A stretch of DNA of 64,000 bases from Basidiobolus meristosporus CBS 931.73. Taxonomy: Eukaryota > Basidiobolomycota > Basidiobolomycetes > Basidiobolales > Basidiobolaceae. The DNA lies in the NCBI GenBank assembly GCA_002104905.1, contig MCFE01000006.1, forward strand, positions 204,250-268,249. Direction: 5' to 3'. This document shows positions 1 through 64,000 of this stretch, piece by piece. How positions within the stretch are numbered: position 1 is the first letter of the stretch; every line of letters starts with the position of its first letter. Both the position numbers and the translations under genes were made by a program. The notes beneath the pieces are model-generated. The model saw only the letters and a program-made list of their open reading frames with translations, was not told where the DNA came from and did not search any database.

Positions 1-3
1 ATG

Positions 4-1502
4 TCATTTTTTGTGAAAATTTAAATTTTCATCAAACAACACATCCCTGGACTTGATCTGCTTCTTTGCTTTAGTAATGTAGAGTCTGTATGCCTTACTC
101 TCATTGCAGTAGCCCAAAAATACGCATTTTACACTTTTTGGCTCAAATTTTGACTGATTTCTGGTCAGTTTTTGGCATATGCTGTACACCAAAATATTCT
201 TAGATGCTCCACACTTGGTCTGTATCTGTACCATGCTTCAAATGGAGTAGAATCACAAAGCATTTTGTAAAAACTTCTATTTTTAAGGTATACAGCAGTG
301 GCAACTGATTCCGCCCAAAAATCATAGGATAATTTTTGATCATGGATCATAGATCTTGTCATTTCAATTATTGATCTGCTAGCACGTTCTGCTACTCCAT
401 TTTGCTGTGGGGAGTATGGTACAGTAGTCTCTTGCTGTATCCCATGAATTTTGCAGAAGTGGATGAAGAGTTTTGAGGTATATTCTCCACCATTATCATA
501 GTGTATTTTCTTGATTTTTGACCAGTTTCTCTCTCCACAATGGCTTTAAACTCCCTGCGCTTAGACAGAGCTTCTTCCTTTTTCTCCATGAAGTAGACCC
601 ATGTGTATCTTGTATAATCATCAATAAAAGTGATTAAATACTTCATCCCTCCTAAGGGTAAATTTTGCATAGGTCCACACAGATCTGAGTGTATAAGATC
701 TAACTGTTTCTTAGTTTTGATTAACCCAGAGCTCTTGAGTGGTTGTCTGGCCTGTTTCACATATATGCAGGCTTCATAGTGCTCCAAATTAGCTGGGGGA
801 TCAGTTTTCACTCCAGAAATTAGCTGATCTTTGATCATTTTACGCAAATAATCAAGATTGATATGTCCAAATCTCCTGTGCCAAAGCATTGGTGTTTCTT
901 CATTTAAGTTACTTATATTGGCTTCCAGATATGATGGAATATAAGTCAACCTGTATAGATTCTGATCTCTGATGCCCAAAGCAATGTGCGCACCATTTGA
1001 TCAGTGATCCTGCTTCCAGAATTGTCAAAACTGAAACTGAGTCCTTCTGCTGTGGCCTTGCTTACAGATAGTAGGTTCTTGGCAATATCTGGTACATAGA
1101 GTACTTCTTTAAAGGTCAGTGTATGGCTTCCTTCACTGCTTCTAAGGTTTACTTGGATAGTTCCTTCCCCCACTGCATCAAGTGTTTTATTGTCACCCAT
1201 GAAAACCTTCTTAATTTGAATTTCTTGATATTTGGTAAAAAGTTCTTTTTGGTGTGTAAAGTGTTGAGAAGCTCCAGAGTCAATATACCATGTCTGAGAA
1301 TCCTTGTTTGTGGTCATATTTAGTGCTGATATGAATAGTATACCTTTGGTTGCTTCATCATTCCCATATTCAGTCTTCTTTTGCTGATTATCTTTCTTTT
1401 TGAGACACCGGTCTGATGTGTGTCCTTTCCTATTGCAGTAGTTGCAAAACAGGTTGCTGTTGCCTTTGTAGGGTCTTGGGTACCTCCTTTGTTGGTTATC
1501 AT
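4..1502 (-). pseudogene. Copia zinc knuckle, protease and integrase remnant
   Basis: The minus strand shows, in order, a CCHC-like knuckle near 1,470-1,400 (CNYCNRKGHTSDRC, read across a frame change), an aspartic protease with the copia signature WYIDSGASQH near 1,290, the GAG-pre-integrase HRRFGHINLDYLRKM near 870, and the integrase catalytic core with DLCGPMQN and ITFIDDYTRYTWVYFM near 690-570. The integrase C-terminal half reaches the window edge in other frames. Three frames are needed, so it cannot make an intact Pol. Confidence 0.85.
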
Positions 1503-1542
1503 AGCTTATTAAAGCATTTTCTTCTTCCTTCTTATTGCCGCT

Positions 1543-2148
1543 TTATTTTCTTAATTTTTCATCCAGGAGCCTTCCATATATGTAATTTAAGGTCAAATCT
1601 TCAGTTCTGGACTCTAGGGTTGATACAAGGCCATGAAACTTGTCTTTCAGGCTATTCAGGTTGGTAACTATCACATTCTCATCAGTAGTTGGTACACCCA
1701 CTGATTCTATCTCATCTACCAGCAGGGTAATTCTTTTAATTAGATTTTTCATTTCTTCTCCTGGCAGCATCTTTGTAGTAAAGAATTTTTGTCTCAGATA
1801 CATTTTCGTAGCAGCTGAACATGACTGGTAGGTGTCTTCTAATGCCTTCCAGGCATTCTTTGCCGTTTTTACACTTGAGCATTGAATTAGCAATTTGTCT
1901 TTAACATTATGGCAAATGCAGTTAAAGAAACTTTGTTCTTTCTTCTGGTACTTCAAGGCTTCCTCTCCCACATTTTCAGGAGGGCATTCTTCTCCCATGA
2001 CAATATCTCAAAGGCGTCTTTCTTGTAGCAGCAACTTTATTTTCACCCTCCACACTTGATAGTTAGATCCATCCATCTTTTCAGCAGAGGGGAAAATTCT
2101 AGTAATAGTAGTAGTGGACATTGCAGAGAGTGACAGCTTGGGGCTCAT
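1543..2148 (-). pseudogene. Copia gag remnant (UBN2-type)
   Basis: Translation begins at an ATG at 2148, five bases after the LTR, and gives a typical copia Gag start with the motif MDGSNYQVWR. A TGA stop about 45 codons in (near 2010) splits it from the rest (MGEECPPENVG onward). That second part carries the Gag helical segments around TAKNAWKALEDTYQ and ESRTEDLTLNYIYGRLLDE. Gag packages the element RNA in cytoplasmic particles. One internal stop makes this copy non-functional. A second copy of the C-terminal half is at 17,095-17,319. Confidence 0.85.
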
Positions 2149-2152
2149 AGCC

Positions 2153-2500
2153 TGTTGTAAGAGTCTTGGAGATATTGGAAGTGATTGGGAGGACAAGTAG
2201 ATTGTGTGGTTTTCACTTGATGATTTATAGAATGTAAAAGTAGTATTGATACTTTTACATGGTCTTGGGATAACAAGCACGTAGAATAGGTTAAGGAAGG
2301 TCCCAAGAACATATGTGCAAAGTTTGGGGCTGCTTGGACAACTTTGAGAATTTTCATGTTCTGGGTACCTGGTATTTTGGTAAAAATATTCTAGGTAAGT
2401 CCCAACAAGGAATTTGGTCAGTATTCTCTAGGATTTGAAGGTAATGATTTAAGTGACTAAGTTAGGTGAATATTCAGGTGGAAATACAAATTTTACAACA
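2153..2500 (-). repeat. Copia 5' LTR (348 bp)
   Basis: The LTR is bounded by the inverted ends TGTTGTAA and TTACAACA (TG...CA). It lies directly upstream of gag on the minus strand. Near-identical solo copies at 15,329-15,677 (349 bp) and 42,402-42,751 (350 bp) confirm both boundaries. Confidence 0.9.
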
Positions 2501-2590
2501 AATTCAACAATCACATTATTTTTCATATATACTTTTATAAGACAAGATTGATGCTAATATAGAACTGTATAAGTATCCACATCCATAACA

Positions 2591-3790
2591 ATGGTCCTTA
2601 TGCCAAATCTCAACTCATCTTTAATAATACTTGTAAACAACCTATGTTCCAGCTCACAAGAGTGGTCCACACCAGAAAAGTTGATGTTAGATGCATTCAA
2701 GTTCTTGCCAAATGATTTTAGTACAGCCCAAATGTCTATGATAAGCCCTCATACAGATATTTTGGCACTGCTCATTAGTCTAGCAGAGCTGAATACCTCA
2801 GAAAGTCAACACAGATGGAAGAATCTCAGCAGACAGCTGTGGCATTGATTCTACATCTAAATGCCAGCAGATATATATAAGCAGATACATAACAAGAGAA
2901 GTATTCAAATCAAGAATGAGCTGATAGTGAAAGTATTTGATGAGGAAGCCGTTGCAAACAGTTCTGCATCAATTTGCATAATACAGGCTGGACATGTCCA
3001 TTTGTGTCTCACTTTGGGAACCAAAAAGATTTGGAATGAGTTTTTGTCTCAAATGACTAAAGGACTACATGATATATCAGTAGAGCTAAGGGGCTTCCAA
3101 GAGCAATATACATAAGACTCATCAAGGCAACAGTTCCAAAGTATCTAACAGAGGGCAAGTGAATACCTTTGGGAATCAAAAGGTGAGCTTCAAGTGGAAG
3201 ATTACAGACCTCAAGCAACTGCATATATCTTATGCCAGCACTCCTTGCTGGATCCCTTACCATCTTTTGCAATACCAGATTGCTGGCACATATCAGTTCA
3301 ATCTATGTAAACACCTTTGACAACAGCACCCTGCATCAAGTTGATGTGCATTGGGTCAATGCACTTGCTTGAGGGCAAAACTACCAGAACTTGCCAAACA
3401 GCTCATTGAGACAGAGTTTCATTAGAGCAAGCCAAGTTGCAACAGCATGTAGCATCACATCAAGCTCAGCTAAGAGCCATGTCAATGCATCAAGTTGCAC
3501 CTGAATGTGCCATTACACCTGACCATCAGCAAGTTACTTCTGGTGAGTGGACTGACAATAACTCACTTGAAGTGCCTCCACCACTAGAGCCTTTGGAAAT
3601 TGAAAGAGCATGTCTGCGTGTTGCACTCCAGACCAGCTCTGTAACATCACCTGGAGCAATTCAGCACTGCCAATCTTCAGCACTGCACTCATCATCTAGG
3701 AGGCAAAATACTGACTACAAGTACAAAGTAGTCAAGATGTATTTAATAAGGGAGGCAACTTGTTTCATTGTACCATGCCAGTGCATGTAG
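2591..3790 (+). pseudogene. Unrecognised repeat ORF, copy a
   Basis: Three open blocks read on the plus strand: one starting MVLMPNLNSS (2591), one starting MPADIYKQIHNKR (2861) and one ending near 3790 with a Ser/His-rich tail. The same three blocks occur in the same order at 5479-4237 and, more decayed, at 7860-6655, both on the minus strand. I do not recognise the protein. The shared motif SSSQEWS and a helical segment ending WRKLSRQLW suggest a small helical domain. A DNA-binding accessory protein of a DNA transposon is one possibility, but this is inference from repeat behaviour only. Confidence 0.5.
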
Positions 3791-4236
3791 GGCAATGTAT
3801 GGTTGCTGAGAATATTTGGGCGTAATATTGTATCTACTAGTAGGCAGGATTGCTCTTGGACAATTTTGAGCTATGTGTGACAGTTTTGCCCACTATGGCT
3901 CATTGCCAAACACACAAGCTACCTGAGTTGCCATGAAATATCACATTTTGCCCACTGAGCTTGTAAATCCCTGATCTTAGTAATTGAATGAGGTGTCATG
4001 TTGAGCATGCAACCAATTGTGTAGACACAAATCAGACCAAATAGCTTCACTGGTGTTACAGATGATGTATATATGCGGAGTGCTTGTTTCCTGGGGCTCT
4101 GTTGCAAATGTGAGACAGCCTTGATATTACTTATAACAAAAATTTAGTGATCACTGATTTATAATGGCTCAAGTTGAATAGCAAAAAAAATGAGTTGTTT
4201 GGATTGTAACAAAAGGTAATGGTTTAATGCACTGCA
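3769..4236. repeat. Dispersed repeat, shared with 5,701-6,600
   Basis: The stretch from the phrase cattgtaccatgccag to the boundary with copy b is repeated in the same orientation at 5,701-6,600. Shared landmarks are ttgccatgaaat (about 3,930 against 6,130) and cctggggctct (about 4,092 against 6,439). No coding potential is seen. It is probably the non-coding flank of the unrecognised repeat element. Confidence 0.55.
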
Positions 4237-5479
4237 TCATCTTCTCCTAGGTTTATTTCTCAAAGGGATTGTGACTGAAGCATTTGGTAGTAATTCCCCC
4301 TGCATACCTGAACTACTTCCTTGTTGACAATCATCTTTGCTACTTGTGTTCTTGTAGTAATTTTTTAACCTCCAAGCTGATGAGTGTAATGCTGGAACTT
4401 GACCATGCTGAAATGCTCCAGAAGATGTAGAGGAACCAGCCTGAAGTGCCACATGCTGATATGTTCATTTACCTGCCAAAGGCTCTGGTAGTAGAGGCAC
4501 TTCATGTGGGTCATTATCAGTCAGCTCACCAGAAGTAACTTGCCAATGGTTGGGTATAACAGCACACACAGGTGCAACTTAATGCATTGCATAGCCCTTG
4601 ACTCAGTTTGATGTGATATTACATGTTGATGTGACTTGGCTTGCTCCAATGGATCTTTGTCTAAATGAGCAGTTTGACAGGTTCTGGCAGTTTCGTTCTG
4701 AAGCAAGTGTTGATCTGATGCACATCAACTTGATGTGGGGCACTCCTGTGAAGGGTGTTGGCATAGGTTGGACTAATGTATGCTGTCATGCTAGTGTTGC
4801 AAGATGATGGTAGGGAGTCCACAAGGCATGCTGGTATAATCAAGACAATGTTGCCTGCATTCTGTATTCTTCCTCTTGAAGCTCACCTTCTGATCCCTTA
4901 AGCTATTCACTTACCCTCTGTTGATACTTGGAACTGTTGCCTTGATGAGTCTTGTTTATATTGCTCTTGGAAGCCACTTAGCTCTACTAATATATCACAT
5001 TGTCCATTAGTCATTTGAAACAAATACTCACTCAAAATCTCTTTAGTTCCCAAAGCTGAGGCACAAACAGACACAGTCAGCCTGGACTGTGCAAAGTGCA
5101 TGCAAAATTTTTCTTGTGCAGCTTCCTCATCAAATCCCCTCATTCTAAGCGCATTCTTGACTTCCATACATGTCTTGCTACATATCTTCTTACAAACATC
5201 TGCTGGCATATTGATGTAGAACTCTCACCACTGCTTTCTACTCAGCTTCCTCCATCTCTGTTGACTTTCTAAGGTATCCTGTTCTGCTAGATTAATGAGA
5301 AATGCCCAAATTTCTGTATTAATGCTCATCACAGACACTGAGGCCATATTGAAATTATTTGGCAAGAACTCAAACAGATCTGAAATCATATTTTCAGGCC
5401 TGGACCACTCTTGTGAGCTGGGGGATGGGTTTTGTTTAGGTTGTACTAAAGATGAGCTGAGACTTGGCATAGGGACCAT
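4237..5479 (-). pseudogene. Unrecognised repeat ORF, copy b (best preserved)
   Basis: Minus-strand blocks are MVPMPSLSSSLVQP... (5479-5225), MPADVCKKICSKTC... (5209-4907) and a Ser-rich tail (4452-4237). This is the least damaged of the three copies and is inverted relative to copy a. Only short frame breaks separate the blocks, so the ancestral protein was probably one ORF of roughly 400 residues. No catalytic motif is visible. No function is assigned. Confidence 0.5.
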
Positions 5480-6654
5480 TGTGATGGATATGGATACCTA
5501 TACAGTACTATATTGGCATCAACCTGGCCTTATATGAAATATATATGAAGACCAATGAAATTTTTAATTTCCTTATATTATGCATAATGCTTCTTGGATT
5601 GCATTGACACAGATCAGCTCACAGCAATTATGGATTTCCCATTACATTTTGGACTTGTGGGCAAACCATCAAACAAATCACCAAGTCATTAGACTTGTTT
5701 CATTGTACCATGCCAGGGTATGTGGTGCAATCTGTGGACTCTAAGAACAATTTGGGGCAATAATATATATACTAGTAGGTAGGATTGCTCTTGCACTATT
5801 TTGCACCATTGTGCACCATGTGTGACAATCTTGCACACTATGGCTCAATCTGACATAATGTGGTTGGCATGGATGATTGTGCCAACTTGTATTGCTTGCA
5901 TCAAGTACACAATTTGATACTACTATTGTGGTAGGTAAGATCTGGTGTTTGGATATGTTTCTTCAAAGTGAATGAAATTAAATGCATCTCACACCATAAA
6001 CTACACTGATACTTTCCATTTTGGTTACCATTACTCCAATTGGATGGTATCTCAGCAGTTATTTGGTCCAAAAGTATCCTGAAGCTGTCAGCCCCCCATT
6101 GGCTCTTTGGCCAATACACAAGCTACCTGATTTGCCATCAAATTTCCCATTTTGCCCATTGAGCAAGTAAATCCCTGATCCTAGTGATTGGACAAGGTGG
6201 CATAGCTAGCACCCAACCAATTGTATAGGTGTAACACAGATTAAATGGCTGCACTGGTGTTAAGATGATGCATAAATATGCAGGGTGTTTAATTACACGG
6301 GTTCTGTGTCTAATGTGAGACAACCTTGATATTGCTTATATCAAGAATTTAGTGACCACAGACTTGCAATGGCTCAATTTGGATTGCAAAAAAATATGTG
6401 GTCTGGATCATGACAAATAATAGTGATTCAATGTTTCCTGGGGCTCTATTGCAAATGTGAGACAGTCTTGATATTACTTATAACAAATATTTAGTGACCA
6501 CTGATTTATAATGGCTTAAGTTGAATTGCAAAAAAAATGAGTTGTTTGGATTGTAACAAAAGGTAATGGTTCAATGCAATTGCACCATCTTCTCCTAGGT
6601 TTTTTCTAACAGGGATTACTACTGAAGCATTTGGTGGTGATTCACTTTGCACAC
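5480..6654. repeat. Non-coding flank repeats between copies b and c
   Basis: This is AT-rich sequence with two near-copies of the 3,769-4,236 repeat. The phrase cctggggctct plus the following ~40 bases recurs at 6,439. I see no open frame of substance. Confidence 0.45.
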
Positions 6655-7860
6655 CTAGGCTACTTCCTTGCTGACTATCCTCTTGGCTACTCTTGTATTT
6701 CTAGTCAGTGTTTTGCTCCTAGTTGATGAGTGCAATGCTGCAGCTTGGCTGCACTTAGTTGCTCTGGATAATGCTACTGAACTGGCCTGCAGTGCTACAT
6801 GCTGACATGTTCTTTTACTTGCCAAAGGCTCTGGGGGTAGAGGCACTTTATGTGGATTATCATCAGTCAATTCACCAGAAGAAACATGCTGATGGTAATG
6901 TGTAATGGCACATGCAGACACAACTTGATGTGCTGGTATGTCCCTTGGCTGAGTTCAAGGTGATGCTGCTGGTTGATGCAACCTGGCGCACTCCAATGGA
7001 CTCATGTCTAAATGAGCAGTTTGGCAAGTTCTGGTGGTTTTGCTCTGAAGCACACTCATTGACCCAACATACATTGACTTGATGCAGGGTGCTCTAACAA
7101 TGGGTATTGGCATAGTTTGGACTGATGTGTGCCATCATGCTGAAGTTGCAAGGGATGGTAAGGAATCCAGCAAGGTGTGCTGGCTCAATCTAGACACTAT
7201 TGCTTGTGGTGTAGTGGGGTCACAGTGACACCCACTAACAGATGTGCTCACTCCTATATTTTCTACTTCCCTATTACACTACTCCACTTATTTTAGTTTT
7301 ATCCCAATTGTCTTACCTGATCAGTACTATCCCATAGGCCTGTTGACTATTGCACTGGCTTACCTTATTGCATATGTTATCCCCCACTTTATGTAAGATT
7401 ACTAGCAGTAAGTGCTTATGTATTAGGCAAGTACCCACACCAGTGCCTGTACTACATGATTAACCTGTGTCACCATCCCTACCATTTCCATACCATATTA
7501 GTCTTACACTCTCAGCTCATTCTTGGTTTTAATACTTGTCTTATTATATATCTTCTTACATACATCTGCTGGCATCTTGATGTAGAACTCCTGCCACAGC
7601 TTTCTACTTAGGTTCTTCCATCTCTGTCAACACTATGAGGTATCTAGTTCTGCTAGATTAATGAGTAGTGCCCAAATATCTGTACAAAGGCTTATCATAG
7701 ACACTTGGGCCACACTAAAATCATTTGGTAAGAACTCAAACAGATCTGACATTGACTTCTCCAGTCCAGACCATGCTTGTTAGCTAGTGGATGGGTTTTG
7801 TCTGGGTTGTACTAAAGATGAGTTGAGACTTGGTGTAGGGACCATAGTGACAAATTTGGA
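6655..7860 (-). pseudogene. Unrecognised repeat ORF, copy c (degraded)
   Basis: The Ser/Thr-rich tail block (6921-6655) is readable and matches copies a and b, for example in LHSSTRSKTL. The upstream blocks are present as DNA similarity at about 7,540-7,860 but are full of stops. Between them, 7,200-7,540 has diverged beyond reading. Confidence 0.45.
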
Positions 7861-8122
7861 TACTTATACAGTGGTGTTTGGCATCAACCTGGTCTTATAT
7901 AAAATATATATAAAACTAATGAAATTTTTAATTTCCATATATTATGCATAATGCTTCTTGGATTGCATTGACACAGATCAGATCGCACCAATGATAGATT
8001 CCATATTTGATTATAGACTTGAGTGTAAAGCATTAATAAAAATACCAAGTCATTGTTTGAGGATGACTTTTTTAACATAATGATGGATTAAATGACAATT
8101 GATGGAGATTTAATCATAATGC

Positions 8123-9060
8123 ATGGAAAATCAGATAAATAAAGCTTATTGCTCCAAGTTGCATCAATTCACCTCAGCCCATTCACCTACCAATTTTAAT
8201 ATGATTTACTCATCTGAATGGTCTTTTCTCATCAGTCCCATCACTACCACTGGATTTCCTTTTTACACACTTGAGGAGATCTATACCAAGTGCTGTGGAC
8301 CATCTACCCCAATCTACTCAAGGAGATCCCTTGTTAAGCCTCTCTGCTAGTACAAGAAGTATTGCCCCACAAGGTTTGTCCCTCCACCCATGGCAACAAA
8401 AGTCCTAGAAGGTTTTATTCCCAGCTGAGAGCAATGGAGAACCACCTTGCAGAGGGTATGAATGACTTAGAGCAAGCTTTGAATACCAGGTTCAGTAGCT
8501 CCAATAGACCTCCATATCCCTGAGTGTTCCACAACAGGTTCCATATAAGGAGTGTTCTGGATACCTTCCCAGTCAAGATTAACAGACCTTCTAGAGGGCA
8601 GAGGTACTTTTATTCTGGTAAGTACAAGGCACACTGTGCAAAGTTTCAAGCACTATCTGGCATTGATGGTAACATCATTTGGTTTAGTGGGCAGTTTGCT
8701 GGAAGTAGGCATGATAGAGTACTCTGGGTAGAGAATCATCCAGAATTTGTAGAGGGGAGAAATATATGGCAGACTTAGCTTATACAGGAGGGGATTGTCA
8801 AAGATTAGGATGTATTACATCATACAGGAAGTAAAGGAATGGTGTGCTTAGCAAGAAGCAGAAGCTCTACAATGAGATACTTATTTATTTCAGAGTGAGG
8901 GTAGAGGATATATTGGATATCTGAAGCTATTCAGCATATTGGCAGATAAATACAGAGGAAAGGCATAAATAGGAGAAAACAGCACAATAGGTAAGATAGT
9001 TGAGATACTTATCAATACACAGCATATTCAAACAAGATGACATCCACTGAGAGAAATGTG
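8123..9060 (+). pseudogene. PIF/Harbinger-type DDE transposase remnant
   Basis: The block 8524-8778 translates to a DDE_Tnp_4-like core. It contains VLDTFPVKINRPSRGQRYF, then GKYKAHCAKFQALSGIDG and FAGSRHDRVLWVENHPEF. Spacing and flavour match HARBI1-like nucleases, in which these segments carry the first two catalytic acidic residues. Beyond 8,778, single-base shifts and stops interrupt the frame (YNEILIYFRVRVE near 8,890 is still recognisable). An N-terminal piece lies at 8,123-8,350. The source would be a cut-and-paste DNA transposon; this copy is dead. Confidence 0.75.
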
Positions 9061-9114
9061 TCTGGTGCATTATGAAGAGTAAATAGAGTAAGGAAAGTAC
9101 TATTCTGAGCAACA

Positions 9115-9264
9115 AATGTCAGATTAAATAAAATTACCAGTAACTATATCCTACCACTGGCATTATGGTAGAAATTATAGTACCAGACAGTGCCATACAG
9201 TGCCAGATCAATCCAGCACTATAAACAAGCTGGCACTAGGTGGCACTATCCAATGGAACAAGTC
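9115..9264 (-). repeat. MITE fragment inserted in the Harbinger transposase
   Basis: The minus strand switches from transposase to TAGACTTGTTCCATTGG followed by tgcca-rich sequence. The uninterrupted sister copy at about 8,990 reads ggtaagatagttgag, so the target was a TA. The far end has lost its inverted repeat. Confidence 0.55.
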
Positions 9265-9424
9265 TATCTTACCTATTCTGCTGTTTTCTCCTATATATGA
9301 CTTTCCTCTGTATTTACCTGCCAATATGCTGAATCTCTTTTGATAGCCATATATATGCTCCACCCTCACTCTGAAATGAATAAATATCTCATTGTAGGTC
9401 TTCTGCTTCCTGCTAAGCACATCA
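9261..9424 (-). pseudogene. Harbinger transposase C-terminal fragment
   Basis: The minus strand reads KQKTYNEIFIHFRVRVEHIY and continues FSILAGKYRGKSYIGENSRI. This is the same region as 8,870-8,990 on the plus strand, so the two form an inverted pair. The frame stops abruptly after GENSRIGKI, where the AGACTTGTTC repeat begins. Confidence 0.7.
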
Positions 9425-10202
9425 TTCCTTTACTTCCTGTATGATGTAATACATCCTGGTATGGTAGTATTATTCATTGCTAGATGTAGGCTACTGTACT
9501 GCTATTACAGTGCCAGCAGAGGTGGTAAAGAGTCCATCAAGTCACTGGCATATTTTTATCATATAAGGCAATTAGATATATTGGCCAGTTAGGTGCACTC
9601 TAAGAAATGTATAATGCATTAGAACCATCAAAAGCTATGCAATTCTTGCCAAAAGACCACTGAAATACTACCATGTTTTACTTTGATATACTTGACAGCT
9701 GATCTAGATTAGATCCACCTAGAGGATCAAATTATTGTTCATTGGGTCTCTGTTTGATGCACTGGTTGTGAGTATGAACTTTCCTCTTACAGTAGCCATA
9801 AGACAGGCTGTTATTGCCTTTCAAGTGTCTTGAGTACTTTCTTGAGTGGCTGATGTTGCCTATAGAAGCATTTCTTCTCCCTTTTTGTTGGCACTGGATT
9901 TTTATATTCCCACTTAGGGGTTTTCAAAATATGCATCTTATGGTGATATTGTCAATTTTGAGCTCTACGTCTTTACAAGAAGCTGAAACCTATGTGTCAG
10001 GCTGTTCATGAAAGTAACTAGCACATTTTAATCAGTAGCTTGTAAACACATTCATTCCATCTCATTAACAAACAGGGTTCTCCTGACTATTATATTTATC
10101 ATTTCTTCTCCTAAAACCATCTCTATAGTAAGCAACTTCTATCTGTTGTAAAAATCTGTCATTCCATCTAAACATTCACCTAACTTAGTCACTTAGATCA
10201 TT
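9425..10202. repeat. Decayed transposon sequence; 9,480-9,780 also at 44,580-44,940
   Basis: Landmarks shared with the 44.6-44.9 kb stretch include catataaggcaat, gccagtta and gatccacct, in the same order and orientation. No coding frame is visible. From 9,790 to 10,200 there are scattered copia gag/zinc-knuckle-like scraps that cannot be read in frame. Confidence 0.4.
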
Positions 10203-11537
10203 AGACTTGTTCTGTTGGATAGTGCTATATTGGACCATGAGTGCTAAATGATGCCATGGTGTGCCAGGGAGGCCAAGTGAAGCTATACTTTGCCACAGAG
10301 TGTGAAACATAGCTCTGCATCTTAATGCAAAGCAGCCTCTGTGTTTCACCTATTAGACTTGTTCTGTTGGATAGTGCCACATTGAGCCATGAGTGCCAAA
10401 TGATGCCATAGTGTGCCAGAGAGGCCAAGTGAGCCTCTACCTGGCCACAGAGTGTGAAACATAGCTCTGCATCTTCATGCAAAGCAGCCCCTGTGTTTCA
10501 CCCATTGTGTTGGAGAAAATCCATTTTTTGACCTTTTTTTTTGAATCAATGTTGTGCAGGATGTGTTAGAGCACAAGCAGATTGAAGATATGCATCTGGT
10601 ACTCAATACCCATGGCACTCTAAATCTAGCTCCTGTAGCTTGTATCATGTCACAAAAATGAATGGCACTATCTTGGTCCACTGGTACTGTCTGGCACTAT
10701 AAGTGCTTTGTATAGATCTTACATTAGGTCTAATATTTAAATATAGTGCCAGATAGTACCAGTGGACCAAGATAGTGCCATTCATTTTTGTGACATGATA
10801 CAAGCTACAGGAGCTAGATTCAGAGTGCCATGGGTATTGAGTACCAGACGCATATCTTCAGTTCTCCTGTGCTCTTACACATCCTGAGCTACATTGATCC
10901 ACAAAAAAAGGTCAAAAAATGGATTTTCTCCAACACAATGGGTGAAACACAGGGGCTGCTTTGCATGAAGATGCAGAGCTATGTTTCACACTCTGTGGCC
11001 AAGTATAGGCTCACTTTACCTCTCTGGCACACTATGGTATCATTTGGCACTCATGGCTCAATGTGGCACTATCCAACGGAACAAGTCTATTGTGCTGGAG
11101 AAAATCCATTTTTTGATCTTTATTAAGACCAATGTTGTGTAGGATGTATATTTAATTATTAGCCCTAAAGTAAGACCTATTCAAAGTACTTATAGTGCCA
11201 TATTGTACCAGTGGACCAAGAGGGTGCCATGCATCTTTGTGAAATGTTACAAGCTGCAGGAGCTAGATTCAAAGTGCCATGGGTATTGAGTACCAGGTGC
11301 ATGTCTTCAGTCCTTCTGAGCTCTTAAACATCCTACTCAACATTGATCCACAAAAAAGGTCAAAAAATGGATTTTCTCTTGCATAATAGGTGAAACACAA
11401 GGGTTGCTTTGAATGAAGATGCAGAGCTATGTTTTACACTCTGTGGCCAAGCTTAGGCTCACTTGGCCTCTCTGGCACACTATGGCATCATTTGGCACTC
11501 ATAGCTCAATGTGGCACTATCCAACAGAACAAGTCTA
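10203..11537. repeat. Cluster of AGACTTGTTC-end MITEs including a palindromic pair
   Basis: One partial copy (10,203-10,350) is followed by two full arms in inverted orientation (10,352-10,712 and 10,742-11,089) separated by about 30 bp. A further direct copy ends at 11,537. All share the outer end gacttgttctgttggatag and the inner markers gtgaaacac and gagaaaatccatttttt. ORFs here are chance readings of the repeat. Confidence 0.7.
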
Positions 11538-11547
11538 TTACCTTCAA

Positions 11548-11829
11548 ATCTTAGTGTATACTAACCAAACTCCCTGTGGGGATTTACTTGGAGAATTTTC
11601 ACTAGCATATCAGGTACCCAGAACATGATTACTCTCAAAGTTGTCCAAACAGCCCCAAACTTTGCACACATGTTCTTGGGATCTTCCATAACCTAATCAA
11701 TGTGTTTGGAATGCCAGGACCATTTAAAGTATAAGAACTACTTTTACATTCAATAAATAATTAATTGAAAACCATATGATATACTTGTCCTTCCAAGTCA
11801 CTTCCAATATCTCCAAGACTCTTACAACA
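11548..11829 (+). repeat. Copia LTR, partial
   Basis: The 3' part of the family LTR in plus orientation, ending ctcttacaaca. It contains the conserved phrase gttgtccaaacagcccc. The first ~65 bp are missing. Confidence 0.75.
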
Positions 11830-12100
11830 TTATCTACAGCACATTTTCTCAGCAGCTCAGCATGACTAAAAGATTTCCTTGAGTACCTTCCAGGCACTCT
11901 TTGGTATTTTGGCTCTTTTCCATTGAGCAGCAATTTGCCTCTAATATCAACCCTAAGAGAATAAAACAACAAAAGGCCAGCAGGATACTGTCATGGAATC
12001 TGCTGAAATCCAATTTTCATAAAGGCAACATCTTTCAATACCTCATGTGCCAGCTTGACAGCACACAAGCAAAATTCTTTTTTAAGTGAGTCTTGGCCAA
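11830..12100 (-). pseudogene. Copia gag scrap
   Basis: DNA similarity to 1,801-1,920 is clear (cttccaggca, then gagcagcaatttg). The minus-strand frame is broken after a few dozen codons. Confidence 0.5.
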
Positions 12101-12454
12101 CTGGTGCTCTTACCAAAATTAGTAATTAGCTACTCATTGTGTCTGCCAAGAGTTGCAACTGAAACCTGAAGAAGAAGCATCAGCTGAAAAACCAATGAGT
12201 TACAACTTCATTATTTCTCATAGGGTAAGGCAGGTGTAGCTAAGTGTGCTTTTTTCTTTCTTTGAGTACTTTTAGGTCTCTTCTCTTGCACCTTTAGGAA
12301 GGCATCCTTCCCCCACAATTGTATCCAAAAGGTCTTGTGCCTGTAATAGAATCTTGAAGTGCACCTTCAAGTCTTGGTAGTTAGTTCCATTCAACCTTGC
12401 AGCAGAGAAAAAATTTCAGTATCAACAGTGGTAGGCACTCCAGGGAGTGATAGC

Positions 12455-12730
12455 TCAGGGTGCATAACAGTTTTAAAAGTCTTGGAGTTATTGCAATTAA
12501 TTGGGAGAGCAAGTAGATTTAGTGGCTTTTACTGAGTCACTTATTAAATGTAAAAGTTGTATATGTGCTGTTATATGATCTTGGCCAAATAAACATGTAA
12601 AATATGCTTAGAAAGGTCTTAAGTGCATGTGCACAATGTTTGGGGCAGCTTGTAAAACTTTAAGAAAATCCTTGTTCTTGGTACCCATATTTTGGTGACA
12701 ATACTAGATTTGTGTATCATGATCTGAGGG
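12455..12730 (-). repeat. Copia LTR, diverged fragment
   Basis: Begins near ttttaaaagtcttggag and runs through aaatgtaaaagttgtat to cttggtaccc. It is more diverged than the other LTR copies and lacks both clean ends. Confidence 0.6.
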
Positions 12731-13289
12731 CTAAGTTGGGGAAAGGCCTAACTATAAGGACTGCTTTAAGAGTCCTGGGAATACTGAAAGTGATTGGAAA
12801 AACAAGTAGATTAAGTGGTTTTCACTTAATGATTAATTGTGTGTAAAGCAAGATATACACTTTTGCTTGGTCTTGCAAAATAACCACATAAAGCATACTT
12901 AGAAAGGTCCCAAGAACATGAGTGCAAGATTTGGGGCAGCTGGGACAACTTTGAGAATAATCATGTTCTGGGTACCTTATATTTTGGTGAAAATACTCCA
13001 AGTAAATCCCCAGAAGGAATTTGGACAGTATTACTAAGACTTGTAGGTAATGGTCTTAGTGGCTAAGCTAGATCAATATTGGTAAAACTACAAGCTTTTA
13101 TAACACTGCCACTCAACTAAATGTGCGTACTGAATAGTCCTAATTTTGACCCAAGATATTCAAGTTTGTTTCTAGCTAATGATTTGGTAAATATGTCTAA
13201 AATCTTTTATTAGTAGGACAATACACAAAGTTAACTAAGTTACTCTCTACAGCTTCACATTTGAATTATATCTAATATCTGTGTGCTCA

Positions 13290-14460
13290 GTTCTGGCATA
13301 AAAAGTTGGATTTCTACCTAATTGTATGTATCCATGATTATCTTGTAATAAAGTAACAGATGTATCTTGACATAAGGCTAAATCTTGAAATACTTTCTTG
13401 ATCACATTGCTTCTTTTGTAGCTTCACAGGATGCCATATACTTTGCCTCTGTTGTAGAAAGTGTTACAATTGGTTGCTTTCTGGAACTCTATGAAATTGC
13501 TCCTTTACAGTAAAGAAAGGTGCACCCTGTAGAGGGTTTTCTGTCTTCTATAATTTCCTCCCAATTAGTATCCAAGTATCCACAGAATCCTGTTTTGGGT
13601 CCTTATAGGCGCACCTTAAGCAGATATCAACAGTTCCTTTTAGGTATCTAAAAATCTGGGTAACTGCTGTAATAAGATCAGACTTATAGTTCTGATTATG
13701 CTGGCTGGCAACTGCACTAAATATGAGATATCTGGGCATGTTGCAAGCAATATTGACATTAAACTGTTGACTATAGAATGGTAAGGGAATTCTGAACTTT
13801 CAGATGGCACCAAACTCTCATGATTTGGTTGAATCTTGACCAAGTTATGTTTTGTCTCCATTGATGTGGCTGCCAATCCATAGTTCTTTATTTGGTACTT
13901 CCTTAGTATAATTTGAATAGACTTCAATTGACTTAGATGAGAGTCTGGGTATCTCTGTGGAGATCTTTTTCCCCAAGTAGTAATTGTGTACTTCCAGATT
14001 AGACATCTTGAACTCCTTAAAGAGACTGGATTTAGTTTTTTCCAATGTTTCTTAGTTATTGGTGGCTGCAATAAGATCATTCACATATATGGCTTATAAA
14101 ACTAGGTTTACTCTATCTGGCTTATAGTAGATACTTTAGCAAACCATACTCCTTTGGAAATTCAATGATTTCAAATTTCAATTCCAGTCTCTTGGTGATT
14201 GTTTCAGGCCAAATAGAGGTTTTTTAAGCTTGCAGACCAAACAGGAGTAATATTGGTTGATAAACCTGTCAGGCTGGTGCCTGTACACATTCTCATCAAG
14301 ATCTGCATTACAAAATGCAGTTTTACATCTATCTGATAAATTAAAAGCTTATATTTGGCTGCAATAGCCAATATCAATCTGATGGAGTTGAACCTTACTA
14401 CCAGTTCAAAAGCCTCCATGTATTCAGGTCCTTTTGTTTAAGAGTATACTTTGGCCACAG
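13290..14460 (-). pseudogene. Copia reverse transcriptase / RNase H remnant
   Basis: The minus strand shows RT with VVRFNSIRLILAIAAKYKLL (14,419-14,204), the connecting segment with ISYLVQLPASI, and the tail YKSDLITAVTQIFRYLKGT near 13,680, which is the usual copia RT-to-RNase H boundary. RNase H follows toward 13,290 with many stops. The catalytic YVDD box is not readable. Confidence 0.75.
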
Positions 14461-15328
14461 GTCTTGCTTTGTATCTTTCAGTTGTACTATTAGTCTTGAG
14501 TTTCATCTTGAACACTCATCTGCATGCAATTGATTTTGGTTGATTAGCAATTTGACTAAATCCCAAATCTGATATTCCAGCTGGCCCAGAGAATCACCAG
14601 TCATTTCAGATCTCCATATTTTGTCTGAAGTCTATTTAGTGCCTCTTTCACACCCTGGGGATCATCAGTGTGGCCTGAATATGCATATGCTAAGTTACAA
14701 CCTTTGTTGATATAGCAATTTGGGCTATTTCTGGTCAGGTTGGATTTTCTAGCTTTTAATACTGAAAGGATCACATCTGAGATATCCCTGAGCACCAACA
14801 CAGGCTTAACCATGGTTTTAAAGTCCCCAGAAGTGAAAAGAGCTCTATTGTTTTGCTCTGATTCAATCTTGACTATTAGTGGACTGGAGATCAGATATTT
14901 ATCACTATCTGATGTATCTTTGATGCAAATTTGGAATTTCCATGACACAACACTTTCCTGGACTTGGTCATCTTCTTGGCTTTGGTATTGTAGAGTGTGT
15001 ATGCCTTACTCTCATTGTAGCAGCCCAAATACATGCATCTTACACTCATTGGCTCAAATTTGACTGATTTCCAAATAGGTTCTGAGCAAATGCAATGCAC
15101 CTGTATATTCTTAGATGCTATGTATCTGATCTGCATTCATACCATGCCTCAAGTGAAGTAGAATCACAGAGTATTTTTCTATAACCACTCTTTCTGAGAT
15201 ATACAGCTATTGCAATGCAAGAATCATTGTCTAATTTCTGATCATGGGTCATAAATCTTGTCATATCAGTTATTAATCTGTTTGCACATTTGGCCTCTCC
15301 ATTTTTCTGTGGGGAGTATGGTAAAGTG

Positions 15329-15677
15329 TGTTGTAAGAATTTGTATTTCCACCTGAATATTCACCTAACTTGTTCACTTAGATCATTACCTTCGATTCCT
15401 AGAGAATACTGACCAAATTCCTTGTCGGGATTTACTTACAATATTTTCACCAAAATACCAGGTACCCAGAACACAAAAATTCTCAAAGTTATCCAAACAG
15501 CCCCAAACTTTGCACACATATTCTTGGGACCTTCCTTAGCCCATTTTATGTGCTTGTTATCCCAAGACCATGTAAAAGTAGAAATACTACTTTTACATTC
15601 AATAAATCATTAAGTGAAAACCATATAATCTACTTGTTCTTGCAATCACTTCCAATAACTCCAAGACTCTTACAACA
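15329..15677 (+). repeat. Solo copia LTR with 5-bp target duplication
   Basis: Complete 349-bp LTR (TGTTGTAA...TTACAACA) lying inside integrase sequence of the second element and in the opposite orientation. It is flanked by aagtg on both sides. The uninterrupted integrase sequence continues across the insertion when compared with 405-490. Confidence 0.9.
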
Positions 15678-15944
15678 AAGTGGTCTCTTAATTTATCCCA
15701 TGAATTCTGACAAAGTGGATGAAGAGTTTAAAGGTATATTCTCCACCATTGTCAGAGCATATATTCTTGATTTTTTCACCAGCTTCTCTCTCCACTTTGG
15801 CTTTGAGCTCCTTGAGCTTAGACAGAGCTTCTTCCTTTCTTTCCATCAAGTGTACCCACATGTATGTTGTTTAATTATCAACAAAACTAAATAAATACTT
15901 TATCCCACCCAGGGATAAATTTTGTATAGGTGCACACAGATCTG

Positions 15945-16290
15945 GGTAGAGTATTCAGCAGTATTCTGAGGAGTATCAGAAGTAATGTGGAGCACCAGAG
16001 AATATACATGTTACTCACTTGTAGATTTATTGATCAGAAGTATGGTAATTATACTTTTGGTAAAGTAGATCAAACAAGTGTGTAGAGTTTGTTCAGGAAG
16101 ATCCCAAGAATATATGTGCAAAGTATGGGAGCTATTGGATAACTTTGAGAAAGATCACAGTTGGGGTACATGATAATATGGTGAAAATATTCCAAGTAAA
16201 TCCTAACAAGAAATCTGGTCAGGACAGAATGCTGATCAAAGAATAAGATCTATGTGTCTAGGTTAACATGAATACTTTGGTGACAACCTA
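15945..16290 (-). repeat. Copia LTR, diverged, nested in integrase
   Basis: LTR-like landmarks in order are gatttattgatc, gtcccaagaa-like, caaagtatggg and aaatattccaagtaaatcc. Both ends are eroded. Confidence 0.6.
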
Positions 16291-17319
16291 TTCATTACAA
16301 CTGAATGATCCAATTTTCTCTTAGTTTTGATCAGCCCAGAGCGCTTGAACAGCTGTCTGGCTTATTTTCCATAAATGCAGGCTTCAAAGTGCTCCAAATT
16401 AGCTGGGGGATCAGCTTTTACTCCAGAAATTGGCTAATCAAAATTGATGTGTACAAATCTACTCTGCCAAATCGTTGGTGTTTCTTCATTTAAGTTACAT
16501 ATGTTGGCTTCCAGATATGATGAAATATAAGTCAGCTTGTATAGATTCTGATCTCTGGTACCCAATGTAATGTGGGCACTATTTTGATCAGTGATCCTGC
16601 ATTCAGAATTGTCAAAATTGAAACAGAGTCCTTTCACTATGGCCTTGCTTACAGACAGTAGATTCTTGGTAATTTCTGCTACATAGAGTACTTCTTTAAA
16701 GGTAAGTGTGTGGCTTCCTTCACTACTTCTAAGATTCACTTGGATAGTTCTTCTCAAATTGCATCAAGTGTTCCATAGTCACCCATGAAAACTTTGTTGA
16801 TTGGAATATCTTGATATTGGATAAAAAGTTGTTTTTGGTGTGTGATGTGTTGAGATGCTCCATAGTCAGTATATCAGATCTGAGAGTCCTTGTTTCTGAT
16901 CATACTTAGGGCATATATGAATAGTCTATCTTCAATTGTTGCAGCATTTCCATCTTCAGGCTTGTTCTACCTACTATCTCCCTTTTTTAGGCACCTGTTT
17001 GATGCACATCCTTTCCTTTTGCAGTTGTTTCAAAACAGATTGCTGTTGCCTTTAAAGGACCTTGAGTACCTCCTTTGTTGGTTATCATTGCTCATTAAAC
17101 AGTTTCTTGTTCCTTCTGATTGGTGCTTAATTTTCTTTGCTCTTCATCCAGGAGCCTTCCATATACATAATTCAAAGTCAAATCTTCAGTTCTGGACTCT
17201 GGGGCTGATACAAGGTGCTGAAACTTGTCTGTCAGGCTATCCAAGCTGGTAACTATCACATCCTCATCAGTAGTTAGTACTCTCACAGATTCCATCTCAT
17301 CAATCAACTGTGTAATTCT

Positions 17320-17760
17320 TGTTGTAAAAGCTCATAATTCCACCTAAATGTTCACCTAACTTGGTCACTTATATCATTACCTTCAAATTCTAGAGAATAC
17401 ATACCAAATTCCTTGTTGGGATTTGTTTAGAATACTTTTACCAAAATATGAAGTACCCAGAACATGAGAATTCTCAAGGTTGTCCAAACAGCTCCAAGGT
17501 TTGCATACATGTTCTTGGGACCTTCCTAAGCCTATTTTATGTGTTTATTATGCCAAGACCATGTAAAAGTATAAACACCACTTTTACGTTCAATAAATCA
17601 TTAAGCAGAAATCGCATAATCTACTTGACCTCTGGATGCCTAATACTTTGGTGAAAATACTCCAATTAAATCCTGACAAGGAATTTGGTCAGTATTCACT
17701 AAGATTTGTAGGCAATGATCTAAGTGACTAAGCTAGGTGACTATTTAGGTGGAGTTACTA
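17320..17760. repeat. Composite copia LTR pieces in opposite orientation
   Basis: A plus-oriented LTR starts TGTTGTAAAAGC at 17,320 within gag and is readable to about 17,625. It then switches to the end of a minus-oriented LTR (ctttggtgaaaatactcc onward) up to about 17,760. The switch is either a nested insertion or a rearrangement. Confidence 0.6.
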
Positions 17761-17959
17761 AGTTCAACAAGTAAAAAATTTACAATAAAAATAAGGTATT
17801 TATATTTCTAGGAAGATTTTCCAGACTCTTAAAGAGAATGCTTTGAGAAAGGGCCCAGGAATGTTTGCCAAGTGTGGGGGATTTTTGACAAATTTGGAGA
17901 TATTGTTACCTCTATGGTCACTAATTGTAAAATCCAGTTAATATTGTAGTCAATAAAAC

Positions 17960-18460
17960 TACACAAGTAAATAGTAACTTGGCAATAAGCTCACTGGAAT
18001 CTTATGTTATATGAATGGTCTAGGTGTAAACAAAGCATTTACAACACAAAGACCCCCAGACCTAACACATGCTTTTAGAACCTTCCTAAGCATATCCCAC
18101 AAACTTTGTTTGCCAAAACTATGTATATGTATAAATCCTACTTTACATTCAATAAATCATCCAGTGAAAATGACTTTGATTACTTGTTCTCCCAATTGCC
18201 TCCAACATCTCCAAGACTCTTAAAAAGCAAAAACCCACTCCACCATTTCTCAGGAGCATCAAGGGGAGATATAAGTAGGTGGAAATGCAACCACTTATAC
18301 TAGAGCCAAGTGCATATATACTTGAAGCAGCTTCATCTGGGAAGCTATAGTTGATTATGTGGCTTTCACTTGATGATTAATTGGATGTAAAACATTCAAT
18401 ATGTTTACGGTCCCAAGAAGGATGGAGATACAAGTTTGGAAATCCTGCAAACAACCAATT
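17960..18460. repeat. Decayed LTR fragments at the transposon/gene-island border
   Basis: Landmarks aataaatcatccagtgaaaa and tccaagactctt (about 18,150-18,215) match the LTR family, followed by cacttgatgattaattggatg near 18,365 in the other orientation. After about 18,460 the sequence becomes ordinary, less AT-rich DNA. Confidence 0.5.
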
Positions 18461-19250
18461 TAGACGGAGAAACCACGAAATATTAGGAAACCTGAAGGGC
18501 TTTCATTAATCATTGCGCACAAAATTCCGAGCGATTATTTTTCGTTGCCATTCCACCTCACCCGTTGCCCACCATTAGGGTGAAAGCCAGTGGCTAGGCT
18601 TCATAGGTATAGTACAGAGTAGATGGGAACTTACTTGATGAACATGGCATTCCACCTCAATAAGGCCCCATGTCCGGATATTTGGAAGTTGTAGATCTAA
18701 ACAAAATTGGGTGTGTGCTAGTTTTGTATAGCGTTCCGATGGTGCGGATCCGAGATATCCACTAGAGCGCTTATTGTGCCACGCGATTCACCATGAGATA
18801 CAACATATGCTATGTGGTGCTCGCTGAACCATCCCAACATCCGAATTTCATGACAGACAAGATATTGGGGCTTGATGGGATAAAAGTATTTGCATACTAG
18901 TGACCCTCAACATCACGACATAACCGTTCCCCACGTCTGGATAGGTCAGAAGGGCCAATGTTTGAATCATCACCCATCCGCACAGGCTTGGATACTGAAC
19001 AATAATACCTGATGCTGGCAAAGATGGCGCCAAGTCGGCCTCGAGATGTACTGGCCTACGTAGCAGCACCTACCAATGTTGCCTACCCAATTGAAACTGG
19101 TACCCTTCCCAACTAGCTAAGAAGTAAAGCGCAGATAGGGTCCAACTTCCGACGTTCCGTCTCCCAACCAGTAGAGCATGTACAGGTCAGCATAGAGCAT
19201 ATGGTCAATTCCCAACTTTATTGTACCACTCGGTCAGGAAAATGAGGGAA
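18461..19250. other. Intergenic, no gene seen
   Basis: Non-repetitive sequence downstream of the eS17 gene. It should include the 3' UTR and terminator of that minus-strand gene. No convincing coding frame or RNA gene is seen. Confidence 0.5.
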
Positions 19251-19867
19251 TTATTGGTCAGTCTTTCTTCTGGGGGCGCGACGACCACGGTTAGCACCAG
19301 GAACGAAAGATTGAACTGGAGCACTGACGGTGACTCCGGGAAGGTTCTCCATGTTGAGGGCCTTGAGGAGCTCCTTGGTCTCGGGATCAACCTCGATGTT
19401 GGAGACATCCAAAGCAGAGAATTCAGGGACGTAGTTGTCCTTACGCTCACGCTCTTCTTCTTGAAGCTTGAATGAGATACCGCGGACGGGACCACGTTGA
19501 ATACGCTTCATCAAATGGGTGGTGAAACCGGCGATCTTGTTGCGAAGACGCTTGCTGGCGATGATGGCGACCTCATCACAGATCTTCTTGTTGGTTTGGA
19601 AGTCCAAAGTGAGACGAGGGTAGTACTTCTCGATGATGACTCTGGAAGCCTTCTTAACGGTCTTAGTACGAACGCGACCCTAATACCAATGAGACGTTAG
19701 ACACAAGCGACCGAATGGACCTGGCCGATCAGTCGACCCCGGGATGGATGTATCGTGCGATTTCATAGATGACGGGGCGTCCAGGCCCCATCCACACGAT
19801 GGCACTCGCGCACGCGACATACGCCACCGACGGACCCCGACTGATCGTGCTCTTGGGGACTTACCAT
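19251..19867 (-). CDS. RPS17: 40S ribosomal protein eS17
   Basis: Two exons, 19,865-19,867 (only the ATG) and 19,679-19,251, giving 143 aa. The intron starts GTAAGTCC directly after the start codon and ends TTAG. The protein opens [11 protein letters not shown] and contains [20 protein letters not shown] and [20 protein letters not shown], the eS17 hallmark. Its length is normal for the family. It is a structural component of the 40S head in the cytoplasm. A first exon of just the initiator codon is common among fungal ribosomal-protein genes. The C-terminal tail is Arg/Lys-rich ([15 protein letters not shown]). No sign of damage, so this is a core housekeeping gene at the border of a transposon block. 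Confidence 0.97.
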
Positions 19868-20372
19868 TGTTTATGTGGAATACAGCAAAAGGATTGCTTG
19901 CCCGTAAAAGTAAAAGAGAAAGACTTCTGGCGAGTTGGCTCAGTCCTTTTGTTGCGACCGCCTAGTCCCTCCGTACCTCCCGGTTCGGCCCCGGGTATTT
20001 TTCTTTCGGGATTTCTTTTTTCAGCCCTGATTCGATGGATCGTGGGTGCCTCTGGGCGGGTGGATGGCGCCGAAATTCGGTAGATATCGACTTGTTTATT
20101 GCATTGTCCGAATAGCATGAATACATCTTAAATATACCGCAATAAAGCTAGGGGTTCATAGGGATGCCAACGAGGTGCTACAAAAGGGATGCTCAGTGGA
20201 GGGGTGGTTTGTAGGCACTGGGGTCCGCGGCGTGGTGGGGCGTCCCGGGAGAAATGGAGAATCTACGCAGGAGCTCCCCGCCACAATGCTCGCCGTTGGC
20301 AAATAGGGCCATATTGACTGAAAAACGTACATTTCTATAAACAGTTCGATGAAGGGACCGTTGCGGCGGGCC
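19868..20372. promoter_or_regulatory. Upstream region of eS17 / 3' region of the SANT-U-box gene
   Basis: About 500 bp between two minus-strand genes. It contains the eS17 promoter; pyrimidine/purine-rich tracts lie near 19,910-20,010. No TATA element is convincing. Confidence 0.4.
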
Positions 20373-22626
20373 TCAGTTATTCACAATCTTGTCGCGGTAC
20401 TCGGCAATATTCTCGTGGGTCAATAACACCAAGTCACGCTTGGTGAGGGGCTTCTTGGTCAAGGGGCAGATGTTTCTCTGCGCATCCGAAGTCAAGCACC
20501 GAACCCAATTCTCATAGCCCATCACATGGCCGTAAGGGGAAATGGCGGGCTTCACCACTTCGTCAAGAGTAATGGGGTCAACGAAGCCAGGCAGTGGGTT
20601 CTCTGGATCATGATCGGCCTCCTCCTCCTCTTCCTCCTCCTCGGCTTGCTCGGATTGCTCTTGAACTTCTTCGCCGGGCGCGGCATTGCGCGCTCTAGTG
20701 CGTCGCGTGGTGTTCCAGGATGCATACCCCAAGACGCCCGAGTCGTTGTCGTCGTAATTATCGGACGTCTCCTCATCCTCATCATCGTCGTCACTGCCAT
20801 AGAAGTTTCGTCGCTTACGCTTAGCTTTGGTTTTGCGGATTGGACGGGAGCTTCCACCGCCCGACTCGCTGTCGTCAGCATTGGATCGGCGGCCTGTTCC
20901 GTGCTTCGAATGGGTTCGGAATGTATGCTCGACGGTGCCATCCTTTTTCTTCTTCTTGAATAGAAAGTGGGCCTTGCCTTTCTCATCCAGAACGTAATTT
21001 GGATCATGGATCTTGCTGGTTTCAATAAGATGGCGGTAGTAGTTGGAGCACTGATGGTAAAGCAGCGTTGAGTATCTAGTGACTACGCAGCAACCGTATC
21101 TTACTCACCTGGTACCCGACTCTGCCTGGGATGGTCATCGAGAAGATTCCCCATTGACCATTGGCCCCAATCTCTTTCAGACGGGCATGGAAAAGCTTTT
21201 GCTCTGCCGACGACCATTGGCCGGTCCTCTGCTCCTCCCCGGGCGCATTGAATCGGTAATAGTAGGCATTTGGGTTTTTGTCAATCATTCTGTAGGCTTT
21301 TATACGTGCCTCTGACCATCCCTTCATGGCGTCTTCAGGGTTGACCTTGTTCTGTTGGATTTGCTTCAGAGCATCATCTAGAGCCAGCCTCCCGCACCGC
21401 TGATATTTTCTTGGCAACAATGGTTAGCAATCATACGATTCCACGTTGTTGACTCGGTACTTACTGCTTCGCATCCGCAGTGGTGGACTTCTTGAGGGTT
21501 GAAGTACGCTTACGCACCAACTGCTCGTAAGCCTCCCTCTGCTCCTCTGTCATGGTTTGTGCTTTTTGAAGGACCATCAGGAATTAGAGCAGCCGAGAAA
21601 GGTCATGGATACGATGCTTACACTGTGCGGAAACGGTTTCCTCGTTTTTTTTCGCAAGTGCTTTACGCAATCTAGATAGATACCCAGGCTGGGCAAACTG
21701 GACGATCACTTCGTCCTGACGAGAGGCCGAGGAGAATCAGTATAACACGCATGCGGTTGATGCACTCTAGATGAAAACAATCCGAGTACCTCGTCGTTGG
21801 ACCATTGCTTTAACGCGTGCTTGATTTCATCATCTGAAAGATAATCGAACATCGTTCGAATCTTGCGGGCTTTCTGCTCAAACTCTCTACGCTCAAATTC
21901 AGCAAACTAAAGGTCGGGAATGTTGTTTAGGATGCCCCGTCTGGGTGCCGAATGGGAGCTCGTCACTTACTCGACGTTGCTGAATAGCAACCCGTTGGGC
22001 AATTATGTCCATCTCCTGCTCTGTAACCTCCCCGCTAAACATGTTGTCTTTACGAACAGTGGCGATCTCTTGGTTACTGAAAAGCGATATAAGTATTTCT
22101 GTAAATAGAACGATATTGAAAAAAGTGGGATTACCTCTCTAACGTAGACATGGAAGCACCCTCGGGCTCACACGCTTTGTATATGTATTTGCTGGGAGAG
22201 GGTGGGCCTTGACTGCGTAGTTGCTCCTAGAAACAGAGAGAATGAATCGTTGAGGAGCAGCTGAGAAAAGTCAGCCGACGTTTGGAGAAACCTTTAATTT
22301 CTGGAGCTTGTTCAGCCAGGTTTCCGTATAAAGACCGCAATAGATAGAATAGACCGCCTTTTTTAGTCTAGGTATATCACCGCTCTCTAAACCCGGTCGA
22401 ATGTGAAAAGAAAACGGTTAGGCTTGCGTGAAATGGCCAGCAACCAACAAGCCACTCCGAAACTACCTTCGGGGAAAAACTCCGAGCACTTTCGTTTCTC
22501 CTCCACCGTGGGCGAAGCGGCCTTTTCTTTTCCCTTGGGGGTTGGCTCTTCCTTGACGGCTTCCTTGACCTCCACCATTTCCAAAGAGACGTTTTCTGCA
22601 CCCTCTGCCATCATCACTTCCGACAT
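20373..22626 (-). CDS. SANT/Myb and U-box domain protein
   Basis: Nine exons: 22,626-22,467, 22,386-22,292, 22,226-22,135, 22,076-21,971, 21,906-21,790, 21,715-21,622, 21,561-21,465, 21,409-21,109 and 21,050-20,373. Together they encode 579 aa with phases that all agree. A SANT/Myb-like fold spans about residues 320-370 (GQWSSAEQKLFHARLKEIG, then NYYRHLIE). A basic, acidic-rich linker follows (KTKAKRKRRNFYG; a Glu run). The C-terminus (about 500-575) resembles a U-box: GFVDPITLDEVVKPAISPYG, then ICPLTKKPLTKRDLVLL. A U-box would make it an E3 ubiquitin ligase, and the SANT domain suggests a nuclear or chromatin client; both roles are inference. The acceptor of exon 7 (AAAAAG) is weak and could be wrong. 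Confidence 0.8.
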
Positions 22627-23139
22627 GCTTTCTGTGTATTTGTGGCGGCAATGGTTCTCCGGAGACCCAATACAAAAAACAGGAGCAATCTCTATTTTCG
22701 ACAGAATGCGGAGTAGGCGTCCTTGTTTGTGTTTATAGTGTGAATCATTTTATGAAGCATCCAATCAAGACGCTTCCATTGGTCCGATGAGGAATCCACG
22801 CCCTTCTTCATGTCATATTGTTGAGCATGTGGGCCAAGTGAATTTCTGAGCCAAAATGCTGCGAACTACCTGAAGATCCTGATAGAATAGGCATGCCATC
22901 CTGATGGGTTTGGGTCATCGTCCATCCATTTAAGTAGAATACTACCCCGTATGAAAAGCTAATGTTTATTTAAGTAGAATTCAATTTCCAAACTAAGATA
23001 TACTCGATACAGATTCGGTGGAATATGCGAGATTCAAGCTTCTACTAAGGATTGCACCAATCCTTGCGATATTATATTACAGTACAGGCTGCATACCTCG
23101 ATGCGTTTTCTTTTCTGAGCACCGTTTAGCAGGATATCA
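22627..23139. promoter_or_regulatory. Promoter of the SANT-U-box gene and 3' end of the channel gene
   Basis: Intergenic between two minus-strand genes. No distinct motif beyond AT-rich patches near 22,960. Confidence 0.35.
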
Positions 23140-25756
23140 CTAGTATGCCAATGGATCAGTGAAGTACCCGGTAGCCCTAGATACATATCCTTTGGGAAGC
23201 CATAAATACGGTAGCTCGCCAACCAACGCTGGATGATGGTAGGTGGTGTCCTCCATATCCAACACACCTGGTACCCTTGTGATTGATTGCCAAGCTTCTG
23301 CTCTGACCGAGGGGTCAAATGTTGCGGGCGAGACGGGGGTTGATTCCCTGGGGTAATAAGGGTCACTGAGGTCCTCGGACTCGGCAACTGCAGTGGCGTC
23401 CAGATCGCTGGCGACATCCAAAGATAGCACATTTGCGTACTCACCAAAGTTCTGTTCACAGAAGTATCCGAAGATCACTGAAATAAACACCAGAGGGAAG
23501 GTGAATCCGGAAAGCCATCTGACACCCTTGAGAAGGGAAAAGATAGCGGTCATGGTAAGCTGGAACAAGATCAGCCCCCAGAGCAAGCGCTGAAAAACAC
23601 AGGGCCAAATGCTTCCACCAGAGTCGTAACGAGTACGATAAATATAGACGAGGTGGTGACGATAGATAGTGAATCCGATCAAGAAGTACAGAGTGCCGAA
23701 CACCGTAATCAAAGGGGCGATGATCGAATAGGTGAGGATTACAATGAAGAGCAGCATTGGCATCGAGTACAATGACCCATAATTCACGAACACGGGGGAG
23801 AAATACTCCGAGCGGTCGCGTGGAGTTTGCCAGGTGAGTTTATTGATCCATCCAAATATCAAGCAATCGATGCGAGTCAACTCGACGAATGGCAGGACCA
23901 CAAAGCTATGAAGGATAACATAATTGATGAAGAAGGACGAGACCTGAGACGAGGGTTAGGATGTGCCGGAGATTTTGGTCTGCAGTAGATGATGCTTCCA
24001 TACCTTTGGCAATTCTTCGCCCAGTTTGTTCAGCAGCTTTCCAATCCAAGACAGCAGATCCTCCGGGTTTTTAATCCCTTCAAGTGCTTTGAAAGTTGTA
24101 CCGGCAATCATGAATACAAGAAGGATATTGATGAAGATGAACACAAAGTATCTAATATCCCATGTTACTACACATCAGCACGCAACGAATTTAAAGCCAC
24201 TTACTTGCTCATTTGCGCATTCTGAATACTGCTGTACGTTCGCAAGCCTTGGAATCTGGAGAGCCCAGCCATCAGATGTGGTACCAAACTGGAGAACCCA
24301 GCAACCGCTATCGTTGGAAGTGAGCCTTGAATAAGACCCAGGGTCCAAGGTGATAGGATTCTGTTGATATTCGGGAACAAACGCTCCAGGGTATTACTGC
24401 TGAGCAGACTGGAAATCAGTGCAGATGGTATGGTCCAGAACAGCACAATTAAAGTAACCGCAATGTGGACAAACAACGTGTGGAAATTCTTCTCCATCGG
24501 ATGGATAGTGGCATTGGGCCAGTAAATGTCACGAGGCTCACGGGCCATTCTGGTCACAAACTCATATGGCTTGTGGCTGTTGAGTGTCTGGGCAGCAATA
24601 TTGGCTGCGTTTTGAGTGGCGAAGGTTATGAAAGCTGAAGACGCAGGTGGATAATACTGGCTCCGTTTCTCGGTCACTTTTTGATCGTAAAACTGGAATT
24701 TTGAGTAATAGTAATCAAGAGCATCGACTCGGTTACCAAAAAGCCCCAAGAATCCTGTCCTGGTTGTTGGGCGTCTACTGGCTACTTGATCGAGATCGAA
24801 GGCATCATTGGACTGTGATAAAAGCGGCTGCTCCAGTGTAAAGTCGACCTCGGACGCAATCTCCGAGCTCGATCGTTGAGTCGACCGACGAATAAGCTTC
24901 ATATAGGTTCGCTCAAGCTTATCCAGGTATTCAAAGCGCTTCTTGAGCACAGCTTCCAGTTCACTGACCTCCCTATTCAAGACCACCTGATCTATGGTGC
25001 CAATGCTCAGACCGTTGAAATAGGCCGTTAAATTTTCCTCCGTCCGATAGCGAGATGGAATCCCGGTAACCAGAACGGTGCGCGATCGGATATCTATGGC
25101 AGAGTCTCGGAGAAACTGCTGGCGCAAAATAATGAATTTTCGATAGTTGCGGTAGAGCAGGTAGTATGCGAAGAACGAAAACATCCATGTGAAGACCATG
25201 TGCGTAATATAATATGGGCGTGTGACGCTACTCTGGTCCGAAGAGTCGTCCGACGACTGAGAATCCTCCCTCTTATCTGGTGGAGTAACCAAGTCAAGCG
25301 GAATGAGAACAAACACTGCCCAAAACATCAAGAAGCTGAAGAGGACTAGCCCCATCTTCCAAAAGCGAAGGCACTAGATAACACGTGAGTCTCCTGAATG
25401 TTCCGGTAATGTTGGAAGGTCCATAAATACCATGACTGCGTCTAAACCAGCGGAACTCATGATGTCGTTTTCCTTTATGCGATACAAGGCAGGAATCCAA
25501 GAAAATATCGTTCTCGGTAGAGGTGGCAGTGGGTTCTGCGGCCTAGAAATCGGGATGTTCTTAGAAAATGGGGAATATCGTAGGCACCTATGGTGCGCAC
25601 ATACCCTCTCCAACTTGTTTTAGGTGAGTAGAACTCCTTCCATCGGTTGCGCAATAAGCAAAAAAACAACACGCAAAATATGAAAACAGGGGTTGTGATG
25701 GTCAACTGGGTGATTAGAGGCGTGGCCTTATGCTTCGTATCCTCCGTAGCTTCCAT
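23140..25756 (-). CDS. CSC1/OSCA/TMEM63-type cation channel
   Basis: Five exons: 25,756-25,605, 25,542-25,431, 25,373-24,205, 24,151-24,004 and 23,943-23,140, giving 794 aa in consistent phase. The N-terminus has a first membrane helix (ITTPVFIFCVLFFCLL), then the family signature AGLDAVMCLRFWKMGLVLFS once introns are removed. A long cytosolic loop with RTVLVTGIPSRYRTEENL follows (the RRM-like domain of the family). Then come RDIYWPNATIHPMEKN and the multi-helix pore domain with WTIPSALISSL, SPWTLGLIQGSLPTI and FTIYRHHLVYIYRTRYDSGG. These are hyperosmolarity/mechanically gated calcium-permeable channels of the plasma membrane or vacuole. The length is slightly short for the family, with a brief C-terminal tail. 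No truncation is seen. Confidence 0.93.
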
Positions 25757-26341
25757 TCTTTCCCAAATGGCGTAAAAAGGTCGGGCTATGGTACGCGCAC
25801 TTCACAGAACAGAATGTCCAGGAAAATGTTTAAAAGCAATCCAATATAAAAGAGATGGGCAGCAGTGATTTGCCAATAAAGCTTGTATAAGCCATGAAAT
25901 TCATTAAATCTTTCAAAAAGGAATATTTATAGTGTCGAATAATCATTTCGTATCACAGCATCAGATTAGTATGAATGTTGATAAAAAACACGCTGTACAT
26001 GCTTATGCGGTGCACTATTCGTTGCTTGGGTTCCCTGAGCAATCATCATTTGATAACACTCTAAGCACAGAAATACTCCGGCTAGCTCCCATTACGACTG
26101 AGAAAACCGGACATTAATCCGTTTGATGATATGAGGGTCAATATGTCTCGGAGAGTGGATCTTGAATAGTACTGACTATATGTTTACTTGGTATGATGAC
26201 GTTGGATATATGCACAATCAATCACTCACCGATGACGGATATCTGATTATTGTATGGTATGATGTAAGATTTAGATAGCAGTGTGCCCGTGCAAGACACG
26301 TGTTAAGTTGGTATCATTTAGCGACCAAGAGAGCAAAGGCC
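25757..26341. promoter_or_regulatory. Promoter of the channel gene and 3' end of the lyase gene
   Basis: AT-rich intergenic sequence between two minus-strand genes. No element is recognised with confidence. Confidence 0.35.
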
Positions 26342-27818
26342 TCAGTTGTATAACATGGTGATGACGAACGTGGAGATTGTGAACATAGCCAGAAAAGCAT
26401 TGCTGTCGAACAGCGAGGCAGTTTGGGAGATGGAGGCGGCGTGAACGGTATCTAGAGAGGTGAATAGCTGGAATGGCTGGAACAGCCTTGTGATGTTGTA
26501 TGTTGGTCTATATGCGTCTAGAATCTCCTTGCTGGCCTCCAAGTATCTCGGGTCGTTGTAGATCACGTACGCGCTTTGTAGAGTACGCACGTACTGGAGA
26601 GTGGATTCGAAGCCGCCCACATTTGGATACGGCCAGGTGCTTTGATTCAGCGAATACGGCAAGAGATAATCCAAAGCACGCTTTATGCTCTGCCCACTTG
26701 CACCCTTGTAGTGATATAAATCAACGCCAACCTTGGCGCTCAGCGCGGCCAAATGGAATAGTCCGTTCAAGTTGAATATGGAATAAAACCAAGAAGTGGC
26801 TCTTAAGGTTTCGTGGGGCTGTGCTCCTTCAGGGCTAATCTGAGTATCGATTCTGCAACTTGTGGCATTTAGCGCTACCTTTGAAGCCAGGTCATCCCGG
26901 CCAAGAAATAGAGCAATGGCCATGTATTGGACATCGAAGTAGGTGGCTATTTCGAAATGTTAGTCAATGGCAACGGAGTGGCCGTGGTTTTTGCTTACCG
27001 TGATTATTGTGAGAGGTACGTTCGAGAAAACCAAGCTCGCTCTCGTCCAACCATGTCATGTATTCAGTAAACCATTCGCGCAAACCATCCGATAACTCAT
27101 CAGTCCATTGCGGCGATTCTTGCAGATACGGAATGACATTGAACAGATCGGGTAACACATTCAAGTCAATGATTCCCTGTCGCCTGCCGAGCTTTTCCCC
27201 ACGAATGTATGATGCGTATTTCAGATGCGGATTCATTCGGGTTGAGTTATCAACAAACCAAGCTCGAATATGCTCTATGGCTTTGACCGCATACGCATCA
27301 TTCTCGAGGAAGTAATAGGCCAGACCCAGTGATTGAACGTCCCGTACCTATATCATGACAGCGTTATTAAAGGACAACCAGTCAAAGATGGGGAAAGGTG
27401 CACACACCAGGGAGCGAAATAGCTGGTAGTCAGATACGCTATTTATCTCTGGATTGGGGTATCCATCACGACGCTTGTATGGAAGACCGTCTGGGGATTT
27501 CTCGTTTGGCCAGTAGTACCTGGCGAGCGATAGATAGTCCTGACGACTCTTACTAGGAGGCAGCTGTGTTTTGGTACTGATGGTGTAGATCGTGTCATTG
27601 CCACAGGCCCGATCAGCCTTCTTTTTCAACGTGTAGAACGCATCCTGGAGATTTGCGTCGTATGAGTTTAACTGCTGCTTATTTTCGGCCAGAACGTACG
27701 GGTCTATGCTAACGAATGGAAACCTTTCCATGGTGTTGGCGCTATCAACCATCACCATGCCCTCGAACAATCTCAGAGAAACCAACAGAGCCAATGCACC
27801 CTTCGACTTGCCAACCAT
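26342..27818 (-). CDS. Secreted alginate-lyase-like protein, probably GPI-anchored
   Basis: Three exons, 27,818-27,408, 27,347-26,999 and 26,946-26,342, give 454 aa. Residues 1-26 (MVGKSKGALALLVSLRLFEG) look like a signal peptide. The body matches the alginate_lyase (PF05426) fold: SLARYYWPNE, YQLFRSLVRDVQSLGLAYYF, then TSHNNHATYFDVQYMAIALF, in which the Asn-Asn-His belongs to the conserved active-site region, and PHETLRATSWFYSIFNLNGL. The C-terminus ends with a small-residue patch and a hydrophobic tail (FLAMFTISTFVITMLYN), as in GPI-attachment signals. It would cleave a uronic-acid or related acidic polysaccharide at the cell surface; the substrate cannot be told from sequence. The frame is open further upstream, so an earlier start is possible but would bury the signal peptide. 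Confidence 0.85.
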
Positions 27819-28877
27819 GGTGGTCAATAATACACTCAAAAAACTGGAGGCGTTGAGAAACAATCTATTGAGGGCTCTGCGCGATATCACTCCAACAACA
27901 CCAAGGAAAACGTGGATAAAGAGCTGGTCGTAGTGGAGCGAACGCTTTTGAACGATATATACCAATAACTCTGTCAGTAGTGACGAAAATCTTTTATATT
28001 TGTTTAGAACTGCCTCATGGTTCATGAGCTTCTCGGCGGCAGAGCTGCTCGGAATATCCCCGTGATCAGACTATTACAAAGGACTGGATATAATCGATGC
28101 TGGGGAGTTGCGCTTTTGACAATATCATGACAGTGAGGGGAATTCGGCGGGGATTATTCGGGATCTTCCAGGCGTGTGATCTCGGATGTTATTGTGTTTT
28201 TACAGTGCGTGCGGATTGGTAAAGACGATAGCTTGACACCATGCCATTGTCGGGCGCATGAAGTAACCAATTTCGCAGCATGTGCTACAATGGATATGTC
28301 CCTTCGTTCTTCTAAAGCGCACGCAATGCTTCAAACTGCCTGATCCAATTCACAATTCTTGAAGGCTAGGCAATGTAGACGAGCCAGTTGATCAGGAGCG
28401 GCTCACTGCATTCATTGGGATCCCAAGTGATCATCTTTGGGAGTGCTCTAAGGAAAGGTCACATGACGACGCCGTACCGATGTATTTCCGCAGAGATCGG
28501 GATGCCCGGAATGAGTAGGTTAGACAGATGCCCCTGGATGATCTTAACGAGGCACCCTTGGCTGGGCTAGCCTTTTAGGCTTCCGCCCTTCCAAATCCAT
28601 CCACAATGGTAAATTGCCACATGTGGCATGCATGATCTATTGGAAAAATCCGTTTCAGGGATGTATTTATTCTAGCTTGAATCCTGCTCAAAATCCGGTT
28701 CGACACTATATATGACCTAGTGACAAAACCCAAGCTATCACCTTAGGGTCGATAGATATACACCTTGATGGTGAATTCCCATGGGGAAGTGAGTACCTTG
28801 AAGTTTGATAGATGTATGGTACAGAGGGATTTGGGTCGTGGGGATCTCACTGGATGGAGGCGACCTCGGACATCACT
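27819..28877. other. Intergenic, no gene seen
   Basis: About 1 kb between the lyase gene and Gid4, both on the minus strand. It holds the lyase promoter. Short ORFs lack any recognisable motif. Confidence 0.4.
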
Positions 28878-29778
28878 TTAACGGAACTCGAAAGACGAAG
28901 AATACGGCTGTGGGATGTGCTGCAGTGAGAGTTGCTGGAACCATTCCGAGTTCTAAAAAGTGCAAATGCAAGTCAAGTCAGATCAGTTACGCGCTGACAA
29001 AAAGAATCAATCGAGGTTCGAACAACCTGGTGGTAGTAGAAGCCTAGTATTGTTCCGGTGGAGCGCTGAAAGCAAACATAATAGAACCCGGCAAAGCTAG
29101 CACCGTGGATGGAGCGGACATGGTGGTCAGGCACTAAGAAATGCTCTTTCCAGCGCATGAAGATGAAATCGTTGTCCATAAAATTGTACTGGAACCCATC
29201 CTGGTTGAACACGGTCGAAAAGTCCCCGAACGCAGGGAATTTAAGCTAGGTGGTTCGAAGGCCAAAGGTTCAATACTATACTGCAACGGTTGTGTTTGAG
29301 AGAAAGTTTACCCAGTGCTGCTTATCGATAAGTTCATCAGCTTCCCACTTTCTTGTTAAAAACGGGTACTTTGGGCCAATAATTTCCGCGTCAAAGAACG
29401 TGGTCAGTTCAGGAAGGTCGTCGGTCAGCCCCTTGATGTGCAAATAGCCACACAGGTAGGAATCACTTAGGTCAACATACTACTCGAGGTTTTGGACCAG
29501 CTTAATGAAAAGGATGGAAGCAAATTCACAATCAATATGCGAAGTACCTGTAAATGCACTTGCACTTCGTAACTGCTTCTTCCGCTCCGTTGTTGTCCCT
29601 GGAACTTGCTTCCCGAATATAAGGAGCACGTCCCACTAGAGGTGAGTCTTACCGAGGAAATATTGGTAAGAATCCGTTTTTTAGATATGTGTTCCTCCTC
29701 GCGGTTATCCTCCACCGAGACGGGTTTCCGTCCAGAACCAAAACCAGTTCTCGAAACGAGACCTGAACTTACTGGCAT
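28878..29778 (-). CDS. GID4: Gid4/Vid24 substrate receptor of the GID/CTLH ubiquitin ligase
   Basis: Four exons, 29,778-29,548, 29,479-29,312, 29,245-29,027 and 28,952-28,878, give 230 aa. The core follows the Vid24 family throughout: [20 protein letters not shown], then [20 protein letters not shown], then [20 protein letters not shown] with [13 protein letters not shown], and the C-terminal end [20 protein letters not shown]. Gid4 is the beta-barrel receptor that binds N-terminal proline degrons on gluconeogenic enzymes and delivers them to the GID E3 in the cytosol. The N-terminal extension is much shorter than in yeast. The chosen ATG is the first in frame, and an upstream exon may be missing. 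The last intron has an unusual GTTGTT donor. Confidence 0.88.
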
Positions 29779-31076
29779 TTTTCGCGACCCGTAATGAAAT
29801 TTGCTCACGATTTCAAGGAACGAGTGTAGTACTGTGATTTAGACTGGACTTGGGAAATGTTTATAAAACGAAAAACGCCAGTCACGTACCGTCATTCGCA
29901 AAAAAAAATGGTTGTTCGAAAAAAAATGATCATAACAAATAAAACCAATCCACCTGATCATCGGGGTTTTCCATGGATATTTGGTATTCGCTATGCGCTC
30001 GTCCAATGAGCCGTCACAGCAATCGCCCCAAATAAGCGATCGATGATTAGAGGATTCTGATACCATCACTCATACCTCGACCGTGAGAGCTGGGCTAGCG
30101 TGATGTGTTGGGTAGGCCATGCTGACTTCACGGATCCCGGACGAACGCTGGATAAGAAACCCACCAACCCGTCCAAGATCCTTCTTGTTTGTAAATATCC
30201 TGGCTATGCAGTAATCCTACAGGGTTTGGGAAGTATCGCAGATAGGGCGGAGGCGTGGATTTGAAACCTGACGAGGCACATCCTCAAGTTCGAAACTGAC
30301 CTAGCAATGAATATGAACTATGCTTGTTGTTGACTCTACGAAGCATAGATGGGCTTAGAGCCCATTGTATGGGTGGTGCGCCGAGTGTTTTGGGTCGTTC
30401 GATATGTAGGCACCTCTGGGGCGCTGGATTTCTGAATATACTGGAATGATGCGTCCATGGGTTAGTCTGTGCCATATCACACATGCTGAGCCAAGAGCTT
30501 AGATGGCCATGTTTTATTGTGTGTGTTTAGGTTTTATCTGTCAGAGGTGATCAGAGAAAGTGGAGTATTGTTTCTTCCCAGTTCACATGGGTGTAGTCAT
30601 TTTGAATCGATATAATGTCTGGTTGGATGTTCCAGATCTCTGTATAGGTGAGTTTTTGTAATTGTATCGTTTCATGTGTTGGTATGTGTTAAGGTAGATG
30701 GTGAATTTTCTTTGGAATATATGCTGAGCCAAGAGCCTGCCAGCTAGCAGCGCGATCTGTGCATCTAACTAGATCTCGGATATCCCACTCCCACGCCAAT
30801 CACGTTCTCGATATATATTAAAACTCGCCCATAATCAATCGGCCGGATCTGAGGGAGCTGATTGGAGACGAGTGGATGCTTGGTCAGTAAGCGTAGTTGA
30901 AACGAAACGACGTCGGTGTTGACTGCATGAAACTCTGTGTTAATGTCATTAAGTATTACGCAAACTATGGCACTGATTGAACCCCTCACCCCAGGTTGTA
31001 TACCACCGCCCCGTGCTATTCGATTTGAAGCACCCTCGGATGTTTCATCATGGAACAGTGTAATGGGTGATCGGCA
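29779..31076. other. Intergenic, no gene seen
   Basis: About 1.3 kb with the Gid4 promoter at its left and the secreted-peptide promoter at its right. Scattered short ORFs have no recognisable motif. An A/T homopolymer-rich patch lies near 29,910. Confidence 0.4.
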
Positions 31077-31083
31077 TATATAA
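31077..31083 (+). promoter_or_regulatory. TATA box of the small secreted protein gene
   Basis: TATATAA lies 47 bp upstream of the chosen ATG at 31,131. An earlier in-frame ATG (31,119) sits only 35 bp after it, probably too close to the transcript start, which supports the later start. Confidence 0.5.
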
Positions 31084-31130
31084 CAATCGAATAATGCCCG
31101 CGTCCACATTGGAGCCAGATGGGTGCGAAC

Positions 31131-31307
31131 ATGAGAAGATCTATTCCGTGGCTCTTCTTCGGCGGCGTTCTGTCGGTCACCGTAGCATTCCCTTTGGAGC
31201 TCTCGAAGCTCACCAAGCTAGTCCCTTTTCTAGATCCACCTTCGTACGTCTTGCATGACGACTACATCACCGCTGATAATGTTAATGGTCTCGCCATCAA
31301 TCTTTGA
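31131..31307 (+). CDS. Small secreted protein candidate (58 aa)
   Basis: A single exon beginning MRRSIPWLFFGGVLSVTVAF. The positively charged start, hydrophobic core and small residues form a clear signal peptide with cleavage likely after SVTVA. The mature part is about 39 residues, without cysteine, and includes KLTKLVPFLDPPSYVL and an acidic C-terminal half. A TATA box is well placed. I do not recognise a family. Candidate roles (secreted peptide or effector-like protein) are inference. The main doubt is that short ORFs with hydrophobic starts can arise by chance. Confidence 0.5.
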   Translation: MRRSIPWLFFGGVLSVTVAFPLELSKLTKLVPFLDPPSYVLHDDYITADNVNGLAINL

Positions 31308-31802
31308 ATGTCTGTAATGAAATTACCCACGGATAAAAGACCGGCTAACCATACTGAGCTAGCGTTCGAATGAATACAGTTAAACCAGTCACCTAATACT
31401 CCTCCACATATCAGGTTTGTGATTAGGGCGGTAGAGGAACCTGGCGAGTGTAGTGTCGATGGATGGCTGAGGGCAGCAGTGCCAGTGTTAAGAAATGATC
31501 AACTGTAGCAAGTTTCATGAACCTGATTCATATGACTCAATTTGACTGATGAATCCCTATGGGATGTGTAAGGTACCAAGTGCTTACCTAATCTTTCCCT
31601 TCAAACACAAAGAGGCTGACAACATAGAACAGATACGATGAAAGTTTAATGAATCTACCCCTGGTATTGGTTCCTGACCATTACATATTTGGGTTTGAGT
31701 TCGGATCGATTTCACAGAATTGATCATATATATAATATCATAATACAATATACATCTATTTACATCCATGGTTTACATCACACATTCGAGTCCATCCCGA
31801 GA
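31308..31802. other. Intergenic, convergent gene ends
   Basis: About 500 bp between the plus-strand secreted-peptide ORF and the minus-strand zinc-finger gene. AT-rich near 31,720-31,760. Nothing else seen. Confidence 0.4.
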
Positions 31803-32306
31803 CTATACACTTTGGTCGTTGAGAAGAAACTCCAAGCTCATTAGTGAGGAGCTCGCGGTATCAGAAATGGCAGGTGAAGATGATCGTTCAGAGCCAGAGT
31901 GGTAGGTCTCGTAGGATTCGCTGTCGGAGAAGGGTTTTTCTGAGCTCAAGCACAGAGGCAATCTCTTCCCGGTGTTGTATGAGTGGATACGCTGATGTCT
32001 GGCGAGCTGATCAGTTCTAGCGAATCGCTTATTGCAACCGATAGCCTCGCAGATGTGCGGGCGCTCACCTGTGTGTGTGCGTAGATGCCGGGTTAGGTTA
32101 TCATATCTAAAGAACGCTCTTTTACAGATATGGCAGTGAACCAACTTGCGACAATGCTTGGAGGCTCTTCCAGAAGCCTTTCCATCATCTGGTGTTGATG
32201 TATTGTGTTGTAGTCGAAATACACGGATGGGCACATCTTGTGTGTCAGTTTGAGAAGAGCTATTGGTAATCCATCTGGATTGAGCAACTTGGTCAATTTG
32301 CAGCAT
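31803..32306 (-). CDS. Small two-finger C2H2 transcription factor
   Basis: A single exon of 167 aa. Two adjacent classical fingers occupy roughly residues 58-112: CHICKRAFFRYDNLTRHLRT H (C-x2-C-x12-H-x3-H), the linker TGERPH, then CEAIGCNKRFARTDQLARHQ with a C-x4-C spacing. Downstream is a Ser-rich region and the C-terminal motif SLMSLEFLLNDQSV, which recalls the MSxxxLLN motifs near the ends of other fungal regulators. Predicted to be a nuclear DNA-binding regulator; its targets are unknown. TATAAA at 32,363-32,368 on the minus strand lies 57 bp upstream of the ATG. Confidence 0.8.
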   Translation of the reverse strand: MLQIDQVAQSRWITNSSSQTDTQDVPIRVFRLQHNTSTPDDGKASGRASKHCRKLVHCHICKRAFFRYDNLTRHLRTHTGERPHICEAIGCNKRFARTDQLARHQRIHSYNTGKRLPLCLSSEKPFSDSESYETYHSGSERSSSPAISDTASSSLMSLEFLLNDQSV

Positions 32307-32362
32307 CAAGAGTTGGTGAATGATGAGTTGGTAGGGAGCTGAAGTCAGGTCCAGCTAACTCT

Positions 32363-32368
32363 TTATAT
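32363..32368 (-). promoter_or_regulatory. TATA box of the C2H2 gene
   Basis: The minus strand reads GGATATAAAG, 57 bp before the start codon. This is typical spacing for a TATA-driven fungal gene. Confidence 0.5.
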
Positions 32369-35300
32369 CCCTGTAGCTAGGGATTGATGGCCGATCAGAG
32401 CGCATAAGCCGCATACAAATATAAAGATCTTCTTAATCAGAGGGTCACCCAATGATGCCTCTTCATTCTTGGGGAGGCGGCTAAAACGGCCTAGTTTCGA
32501 GGGGATGGGCTCATAGTGACATCACCGGAAAAGGAAGTGCATGAAACAACAATAGGCGTGCATTATAGGCAGATTAAATCATGCTACTAATAACCTGTTG
32601 TAATCAAAGATGGCCTACTCGTATTCTGAATTGACAGAGTATATTGCCAAAAAATGGAATAACTACTTTCGGTGTTATAATTCCGCCTTACGCAAGAAAT
32701 ACTCAAGATCATTATCCTATGGCAGGGTTGGAGGCAGTCTGCCCTTGAAATCGTATGATATCATTGTGATGATGTCGGGAATACCACTGACCTTGACGTC
32801 ATTGATAAACTACCCACCCAGTAGAACAGCTAATGCGATGCCTAATAACAAGCATACCAGGTAAATCATGATCCTTATAATTCTCCCCTAGAGTTTACTG
32901 AAACGGATCACTTGCTCTATCTCAGCTAAGAACCAGGTTTTGATCATCATTCATAGGGCTGCAGTGTCAGTAGAGAATATAGCGCTTTCCAAGCGTCTCT
33001 CGGCTTGTTATGGAGGTGTAGTTTCAAGCTGAATGCGTGTACCCTACTGTCTGCCCCATGATGCTTCACATAATGCTCACCTAGAGGTTACGTCATTTCA
33101 GGATCTCTGGACTATTACTGCCCGGTAACTGATCTAATCAAGCCGGGCTTTCCCTATCTCACTCTAACAAAATATGATTGCTGGTACTACCAGAGTGTGT
33201 GCTGCGACAGCAGAATCAGATCGGTTGAATACGCCCAAGTATGATGTATACAAACCGCAACTGATATAGCATGGTAATAACGTATGCTGGCGAGGGTTCG
33301 CGACGCAGTTTCCTTTGCAATGCCCTTGGACGTATTTGCCTAGACAATCAACTAGTTTGGAGTGTACTCTGATTACCTAATTACACAAACGCAATGCTGA
33401 CATACCGGGACTTCATCGTGATTAGGTCACTGATAATCACTATTCGGATTCTCAGAAGGATGCTGTTGCAGATCCGGTTCCAAACAGCTACAAAAGTGGT
33501 GTTGTGCCGCAAATTACTGGAAAATTTACCCATCTGCAAACGCCAAGAAGCCTTTTTGTCTACATCTATGGATTACGATATCCGCGTGTGACCATGCGAA
33601 CCTGTTCAGGTGCAAGAATGGTGTAGATAATGCACACTAGGGACCCGTTTGATTGGCGCTCCGTTGGTTTGGTTTAATTGTGTTGTAACCTCCATTCTCT
33701 TTACTCCCTTTTGGTGAGGGAGGCCTGCCAGAACGTGCCATTTCTCGAGGAATGATCTACAACAATGGGAAAGTGGATCCGGGTTAACTGTATGTGTGAA
33801 ATTCGGATTGGTGTTCAGCTCATATATTAGATCCAAAACTGAACGATGCCAATGGATTGCAATGGAAACAGAGAAATCAAAGGAATCTGCACCATTTCCG
33901 AGTATGCTATCCATCAGTGGTCACCTGTATCAAACAAACCAGAATTGCCGAGTACATTTCATTCATTCAAGACCATAAATTGCCACACAAATTATCAGAT
34001 ATGCGGTTTTTTACCAGGCTTCAGTGGTCACTTACAATGACACAGGCCTGCTGAACCCAGGGGTTGTTGGATAAGAGCGCAATCAACATATATATATATG
34101 TTCGTGGGACTTGCCCCAAGTTTGGCTCTTTTCGTCGATTATTCATGGCCACTAGAGGGAGGCATTGGTAAGATGAAGCTGTGCAAGTATTGGTCCGAGG
34201 CTGTTCGTCAACTCCGCATTTTGAAGTGCTGCGATCTCTATCTCTATACTATTCCCATATCCGTCCCTTTCCAGTTTCCACTGGCACCTGGTGCAAATTC
34301 CACAAAGATCCGTCAGTGACCATGTGGCTTGTTAGATTCAAATCCATGATAAATACACTGGTCTGGATGCACCCTGCTAGCTGGGGTGCTGGTAAGTGAA
34401 TGAACAGTAAATGGTCATGAGACTCTACCGTTATTTGGTCAACCACAGAAAGAAAGAAAGACCTTGGGGGCGCCGTGCAGTTGACGTAGGTAGCATCGGG
34501 AACTTGGTTCTGCTCCGAGATCAATTGAAATTAGCTGACCACTAATTTCAAGCCAATATTCACTCCTAATTAATCGACCACATGCAAAAAGATGTTCATG
34601 AGCAACCAGGTGCAGAGTCGACTGTCTGCAATAGTCTCGTTCTTTTCTTGCTCGAAAGCTGTCATCCAATACTCACATACACTCTGCCATTGAGGTTATG
34701 TTTCTGAGATCGTATCATGGAACAGCTGAGCCGTATGGCCAAGAAACTGTGAGATCAACCCGCCCAAAGAGTACTAATTCATATGCATGCTTTCCGATCA
34801 GGATTAAACTTTCTTTCCTAACAGATCATACGATGTGATTAGCGTTGCTCTTGGTTATTTATTTATCTCGATTCCGCGTTTTGTAGATGGAAATTAATTG
34901 AGAAACAGATCTTGCATAATAAGATCGCTCCCTGCATTACACAATCATAGTTTGGCAGAATTCATCAATTATACAGGTAGATTACCTTTATTCCAGTGAC
35001 CAATGTGTGATCAATAAAGGAAAAGCCTTAAACGTTAGGAAAAACATTTTTATCATTTTCCAAGACATATTTGTTTCTAGTCTTTAATGTGTGTGTATTA
35101 TTACACTTAGCAACTTCAGCTCTGAAGTGATTCATGTGGACTTCTCTTAGAGTTAATTTCATGTGATAGATAAGAATTCTTTAAATTATTGAAATCCCGG
35201 ATATTGCCAAAAACCTTAACTCATTCAAGGACCCCAATTGTTGCTCCCTGGGACCTTCTTCAAAAAACACTCATCAATGGCTGCATGAAATGCTGCTGTA

Positions 35301-35559
35301 TTCAATAATACTTCCTTTATTAAATAAGACTAGCAAGAACTGCATGCACTTTTAATCGCTAACCATTAGAAGTTACACAATAATTCTGAAGCAATTAGCA
35401 CACTTTGTATCATTTATATGTGATTCTGAACTTGTTAATATCAAGGGGAGCGGGCTTGGTACCTATTATGTAGCTGTAGCAAATAAGATTACAATACGGG
35501 TCATAAACAGTGCAGCCATCTAAGCAATAGTAGTGCTGTATTCAGACTAAGCTTGTATG
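32369..35559. other. 3.2-kb gene desert
   Basis: I examined the open frames here (for example at 32,610-32,864, 33,606-33,914, 34,181-34,399 and 34,439-34,669). None shows a domain, signal peptide or splice-consistent extension. Composition drifts to AT-rich after about 34,750. It may hold a long promoter for the zinc-finger gene or decayed repeats. Confidence 0.4.
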
Positions 35560-35760
35560 TGTTGTAAGAGTCTTGAGTAATACTGGATGTGATTGGGAGA
35601 ACAAGTAAATATAGAGCTTTCACTTGGTGATTTGTGAAATATAAAATGTTATTAATACTGTTGCATGGTTTTGTCAATGTTGCATACATATTACACTTCA
35701 GAATTCCTAGACAGTTGTGTGCAAAATTTTAAGGGTTGTTGTTCACTGCAAGAGTTCTCA
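35560..35760 (-). repeat. Copia LTR fragment
   Basis: Starts TGTTGTAAGAGTCTTGAG and is readable through ttcacttggtgatttgtg. The second half is lost. Confidence 0.65.
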
Positions 35761-36270
35761 TATTCCAAACACTTAACATTTTGCTGAGAGAATCCAAACA
35801 AACTCAAACAAAAAGGTTAAGCCAGGCAATAGTACAGTACATAAGCTTTGGTCTATGTCAATTGGTCAAATATAGATATTCTAACATAAATACAAAACCA
35901 GCAATCCTCCCACACTACTAATTACTTGTATTAACCAAACCTTATGGTCTAAGGTATCTAGGCAAGTTTATGACAAACAATTTTTAAGTAAATCCATACT
36001 CCTCATAGGCTAGAGAGTAATCTAGGCTACACTTGTTTTCCCTTATAGCTTTAAATATATATGCAGTGATTTCTTAGGATAACAGCTAGTAACTAAGCTT
36101 AGTGATAACCTAAGGTTATCAAGATTTTTACATACTTGTCAAAAGCCCTCAGACTTTTGTACATATGCCTGAAACATCCATTAAGTCATTATCATCACCA
36201 TATTTATAGGGCATGCATAAGTACTCAGATGCCTGATCTCAGCTTGGTAAGCAAAGCCAGAGCCACTAAA
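35761..36270. other. AT-rich spacer, decayed
   Basis: No gene or clear repeat boundary between two LTR fragments. Confidence 0.3.
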
Positions 36271-36602
36271 TGTTGTAAGAGTTATGAGGCTATTGGAAGC
36301 CATTGGGAGAACAAGTTGAACATGTGGTTTATGCTTAATGATTCATTCAATTTAGAAGTAATATATATTCCTTTACACAGTTTTTACAAAGCAAACACAT
36401 GGAATATGTTTGGGAAAGCCCTAAGAGCATGTGTTTTGGGGCTGTCTGAGCAACTTGAAGATATTTCATGTTCTGAATTCCTATTTTTCTGGAGAAAATA
36501 TTCTTAGTATATCACAAGTAGGAACTTGGACAGAGTTCTCTAAGAGTTGCTGACAATAGTCTTATTAACTAGGGTAGGCAAATATATAGGTGTATTACAA
36601 AA
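36271..36602 (-). repeat. Copia LTR, diverged
   Basis: Runs from TGTTGTAAGAGTTATG to ggtgtattacaa, about 330 bp. The internal landmarks gggagaacaagt and aacttgaagat match the family LTR. The 3' terminal bases are eroded. Confidence 0.65.
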
Positions 36603-36693
36603 TGGGCAACAGCCTCACTTAACTACTCACATTGACTGGTCTTAGCTTTGAACTGAGATTTTCAAGGTTGTCATTAGTCAAGAGCTTAGTGAA

Positions 36694-36906
36694 TAGACTT
36701 GTTCCATCATTCCAGCTGATCATAGTGCCCAATAGTGCCATAGCATGCCAGATGGTGCTGGATCATGCCACAGAGTGCCAGATGGTGCCATACAGTGCCA
36801 ATTTGGGATCAAAATTGGCATGCATATGACCCTAAAATATCAAATTAATAACAAAATATACAGCACTTTCTGGCACTATGATCAATGGAACAATGGAACA
36901 AGTCTA
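36694..36906. mobile_element. Complete MITE (213 bp) with perfect 14-bp ends
   Basis: The ends read TAGACTTGTTCCAT and its exact reverse complement, with a second inner inverted segment gatcatagtgcc. The outermost TA on each side is probably the target duplication, which would indicate a Tc1/mariner-type mobiliser. No ORF. This is the cleanest member of the family seen at 9.1-11.5 kb. Confidence 0.8.
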
Positions 36907-36919
36907 ATATGTTAGTAAT

Positions 36920-37990
36920 CATTTCATCTGTAGGACTGTAGGACATGTTCACTAAGTTATTCTTGATAGCTTCCCATATAAGATAATGTCTAGTATTCTT
37001 GTGCCTAGTTCAAGCATGAAAAGTTTTATTTCCACTTAATTGTATACATTCATGGTTTTCTTAAAAAAATGCAAAGGTAGTTTCTTAATATAAGCCCAAA
37101 TCCTTGAAGAGCTTTTGTAGTCACATTGCTTTTCTTACCACCTCACAGTCTGCCATATACTTTGCCTTTGAGGTGGAAAGTGCTTCAGTTGGTTACTTTC
37201 TAGAAATCTGCAAGTTTGTTCTATTAAAATGCAGAAAAGTGTGTGCTGTGGTGGTTCTTCTGTTGTTGGGGTTTTGCCCCAATCAGCAGCAGAGTAGCTC
37301 CAAAGATCCTGTTCTGAATCCTTATAGGTGTACTTAAAGTAGATAAGAGCAGATTGTCATGAGTACCTGAGAAATCTGATCAACTGCTGCAATATACTCA
37401 GACCCTTAATTTGGGTTATTTTAGCTGACAATTTCCTCTGCATATGAGATATCTAGATCAAACTGCTAATTGTAGATGGGCAAGGGAACTCTGGGCTTTC
37501 AGATTGCACCAAACTCTCAGGATATAGCTCAGTATTAACCAAGTTGAGCTGGCTCATGGATATGTCTTCTTCAAGCTTCCCACTGAGATTCACTCTTTAC
37601 ATTCATTTGATAAATAAAGAACTTACACCTGTCTGCAAGAGCCAATGCTACTCTGATGGTATTACACCTTCCTACCAATGCAAAGGTCTTAGTGTAGTTC
37701 AGTCATTCTGATTAATGGGCTATTGGGCACAAGTCTTGCTCTATATCTTTTGATAGTACCATTAACTTTCCCTATTAAAAATAATTTGGTCCTGCAGGTA
37801 GATCCAATCTGGATCAGCCATCAAGATCCTGTCAGGAGACCAATTTTCTCACTTTCAGATCCCAGACACTGTATCACCTCCTGCAGTTGTGTGCATTGAT
37901 TGGCTATTGCCTCTTTTTTACACTGCTTACTTTCTGACTCAACTGTTTCTCTTACTTTTCATGTCTAATAATTGATTTATTTCCATTGAA
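36920..37990 (-). pseudogene. Copia RT/RNase H remnant, third copy
   Basis: DNA similarity to 13,250-14,560 in order: gtgcctagttcaagc, cacagtctgccatatactttgcc, caactgctgcaata, tacatt-rich RT part and gccaatgctactctgatgg. The minus-strand frame is destroyed throughout. Confidence 0.6.
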
Positions 37991-40057
37991 ACTTCAGTTG
38001 TACCTCAATTGCCAATTGTATTGACCTATACAAGTCCCTATAACATACACTAACTTTGAGCCCAACCTCACATTCAACAAGTAACTCCATTAAAATCCAC
38101 CACTCAATAAGTATTTCTGTTGTGATGCTTGGTTTCCATGACTTTGGTAGGAAATGGGCGGCTTTATGCCACTGTTCATTCACTGGTTCCCATATGTCCT
38201 GTTCTTCAGCCAGCACTACAAGGTCTAGCACCTCATCTGCCAGTCATTGCAGTAAATCTTTGCAATATTCAATTCCATTTTCTTGAGCACTGCTCTTGAA
38301 GAAGCACTGCAACCTCTTGGTGTGACTATTAATGTTCTAAAATTCCACTGAAGGCATTGTGATTACCTTTTGAGTTCTTGGCATTGTTACTTGGTCTGTC
38401 AGTGGGATCTCCATTCTGTCAGCAATGAAGAATGTGGAGGCTGTGGGAGACAAATTGCCTTTCTCTGCAAACTCATCTATCTCACTGGAGTGCAGCTCAA
38501 CTGGCTGCGCTTCCAAATCTTGCAAAAACTGCTGTTTCCTTGTTGGTAGTTCTTCTTGGCTATGATGGGGTTCAGTCTGTTCAAGGCTTACAGCATTAAT
38601 TGGCAAGAACTGCATTTGTTTCTCATGCGTCCATGTCTCTGGCTTGGGAAGACTTTTCTCCCTCTACCTTTTCCTTTATCACTGCCAGGATTTTCACTGC
38701 TACTTTGTCTGAGTGCCTCTTGTATTGAACTATATTTTCTCCTTGATAAATGCTGCTCTGATGCATCTGTTTTGGCCTGCTTGTCCCTTGTTGGCACTAT
38801 GCAGGCAACCAGATGCTTCATTCCTGCTTGTTTTGTGCTCTCAGCTCATGCTGTGATGGGCTCCCAAGGTAGACACTTGTGTTTACCACTGCCAGATCCT
38901 TCACTGCTACTTTGAATGATTGCTCCTTGAGTAGAAATATGCCTTTAACTTGATAATTGTTGTGCTGGTGCACCTGTGTCTGCCTGCTTTTCCATTATCA
39001 GCACCCTTTCAGCTACCTGTTGTTGCTTTGATGCTTGTATGGAGCTTTTGGCCCTGCTTGTAACAAGCTCTGGAGGAAGCTGCTGGTTTTTAGCCATTCC
39101 ACCCTTGTACTACTGCCTTTGATAGTTTCTTCTACTCTTGAGATACTTTCTTAGCATACAAAGGCTGGCCCACAAACTATTTGCTTGTTTGAATCCAGGA
39201 TAATGCTCATGGAACGAGTCAAGTGCATTCTGCTTGGCCTTGAGTTCCCAATGGTCCCATTGAATGCCAGCCTAAAGGTATTGGTGTGCTGAACTTCCAA
39301 CAGCCTGTTAAATGTTGACTTACTCTTCCTCATTGCACTCAAGAGCTTCACAGATATTCAATGTCTTTTGATTTTCAGGCTTTGGTATAAACAATATATT
39401 ATCTCCCTTCCATGCTGTGATGGGTTTTCCTGTGGGCTTTATCTTTGGGCACTGTTGTTGTGCTTCAAAGACTATATGATGTTCCTTGGCTGCTTCATTT
39501 GGAAATGGCGCAATTATTGGCTGTGACATTGAGCTACTTGAGTTCCTTTGTTGCAGCAAAGATACTGCTTTCTCTACCTGGGAAATTGATTGCTCCACAC
39601 CTTTTATCCGCTCATCCTGTTTCTGGACTATTTCCTGACTTCTCTGGGCCATTGCATCTATCCTATCAGCCAATGCCATTAATTGCCACATTAGTGCTTT
39701 GGTATTAGCTGACAACATACTTACTAATACAGGTGGTGGTGATGCTATGATGGCCACTTGCTGGTCTTCAACTGAAGGTACTGCTTTTGCTATATTCTCA
39801 TCTGCCTCAGCATTATGGTCTGGTTGCAGCCCTGCAGAGATTCCCAATTGCCTACTTGACTGAGAGTGTGAGGAGTCAGCATTATTACCTTCAGTGGGCA
39901 CACTGTCCACAGGACCTTTTTTAGTTGTTGCCCCACTTGTTGCACTGAATATCAGAGCAAGCTGCTGTCCAACTGCTCCTCTGCTGCTGTCAGCAGTGGG
40001 GTTTGGTTGGGAACCAGACAACTTTGCTTTATTTTTTGGTGGCATATATATGGAAGT
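37977..40057 (-). pseudogene. Unknown long ORF of a transposon, broken
   Basis: The minus strand starts MPPKNKAKLSGSQPNPTADS at 40,057 and runs open for about 245 codons to 39,320. It continues after a frame shift with STFNRLLEVQHTNTFRLAFN (39,351-39,151) and two further blocks to 37,977. The first block is Gln/Ser-rich and has a probable coiled coil (QEIVQKQDERIKGVEQSISQ). I do not recognise the family. The surroundings and decay suggest a transposon-encoded protein, perhaps an ORF1-like nucleic-acid-binding protein. That is a guess from coiled-coil composition and should be treated as such. Confidence 0.45.
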
Positions 40058-40325
40058 GAGTCCAACCAAAGGGGAAGTTGTGTTACATATATGTGTGTAT
40101 GTGGTGCCACAACTTTATTTATAATGCTTATTATGGTGGATCATCATTGAGTCTTACATTCATGTAGGTGCAATGTCACAAATACAAGACTGTCTTAAAT
40201 ACACATGAGTAGTGACAAAAAAAATTATATAATAACATTACATTGTTAATTGTCAAATTGTTTGCCCATGGGCAAGATTACTTTGATACAACACCATAAG
40301 AGAAGAGAAAAAAAACTATGTGGCT

Positions 40326-41630
40326 TGTTGTGCATCAACATTCAAAACTTAGCCAATTTTACTCCGTTTGAAAATCTAGTACCCTAACTGATTTTCCCTA
40401 ACCCAAACATAACACATCCCAGTTACAGTTTATTTTATCCCACCTCAGAATATATTTTTAGCCATCATTGATGATGTAATTTTCATTTATCTTATGCACC
40501 TATGAACACCCAAATTGATTTCAATCAATCCAGTCCCTTGGCGCTTACTAATTCAACTTGATCAGAAAAGTATAAATAAAGTTTACTGAACCTTTTGGTT
40601 TAGTGTGTGTCTCAACAAAATTAAGATTCTGTCTCAGCAAAAATAAGAATCCAACAATTCTGTTCTAGTTTCTATCCAAGCCTAGTACATCTAGCACTCC
40701 AAAGAACACCAAGCCTAGCCTGCCTAGCAAACAAAAATCATTGTCTTTATAGCCAACCCAGCTATATCCAAGACCAATATTAGATCAGAATCTTTCTGCT
40801 AATATTTCTGCCACTCTCTGACAATTCTAAGATTCTGCACTTAATTGTCCCTTTGGTTCAGTTAAACCATTCAAGAGTTTTATTACACTTTCTCTTTGAT
40901 AGAACATGGCTAGTGTAGCAAGCCTCTTGGCCATTGATGTATCCAAGAGAAAAGTGTACTAAACTCTTTAATGAGTTACCTGAACATAAGTGACAACTAA
41001 GTGCAGAATCTTAGAATTGTCAAGAGTGACAGAAATATTAACAGAAAAGTTCTGGTCTAATATTGGTCTTGTATATGGCTGAGTTGGGCTATAAAGGCAA
41101 CAGAGTTGGTTTGCTATACAGGCTAGGCTTGGTGCTCTTGGGAGTGCTAGATATGCTAGGCTTGGGCTGAAACTAGAACAGAACTGCAGAATTCTTAACT
41201 TTGCTGAGGCACAATCTTAACTTTGTTGAGACACACACTAAACCAAAAGGTTCAGTAATCTTTATTTATATTTTTCTGATCAAGTTGAATCAGTAAGTGT
41301 CAAGAGACTGGACTAATTGAAATATGTTAGGGTGTTCATAGATGCATAAGATAAGTGAGAAATTGTATCCTTAATCAGCTAATGTTTTGGCAACTGCTAA
41401 GTGGTGGATAGATCTCAGATGACTAATAACTTGGAAAGGCTTAGCAGATCAGTTGAGGATGTAGTGACCACATGAAAATCAATCAGGTGTGACAGCTAAA
41501 AATAGATTCTGGGAAGTGATAAAATAACCACAACTGGGATTAGTAATGTTTGGGTTAGGAAAAATCAGTTAGGATACAAGATTCTCTAATAGAGTAAAAT
41601 AGGCTAAGTTTTAAATATTGATGCACAACA
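40326..41630. mobile_element. Foldback palindrome, about 1.3 kb
   Basis: The left arm starts TGTTGTGCATCAACATTC and the right arm ends with its complement (attgatgcacaaca). Paired landmarks run the whole length: ctggtctaatattggtctt against aagaccaatattagatcag; gtgcagaatcttag against ctaagattctgcac; cttttggtttagtgtgtgt against acacacactaaacc. The centre is at about 40,915. Arms of about 600 bp differ by scattered substitutions and small indels. There is no coding capacity. Confidence 0.8.
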
Positions 41631-41791
41631 GCCATGAAGCATGCAGACAGCATTGGAAGCATTGCAAGGATGATAGCTAGTGTTCTGCCAAACAAGTCAC
41701 ATTTGACCATTCACCAGTCACTATTATACCAGCAATATCTTGCCAGCCACTTGATAGTTCTATAACAGCACCAGGCTGTACTTGTCACTTT

Positions 41792-44315
41792 GTGCAAACT
41801 GAGCCAGGTGAGTTTGTGATGCCCTTAGGCTCACCCCAGCCTTCTGAATATGGTGTGCAGAATGCATGCTCTGAAGAAGCAGGCTCACTGATGGATTGTG
41901 AGTCTTTCTTCCCTAACAACAGTACCCTGCATGAGCCCAGCAAAATCCCTTTATGTAATGAGACAACACCCATGGAAGAAAAGGCCAAGGACACTTTATT
42001 GAGTCAAGTGAGCCCAGTAATTCATCTTTTAATGAATGATGCAATGTTGTGGCTAGAGAAGTGGTGCATATCCACTAATATCAGTAATGGGGGCTTTGAG
42101 GATTTACAACTACTTCTTGCCAAAATCATCCTGGGATGCAACTTATCATATACATAGTATAAATGAACAACCATCATGCAGCCAGCAACATATGACCCAG
42201 AGACCATCCTGATACCAGCATGTGTTAACAGCTGCATGGCATTCACATCAGAAAATGCCACCATTGCAAGGGGTCCTACTTGTCAGGAATCCACCACTGT
42301 AGGAGGACAACATTGCTTGCACTCCAGATATATCCCAGTGATACCCCATCTATAGAAGCTCATGCAGTCCAACAAATATTGTGAAGCTTTGAAGTACCAC
42401 ATGTTGTGAAAAATTTGTATTTCCACCTAAATATTCACCTAACTTAGTCACTTAGATCATCACCTTCAAATCCTAGAGAATACTGACCAAATTCCTTGTC
42501 AGGATTTACTTAGAATATTTTTACCAAAATACCAGGTACCCAGAACATGAAAATTCTCAAAGTTGTCCAAACAGCCCCAAACTTTGCACACATGTTCTTG
42601 GGACCTTCCTTAACCTATTCTACATGTTTGTAATGCCAAGACCAGGTAAAAGCATAAATACTACTTTTACATTCAATAAATCATTAAGTGAAAACCACAT
42701 AATCTACTTGTTCTCCAAATCACTTCCAATATCTCCAAGACTCTTACAACACCACACTCAGTATCAATCAAGCACAAACATACCCAATATGTTCAATGGC
42801 AAACATTACACACAGCTAAGAAGCAAGGGCTACTTTGAAGATATGTATAACCATGCCTTTGCCATGGCACTTGATGGATTCTCATTAAACAGGTATGCTG
42901 ACAGCAAATCATGCTGGTCACTGATTCTCATCAACCTGAATATACCACCTATCTTATGGTATCAGAGCAGAAATCTGATGGTAGTCTTGCTGGTATCTGG
43001 ACCTAAATCAATATCCAACCTGGACAACTACCTCTATCCATTGCTGGATTAATTTTGTATGCTTTCCGGCAAGATAACAGTGAATGGCTGTCAAGACAAA
43101 GTGCATATTGTTATTTGCATTGGAGATACTCCAGCCATCAACAAGATAGCTGGCCTTTCTGGGCACAATGGACTGTATTGCTGTCAAATGGGCAAGATCC
43201 AGGGGACTTACTCCATAAGCCACACACATTATTATTATCCAAACACAAACACTATGAGCATCAAATTCCTGCAGAGAGAACCTACAGAAGTCAGCATGCC
43301 ATTGTAGCAAAGCTGGTAAGCTATAAGCAAGGGGCAAGAATATGGAACTAATCAGAAACCAGAGATATTTGAGATAGAGGGTATCTGTTGGAGCAAAAGC
43401 CTTCCACTAAGAGCAATGCATTTACTCTTCAACCATATCCCTATACTGATGCCAAAGTTGTACATAGCAAGGACTGCATGAACTGGATATGAACTTATTC
43501 AAGTGACCTTCTGAAGCCATTTCTATCAAGAGTACATTGGAAGCATTGGGAGTCATTTGTGTACATTGTAGGAATATTTATCCAGAAGCATATCACCAAT
43601 GCCAACTTAATGCATCTACAGCTTTTGTGCAAGGAGTTTATGACAGGATTTGAGCAGCTATACTACAAACATAAAGCTGAATACATAGATCTCTGCTGCT
43701 ACTGTATCCATTTGCTACTACATCCTGCTTGGTGTGTTGATAATATTGCACCTTGCTCCACCTTTTGGGAGTTCCCTATGGAGCAGATGTGTGGGGAGAT
43801 AGGAAGACAAGTCAAGTTGCAGGTGCTACCATATCCCAATCTCATCAAGAATACTACCTTCAAGTCTGTCATGGATGTGATGAGTCAGTGCATGGAGGAC
43901 AGCCAGGAAGAGTTGGAAAATACTAATGACAGATATGCACATGGAGATGCCTATGCCTAGGGCATTAAGAAGCTAAGCAGCCCCAATGTGTGTGTAATCA
44001 GTTAAGTAATGCAAAGTTGAGTTGGGTGCAACAAGCAACTAATTTTTAAGAGAAAAACTCTACCAAGGTATGCCAGATTTCTCATGGTCACAAGCCAACT
44101 TCTACACCTTTCTATACAGAATTCACTCAAACAAGAGCCAGAGCGCACCTGTAAGGGGGACTAAAACCCAGCAGGGACAAGGAATATATTGGCTAAATAA
44201 CAAAACGTTCTTTGCAGATATTCAGGAGGTATTCATGGTAGAAGTGGCAGCAACCAAGCATATGTTTGTAAGATGTATATGGCAACTTTGCAAGCTTCAC
44301 ACTAAAAAGCCATAA
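41792..44315 (+). pseudogene. Tnp2/CACTA-type transposase remnant
   Basis: From 42,760 the plus strand gives a Transposase_21-like protein in pieces: AFAMALDGFSLNRYADSKSC, then ILINLNIPPILWYQSRNLMV and VSGPKSISNLDNYLYPLLD (to 43,052). Next, in another frame, comes VHIVICIGDTPAINKIAGLS with GHNGLYCC (43,059-43,307), then the C-terminal region MEQMCGEIGRQVKLQVLPYP (43,559-43,960) and a tail to 44,315. The block 41,792-42,157 upstream may be the N-terminus but carries no motif I know. The protein would catalyse cut-and-paste transposition of a CACTA-related element. A solo LTR splits the gene and stops break it. Confidence 0.75.
42402..42751 (+). repeat. Solo copia LTR with CCACA target duplication
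   Basis: A full 350-bp LTR (TGTTGTGAA...TTACAACA) flanked by ccaca at 42,397-42,401 and 42,752-42,756. It interrupts the Tnp2 transposase, so this copia family was active after the DNA transposon had landed. Confidence 0.92.
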
Positions 44316-44579
44316 AGTTGAGGTGTTAGAAGTATGTCAATTGCAGCAGGTGTGCATATGTGTAGAGGTTAGTGAGCAGGATGTCATAGTATATTTTAAT
44401 TCAAACTATAGGTGAATTACTCAAGATAGTAGTGTGTAAGCAAATACAAAGGGGTGATTTTACAGAGAAATATATGAATTGTGCAAGGGGAGGTAGAAAA
44501 GAAAACACCATTTAGCAAATTAGTATGGTAGCATTATACAGAACTAGCTGTAGGTTGCTTACAGCTGTGATAATGCCAT

Positions 44580-44940
44580 CAGAAGCTTGTAAAGAGGCCG
44601 CCAAAACACTGTCAAGTTTTTTGCCATATAAGGCAATAGGATGTACTTGCCAGTTAGATCCATTCAGATAGTTTTAAAGCACACCAAGTTAGCAACAATG
44701 CCATGCAACCCTTGGCAAAACAATTTACAAAAACTGTTATATTTTATCAGCCTTATTTGGCTGTAAAATTAGCAAAATGCTGTTGTGATCCCATCACAAG
44801 ATTGTGTAGATGGTCATTGATTCCAAGCTGCTGGTATTATAGTGATCTCCTGATGAGATCTTGCCAGCTGATCTGGATTGGATCCACCTGTGGGACCAAA
44901 CTGTTTTTCATTGGGATATGGTAGTACCTGCAACTTGACT
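44580..44940. repeat. Repeat shared with 9,480-9,780
   Basis: Landmarks catataaggcaat, cttgccagttagatcc, gatctggattggatccacct and ttcattggg occur in the same order at both places. Probably the 3' non-coding part of one DNA-transposon family. Confidence 0.5.
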
Positions 44941-45035
44941 AATCTTCCTATCTCCCCACACATTTGCTCCATAGGAAACTCCCACTAGGAGAAGCAAGGC
45001 CTCATATTCTCCACACACCAAGCAAGATGTAGTCA
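44925..45035 (-). pseudogene. Inverted Tnp2 transposase scrap
   Basis: The minus strand repeats 43,767-43,840 almost exactly (atggagcaaatgtgtgggga, then agttgcaggta). A second copy of the transposase thus lies in opposite orientation about 1.1 kb away. Confidence 0.65.
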
Positions 45036-45100
45036 AGGGTTGATGCAGTAGCAGTCAAAGAGTACTATGTATCTAGTGATAGATTAACTAAGCTTAGTTT

Positions 45101-45174
45101 ATTGGTAGATATATCTAATTCTAATCATTGGTAGATATCTAATTCTAATCATTGGTAGATATCTAATTCTAATC
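45101..45174. repeat. Short tandem repeat, 24-26 bp x 3
   Basis: Three consecutive copies of attggtagatatctaattc plus taat/c. The first carries an extra AT. Confidence 0.85.
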
Positions 45175-45659
45175 TAGCACTCTATGGCTTGGCAATCTGT
45201 AGCCCTAATGCAAGTAATCAATGCAACTCAAGAGGTAGCTTACATCTATCAGCTTGCCCAAGTGATCACAATTATTTTGAACTTTGTCTGTGAGAACATA
45301 TTAATTTTTTTGCATTGGATACAACCTATATTATGCCCTAAAACGCTAGAATGAAATCAGTTAAAAAAATTGAGTAGAGCAACCTCCTGCCTAACTACAC
45401 TGAGTTACCTGATATAAGACTTTTAATAATCTGAAAGTAGCTACATTGCCAGTACCATTCAAGGTATCAGTACCATATTTATATCAAATATGGCTGGAGT
45501 CAAGATTACCAAGTATACAGTTGCTCTTTACAACTTCCAATTAAATGAAAGCTACTCCAGTACACTTGAATTGAGTAAACTAATTTATTATTGTAGTGTG
45601 CCACATCCAAGTATATCTGAGGCACACTTGCATACATATAAGCAGCCTTATGTTATATA
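45175..45659. other. AT-rich spacer, nothing recognised
   Basis: No open frame or repeat identified. Confidence 0.3.
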
Positions 45660-46040
45660 ATGCTACTCACCTGACTTAGTCACTTAAATCATTACCTATA
45701 AATCTTAGAGTATACTGACCAAATTCCTTGATGCATCTATACACTCGGAATATTTTCACCAAAAAATAAGGTACCTAGTACTTGAAAATTCTCAAAGTTG
45801 TCCAAGCTGCCCCAAACCTTGCACACATTTTCTTGGGATCTTACTGAACATATTCTTTATATTTGTTTCTCCAAAATCAGGTTAAAGTATAAACTCTACT
45901 TTTGCATTTAACAAATCTTAAGTGAAAACCACATACACTACTTGCTTTCCCAATAACTTCCAATATCCCCAGAACTCTTACAACAGACCACATACTCTAC
46001 TTGTTCTCCCAATTACTTCCAATACATCCAAGACTCGTAC
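45660..46040 (+). repeat. Copia LTR fragments, two partly overlapping
   Basis: From cacctgacttagtcactt to ctcttacaaca, then a partial duplicate of the last ~60 bp (catactctacttgttctccc onward to tccaagactcgtac). Confidence 0.65.
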
Positions 46041-47220
46041 ATTTGTGAATAATTTCCTTGTGTCTAAGCAAGTGCATGTGTTTTAAGACTCTACTCAGCT
46101 TATTCTTGTATTCCAAGCTACTTATTTACAATATAGCTTGTATAATATCACCTATTTTTCAAGATAGTGGAAGTCTGGAGCTACTGAAAGATATTTGCAG
46201 AATTAGTGCTTTATGCTATGTACACCAATGATACAGGGAAGTTAAAGAATCTATAGTGAGTGTGTCTTTATCAATAGTGATGGAAAGTCCAGGGAGAATG
46301 TCATGACAATCTGGAGCCCTTTGGATGACATTGGAGTATCTGATAGCATCAACTTCAAGTATTCCGATTTTGAGTATTTGAGGTTAAACTTAACCAGAAG
46401 TTTGTGGGGACTTGAAAGCTGATATAGTAGGATCTGAGTGGCCAAGTCAGTAAGTATATATAGGCATAGCCAAATAATCTACAACTGCATCTGTACCCAT
46501 TTAAGAGATTGTACTAGAAAGTAGTACAACAGTAGAGAGAAGTGGTAATCCTGAAAGGGATATTGATTCAATATGTGTCAAGGCTAACCCAAACAAGTCA
46601 TGATGCCAATATACCACCGTGAGAATTTTAGCAAAGTAGTGAATGGGACTCCATTGAACCAAACTATGAGGCACTGACTGCTGTAGGTTTTCTCAACGAT
46701 CACCAACAAAATACCCGACACAAATGTGCAAAACCATAAATCAAGTAATAGATGTCACACCCATTGGCAAAACGTTAGGACCACTTGGAGTCAACCCTAT
46801 GTCCGAGATGCAATGAGTCAAACCTCACTAGAGCATGATCAAAAATATGCATCCTTGAGCCTGTATAACTTTCACCAGTAAGTAACGCAACATATTAGAG
46901 AGATTTTACCAGGATTACTGTATAATATATGGCGTACAATATATTATAGAATGATACCATAGGGAGGCATTGCGATTTCCTCCACTTCACAAACTCATAC
47001 CGCTATAAAATGTGAAGGGAATATGGCTGAAATGTAATTCGATTGAACAGCAATTGCATTGTAGAAAGCAGGTACTAAACATACCATACTCTGCTGATGG
47101 CAACTATGGCTCTGCATATTGAAAGGATATCCACACCACTCAATGGTACAAACCAATCGCCATTGATGTGATGACGCTGTTTCATTTGGTAGCTTGGTGA
47201 GATTCATCTTGTGAGATGTA
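46041..47220. other. Transition from transposon block to subtelomeric unique sequence
   Basis: No gene recognised. Composition becomes less AT-rich after about 46,700. A minus-strand ORF (47,273-46,995) has no motif. Confidence 0.35.
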
Positions 47221-47727
47221 TTGCGAACGCTACGGAGTTGGCCAATCATCAAAATAAAGATCGCAAATTCCAATCCCCCCGAATCACTCGTCTATTGTTC
47301 CGCAACCGGCTTAGCTATCCTGCAGATGCTTCCGCAATGCTTCACCAGAGGCATGAGCACATCACTTCCAACCAAACAATCCAACGGCGAGCATCTCATT
47401 TTCGCGGAACCATCACGAAACCAAGGGACAATTCTACCAACTTTGGAACCATGGTTTAGACTGAGTCATGAAGCAAGTCGAAACAATCATGATTTTACAC
47501 CTAACCAATTAGTTGGTAATCCATTGTGTACAACACCTTTGCTCATTCTTCAGAATCATGGTGGGATCGAGGTCAAACAAAGGATCAGGAGCACTGGATT
47601 CACCATCCCACTAAGCTCTAGATGCAAATATACACCCGTTGTGCTCGCCTTTGACCCCCTCCACTACTCAGCAGCTATAGGTCAACCCCCTCCCCCCGAA
47701 TATATTACCACCGGTGAGCTGAAGTGA
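47221..47727 (+). CDS. Hypothetical ORF, 168 codons
   Basis: One open frame from an ATG-like region to TGA with ordinary composition. The C-terminal stretch CKYTPVVLAFDPLHYSAAI faintly recalls the last catalytic block of OTU-type deubiquitinases (Ala/Tyr-Asp-x-x-His-Phe-Ser-Ala), but no Asp-Gly-Asn-Cys block is visible upstream. The ORF may be a decayed gene fragment. An overlapping ORF in another frame weakens the case. No function is assigned. Confidence 0.22.
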   Translation: MRTLRSWPIIKIKIANSNPPESLVYCSATGLAILQMLPQCFTRGMSTSLPTKQSNGEHLIFAEPSRNQGTILPTLEPWFRLSHEASRNNHDFTPNQLVGNPLCTTPLLILQNHGGIEVKQRIRSTGFTIPLSSRCKYTPVVLAFDPLHYSAAIGQPPPPEYITTGELK

Positions 47728-49644
47728 GCACCAGAGTAAAATCATAGGCCAACTCCACATCGAGGCACTTGCTTTGTTCATAAGCCCATCCTTCAAGATG
47801 TCAAGTGACAAAATATCACGTATGTTTCAACTTATCCACCACCGAACTCCACTTGAAACCTTGGAAACCTCCGAAATCACCCACAAGAAAGTAGGGAGTG
47901 GTTCGCATGGTTGTTCCGACCTAGTCTGCAGAGGGATTACCACCCCAACCACCTATGGGTCACTCTGGCGGTAAGAGAACCCCTCGTTTTGTATGCTGCT
48001 CGTTCATGACATCCCGCACCCCGTAATCCCTAGGTCAGTATTCAATTGCATATCTCGACCCCGATGGGGCTAGGTTTCACTCGAGCTTTACTGGACAGAA
48101 AATCGCCTCTCCCGTGCGGTATCATGAGAGTGATGTTATGTTACCCATAGATTTCCGAGGCCGATCTCAGAGAGCGAATACTGCCAAGCTCCAGTGAGCT
48201 TCACCGTCAAGAGCACTGATAGCTAAGGATGCGCCAGTTAAGAGCCTGTCTGGATGCATATATAGCATAGCACGGCGCCTTTTGGCGGACGCCAAACCAT
48301 CTGGATCCTTTAGAACTGCAGGCGGCTGAGGTACGGCGGGTCAGGACTGGTTCAAGGGGAATGAAGCTGTTTCGGGTTGAAAAGCATCCTACTCGCCTAA
48401 AGGGCTCGCGCCAGCCTTGAGCCTCGAGAAGTCAGGTTTCTGGTCGAGCCATGAAGACAGTCTCATCATCTTACCCGCTTACTAATTCGTTATCCCTAGT
48501 TCATTCTAGTACAAACCAAAATAACCGGAACCCCCATGTTGACCGAGCTTACCATCTTCGAATCATGTGAGTCTACGGGAGGGGCCGAGGTCGGGTCACT
48601 GAACGTGATGGGATCATGAAGCAACCAAGATGAGGCGAGTTCCGCTTGACTCACGATTCGATGAGGGCTGATCAGGTCATGAACCAGTTGGCTGATTGTA
48701 TGATTAGGGCGATTCGCATCATCATGAGTCTTGCTGGGCAACAAATTTTAAGGGGTTCGGAAGAATTCTAGCGATCAGCTGTGGAGAATTCTCGGAAATG
48801 CCATGCAAACACCGCATCTCGAAGAGAAACCACTCTAGTAAAGCACGCGTTCGAAGCAGAACAATTGTGGTTCAGACTGGAAGTCATGGCGGGGCATCCG
48901 CGTGTCCGCCGCCGCCTATGGGCTGGCATCTGGGCCCCCATCCAAGCGCCATGCCCTCTTTTCTTGATGATATCATTTGCAATCAAGCATTACCATTTCT
49001 CAGGGAATTTCCCCGAGATACCATGAACAAATAACCCTATGGATCTCGGAATAGTTCGCTAATTGACACTCAGCCTCTGTAATCTGTTTGCCTCATGGCT
49101 GGTATGGTGCACTCACTGATCACGCTGGCAATTAGTTGTGGCATTCCAATCAGAATTCTGCCTTGATTCACATTCTTTCCATCAGTGTCATTCCCTATTT
49201 CAACCAGGATTATAATGACCCCAAGTTGAACACAAACCACCGGCCCAATGGAGGTGGCGGTTGATGTTGTGTGGGTCGTCTTGCGTATGGAGTCGAGGCG
49301 CGATCCTGGTGTGTATGCTCACAACGCCACAGGATCTACCGGTGAGTTCTATGATGGCCGTATGGCTGGCCAAACGCTCGCTGGACATCGTTGCTGAATG
49401 GGCTTGAAGCCCATAGGTGCAGATTGCTCCTTGTCCAAGAATGCCGCTTGTGCTGGCAGTCTTACACGGGCTGATAGGCCCGCTGCAGGGTTATTATTTC
49501 ATCGAATCTTAGGGTCAGAAACCGGTTACTCTAAATGACTGATACTTCTTCCTGACAAAAATGAGATGAATAATGATTCGTGATTACTATGGTAGGAGAC
49601 TGCGGATGGCGTTTGACCTCCACCCTCGGGATCTAGCCTTTCCC
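47728..49644. other. Gene desert, about 1.9 kb
   Basis: Open frames on both strands (for example 48,496-48,744 and 48,781-49,034) overlap one another and have no motif, so I do not call them. Unique-looking sequence. Confidence 0.35.
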
Positions 49645-49652
49645 TATAAATA
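49645..49652 (+). promoter_or_regulatory. TATA box of membrane-protein paralog A
   Basis: TATAAATA, 57 bp before the start codon. Confidence 0.5.
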
Positions 49653-49708
49653 CCCAGCACTTGAAAGATTGATCAGATCGATCCAAGCGTTAGAAGGCTG
49701 TTTTATAG

Positions 49709-50191
49709 ATGTTGATGTTGTGCTTTCTGTCGTTACTCATTGCTCTGCTCAATACCTCCCGGGTTCAGGGTGAATCGCCTCTGTCGCCTCCCACACGGGA
49801 TACGCCTGGCAACACATCGTCCAAGAAATCGGGGGTTTCGTATTGGTTTCTGGCCGCTCTGCTCCTAGGGGTCACTCTGATTGGCATAGTGGTTTACTAC
49901 GCGCGCCGGAAATTCAGACATTTCAGAGCAAATCGAGAGACAAAGCGTCGAATCAACATTGCCATTGGGAGCCATATTTACAAAGAAGATCTCCCTCAAC
50001 CACCCGAGGTACTGCCAAGATACTCCATGAAAAGCTCTCAAGTTACATTGGCCCCGCCCATAGTGGACGCAATCACTTCTGTTGCCATGAGAAGGCCACT
50101 TCATGATTCCAATGGCGAGTCTGTCCTGGTGGTTGTCCGGAACTCGCTGGATTCTGACGTAACTGTTGCGCCTCCATGCTATCGTGCCTAA
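49709..50191 (+). CDS. PY-motif single-pass membrane protein, paralog A (160 aa)
   Basis: A signal peptide (MLMLCFLSLLIALLNTSRVQ) is followed by a short Ser/Thr/Pro-rich ectodomain (about 21-42), one membrane helix (WFLAALLLGVTLIGIVVYYA, about 46-65), a basic stop-transfer patch and a cytosolic tail. The tail has the family core ETKRRINIAIGSHIY, then LPRYSMKSSQVTL and VDAITSVAM, and ends in the PY motif PPCY just before the stop. Two paralogs lie 1-3.5 kb downstream (B and C). PPxY motifs bind WW domains of Rsp5/Nedd4 ubiquitin ligases, and the topology recalls yeast Rcr1/Rcr2-type Rsp5 partners; a role as an adaptor is inference. I know no named family for it. Confidence 0.75.
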   Translation: MLMLCFLSLLIALLNTSRVQGESPLSPPTRDTPGNTSSKKSGVSYWFLAALLLGVTLIGIVVYYARRKFRHFRANRETKRRINIAIGSHIYKEDLPQPPEVLPRYSMKSSQVTLAPPIVDAITSVAMRRPLHDSNGESVLVVVRNSLDSDVTVAPPCYRA

Positions 50192-51108
50192 ACCCCATGT
50201 ACATCCGCTTCTTTTTGTTTCCGGGCGAACCGCTCTCAATAACCACGTTATGAGAAATTCGTGGCCGTTGTAAATAGCAGTCCGTGGCGATACTTGGCTA
50301 TCCGCTTTTTGGAGCGACCGGACTCTGTATCTACCATTTCTTGAGACATTGTTGATTTCGAACTGATAACTAATCCCGACCACTACCTACCAATCATTTT
50401 GTTGAATACCCTCTCATAAACCCAATAAACCGCGAGCAGTCCTCGTTATCCTCTGACATCGCCGTTGGATGCATCCTTTTTACGAGTGATAAGCCGGAGT
50501 CGGGTATTTACAATGCTCTGTGGAACGAACAAAACGTGCGTGGCCTGGATCTCTAACCAGAATACCAATCTGTGCTTAGATCCTTAAATTCACAAATTAG
50601 ATGAGCTTGGATCCGGAATCTATCCATCCCATGCTTAGTCAAGGTTTGCTACGCCTCTCCTGCATCGCTATTTGCCACTCTCGATGGATAGGAAGCGGAT
50701 CGTTTCTTTCGCAAAGCGAATGCTCGATGATGCTTTCTGGGGACTGTGGCTAGAGCGTAGATTGGCTAGGTTGCAACAGACATTCCCTACCATCGGCGAA
50801 TGATGCCCCACACATCCTCCTGGGTCCATGCTAGCCACGTTAACAAGCATGACGGAATGGTTGTTGCTTAACGATCAACTTTTATCACTAGCTGGATGCA
50901 CCCAATGACACTTTGGACTTGACAACGAGTGCGACGCTGTGATGCATGCCAGATTCGATGCCCTATTGGGCGCATACAGATGGTCTCTGTGTTTGGTGAG
51001 GCAGAAATTATCGCGATTTACCTGGATACAGAATTGCCGCACTGCATGGACGGCTGATCGTCGTAATATGACTCATTTGGAGTGATTTCGTGTTCCTGGT
51101 AGCGCTGC
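50192..51108. other. Intergenic between paralogs A and B
   Basis: About 900 bp holding the promoter of B. No other gene seen. The antisense ORF at 50,383-49,865 is a shadow of A. Confidence 0.4.
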
Positions 51109-51116
51109 TATATAAG
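51109..51116 (+). promoter_or_regulatory. TATA box of paralog B
   Basis: TATATAAG, 37 bp before the start codon. Confidence 0.5.
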
Positions 51117-51152
51117 GAATAAATCTGGTCGGTAGATTTAGCGTAACACACC

Positions 51153-51629
51153 ATGCGATATCTCTTTCTTCTAACATCAGTGCTTTCTTGCAGTTTGTTA
51201 GTTTCATGCCAATCGTCCCTAGAGGTCAACAAGCAGCTCGAGAAGTCCTCTATCAAGACCCCGATCACCTACCTGCTTGGTGGTCTTCTATCGATAGTAG
51301 TGGTGGTTCTGGCCATCATGTATTTTGCCTATCGGGGCTGGAAGAACCTTCTAAATCGCCGCGAGTGTCAGCGCAGAATTCGACTCGCTCTGAACGACCC
51401 CAAGCTGTATCCGTCAGTGAATGCCACTGAGCTGCCCCCATACTCGTTTCGAGCATCGCAAGTGACGCTACCCAGCAATATGGTGGAGGCAATATCCGAG
51501 AAAACCTTGACTAGTTTAATTAGCGGCACCACATACGCATCGCAGGAACGTTTGGAGGTGATCATTGATAACTTTCACGGCCTACAGCAATCAACTGTAG
51601 TGCCGCCTCCACCTGTATATAATGCATGA
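51153..51629 (+). CDS. PY-motif single-pass membrane protein, paralog B (158 aa)
   Basis: A signal peptide (MRYLFLLTSVLSCSLLVSCQ), a ~20-residue ectodomain and one membrane helix (YLLGGLLSIVVVVLAIMYFA, about 40-59) precede the tail. The tail carries ECQRRIRLALNDPKLY, the internal PY motif LPPYSFRASQVTLPS, then MVEAISEKTLTSL, and the terminal PPPPVYNA. It aligns with A and C through the whole tail: RRI-x-x-AL, Y, P-x-Y-S, SQVTL, V-x-x-I. The ectodomains are not alignable, so the tail is the constrained part. Same strand as A; no intron. Confidence 0.78.
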   Translation: MRYLFLLTSVLSCSLLVSCQSSLEVNKQLEKSSIKTPITYLLGGLLSIVVVVLAIMYFAYRGWKNLLNRRECQRRIRLALNDPKLYPSVNATELPPYSFRASQVTLPSNMVEAISEKTLTSLISGTTYASQERLEVIIDNFHGLQQSTVVPPPPVYNA

Positions 51630-53196
51630 TCCTCTACCTCTCTGTTATATATAGATTGTGCAACACTAGGGGATCCCCGAATCTTAGCTTACAAACCGCG
51701 CCCGTTATTACATTAGTAACCATGGATCATGCTTACTCATTGTACATTTGTGTTGATGCTGATTATAAATATCGAGAACTCAGTGCTAGTCCCGTCAGAT
51801 CACTTGATTGGTTTTATGGGAAACATGCCTGCGATAGTGGGCTAGGGTTAGGGTTGGGGTTGTGGGAGATCAGGCATCCATTAGAATTGGTGGCACAAGG
51901 TAGTACCGAGGACAAACAGTAAAATCCTAATTTGGCTGACTTGAAAGGAGGTGCCAATGCCCTTTGGATATATCAGACATCCTGGTATGAGATCGAAATG
52001 CATCTGTGATATCGACGTGCCACTGGAGTATGTCTTCCCTGATCTTGAGGCAAGCTGCGAAGTGATCTGGTATTCAGGCTGGGTGAGCTCATGACTGGGT
52101 ATGTTACGCTTGCTATGCTCATGCTCAATAATCCAATGTGTATCCCCTCCTCTCTGGACCTTGCTTGGTACAAACGAATAAGAAGTTCTCGATTCGTAGC
52201 TCTGAATCTCATGCATGAAGCTTGGTTGGACAACGCTCGCATAAGCTATGAACATTGTAATGGGACGAAATATCGTCATTGTCGCTTTGTTCGGTTTTGC
52301 GCAAACTCCATCGTGAGGTTGCTAAGGTTGATTTGCTCAGCATCATATGGTGGCAAGCTCAGTAAACGTTACGATTCCGTCGGAATATTGCATGATTTCC
52401 TGTCTTTAGGTCATGGGAAGTCAGCGAGGTGACAACATCATTTGATCCGAACGGTATTGGTGGCTGAGATTCACCGGGACCCTTGGATTATCTTTAAATC
52501 TTTCCTAGGATGAATAGTCCCTTGGGGGGTTTTAAGGGGTGTAATGGAATTTCCAAACTCAAGATTATTCGTCGTGAGAACCTATGTTCTATTGACTCAT
52601 CTTGAGTGCAGCTTGCATCTTCGATTCCCCCGTGACTGACGAGGGGATCAGCGGGATGGTTTGGAAATGGAAAGCCCAGCAGTTGCGGAAACAGCCAGCG
52701 ACGCATCAATTTCGAGGCTTCATTCGGGCCAGTCACTTGATGCATTTGGGCAGCCAGATACACTACAAGCTTCGAAGCCACGCTGGCCTTTGATTCACAC
52801 GTTAGTCACGGAAATGTTCAACTGGGTTTTTCATTTCGATGGTGGTGCTATGAAACTAGAAGCAACTACCTCCTATACCTCGCATACCGCCATGGAACTT
52901 CGTCTCATCAACATTAATTCACTTCTTCCAGGCAGCTATGGAGGCCTGAGATTAAACGCATTCTCAGTGAGGTATGGATGAGCCAAAAGTTTACTTATGG
53001 ATGGTATGCTCCCTCAGATGTACATTAGATTAAGGAATTTATGTTACACGGAGATTAGAAAATTGAAATCTACATAACAAAAGGGTTCATCGTTCATAGG
53101 GCTTGGCCAGGCCGTTGTTAGGCACTCCGTCACGCGTGTCTCCTGATAATTCCTTCTTCAGGACCACAGACAGGCCGATGTAGAAATGATTGCATC
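51630..53196. other. Intergenic between paralogs B and C
   Basis: About 1.6 kb. It contains a short telomere-like stretch at 51,842-51,865 (ctagggttagggttgggg). Open frames at 52,091-52,432 and 52,494-52,981 overlap on opposite strands and show no motif. Confidence 0.4.
51842..51865 (+). repeat. Interstitial telomere-like repeat
   Basis: Two exact TAGGGT units followed by degenerate TTGGGG/TTGTGGG units. It lies 12 kb inside the chromosome end and in the same orientation as the telomere. Confidence 0.6.
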
Positions 53197-53709
53197 TCAA
53201 CGAGAGCAAAAGCTGATCTGTGCGATGGGCTCTTCTACCGTGTTGTACGATGGTGGCGAATTTATGGCCTCCGAGGTCTCTGGATTCCTCGAGGTCGAAG
53301 GTCGATATGGATCAATAGTGATTACAACTTGGTGAATACCGGAAGACCTGCTGAGCGCCTTCTCAGTGATCTCTGTGACGGTGTTTAGTGGCAAAGTCAG
53401 TTGTGAGCTCTTCTTTAGGTAATTGGGTGGAGTCTCCTCATCCCGCGTGTTAACGGCACTCCCGTTGTAGACGTGTCGATCAAGTGCTATCTTGACTCTA
53501 CGTTGGATTTCCCTTTGCAGGCGATACTTCTTCCACCAAAAGTACGCAGCAACAAATAGAGCGAGGCCTGCCAAAGTTGCACCGGCCACCACGAAGAAGA
53601 GGGAGTCGTTGGTGGAGGCAGTGGATGCGGTGTAGTCTGGGGAAGAATTTCTGGCGATAGTGGATACATTGGAGCTGACGGACATTCCTTGCTTCGAAGC
53701 CAAATCCAT
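53197..53709 (-). CDS. PY-motif single-pass membrane protein, paralog C (170 aa)
   Basis: It shares the tail with A and B: EIQRRVKIALDRHVYNG, then TPPNYLKKSSQLTLPLNTV, then TEITEKALS, VVITIDPYR and the PY motif PPSY. Here the PY motif is followed by about 15 more residues instead of ending the protein. The membrane helix is LFFVVAGATLAGLALFVAAY. The first in-frame ATG (53,709) gives no signal peptide, unlike A and B. Hydrophobic codons (LLLILSDLQVV) sit just upstream in another frame, so a lost or mis-spliced signal exon is possible. The gene faces the opposite way to A and B. Confidence 0.72.
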   Translation of the reverse strand: MDLASKQGMSVSSNVSTIARNSSPDYTASTASTNDSLFFVVAGATLAGLALFVAAYFWWKKYRLQREIQRRVKIALDRHVYNGSAVNTRDEETPPNYLKKSSQLTLPLNTVTEITEKALSRSSGIHQVVITIDPYRPSTSRNPETSEAINSPPSYNTVEEPIAQISFCSR

Positions 53710-53800
53710 TTCACCCTTCAACAACTTGTAAGTCAGAAAGAATCAGCAACAATCTAGAAGAGAATGCGCACACTTTTCATTTGAAAGCAGACCACCTGTA

Positions 53801-53810
53801 GATATATATC
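53801..53810 (-). promoter_or_regulatory. TATA-like box of paralog C
   Basis: The minus strand reads GATATATATC, about 92 bp upstream of the chosen ATG. The longer distance leaves room for a missing 5' exon or upstream start. Confidence 0.35.
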
Positions 53811-55421
53811 AGGTTGCTCAGACTCGAGTATTGACATGCGGGGTGAGGGGCAGGGATTCGATCCGGCCGACAGCTGATCAATTAATCACATTGAAAAGTC
53901 TTTGGGCTGATTGAAATCCTTTGTGATCTGCATACTCTATCAACTTGTCCGGGAAGCACAATCCGTTCACCCACCAAGATATGGACTGTTCAGCGGGCAA
54001 ACTCACACTAGTCACAAGAATCGTTGGGTGCTATATTGTTAACTACACCATCATCAGTTATATTAAAATGAAAGACCGCGATCATTTCGATCCAGAAAAT
54101 CTAATGAATGTCTAAGCGAATAACGTACTACTGTATTGCCCATCTACTCTAATCGATGTATTAAAGTCATCTCTGAGGTCTTGTGTAATATGTGGTCTTA
54201 TTAACTCCTGGAAGTCTTGTGCTTTCCGTCTGATTGAAATCTATTCAGTGACCTCGAATCAGGATGAGTTTGGTTTGTGGGCTACAGGTTCTTGACGGCT
54301 CATCCCGTCCATGGCCGGCAAGCGAATCAAACCATTAGCAGCTGCTTTTAAAATGTGCAATTGTTCCTTGGCCTGCGCAGCCCTTACCGCCATCGATTTG
54401 TGCGGCTGTATGGCGCATTCTATGTTGCGAGCTATCTGGCACTCGGGCAGCACGATCCCAAGGAAGCACCAAAGAGATTGCGTTCTAATTATTTCTGCTA
54501 GGATGCTTTAGGTATAGAGATTGCAGTTTCGGGACCGGGTGTTCAAGCAGTATGTACGCAAATGATTTCCTCGCTTCCTTAAAAACTTGGCTCAGCTACC
54601 TATATAATTCCTCAATTTTTGGCAAAGCGGCTAGTGGGGGAGATGCAGATCGGGAATAACAGAGGGTAGAGTGCAATTGTAAGAGATTCAGCTGACTTGG
54701 TCTGGTGTCTGTTTGGCATTTAGAAAAGCAGATAAGAAAGCCCTGGCCAATGACCTCATCACTCCCCTATCGGGCGCTGCATATGTCTGATTGATATTTG
54801 GGAAGGCCAATATGGTTTGACTCAACACATAAAAAGGATGGAGATGCCTAGCTACATATCGTTGCATTAGAATGGTCGGAGTGCATATGCCATCAAAGCC
54901 TTAAACCGAATTCCACTAATAATTCCGCAGCAGGGATTTGTGCTCTACTAAGTGAAGTTTGAGCCATTCTTATTTGACCCTGCTCCTTGGCATTTCGTGA
55001 AAACCTACTAGACTCTAGGATCATGTCGTCAGTAAAATGGATCTTAGAATAGCACTTGCTGCGTATCATGGGAGGGTTCCTACATTGCTTATATTATTTG
55101 TACTGGATACACATTAGCTAGTTTCCATGCTGGTGTGGATTCCTTGTTAGCCCAAGATCATGCTAGAACACCCATTCAACAGGCCCTAATCATGAATATT
55201 AATTATTAATGCCCTTCATCTAGATCCAATTCAGGATTTACTTATGATCGCGAGCGATGAAATTAGCCGAGGCAACATCCTATCACTTGATCACAGCTTC
55301 CGCATCATCCGATTATTCATTGATCCGCTTAGCTACGGTACTTCCATTGATCTAGGATCGCCATTGTCATGTGACCTGATCACGCCTTTTTATTGTATCC
55401 AAAGTGACAATAGGGAATTCC
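53811..55421. other. Intergenic, no gene seen
   Basis: About 1.6 kb. The small Cys-containing ORF at 54,311-54,511 overlaps an antisense ORF and is not called. The right part holds the promoter of the G-patch gene. Confidence 0.4.
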
Positions 55422-56134
55422 ATGTCGCACCTGCCCATTCAAATGCAAAGCCAACGCAATTCAATAACCACACAAGAGGGCGCGAGCACTGAATCCCTGG
55501 AAAATAGTACCTCCGGGCTAAAGTACTACGAAATACCAGTTACCTTTATACAAGCCGGGGATCAAGGAGTCACCAAACCGAAGAAGAAAAGCGTGTCTGA
55601 GGATGTGAGCGACTTCTATTCAAATCTCATCGGGATCCCTTCAACGAGTGAGGAGTGTACAAAACAAGAATCTACATGGTGCGATGTTTGCTCCATGAAT
55701 ATTCTCTCGGAACGGTATGAGGAGCATATTCGGGGGACCGGCCATTTAGTGGCTAGACCGAATTTGGCCCCTACTCCTGATCCCATCTTTTTGAACGAAA
55801 AAAATATTGGTTATATGATGTTGAAAGATTCTGGTTGGGAGTACGAAGATGGTCTTGGGAAAAACAAGTCCGGTCGTAGACATCCTCTGCCCACAAAGTT
55901 AAAGTTAGATAAACTTGGACTGGGGCATAAGTACAAGAAGAAATATGTTCATGAGCAACAGGATATTTATGAGGCTGAGCAAAGAAAGGTAATTCCCAAT
56001 TATATTCTCGTCGCTCAGATACTAACTCTAAGAAGCAGAAACTCGACAGAAGAAAAACCCGCAAAGAGATCGTAGAGGAGCATGAAAGAGAACGGCGGAA
56101 ACGTATGGCGATGATAGCTTATATGAATCGTTAG
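55422..56134 (+). CDS. G-patch domain protein with a zinc-finger-like segment
   Basis: Two exons, 55,422-55,988 and 56,033-56,134 (intron with GTAATT donor and a TACTAAC branch site just before the acceptor), give 222 aa. In the middle a C2H2-like segment reads WCDVCSMNILSERYEEHIRG with a later His. The G-patch follows at about residues 125-170: IGYMMLKDSGWEYEDGLGKN, then PLPTKLKLDKLGLGHKYKKK. The basic C-terminus (KLDRRKTRKEIVEEHERERR) is typical. The layout resembles GPANK1-like proteins. G-patch proteins activate DEAH helicases in splicing or ribosome assembly in the nucleus. Three in-frame acceptors lie close together; the first AG is used here. Confidence 0.85.
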
Positions 56135-56424
56135 ATTTTACTCCATGGTTATGTAAGCATATTTCGAAAAACAAATTGATCTTCGACTTTTTTGTTCATA
56201 AACTTCCTTGAATCGTAGAAAATGGATTTTTCTGATATCACATCACCACACTGTGGGGGTTACTCTAATAGAAAACTTGAGTGTGGTGTTGTTCCTTCGA
56301 CATCCTATTAGATATTTCCAACTGGACACCGTCTCATCCTAAAAGTTACCGTTTATTTCATCTCAAATCCGAAGGGCTCCAGACATCAATTGCAGAAGGA
56401 CAATGTAAATGCAAGGAGTATATT
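56135..56424. terminator. Convergent 3' ends
   Basis: A 290-bp gap between two convergent genes. It holds their 3' UTRs and polyadenylation regions. No specific signal is assigned. Confidence 0.35.
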
Positions 56425-56658
56425 TTATGTAGCGATTTCTACGAACCCAGGGAAACATTGATCCAATGGTTTCCCATGCTTATTTTCAGAGTGCTCAGTC
56501 AGTGCTTTTGCTCTAATGGTGCACAAGAACGTTTGTCTGCAAGTTTGACAAATGACGGTTTGTGCTTTAGCGTTGGCCTTGAGTTGACTGGTTGCTCCTT
56601 TGCCAGCTTTCGCGGCATTGCGTTCGCGTTTGTGCTGGGCTTTCTGGCCGTTACCCAT
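56425..56658 (-). CDS. ZNF706/At2g23090-like small zinc-finger protein
   Basis: An intronless gene of 77 aa. It opens MGNGQKAQHKRERNAAKAGK, the 4F5/SERF-like basic head of this family. One C2H2 finger follows: ICQTCRQTFLCTIRAKALTE with the histidines in HSENKHGK, then the tail LDQCFPGFVEIAT, close to the LxxCFP end of ZNF706. The length equals the family norm (about 75 aa). The protein is highly conserved among eukaryotes, probably nucleic-acid-binding and translation-related. It is the last intact host gene before the telomere, about 7.3 kb from the end. Confidence 0.9.
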   Translation of the reverse strand: MGNGQKAQHKRERNAAKAGKGATSQLKANAKAQTVICQTCRQTFLCTIRAKALTEHSENKHGKPLDQCFPGFVEIAT

Positions 56659-57803
56659 GTTGGAGTATGAAAGCAGGTCAACTAAAGAAAGGAATGTTGA
56701 TTTACTCGAACAAGTCAGAACGCATTTATAGTCTGCACCTGGTTGCCCCCTTTTTGCCTTTCAAAAATAGAGCTACATCAACCAGTTTGATTGTAAACGT
56801 GTTCCACCGTTGGGACGGATTCCCCTACAGTCTTTTCGTACATAAAAGGAAAATATTAGGGATTAAGTGGGGCATTTCTGCAGCTTAACTTGCTACCCCT
56901 TAAGTAGTCAGGGGAACCTCCATGACGTTGTTATCAGATAACCCTGAACTTAATTGCGTTTCAGGAGTCTGTGAATTTCACCACATTGCTCTAAGCCTTG
57001 AAGTAGCGGGCTTTAACTGCTTGATGTGTATCTAGGACAATGATAATATGGAGATATAAACTAATAGGAATCCCTTGTAGAGTTTTCATTTGTTGACAAT
57101 CCCTTGATATCCTCACCCTAGTCCACTGTTTCAGAGTACAAACTAGGTGTGGGTTTCCAAAACTGGTTTTGTATACAAAATCAAGCATCAATGCACTAAG
57201 CCAACGGAACAACTATGCATATTATCACAAGATAAAGCTGACAGTAAATGAAAGAAAATATTGTAATACTTGTTCTAGCAAAAGTATAACATAGTGTGGC
57301 TGGCCAACTTGCCTACAAAAGGAAAATTAGCTTAGAATAAGAATTGAGTGAGGAAGCTAAGATATACCACCAAAGGAAATCAAATGTATGATATAATATC
57401 TGAGAATGGGCTTTGGCCACTGAGAAAGTGTGAATATTGCATTTTAACCTAGCTTATCAGCAAGTGAGAATCATACCCTCTGCCATATAATATATTTCAC
57501 TTTTAAATTCTTGCTTTGATTTCAACAAAGTATCCTATCTATTACACCACTAGCAGTACACTATCAACCTAGCAGTGTTAGTGTAGCAAACAGGAAACAT
57601 TGTGGAAGTTATGAAATAGTAAAAGAACTATACTATAGGGGCAGGATGACAATAGGTAAGAAATTGTGGTTTTAGTAACACAAGATTCAGAGGCTGCACA
57701 TTACAAGAGAAGTTATTTTCAAGCAAATAAGGGAATGATCAGGAGAGAGGGAAAGCTGTAAAGTGGCAAAATCTTTATCTACTAATGATAAGTATCTAAA
57801 GAC
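56659..57803. other. Last non-repetitive stretch before the telomeric array
   Basis: It contains the ZNF706-like promoter and then AT-rich sequence from about 57,230. No gene seen. Confidence 0.4.
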
Positions 57804-57924
57804 TGTTGTAAGAGTCTTGGAGATATTGGAAGTGATTGGGAGGACAAGTAGATTATGTGGTTTTCACTTAATGATTTATTGAATGTAAAAGTAGTATTTA
57901 TACTTTTACATAGTCTTGGCATTA
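57804..57924 (-). repeat. Copia LTR cut off at the telomeric array
   Basis: A clean LTR start (TGTTGTAAGAGTCTTGGAG) continues for 120 bp to tagtcttggcatta and then stops dead at cTTAGGGGGG. The missing ~230 bp are present in the same family elsewhere. Confidence 0.85.
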
Positions 57925-58705
57925 CTTAGGGGGGAGACAGTCACCAACAGGTGAAATCTTTATTTCAGTTGAAACAAAGAAGCCAGCGCTACTGTTGTAG
58001 CTTTGATACAAGAGTGTGTAGCTGAGGGGAATTTGTAGGTAAGTTAATAAGAAGTGATGATAGTTCTTCAGTGCTCAAGACACTGTTCAGTGGGAAGGGG
58101 GGTAGCAAGAGAGGTAAGAATGACTTGTGAACAACATTACTGAGGGGAATGTGATAAGGATTGATATTCATCATAAAGGGAGTGTGCTGCTGCAGATATT
58201 GCTGCCAAAGGTCTGTCAAGTACTTCAGGTAGGCCAGCTTGGGTTTTTCTGACTGCAGAATATATTGAGCAAACTTCCTGACTTCAGGATCTCCAAGTAT
58301 AGTTCTCCAGCAGGAGCCAGGTGTTGTGTGGTGTGTTCTCTTCCAGGCCTTAATCAGTGGGTTGTTGCAGTTGTGAAGTCTGAGGTATAATCTGGTTCTA
58401 AGGTAGAGAAGTCTGATCTTATAGGGCATAAACCTAAAAGCACCAAGAATAGCATGTCTGTAGGGGCATTCAGGCAAATGAGGCACCAGGGAGGTAATGC
58501 ACCATACTGCAAACTTGTCAAGCTTAGTGCAGTCTCTAGAAGTAAGAGAGAGATGTGGTAAGCCAAATTCCAGGACAGGGAAGACAAACTGCTTGAGTAG
58601 AAGGAGGCAGCTGGGAGCTGAAGTGGTGGGAGGAGTAATGGCCAGTAGCTTGTGGAGTGCCTGGCTTGCCAGGATAATTCTCTTCTTCAGGTGTGCTCCA
58701 GAGTC
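57925..58705 (-). mobile_element. LINE-A copy 1, 5'-truncated, attached to TTAGGG
   Basis: The minus strand 5' to 3' is an open reading frame, a stop at 57,989, a short 3' UTR with AAATAAAGATTTCACC, a hairpin, then CCCCCCTAA. The 5' end is truncated exactly where the next element's TTAG(5) junction begins. Copy 2 at 61,017 is truncated elsewhere, as expected for LINEs. Confidence 0.8.
57989..58705 (-). CDS. LINE-A reverse transcriptase C-terminal region, 5'-truncated
   Basis: An open frame of 238 codons without internal stops up to the truncation point, ending HTLVSKLQQ. The part near the break, AHLKKRIILASQALHKLLA, followed by LKQFVFPVLEFGLPHLSL and LDKFAVWCITSLVPHLP, matches the post-catalytic thumb/connection region of LINE reverse transcriptases. 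The rest (AILGAFRFMPYKIRLLYLRT, then WKRTHHTTPGSCWRTILGDP) is the C-terminal segment. The catalytic palm is missing because of 5' truncation. No zinc knuckle or restriction-like endonuclease motif follows, unlike CRE/R2-type elements. An intact frame suggests recent insertion. Confidence 0.75.
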   Translation of the reverse strand, partial: DSGAHLKKRIILASQALHKLLAITPPTTSAPSCLLLLKQFVFPVLEFGLPHLSLTSRDCTKLDKFAVWCITSLVPHLPECPYRHAILGAFRFMPYKIRLLYLRTRLYLRLHNCNNPLIKAWKRTHHTTPGSCWRTILGDPEVRKFAQYILQSEKPKLAYLKYLTDLWQQYLQQHTPFMMNINPYHIPLSNVVHKSFLPLLLPPFPLNSVLSTEELSSLLINLPTNSPQLHTLVSKLQQ

Positions 58706-59232
58706 TTAGGGGGAGGAAAGTCACCAAATGGTGAAATCTTTATTTACTTATGACAAGTATCTAAAGAAGCCATGTTAATCTGAACTAATTCCTAGAAAGG
58801 TAGGTCTGAAAGATATCTTCCTGGTAAGCCAGGTCTGAGAGTTGAGAAGGTGAGTGGTACTATATTTCCTAGTTAGCTAGGTCTGAGAGAGGTTTCCTGG
58901 AAAGCCAGGCCTGAGAAGTGAGAATCTGAATATATCTGAGCTAAGTTATACTGGTTTGCGGTAGCTGGATTGTGGCCGGAAAGGCCAGTAGACTGGGGGA
59001 ACTCAGATGTATTTCTGGGCAATCACTGGCCAAATATACCAGGCAAATCTGGCCATTAGCATTTAAGGATTTCAGCCAATCAGAGCCTTTACTTTGCCCA
59101 ATGGTTGATCAAGCCATCTCCCAATGAGCACACATCAATTTATTAATCAAATTTTTTGCTGGATCCAGGATTTGAACCCACAACCATGGGTATGGAAGGG
59201 TTAGGGATAACTACAAGGCTAAGTGTTCTTGG
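58706..59232 (-). mobile_element. Telomeric SINE, full length, copy 1 (527 bp)
   Basis: The minus strand 5' to 3' has a start at ccaagaacac, a tRNA-like head with A-box TAGCCTTGTAG (59,221-59,211) and B-box GGTTCAAATCC (59,178-59,168), a body with four small hairpins (58,930-58,790), then GGCTTCTTT, AAATAAAGATTTCACC, a hairpin and CCCCCTAA. No protein is encoded. Both outer ends sit on TTAGGG. It shares its 3' tail with the neighbouring LINEs, as SINEs do with their partner. Confidence 0.75.
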
Positions 59233-59262
59233 TTAGGGGAGACAGTCACCAACAGGTGAAAT
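59233..59262 (-). mobile_element. LINE-A 3' stub, 30 bp
   Basis: Only ttaggggagacagtcacc plus the hairpin and gaaatc are present before the next TTAGGG. It carries the LINE-A-specific gagacag variant, so it is an extreme 5' truncation. Confidence 0.65.
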
Positions 59263-59263
59263 C

Positions 59264-59460
59264 TTAGGGTGTAGGTGTTATAGTAAGGGCTAGGAAAAGG
59301 TTAGAAGAGCAGGGGGTCAGGGGGACGCAGTCCCCTAGAGAATAAAAAAGCAGGGGGTTTGGGGAATGCAATCCCCCATACTCCTCCCATACTCTTTAAA
59401 TTCCCGTTGGATTACTTTTCTCTCATTCTTGATTCTGGTCACTTAGGGTTAGAATTCCTC
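59264..59460. repeat. Module C, copy 1
   Basis: Begins TTAGGGTGTAGGTGTTATAG. It contains two similar hairpins (gggggacgcagtcccc and a second one with loop GCA, here with a mutated stem) and ends at TTAGGGTTAGAATTCCTC. Copies 2 and 3 are at 60,799 and 61,761. Confidence 0.75.
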
Positions 59461-59643
59461 TTAGGGGGGGAGGAAAGTCACCAAGTGGTGAAATCTTTAT
59501 TTACTTATGACAAGTATCCAAAGAAGCCATGTTAATCTGAAGTAATTCCTAGAAAGCTAGGTCTGAGAGATATCTTCCTGGTAAGCCAGGTCTGAGAGTT
59601 GAGAAGCTGAGTGGTACTGTATTTCCTAGTTAGCTAGGTCTGA
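59461..59643 (-). mobile_element. Telomeric SINE, 5'-truncated copy
   Basis: Begins TTAG(7) with the SINE-type aggaaagtcacc tail. It covers three of the four hairpins and stops inside the hairpin array against GGTTAGG. The tRNA-like head is absent. Confidence 0.75.
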
Positions 59644-59644
59644 G

Positions 59645-59997
59645 GGTTAGGGGGGAGGGGAAGTCACCAAAGTAGGTGAAATCTTTATTTGATTTCAGAC
59701 AAGTCTAACTACAAATAAAGAAGCCAGCTGGGAATAGAAGATTCCCAAAGTAAACACTCAGTTGAATATGAATAAATCTAAGCTAAAGTTAAGGCAGTAT
59801 CCCAGAGTACACTGGAGCTCAGGTTCATGGGGGAGTGAAGTAGATAAGCTTGAGAGATATAATAATCTTTCAGGAAGTGGGTAACAGCAGGTGAAGGGGA
59901 GTTTTTGATAAGTGAAGTGAATCTTGAGAGCAGAGATTCCTCTAATGAGAAGGTCTTGTAAACTGGAGAATCAGGAAACTCTTTAAAGGCATGGTCA
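59645..59997 (-). mobile_element. LINE-B 3' part
   Basis: A third tail subtype (ggggaagtcaccaaagtagg) is followed by GGCTTCTTT and a minus-strand ORF whose last 70 or so codons end at 59,778 (FKEFPDSPVYKTFSLEESLL, then THFLKDYYISQAYLLHSP). The ORF is not similar to LINE-A in detail, so this is a separate lineage. It is joined at about 59,997 to Ty3/gypsy sequence. Confidence 0.6.
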
Positions 59998-60798
59998 GTA
60001 GTGTCAGGATACGTTGCACGTTGTGTATATGTTCTTCTACATTGGGGGAATATATCGTGATGTCGTCCAGATACACGAGGGCGCATTCCCATCGTAGATT
60101 TCCTAGCACCTTGTCGATCATCCTTTGGAATGTAGCGGGGGCATTGCACAAGCCAAAGGGTAGTTGGTTCCATTTGTATAATCCAAACAATGTTATAAAA
60201 GCGGTTTTGGGTTGATCTTCCAGGGCTACTTCTACTTGCCAATACCCAGAGATTAAGTCAAGAGAGCTAAAATATTTAGTTCCAATTAATCTGTCCAAGA
60301 GGTTGTCTATTTGCGGTAGCAGATACACGTCCTTCCGGGTGACAGCGTTCAATTTCCGGTAGTCAATGCAAAAGCGTCACTTTCCGTCTTTCTTTGGGAC
60401 TATCACTACGGGGGAGGCCCACGGAGACTGGCTCTCTGTAATGATGTTGTCTTTTAATAAAGTTTCAATCGTCTCTTTGATATAGTCTGTGTCAATTTTC
60501 AAATTCCTATAGGCTTTTTGCTTGATGGGGTATTTGTCGGCAAGGTGGATTTGGTGATATACCCCAGGTATATGACCAATTACTTGGTTCTTAGAGAATA
60601 CTCAGGCAAGCGGACATATTCCTTCTAGGAATTTGTCTTGTAATTTAGGTGGTAGACCAGGGTCCACATCTAGTTTGGGGAGTTCTTCTTCTGGTTCTTC
60701 ATTTGGAGGTGGTCCTTGGTCGTTTCCGTCAACTTCCTCTAAGTTTAACAATGGCACTCCTCTAGGCAATGCCACCGTGTGTTGCCCGTTGTTAACCA
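59998..60798 (-). pseudogene. Ty3/gypsy reverse transcriptase fragment captured in the array
   Basis: The minus strand has the pre-RT linker (VVNNGQHTVALPRGVPLLNL), then RT: SPWASPVVIVPKKDGK, YFSSLDLISGYWQVEVALED, LPFGLCNAPATFQRMIDKVL and the catalytic ALVYLDDITIYSP. One stop falls right after KKDGK (near 60,377) and the 60,602 block ends in another stop. There are no LTRs. Both edges abut telomeric modules (LINE-B and TTAGGG), so it is a captured DNA piece rather than a normal insertion. Confidence 0.85.
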
Positions 60799-61016
60799 CT
60801 TAGGGTGTAGGTGTTATAGTAAGGGCTAGGAAAAGGTTAGAAGAGCAGGGGGTCTGGGGGACGCAGTCCCCTAGAGAATAAAAAAGCAGGGGGTTTGGGG
60901 GATGCAATCCCCCATACTGCTCCCATACTCTTTAAATTCCCTTTGGATTACTTTTCTCTCATTCTTGGTTCTGGTCCCTTAGGGTTAGAATTTCTCCTCC
61001 TAACCCTTATCACCCT
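60799..61016. repeat. Module C, copy 2
   Basis: TTAGGGTGTAGGTG start as in copy 1. Both hairpins are perfect here (gggggacgcagtcccc; gggggatgcaatccccc). It extends past ttagggttagaatttctcc into taacccttatcaccc before the next junction. Confidence 0.78.
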
Positions 61017-61706
61017 TAGGGGGGGAGACAGTCACCAACAGGTGAAATCTTTATTTCAGTTGAAACAAAGAAGCCAGCGCTACTGTTGTAGCTTTGATAC
61101 AAGAGTGTGTAGCTGAGGGGAATTTGTAGGTAAGTTAATAAGAAGTGATGATAGCTCTTCAGTGCTCAAGACACTGTTCAGTGGGAAGGGGGGTAGCAAG
61201 AGAGGTAAGAATGACTTGTGAACAACATTAATGAGGGGAATGTGATAAGGATTGATATTCATCATAAATGGAGTGTGCTGCTGCAGATATTGCTGCCAAA
61301 GGTCTGTCAAGTACTTCAGGTAGGCCAGCTTGGGTTTTTCTGACTGCAGAATAAAGTGAACAAACTTCTTGACTTCAGGATCTCCAAGTATAGTTCTCCA
61401 GCAGGAGCCAGGTGTTGTGTGGTGTGTTCTCTTCCAGGCCTTAATCAGTGGGTTGTTGCAGTTGTGAAGTCTGAGGTATAATCTGGTTCTAAGGTAGAGA
61501 AGTCTGATCTTATAGGGCATAAACCCAAAAGCACCAAGAATAGCATGTCTGTAGGGGCATTCAGGCAAATGAGGCACCAAGGAGGTAATGCACCATACTG
61601 CAAACTTGTCAAGCTTAGTGCAGTCTCTAGAAGTAAGAGAGAGAAGTGGTAAGCCAAATTCCAGGACAGGGAAGACAAACTGCTTGAGTAGAAGGAGGCA
61701 GCTGGG
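61017..61706 (-). mobile_element. LINE-A copy 2, 5'-truncated
   Basis: Nearly identical to copy 1 over 690 bp, including the ORF ending at 61,080 without internal stops. It is truncated about 90 bp earlier than copy 1, after the codons for CLLLLKQFVFP, directly against TAGGGG. A few substitutions separate the copies (for example Leu-Ser to Leu-Ile near the stop). Confidence 0.85.
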
Positions 61707-61759
61707 GTAGGGGGAGGGAAAGTCACCAAGGTAGGTGAAATCTTTATTTGATTGCAGAC
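61707..61759 (-). mobile_element. LINE-B 3' stub, about 50 bp
   Basis: It carries the LINE-B tail subtype (ggtaggtgaaatctttattt, then gattgcagac) and ends at acTTAGGG. Confidence 0.65.
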
Positions 61760-61985
61760 ACTTAGGGTGTAGGTGTTATAGTAAGGGCTAGGAAAAGGTT
61801 AGAAGAGCAGGGGGTCTGGGGGACGCAGTCCCCTAGAGAATAAAAAAGCAGGGGGTTTGGGGGATGCAATCCCCCATACTGCTCTTATACTCTTTAAATT
61901 CCCATTGGATTACTTTTCTCTCATTCTTGGTTCTGGTCCCTTAGGGTTAGAATTCCTCCTCCTAACCCTTATCACCCTAACCATA
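61760..61985. repeat. Module C, copy 3
   Basis: Same start and hairpins as copy 2, but it does not end at a TTAG junction. It continues (caccctaaccataaatat) into the 62-63 kb sequence, which may therefore be more of the same family. Confidence 0.7.
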
Positions 61986-63220
61986 AATATTTTTACCCTA
62001 CAATTGGCACATTGTCTGCTCATATGGTGGGCATGTCTGGGCCAATATTTGTCTCCCTATACTGTCCATACGCTCTGTATAAGTCTTGATGACTATTTAA
62101 TTAATAAATTGTTATTTTTAATATATATCTAATAATTAATGGGATTCATCCCAATCTGACCACAATCCCATATTTTGATAAGCTTCGGGCACCATAAATT
62201 GCGCGGCCCTAATATGATAAAAAAATTCATGGCCAATACAAATTTTCTGTAACCTGATTGCTTTTACCAAATATAAAGTGTATCCAAAAGTTCAATATAT
62301 ATTATGGCTATAATAGAAACTTTATTGGACACCATCGCAACTACTACTTATGTTCTATGCGCACATGTATCCCGCGGGAATTGTAAAACTTAGCCACGTG
62401 GTACAAAAGTGCTTTAATTTTTCATCATGATAGTTTTACATGAGTTCCTAACGCACTTTGAAAGTACGCAGTAGCCATACCCCAACAGGTTTTAAGGATG
62501 TCCACTAGCTACGTCTACTTGTGTCTAGCGGGAGCCATCAATCATCAGCCGCGCAATACTGAAATGCTTTTATTTTTCATCATGCTAGTTTTGTATGAAT
62601 CCCTAACGCACTTTCATAGTGCGCGGTAACCATACCCCAACAGGTTTTAAGGATACCCACTTGCTACGTTTACTTGTGTCTAGCGGGAGTCATCAATCAT
62701 CAGCCGCGCGGTAAAAAAGTGCTTTTATTTTTCATCATGATAGTTTTACATGAGTCCCTAATGCACTTTTATAGTGCGCGGTAACCATACCCCCAGAAAG
62801 TAGTGTGGATGCTTACTTTAAACGCTCACTTGTGTATTGTACGGAATATCAAGAAACAGCCGCGTGGGAATGGAACATCATAGAAAAGCATTGCTTTGTT
62901 GTTAGCAAGTATTGATGCGCAAATAGTGGTACTATGTGAATTATTGAGTAACTATTTACTCTAGTTGGTTCCAAGATATTCCTAGACAATATGCTCAAAA
63001 TCAATATTAGCATCAATAGCTTGCTCTTTGATCACTAAACCACCGCACCCAATATGCGGTGGCCTTGGTTTTGTCTAGCCGTCAAGGAATGAAACCAGAG
63101 TACAGTCACAAGAGAGGCAAAAGTGAAATGTGATGAAGTAAGTGTATATGAAAGTAATATAAATCTACAGGACAGAAGAGAACAACTAGTAGTTAAACAG
63201 CACTCACTGACACTCCACCG
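61986..63220. other. Unique subtelomeric segment between modules
   Basis: AT-rich at first, then a 155-bp tandem repeat (62,398-62,870), then about 350 bp of unremarkable sequence. No gene seen. Confidence 0.45.
62398..62870. repeat. 155-bp tandem repeat, three units
   Basis: The units are marked by gctttnatttttcatcatg at 62,411, 62,566 and 62,721, exactly 155 bp apart. Each has a small inverted repeat (cgcact/agtgcg) around 62,600 and its equivalents, and the phrase accataccccaacagg. The third unit diverges in its second half. Confidence 0.85.
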
Positions 63221-63238
63221 AGGGTTAGGGTTAGGGTT
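63221..63238 (+). repeat. Interstitial telomere repeats at the outer SINE junction
   Basis: Three TTAGGG units before the run of nine G that starts the terminal SINE. It marks a former chromosome terminus. Confidence 0.85.
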
Positions 63239-63768
63239 AGGGGGGGGGAGGAAAGTCACCAAGTGGTGAAATCTTTATTTACTTATGACAAGTATCTAAA
63301 GAAGCCAAGTTAATCTGAAGTTTTTCCTAGAAAGCTAGGTCTGAGAGATATCTTCCTGGTAAGCCAGGTCTGAGAGTTGAGAAGCTGAGTGGTCTATATT
63401 TCCTAGTTAGCTAGGTCTGAGAGTGGTTTCCTGGAAAGCCAGGCCTGAGAAGTGAGAATCTGAATATATCTGAGCTAAGTTATACTGGTTTGCGGTAGCT
63501 GAATTGTGGCTGGAATGGCCAGTAGACTGGGGGAACTGAGAGGAATTTCTGGGCAATCACTGGCCAAATTTACTAGGCAAATCTGGCCAATTAGCATTTC
63601 AAGGATTTCGGCCAATCAGTGCCTTTACTTTGCCTGATGGTTGATCAAGCCATCTCCCAATGAGCACACATCAATTTATTAATCAAATTTTGCTGGATCC
63701 AGGATTTGAACCCACAACCATGGGTATGGAAGGGTTAGGGATAACCACAAGGCTATGTGTTCTTGGTT
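63239..63768 (-). mobile_element. Telomeric SINE, full length, terminal copy
   Basis: About 530 bp and closely similar to 58,706-59,232. The minus strand A-box TAGCCTTGTGG is at 63,755-63,745 and the B-box GGTTCAAATCC at 63,712-63,702, 43 nt apart as in a real tRNA. Four hairpins follow (63,450-63,325), then the shared tail. Its 5' end touches the live telomere. Confidence 0.78.
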
Positions 63769-64000
63769 GGGTTAGGGTTAGGGTTAGGGTTAGGGTTAGG
63801 GTTAGGGTTAGGGTTAGGGTTAGGGTTAGGGTTAGGGTTAGGGTTAGGGTTAGGGTTAGGGTTAGGGTTAGGGTTAGGGTTAGGGTTAGGGTTAGGGTTA
63901 GGGTTAGGGTTAGGGTTAGGGTTAGGGTTAGGGTTAGGGTTAGGGTTAGGGTTAGGGTTAGGGTTAGGGTTAGGGTTAGGGTTAGGGTTAGGTTAGGTTA
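63766..64000 (+). repeat. Telomere, (TTAGGG)n
   Basis: About 38 exact hexamers run 5' to 3' toward the right edge, so this is the G-rich strand of a right chromosome end. The final bases read ggttaggttaggtta, that is, TTAGG pentamers, which may be real variants or end-of-read errors. Confidence 0.98.

Follow-up and report, generated by a model that had tools for sequence, protein, structure and literature searches.

Telomere-associated arrays of LINEs, gag-only elements and SINE-like elements with a common 3' end in Basidiobolus meristosporus

In Drosophila, the retrotransposons HeT-A, TART and TAHRE replace telomerase, and chromosome ends have no simple telomeric repeat. The most familiar gag-only telomere elements come from this lineage, in which telomerase has been lost. 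TRAS and SART insert within TTAGG arrays by means of an active, specific endonuclease. The endonuclease-poor Penelope-like elements Athena and Coprina sit at telomeres on short tracts of the repeat, and fungi are among their hosts. Morrish reportedly described in 2007 endonuclease-independent L1 retrotransposition at dysfunctional mammalian telomeres, primed by the uncapped end and occasional in mutant cells. Telomere-associated LINEs are also described from fungi, namely MoTeR1 and MoTeR2 in Magnaporthe oryzae (PMC7367193), FoTeR (PMC12857005) and Cnl1 (PMC12810828).

The stretch of B. meristosporus DNA analysed here (the window, 64,000 nucleotides) terminates on its right edge at the contig end, where about 39 TTAGGG units form a terminal array (63772-64000, plus strand, by repeat detection). 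The original prediction placed next to it a telomere-attached LINE/SINE array with 3' ends inward and eight tail junctions, and this is supported both in the window and genome-wide. All eight hairpin tails were located, on the plus strand (57940, 58720, 59245, 59477, 59663, 61031, 61722 and 63255), and dinucleotide shuffles of the window contained none. Direct reading of the sequence disclosed the predicted TTA followed by 4-9 G at seven of the eight inner junctions; near 61,708 the junction is GGGGTAGGGGG, with TTA incomplete.

Elements in the array lie on the minus strand. The innermost is a 5'-truncated LINE-A copy (57926-58706; 98.2% to a full-length copy) comprised of the 3' tail and the ORF2 C-terminus, with an open 238-aa frame (57989-58705) of which a family member was also found in the assembly. 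A full-length SINE-like element follows (58706-59238; 96.1% over 532 bp), and its outer end GTGTTCTTGG abuts TTAGGGG of the next tail. This is a LINE-A tail alone, about 30 nt long and followed by TTAGGGTGTAGG (59233-59263; sequence reading and tail match), after which come a truncated repeat EL210 (59264-59460; 95.9% over 196 bp), a 5'-truncated SINE-like element (59461-59644; 98.4% over 183 bp) and a gag-only LINE-B, 5'-truncated within its ORF (59647-60001; 98.9% over 349 bp). A Ty3/gypsy reverse-transcriptase fragment in the same sense as LINE-B (59999-60800) was named by eye from RT motifs in its translation; its sub-frame 59778-60257 had no Pfam match. Further outward are EL210 (60801-61016; 98.1%), 5'-truncated LINE-A (61016-61706; 99.0% over 684 bp), a LINE-B tail alone of about 50 nt (61707-61760; 49 bp match), EL210 again (61762-61985; sequence match) and 2.5 copies of a 155-bp tandem repeat (62405-62793; repeat detection). 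Three TTAGGG units (63225-63242, plus strand, repeat detection) form the base of the outermost SINE-like element, which is near full length (63238-63771; 97.4% over 531 bp). Truncation points at the outer (5') ends differ between elements, as predicted. The further claim that truncations always fall onto TTAGGG did not hold: the LINE-B piece 59653-60001 joins the gypsy fragment directly, without TTAGGG between them, and two pieces stop at EL210, a third repeat that itself starts with TTAGGGTGTAGG (59264 and 61762).

This organization is real and extends genome-wide. The hairpin tail was found 1,492 times in forward and 134 times in reverse orientation in the assembly, and its TTAGGGG-adjacent form 1,350 and 114 times (reversed control, 3 and 2). 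Because telomeric arrays start 102 times forward and once reverse, a forward tail corresponds to a 3' end directed inward. The TTAGGGG-adjacent list includes 82 of the first 100 hairpin tails listed and lacks the other 18. In a sample of 30 TTAGGG arrays, 29 of them terminal, chosen blind to elements, 22 adjoin one of four element families, and 10 of 126 LINE-A/SINE segments lie at least 12 kb from a contig end. The tail search proposed in the original prediction places most sampled copies at telomeric junctions, mostly in one orientation; reversed or internal arrays also occur (C558, C726), and a tail scan of viral contigs gave no match. At loci many of which were picked as best matches, the gradient of similarity with position is weak (Spearman -0.25 for both LINE-A, p 0.018, and SINE, p 0.13), and the outer copy tends to be closer to the reference than the inner one (28 of 42 adjacent pairs), which favours the end addition proposed below.

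The predicted LINE/SINE array contains more than one LINE and a SINE: the common tail is carried by an intact RT-bearing LINE (A), two others known from pieces (LINE-D and LINE-F), two gag-only families (B and C) and a SINE-like element of ~530 bp, and captured gypsy pieces accompany them. Their RNA 3' end consists of AATAAAGATTTCACC, a short loop, GGTGACT, pyrimidines and a C-run, with small family variations. The full-length LINE that the prediction called for exists: all 49 LINE-A matches scored, out of 1,388 candidates, are full length at 99-100%, and 47 have no stop, marking a young, intact family. For LINE-B, where 150 of 550 candidates were scored, many of the 151 matches contain an ORF of ~271 aa that runs directly into the 3' UTR and tail; RT is missing. 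The encoded protein is similar to LINE-A ORF1 (35%, 1e-21) and to that of family C (41%), and copies exist with TTAGGG on either side. Fragments comprising only ~20-50 nt of tail also occur.

The SINE-like element is non-coding, present in high copy, and shares its 3' end with the LINE; its exact tail occurs 384 times forward and 23 reverse in the assembly, and its exact head 207 and 9 times. The 5' end bears a B-box-like GGTTCAAATCC and an A-box-like TAGCCTTGTGG. Rfam and ARAGORN find no tRNA there, and we claim box-like motifs and not a tRNA origin. No telomere-dedicated SINE was found in the literature searched, which is no proof of absence; one paper, on frogs, uses the words "subtelomeric SINE".

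The number of C residues is family-specific (mode 6-7 in A, 4 in B and D, 5-6 in the SINE-like element) and TTA is absent or partial at 18 of 122 junctions, indicating that the C-run is supplied by the element and TTA by the chromosome end. An RNA ending in CCCTAA, as had been proposed, is not supported by these data.

We consider it probable that these families form a community of telomere-dependent non-LTR retroelements, added at chromosome ends via C-run priming and healed by telomerase. We infer that they are primed at an end, share RT and are added there rather than inserted. RT-bearing LINEs (A, and also D and F) would be the enzyme source, and B, C and the SINE-like element would ride on it because all have one RNA 3' end. 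RT would recognise the RNA hairpin, and the C-run would pair with the 3' GGG of an end bearing about 0.5-2 TTAGGG units, freshly healed or critically short; the G-run statistics suggest such priming by the G-overhang. Reverse transcription would lengthen the G-strand outward, leaving the RNA 3' end inward for that reason. How far RT proceeds before halting would vary, with some copies reaching 20-50 nt and others including a switch to a further RNA such as gypsy, after which telomerase would heal the cDNA end with TTAGGG. A new telomere that is still short would receive a further element, and one of about 30 units would be capped. Tail fragments of corresponding length agree with addition to an end. 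The 5' truncations could also come from terminal erosion instead of an early RT stop. The organism appears to retain telomerase, as two matches to the TERT RNA-binding domain exceed the cut-off, one at E 1.6e-8 and the other, which has a single TAG in frame, at 9.7e-7.

In LINE-A, Pfam identifies RVT_1 and, below cut-off, an APE-type Exo_endo_phos_2, and against PDB the RT is nearer to L1 ORF2p (7.7e-13) than to R2 (5.5e-4) by score. At least the second half of the endonuclease domain is present, while the endonuclease HMM leaves the N-terminal half unaligned. Given its retained GDLN and SDH, the endonuclease may cut. It might then nick TTAGGG near the array base and start ordinary target-primed reverse transcription in the TRAS/SART or MoTeR style, the asymmetric target setting the orientation; MoTeR arrays too have short linkers and one orientation, and their authors suspect site-specific insertion (PMC7367193). 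We find this unlikely. A catalytic residue looks lost, since LINE-A and both relatives having that stretch lack the motif-II Glu, which is kept in all 16 compared non-relative LINEs with the stretch. Linkers argue in the same direction: TTAGGG before the G-run measures at most 11 nt in 114 of 122 between-element junctions and at most 9 nt in 22 of 24 outermost ones. Inner flanks including GGG are at most 14 nt in 114 of 122, similarly short for outermost copies, whereas the arrays of the 30 telomere loci have a median of 201 bp, and insertion spread uniformly over a 180-bp array would predict about 8% as short. Ten of 132 tails were omitted from these measurements (8 without assignment and 2 whose family is doubtful); among the former, C531:94721 R is probably a palindromic reading of its neighbour. 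Tail-only copies are also hard to explain as internal insertions. Short linkers could also be what breakage has left, because in M. oryzae internal tracts of more than 3 TTAGGG units break (PMC7367193), and outermost linkers are slightly longer than the rest (medians 7 and 5 nt, p 0.035).

On the 5' side, C precedes the TTA-starting TTAGGG stretch in 30 of 49 linkers (background 0.22) and TTAGGG in 13 of 21 terminal arrays, counted by hand after removing 8 array-internal interruptions and 1 internal tract (L045) from 30. Linkers and true telomeres thus carry one signature, and with TTA often incomplete this makes RNA-encoded TTAGGG linkers less likely. A similar C habit occurs at truncated MoTeR ends joined to telomere repeats (PMC7367193). 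Microhomology was not consistently above the expected 0.77, with means of 1.49 in linkers and 0.33 in terminal arrays. The overlap counts kept 52 of 137 junctions, leaving out 65 unmatched to any reference family and 20 SINE ones located at the full-length 5' end or close to it.

Erosion and telomerase healing would leave an identical 5' signature, as expected if true retrotranspositions were few and arrays grew mainly by recombination or break-induced copying between ends. Such recombination is documented for MoTeR arrays (PMC7367193), and L072 contains two LINE-A pieces in tandem whose ends lie at most 3 nt apart. We think it improbable as the main process, since the 35 internal truncated junctions assigned to A, B, C and the SINE-like family occupy 33 distinct positions, and linker and G-run lengths vary between junctions; the near-identical full-length LINE-A copies indicate recent copying, through RNA or between ends. 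An assembly artefact, in which contigs broken or collapsed at repeats mimic a terminal pile-up, is highly implausible despite the unusual position of telomeres at the right end of nearly all contigs, as such breaks should give both orientations and no TTAGGG array, ~200-bp arrays cap ends at unrelated truncation points, and single contigs contain linkers of many forms.

Two other element classes were considered and rejected. Helitrons, with a CTRR 3' end, insert before the T of an AT site; the 3' hairpin with CTAA resembles them, but wherever a window junction has CTAA, the next base is G or C. Penelope/Coprina does not fit the RT, which is RVT_1 and L1-like by its Pfam and PDB matches.

Within the preferred reading of end addition, we tentatively propose a three-tier guild of RT-bearing LINEs whose endonuclease is disabled, gag-only elements like HeT-A, and SINEs. 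Its members would rarely insert elsewhere, extend uncapped GGG ends and alternate with telomerase as a standing end-repair backup in a fungus with many chromosomes. If true, guilds of gag-only elements, an RT partner and SINEs can arise alongside telomerase and not solely after its loss, and the 1,464 TTAGGGG-adjacent junctions of this one genome offer a resource for reading how a chromosome end is divided between retroelements and telomerase.

Like HeT-A, TART and TAHRE, the elements are stacked at ends with 3' inward, gag-only beside RT-bearing, and variably 5'-truncated. The predicted likeness holds for this arrangement and not for membership, as Basidiobolus has TTAGGG arrays and TERT matches in its assembly, SINE-like elements participate, and the 3' end is a hairpin with a C-run instead of an oligo-A tail. 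Bombyx TRAS/SART are similarly APE-type LINEs tied to telomeric repeats that the species keeps; they differ in that linkers here are too short to indicate insertion within arrays and a catalytic residue looks lost. The priming idea resembles endonuclease-independent L1, although several families here have the chromosome end as their main site, and unlike in Athena and Coprina the RT is of the LINE type matching L1 ORF2p. The predicted MoTeR-like order is likewise supported: MoTeR1 and MoTeR2 lie head-to-tail, 5' toward the end, and are separated by short TTAGGG tracts; one partner is non-autonomous and has ends in common with the other, and truncated 5' ends show C or short seeds (PMC7367193). 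MoTeR1 belongs to the SLACS/CRE type and has a restriction-like endonuclease, and MoTeR2 carries an unrelated insert (PMC7367193), whereas Pfam and PDB match scores indicate no restriction-like endonuclease or R2/CRE-type RT here, and LINE-B is a gag homologue. The portions of PMC7367193 used here mention no SINE. FoTeR, with upstream tandem repeats, and Cnl1, in subtelomeric arrays, are also fungal telomere-associated LINEs, which their authors group with MoTeR1/CRE or R2; the portions used of these sources mention no gag-only and SINE community (PMC12857005, PMC12810828). We regard the Basidiobolus system as a variation on HeT-A/TART- and MoTeR-like telomere elements, with the mechanism we infer above.

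All eight tails named in the original prediction were found in the window (positions 204250-268249 of contig C868, 268249 in total, at the right contig end), every one on the + strand and against a chance expectation of none. Read on the - strand, the tail takes the form of an RNA-like 3' end, ATTTCACC-loop-GGTGACT-pyrimidines-C-run. In the window copies it is usually preceded by AATAAAG, and TTAGGG adjoins it at the centromere side. The copies stop outward at differing points. Three outer ends without plain TTAGGG depart from the proposal that truncations always fall onto TTAGGG.

The LINE-B piece at window 59653-60001 continues at its outer end directly into a Ty3/gypsy fragment, without TTAGGG. 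This fragment (window 59999-60800; RT recognized by eye) starts at the LINE-B truncation point. A second gypsy piece, with RNase H and integrase according to Pfam, occupies L072:1631-3070; both lie outward of LINE-B copies and share the orientation of the elements. The outer ends of two window pieces are adjoined by EL210, a repeat that starts with TTAGGGTGTAGG. Its copies were located at window 59264-59460, 60801-61016 and 61762-61985, and also in loci L073 and L066; the inner end is TTAGGGTGTAGGTG, while the outward end is often truncated. In L073, EL210 is followed by a 155-bp satellite and then by a gene with an SNF2 match (5.2e-13) and weak Kelch matches, and the region beyond EL210 is possibly a telomere-linked helicase region.

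In the assembly (89.0 Mb, 1311 contigs), the predicted predominance of one orientation was confirmed by 1,492 forward and 134 reverse tails. Tails with adjoining TTAGGGG numbered 1,350 and 114, respectively, compared to 3 and 2 in the reversed-pattern control; among the first 100 tails in the list, 82 were TTAGGGG-adjacent and 18 were not. TTAGGG array starts (one phase, at least 5 units) were counted 102 times forward and once in reverse, so nearly all contigs have the telomere at the right and forward tails have the 3' end directed inward. The roughly 100 arrays in the phase searched, almost solely at right contig ends, suggest that the chromosomes are small and numerous and that the assembler behaves oddly. 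For a host protein, the closest relative comes from Basidiobolus ranarum (67%). According to an excerpt of PMC7466969, B. meristosporus CBS 931.73 was sequenced with PacBio. Contig C726 carries arrays in both directions (~ 56-68 kb), and C558 an internal array in reverse orientation whose junctions carry TTAGGG (~ 96-99 kb); these are old end fusions or assembly joins.

Thirty arrays (L040-L069) were picked by TTAGGG alone. In 22 of them a copy of the RT LINE (A), a gag-only family (B or C) or the SINE-like element (S) ends at the array or at most about 110 nt away (10 A, 6 S, 5 B, 1 C), and the truncation points at the arrays are many. One of the 22, L045, is an internal 42-nt TTAGGG tract whose contig stops inside a SINE copy. 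Seven of the 30 are without match to families A, B, C or S, and in L052, also outside the 22, the match is weak and only 44 bp long. All arrays except one (29/30) reach the contig end. The longest array per locus has a median of 201 bp over the 30 loci, lengths being possibly shortened by contig ends. At L054:1440-1500, the telomere starts right at the end of a sequence judged tRNA-like by eye.

The full LINE-A copy in L070 (~ 4.56 kb) is comprised of ORF1 (523 aa), an in-frame UGA and ORF2 (922 aa). ORF1 has a cysteine cluster close to its N-terminus, noted by eye, and a relative in B. ranarum (55%). ORF2 matches RVT_1 (2.6e-25) and, weakly, the second half of APE-type endonuclease. The 49 LINE-A matches that were scored, out of 1,388 candidates, are all full length, with 99-100% identity, and 47 are without stop. 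Both ORFs share a frame, separated by the UGA at L070:2920-2922 (- strand), the start of ORF2 lacks an AUG, and CUA directly follows UGA in 5/5 matches to the preceding stretch among the fetched loci, some of which overlap. Since UGA-CUA is a known readthrough context, ORF2 may be produced as a readthrough fusion.

Other LINE RT C-termini stand behind a tail of the same kind in families D (L034, L001; RT motif by eye) and F (L039, tail near 1641; RVT_1 at 0.0095 only, under the cut-off). The 3' end is common to the whole element set, apart from minor changes shown by F and by one further tail, E. The gag-only ORF of family B (L076, L078; ~ 271 aa) directly precedes the 3' UTR and tail, thus leaving no space for RT. 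Family B has TTAGGG on both flanks and, in its 5' part, tandem repeats (~ 0.1 kb, varying in number in L078 and L063) similar to those that have been described upstream in FoTeR. Family C (L073) has an ORF of the same kind, 285 aa long. B and C proteins share 41%, and each also matches the C-terminal part of LINE-A ORF1 (35% and 29%). The SINE-like element (~ 530 bp) includes A-box-like and B-box-like words, and a search for a tRNA match to it found none; in the assembly its exact tail occurs 384 times forward and 23 in reverse, its exact head 207 and 9 times.

For junctions, 132 non-redundant tails were collected from fetched loci, a non-random set (30 best LINE-A matches, 30 telomeric arrays, the remainder smaller sets), and 122 were assigned and measured. 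The length of the G-run depends on the family, mostly 6-7 nt in A, 5-6 in S, and 4 in B and D. The telomere-matching stretch left of the G-run is at most 11 nt in 114/122 junctions (maximum 39), and TTA is incomplete at 18/122. At the outermost tail the stretch is 9 nt or less in 22 of 24 contigs with a terminal array; flanks that short are expected in ~ 8% for random insertion into a 180-bp array. The main rival explanation, in which a nuclease directs insertion to the base of the telomeric array, is considered less likely. Fragility of long internal tracts, as presented in an excerpt of PMC7367193, could make linkers appear shorter than at birth.

The endonuclease of LINE-A and its relatives was compared in an alignment to 17 non-relative LINE proteins. 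Of these, 16 have the motif-II stretch, and all 16 carry its Glu (SETH/TETW/QETH). The Glu is missing in LINE-A and its relatives P0001 and P0003, which read IDV[QK] and keep YLPP, GDLN, VDW and SDH. When an HMM was built from 16 other endonuclease domains, the part of LINE-A that it aligned was limited to residues 84-165; its control P0013 was a member of the training set. Identity between LINE-A and P0001 is 55% in the endonuclease part and 68% in RT. We read this sequence pattern as a nuclease that is weakened or altered, without taking its loss as proven; if shifted by one residue, an Asp could stand at the motif-II position.

The base preceding TTA-starting stretches is C in 30/49 cases (expected 0.22), and in 13/21 terminal arrays counted by hand. 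This shared habit of linkers and true telomeres suggests that both are made by telomerase. For M. oryzae, an excerpt of published data gives in-frame seeds in 17/23 truncated MoTeRs, with 5/6 exceptions ending in C. Element/telomere overlap at junctions was in no consistent excess above chance. SINE internal junctions lie at the reference 5' end or within 2 nt of it in 18/26 cases, and those of LINE-A at the reference 5' end in 2/25, one being the reference copy itself. Full-length 5' ends thus predominate in the SINE and not in LINE-A, a pattern expected if synthesis, or later erosion, halts at random. The TERT RNA-binding domain gave two above-threshold matches at C880:173109-173423, the second with one TAG inside, perhaps an intron edge.

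Two reverse transcriptases alternating at one 3' end offer the most economical account. Any RNA bearing the hairpin and C-run could serve the LINE enzyme as template for extending a GGG end, and what this enzyme leaves would be healed by telomerase. Template switching during copying would fit the gypsy piece joined to the LINE-B truncation at window 59999. The similarity trend in adjacent pairs, in which the outer copy is more similar in 28/42, agrees weakly with this mechanism.

The suggested parallel with HeT-A/TART and MoTeR is one of working alike; membership tests place the elements in neither system. The differences are that the LINE here is APE-like, that two gag-only families show homology to ORF1 of the LINE itself, that a SINE takes part, and that TTAGGG arrays and a TERT domain exist alongside the elements.
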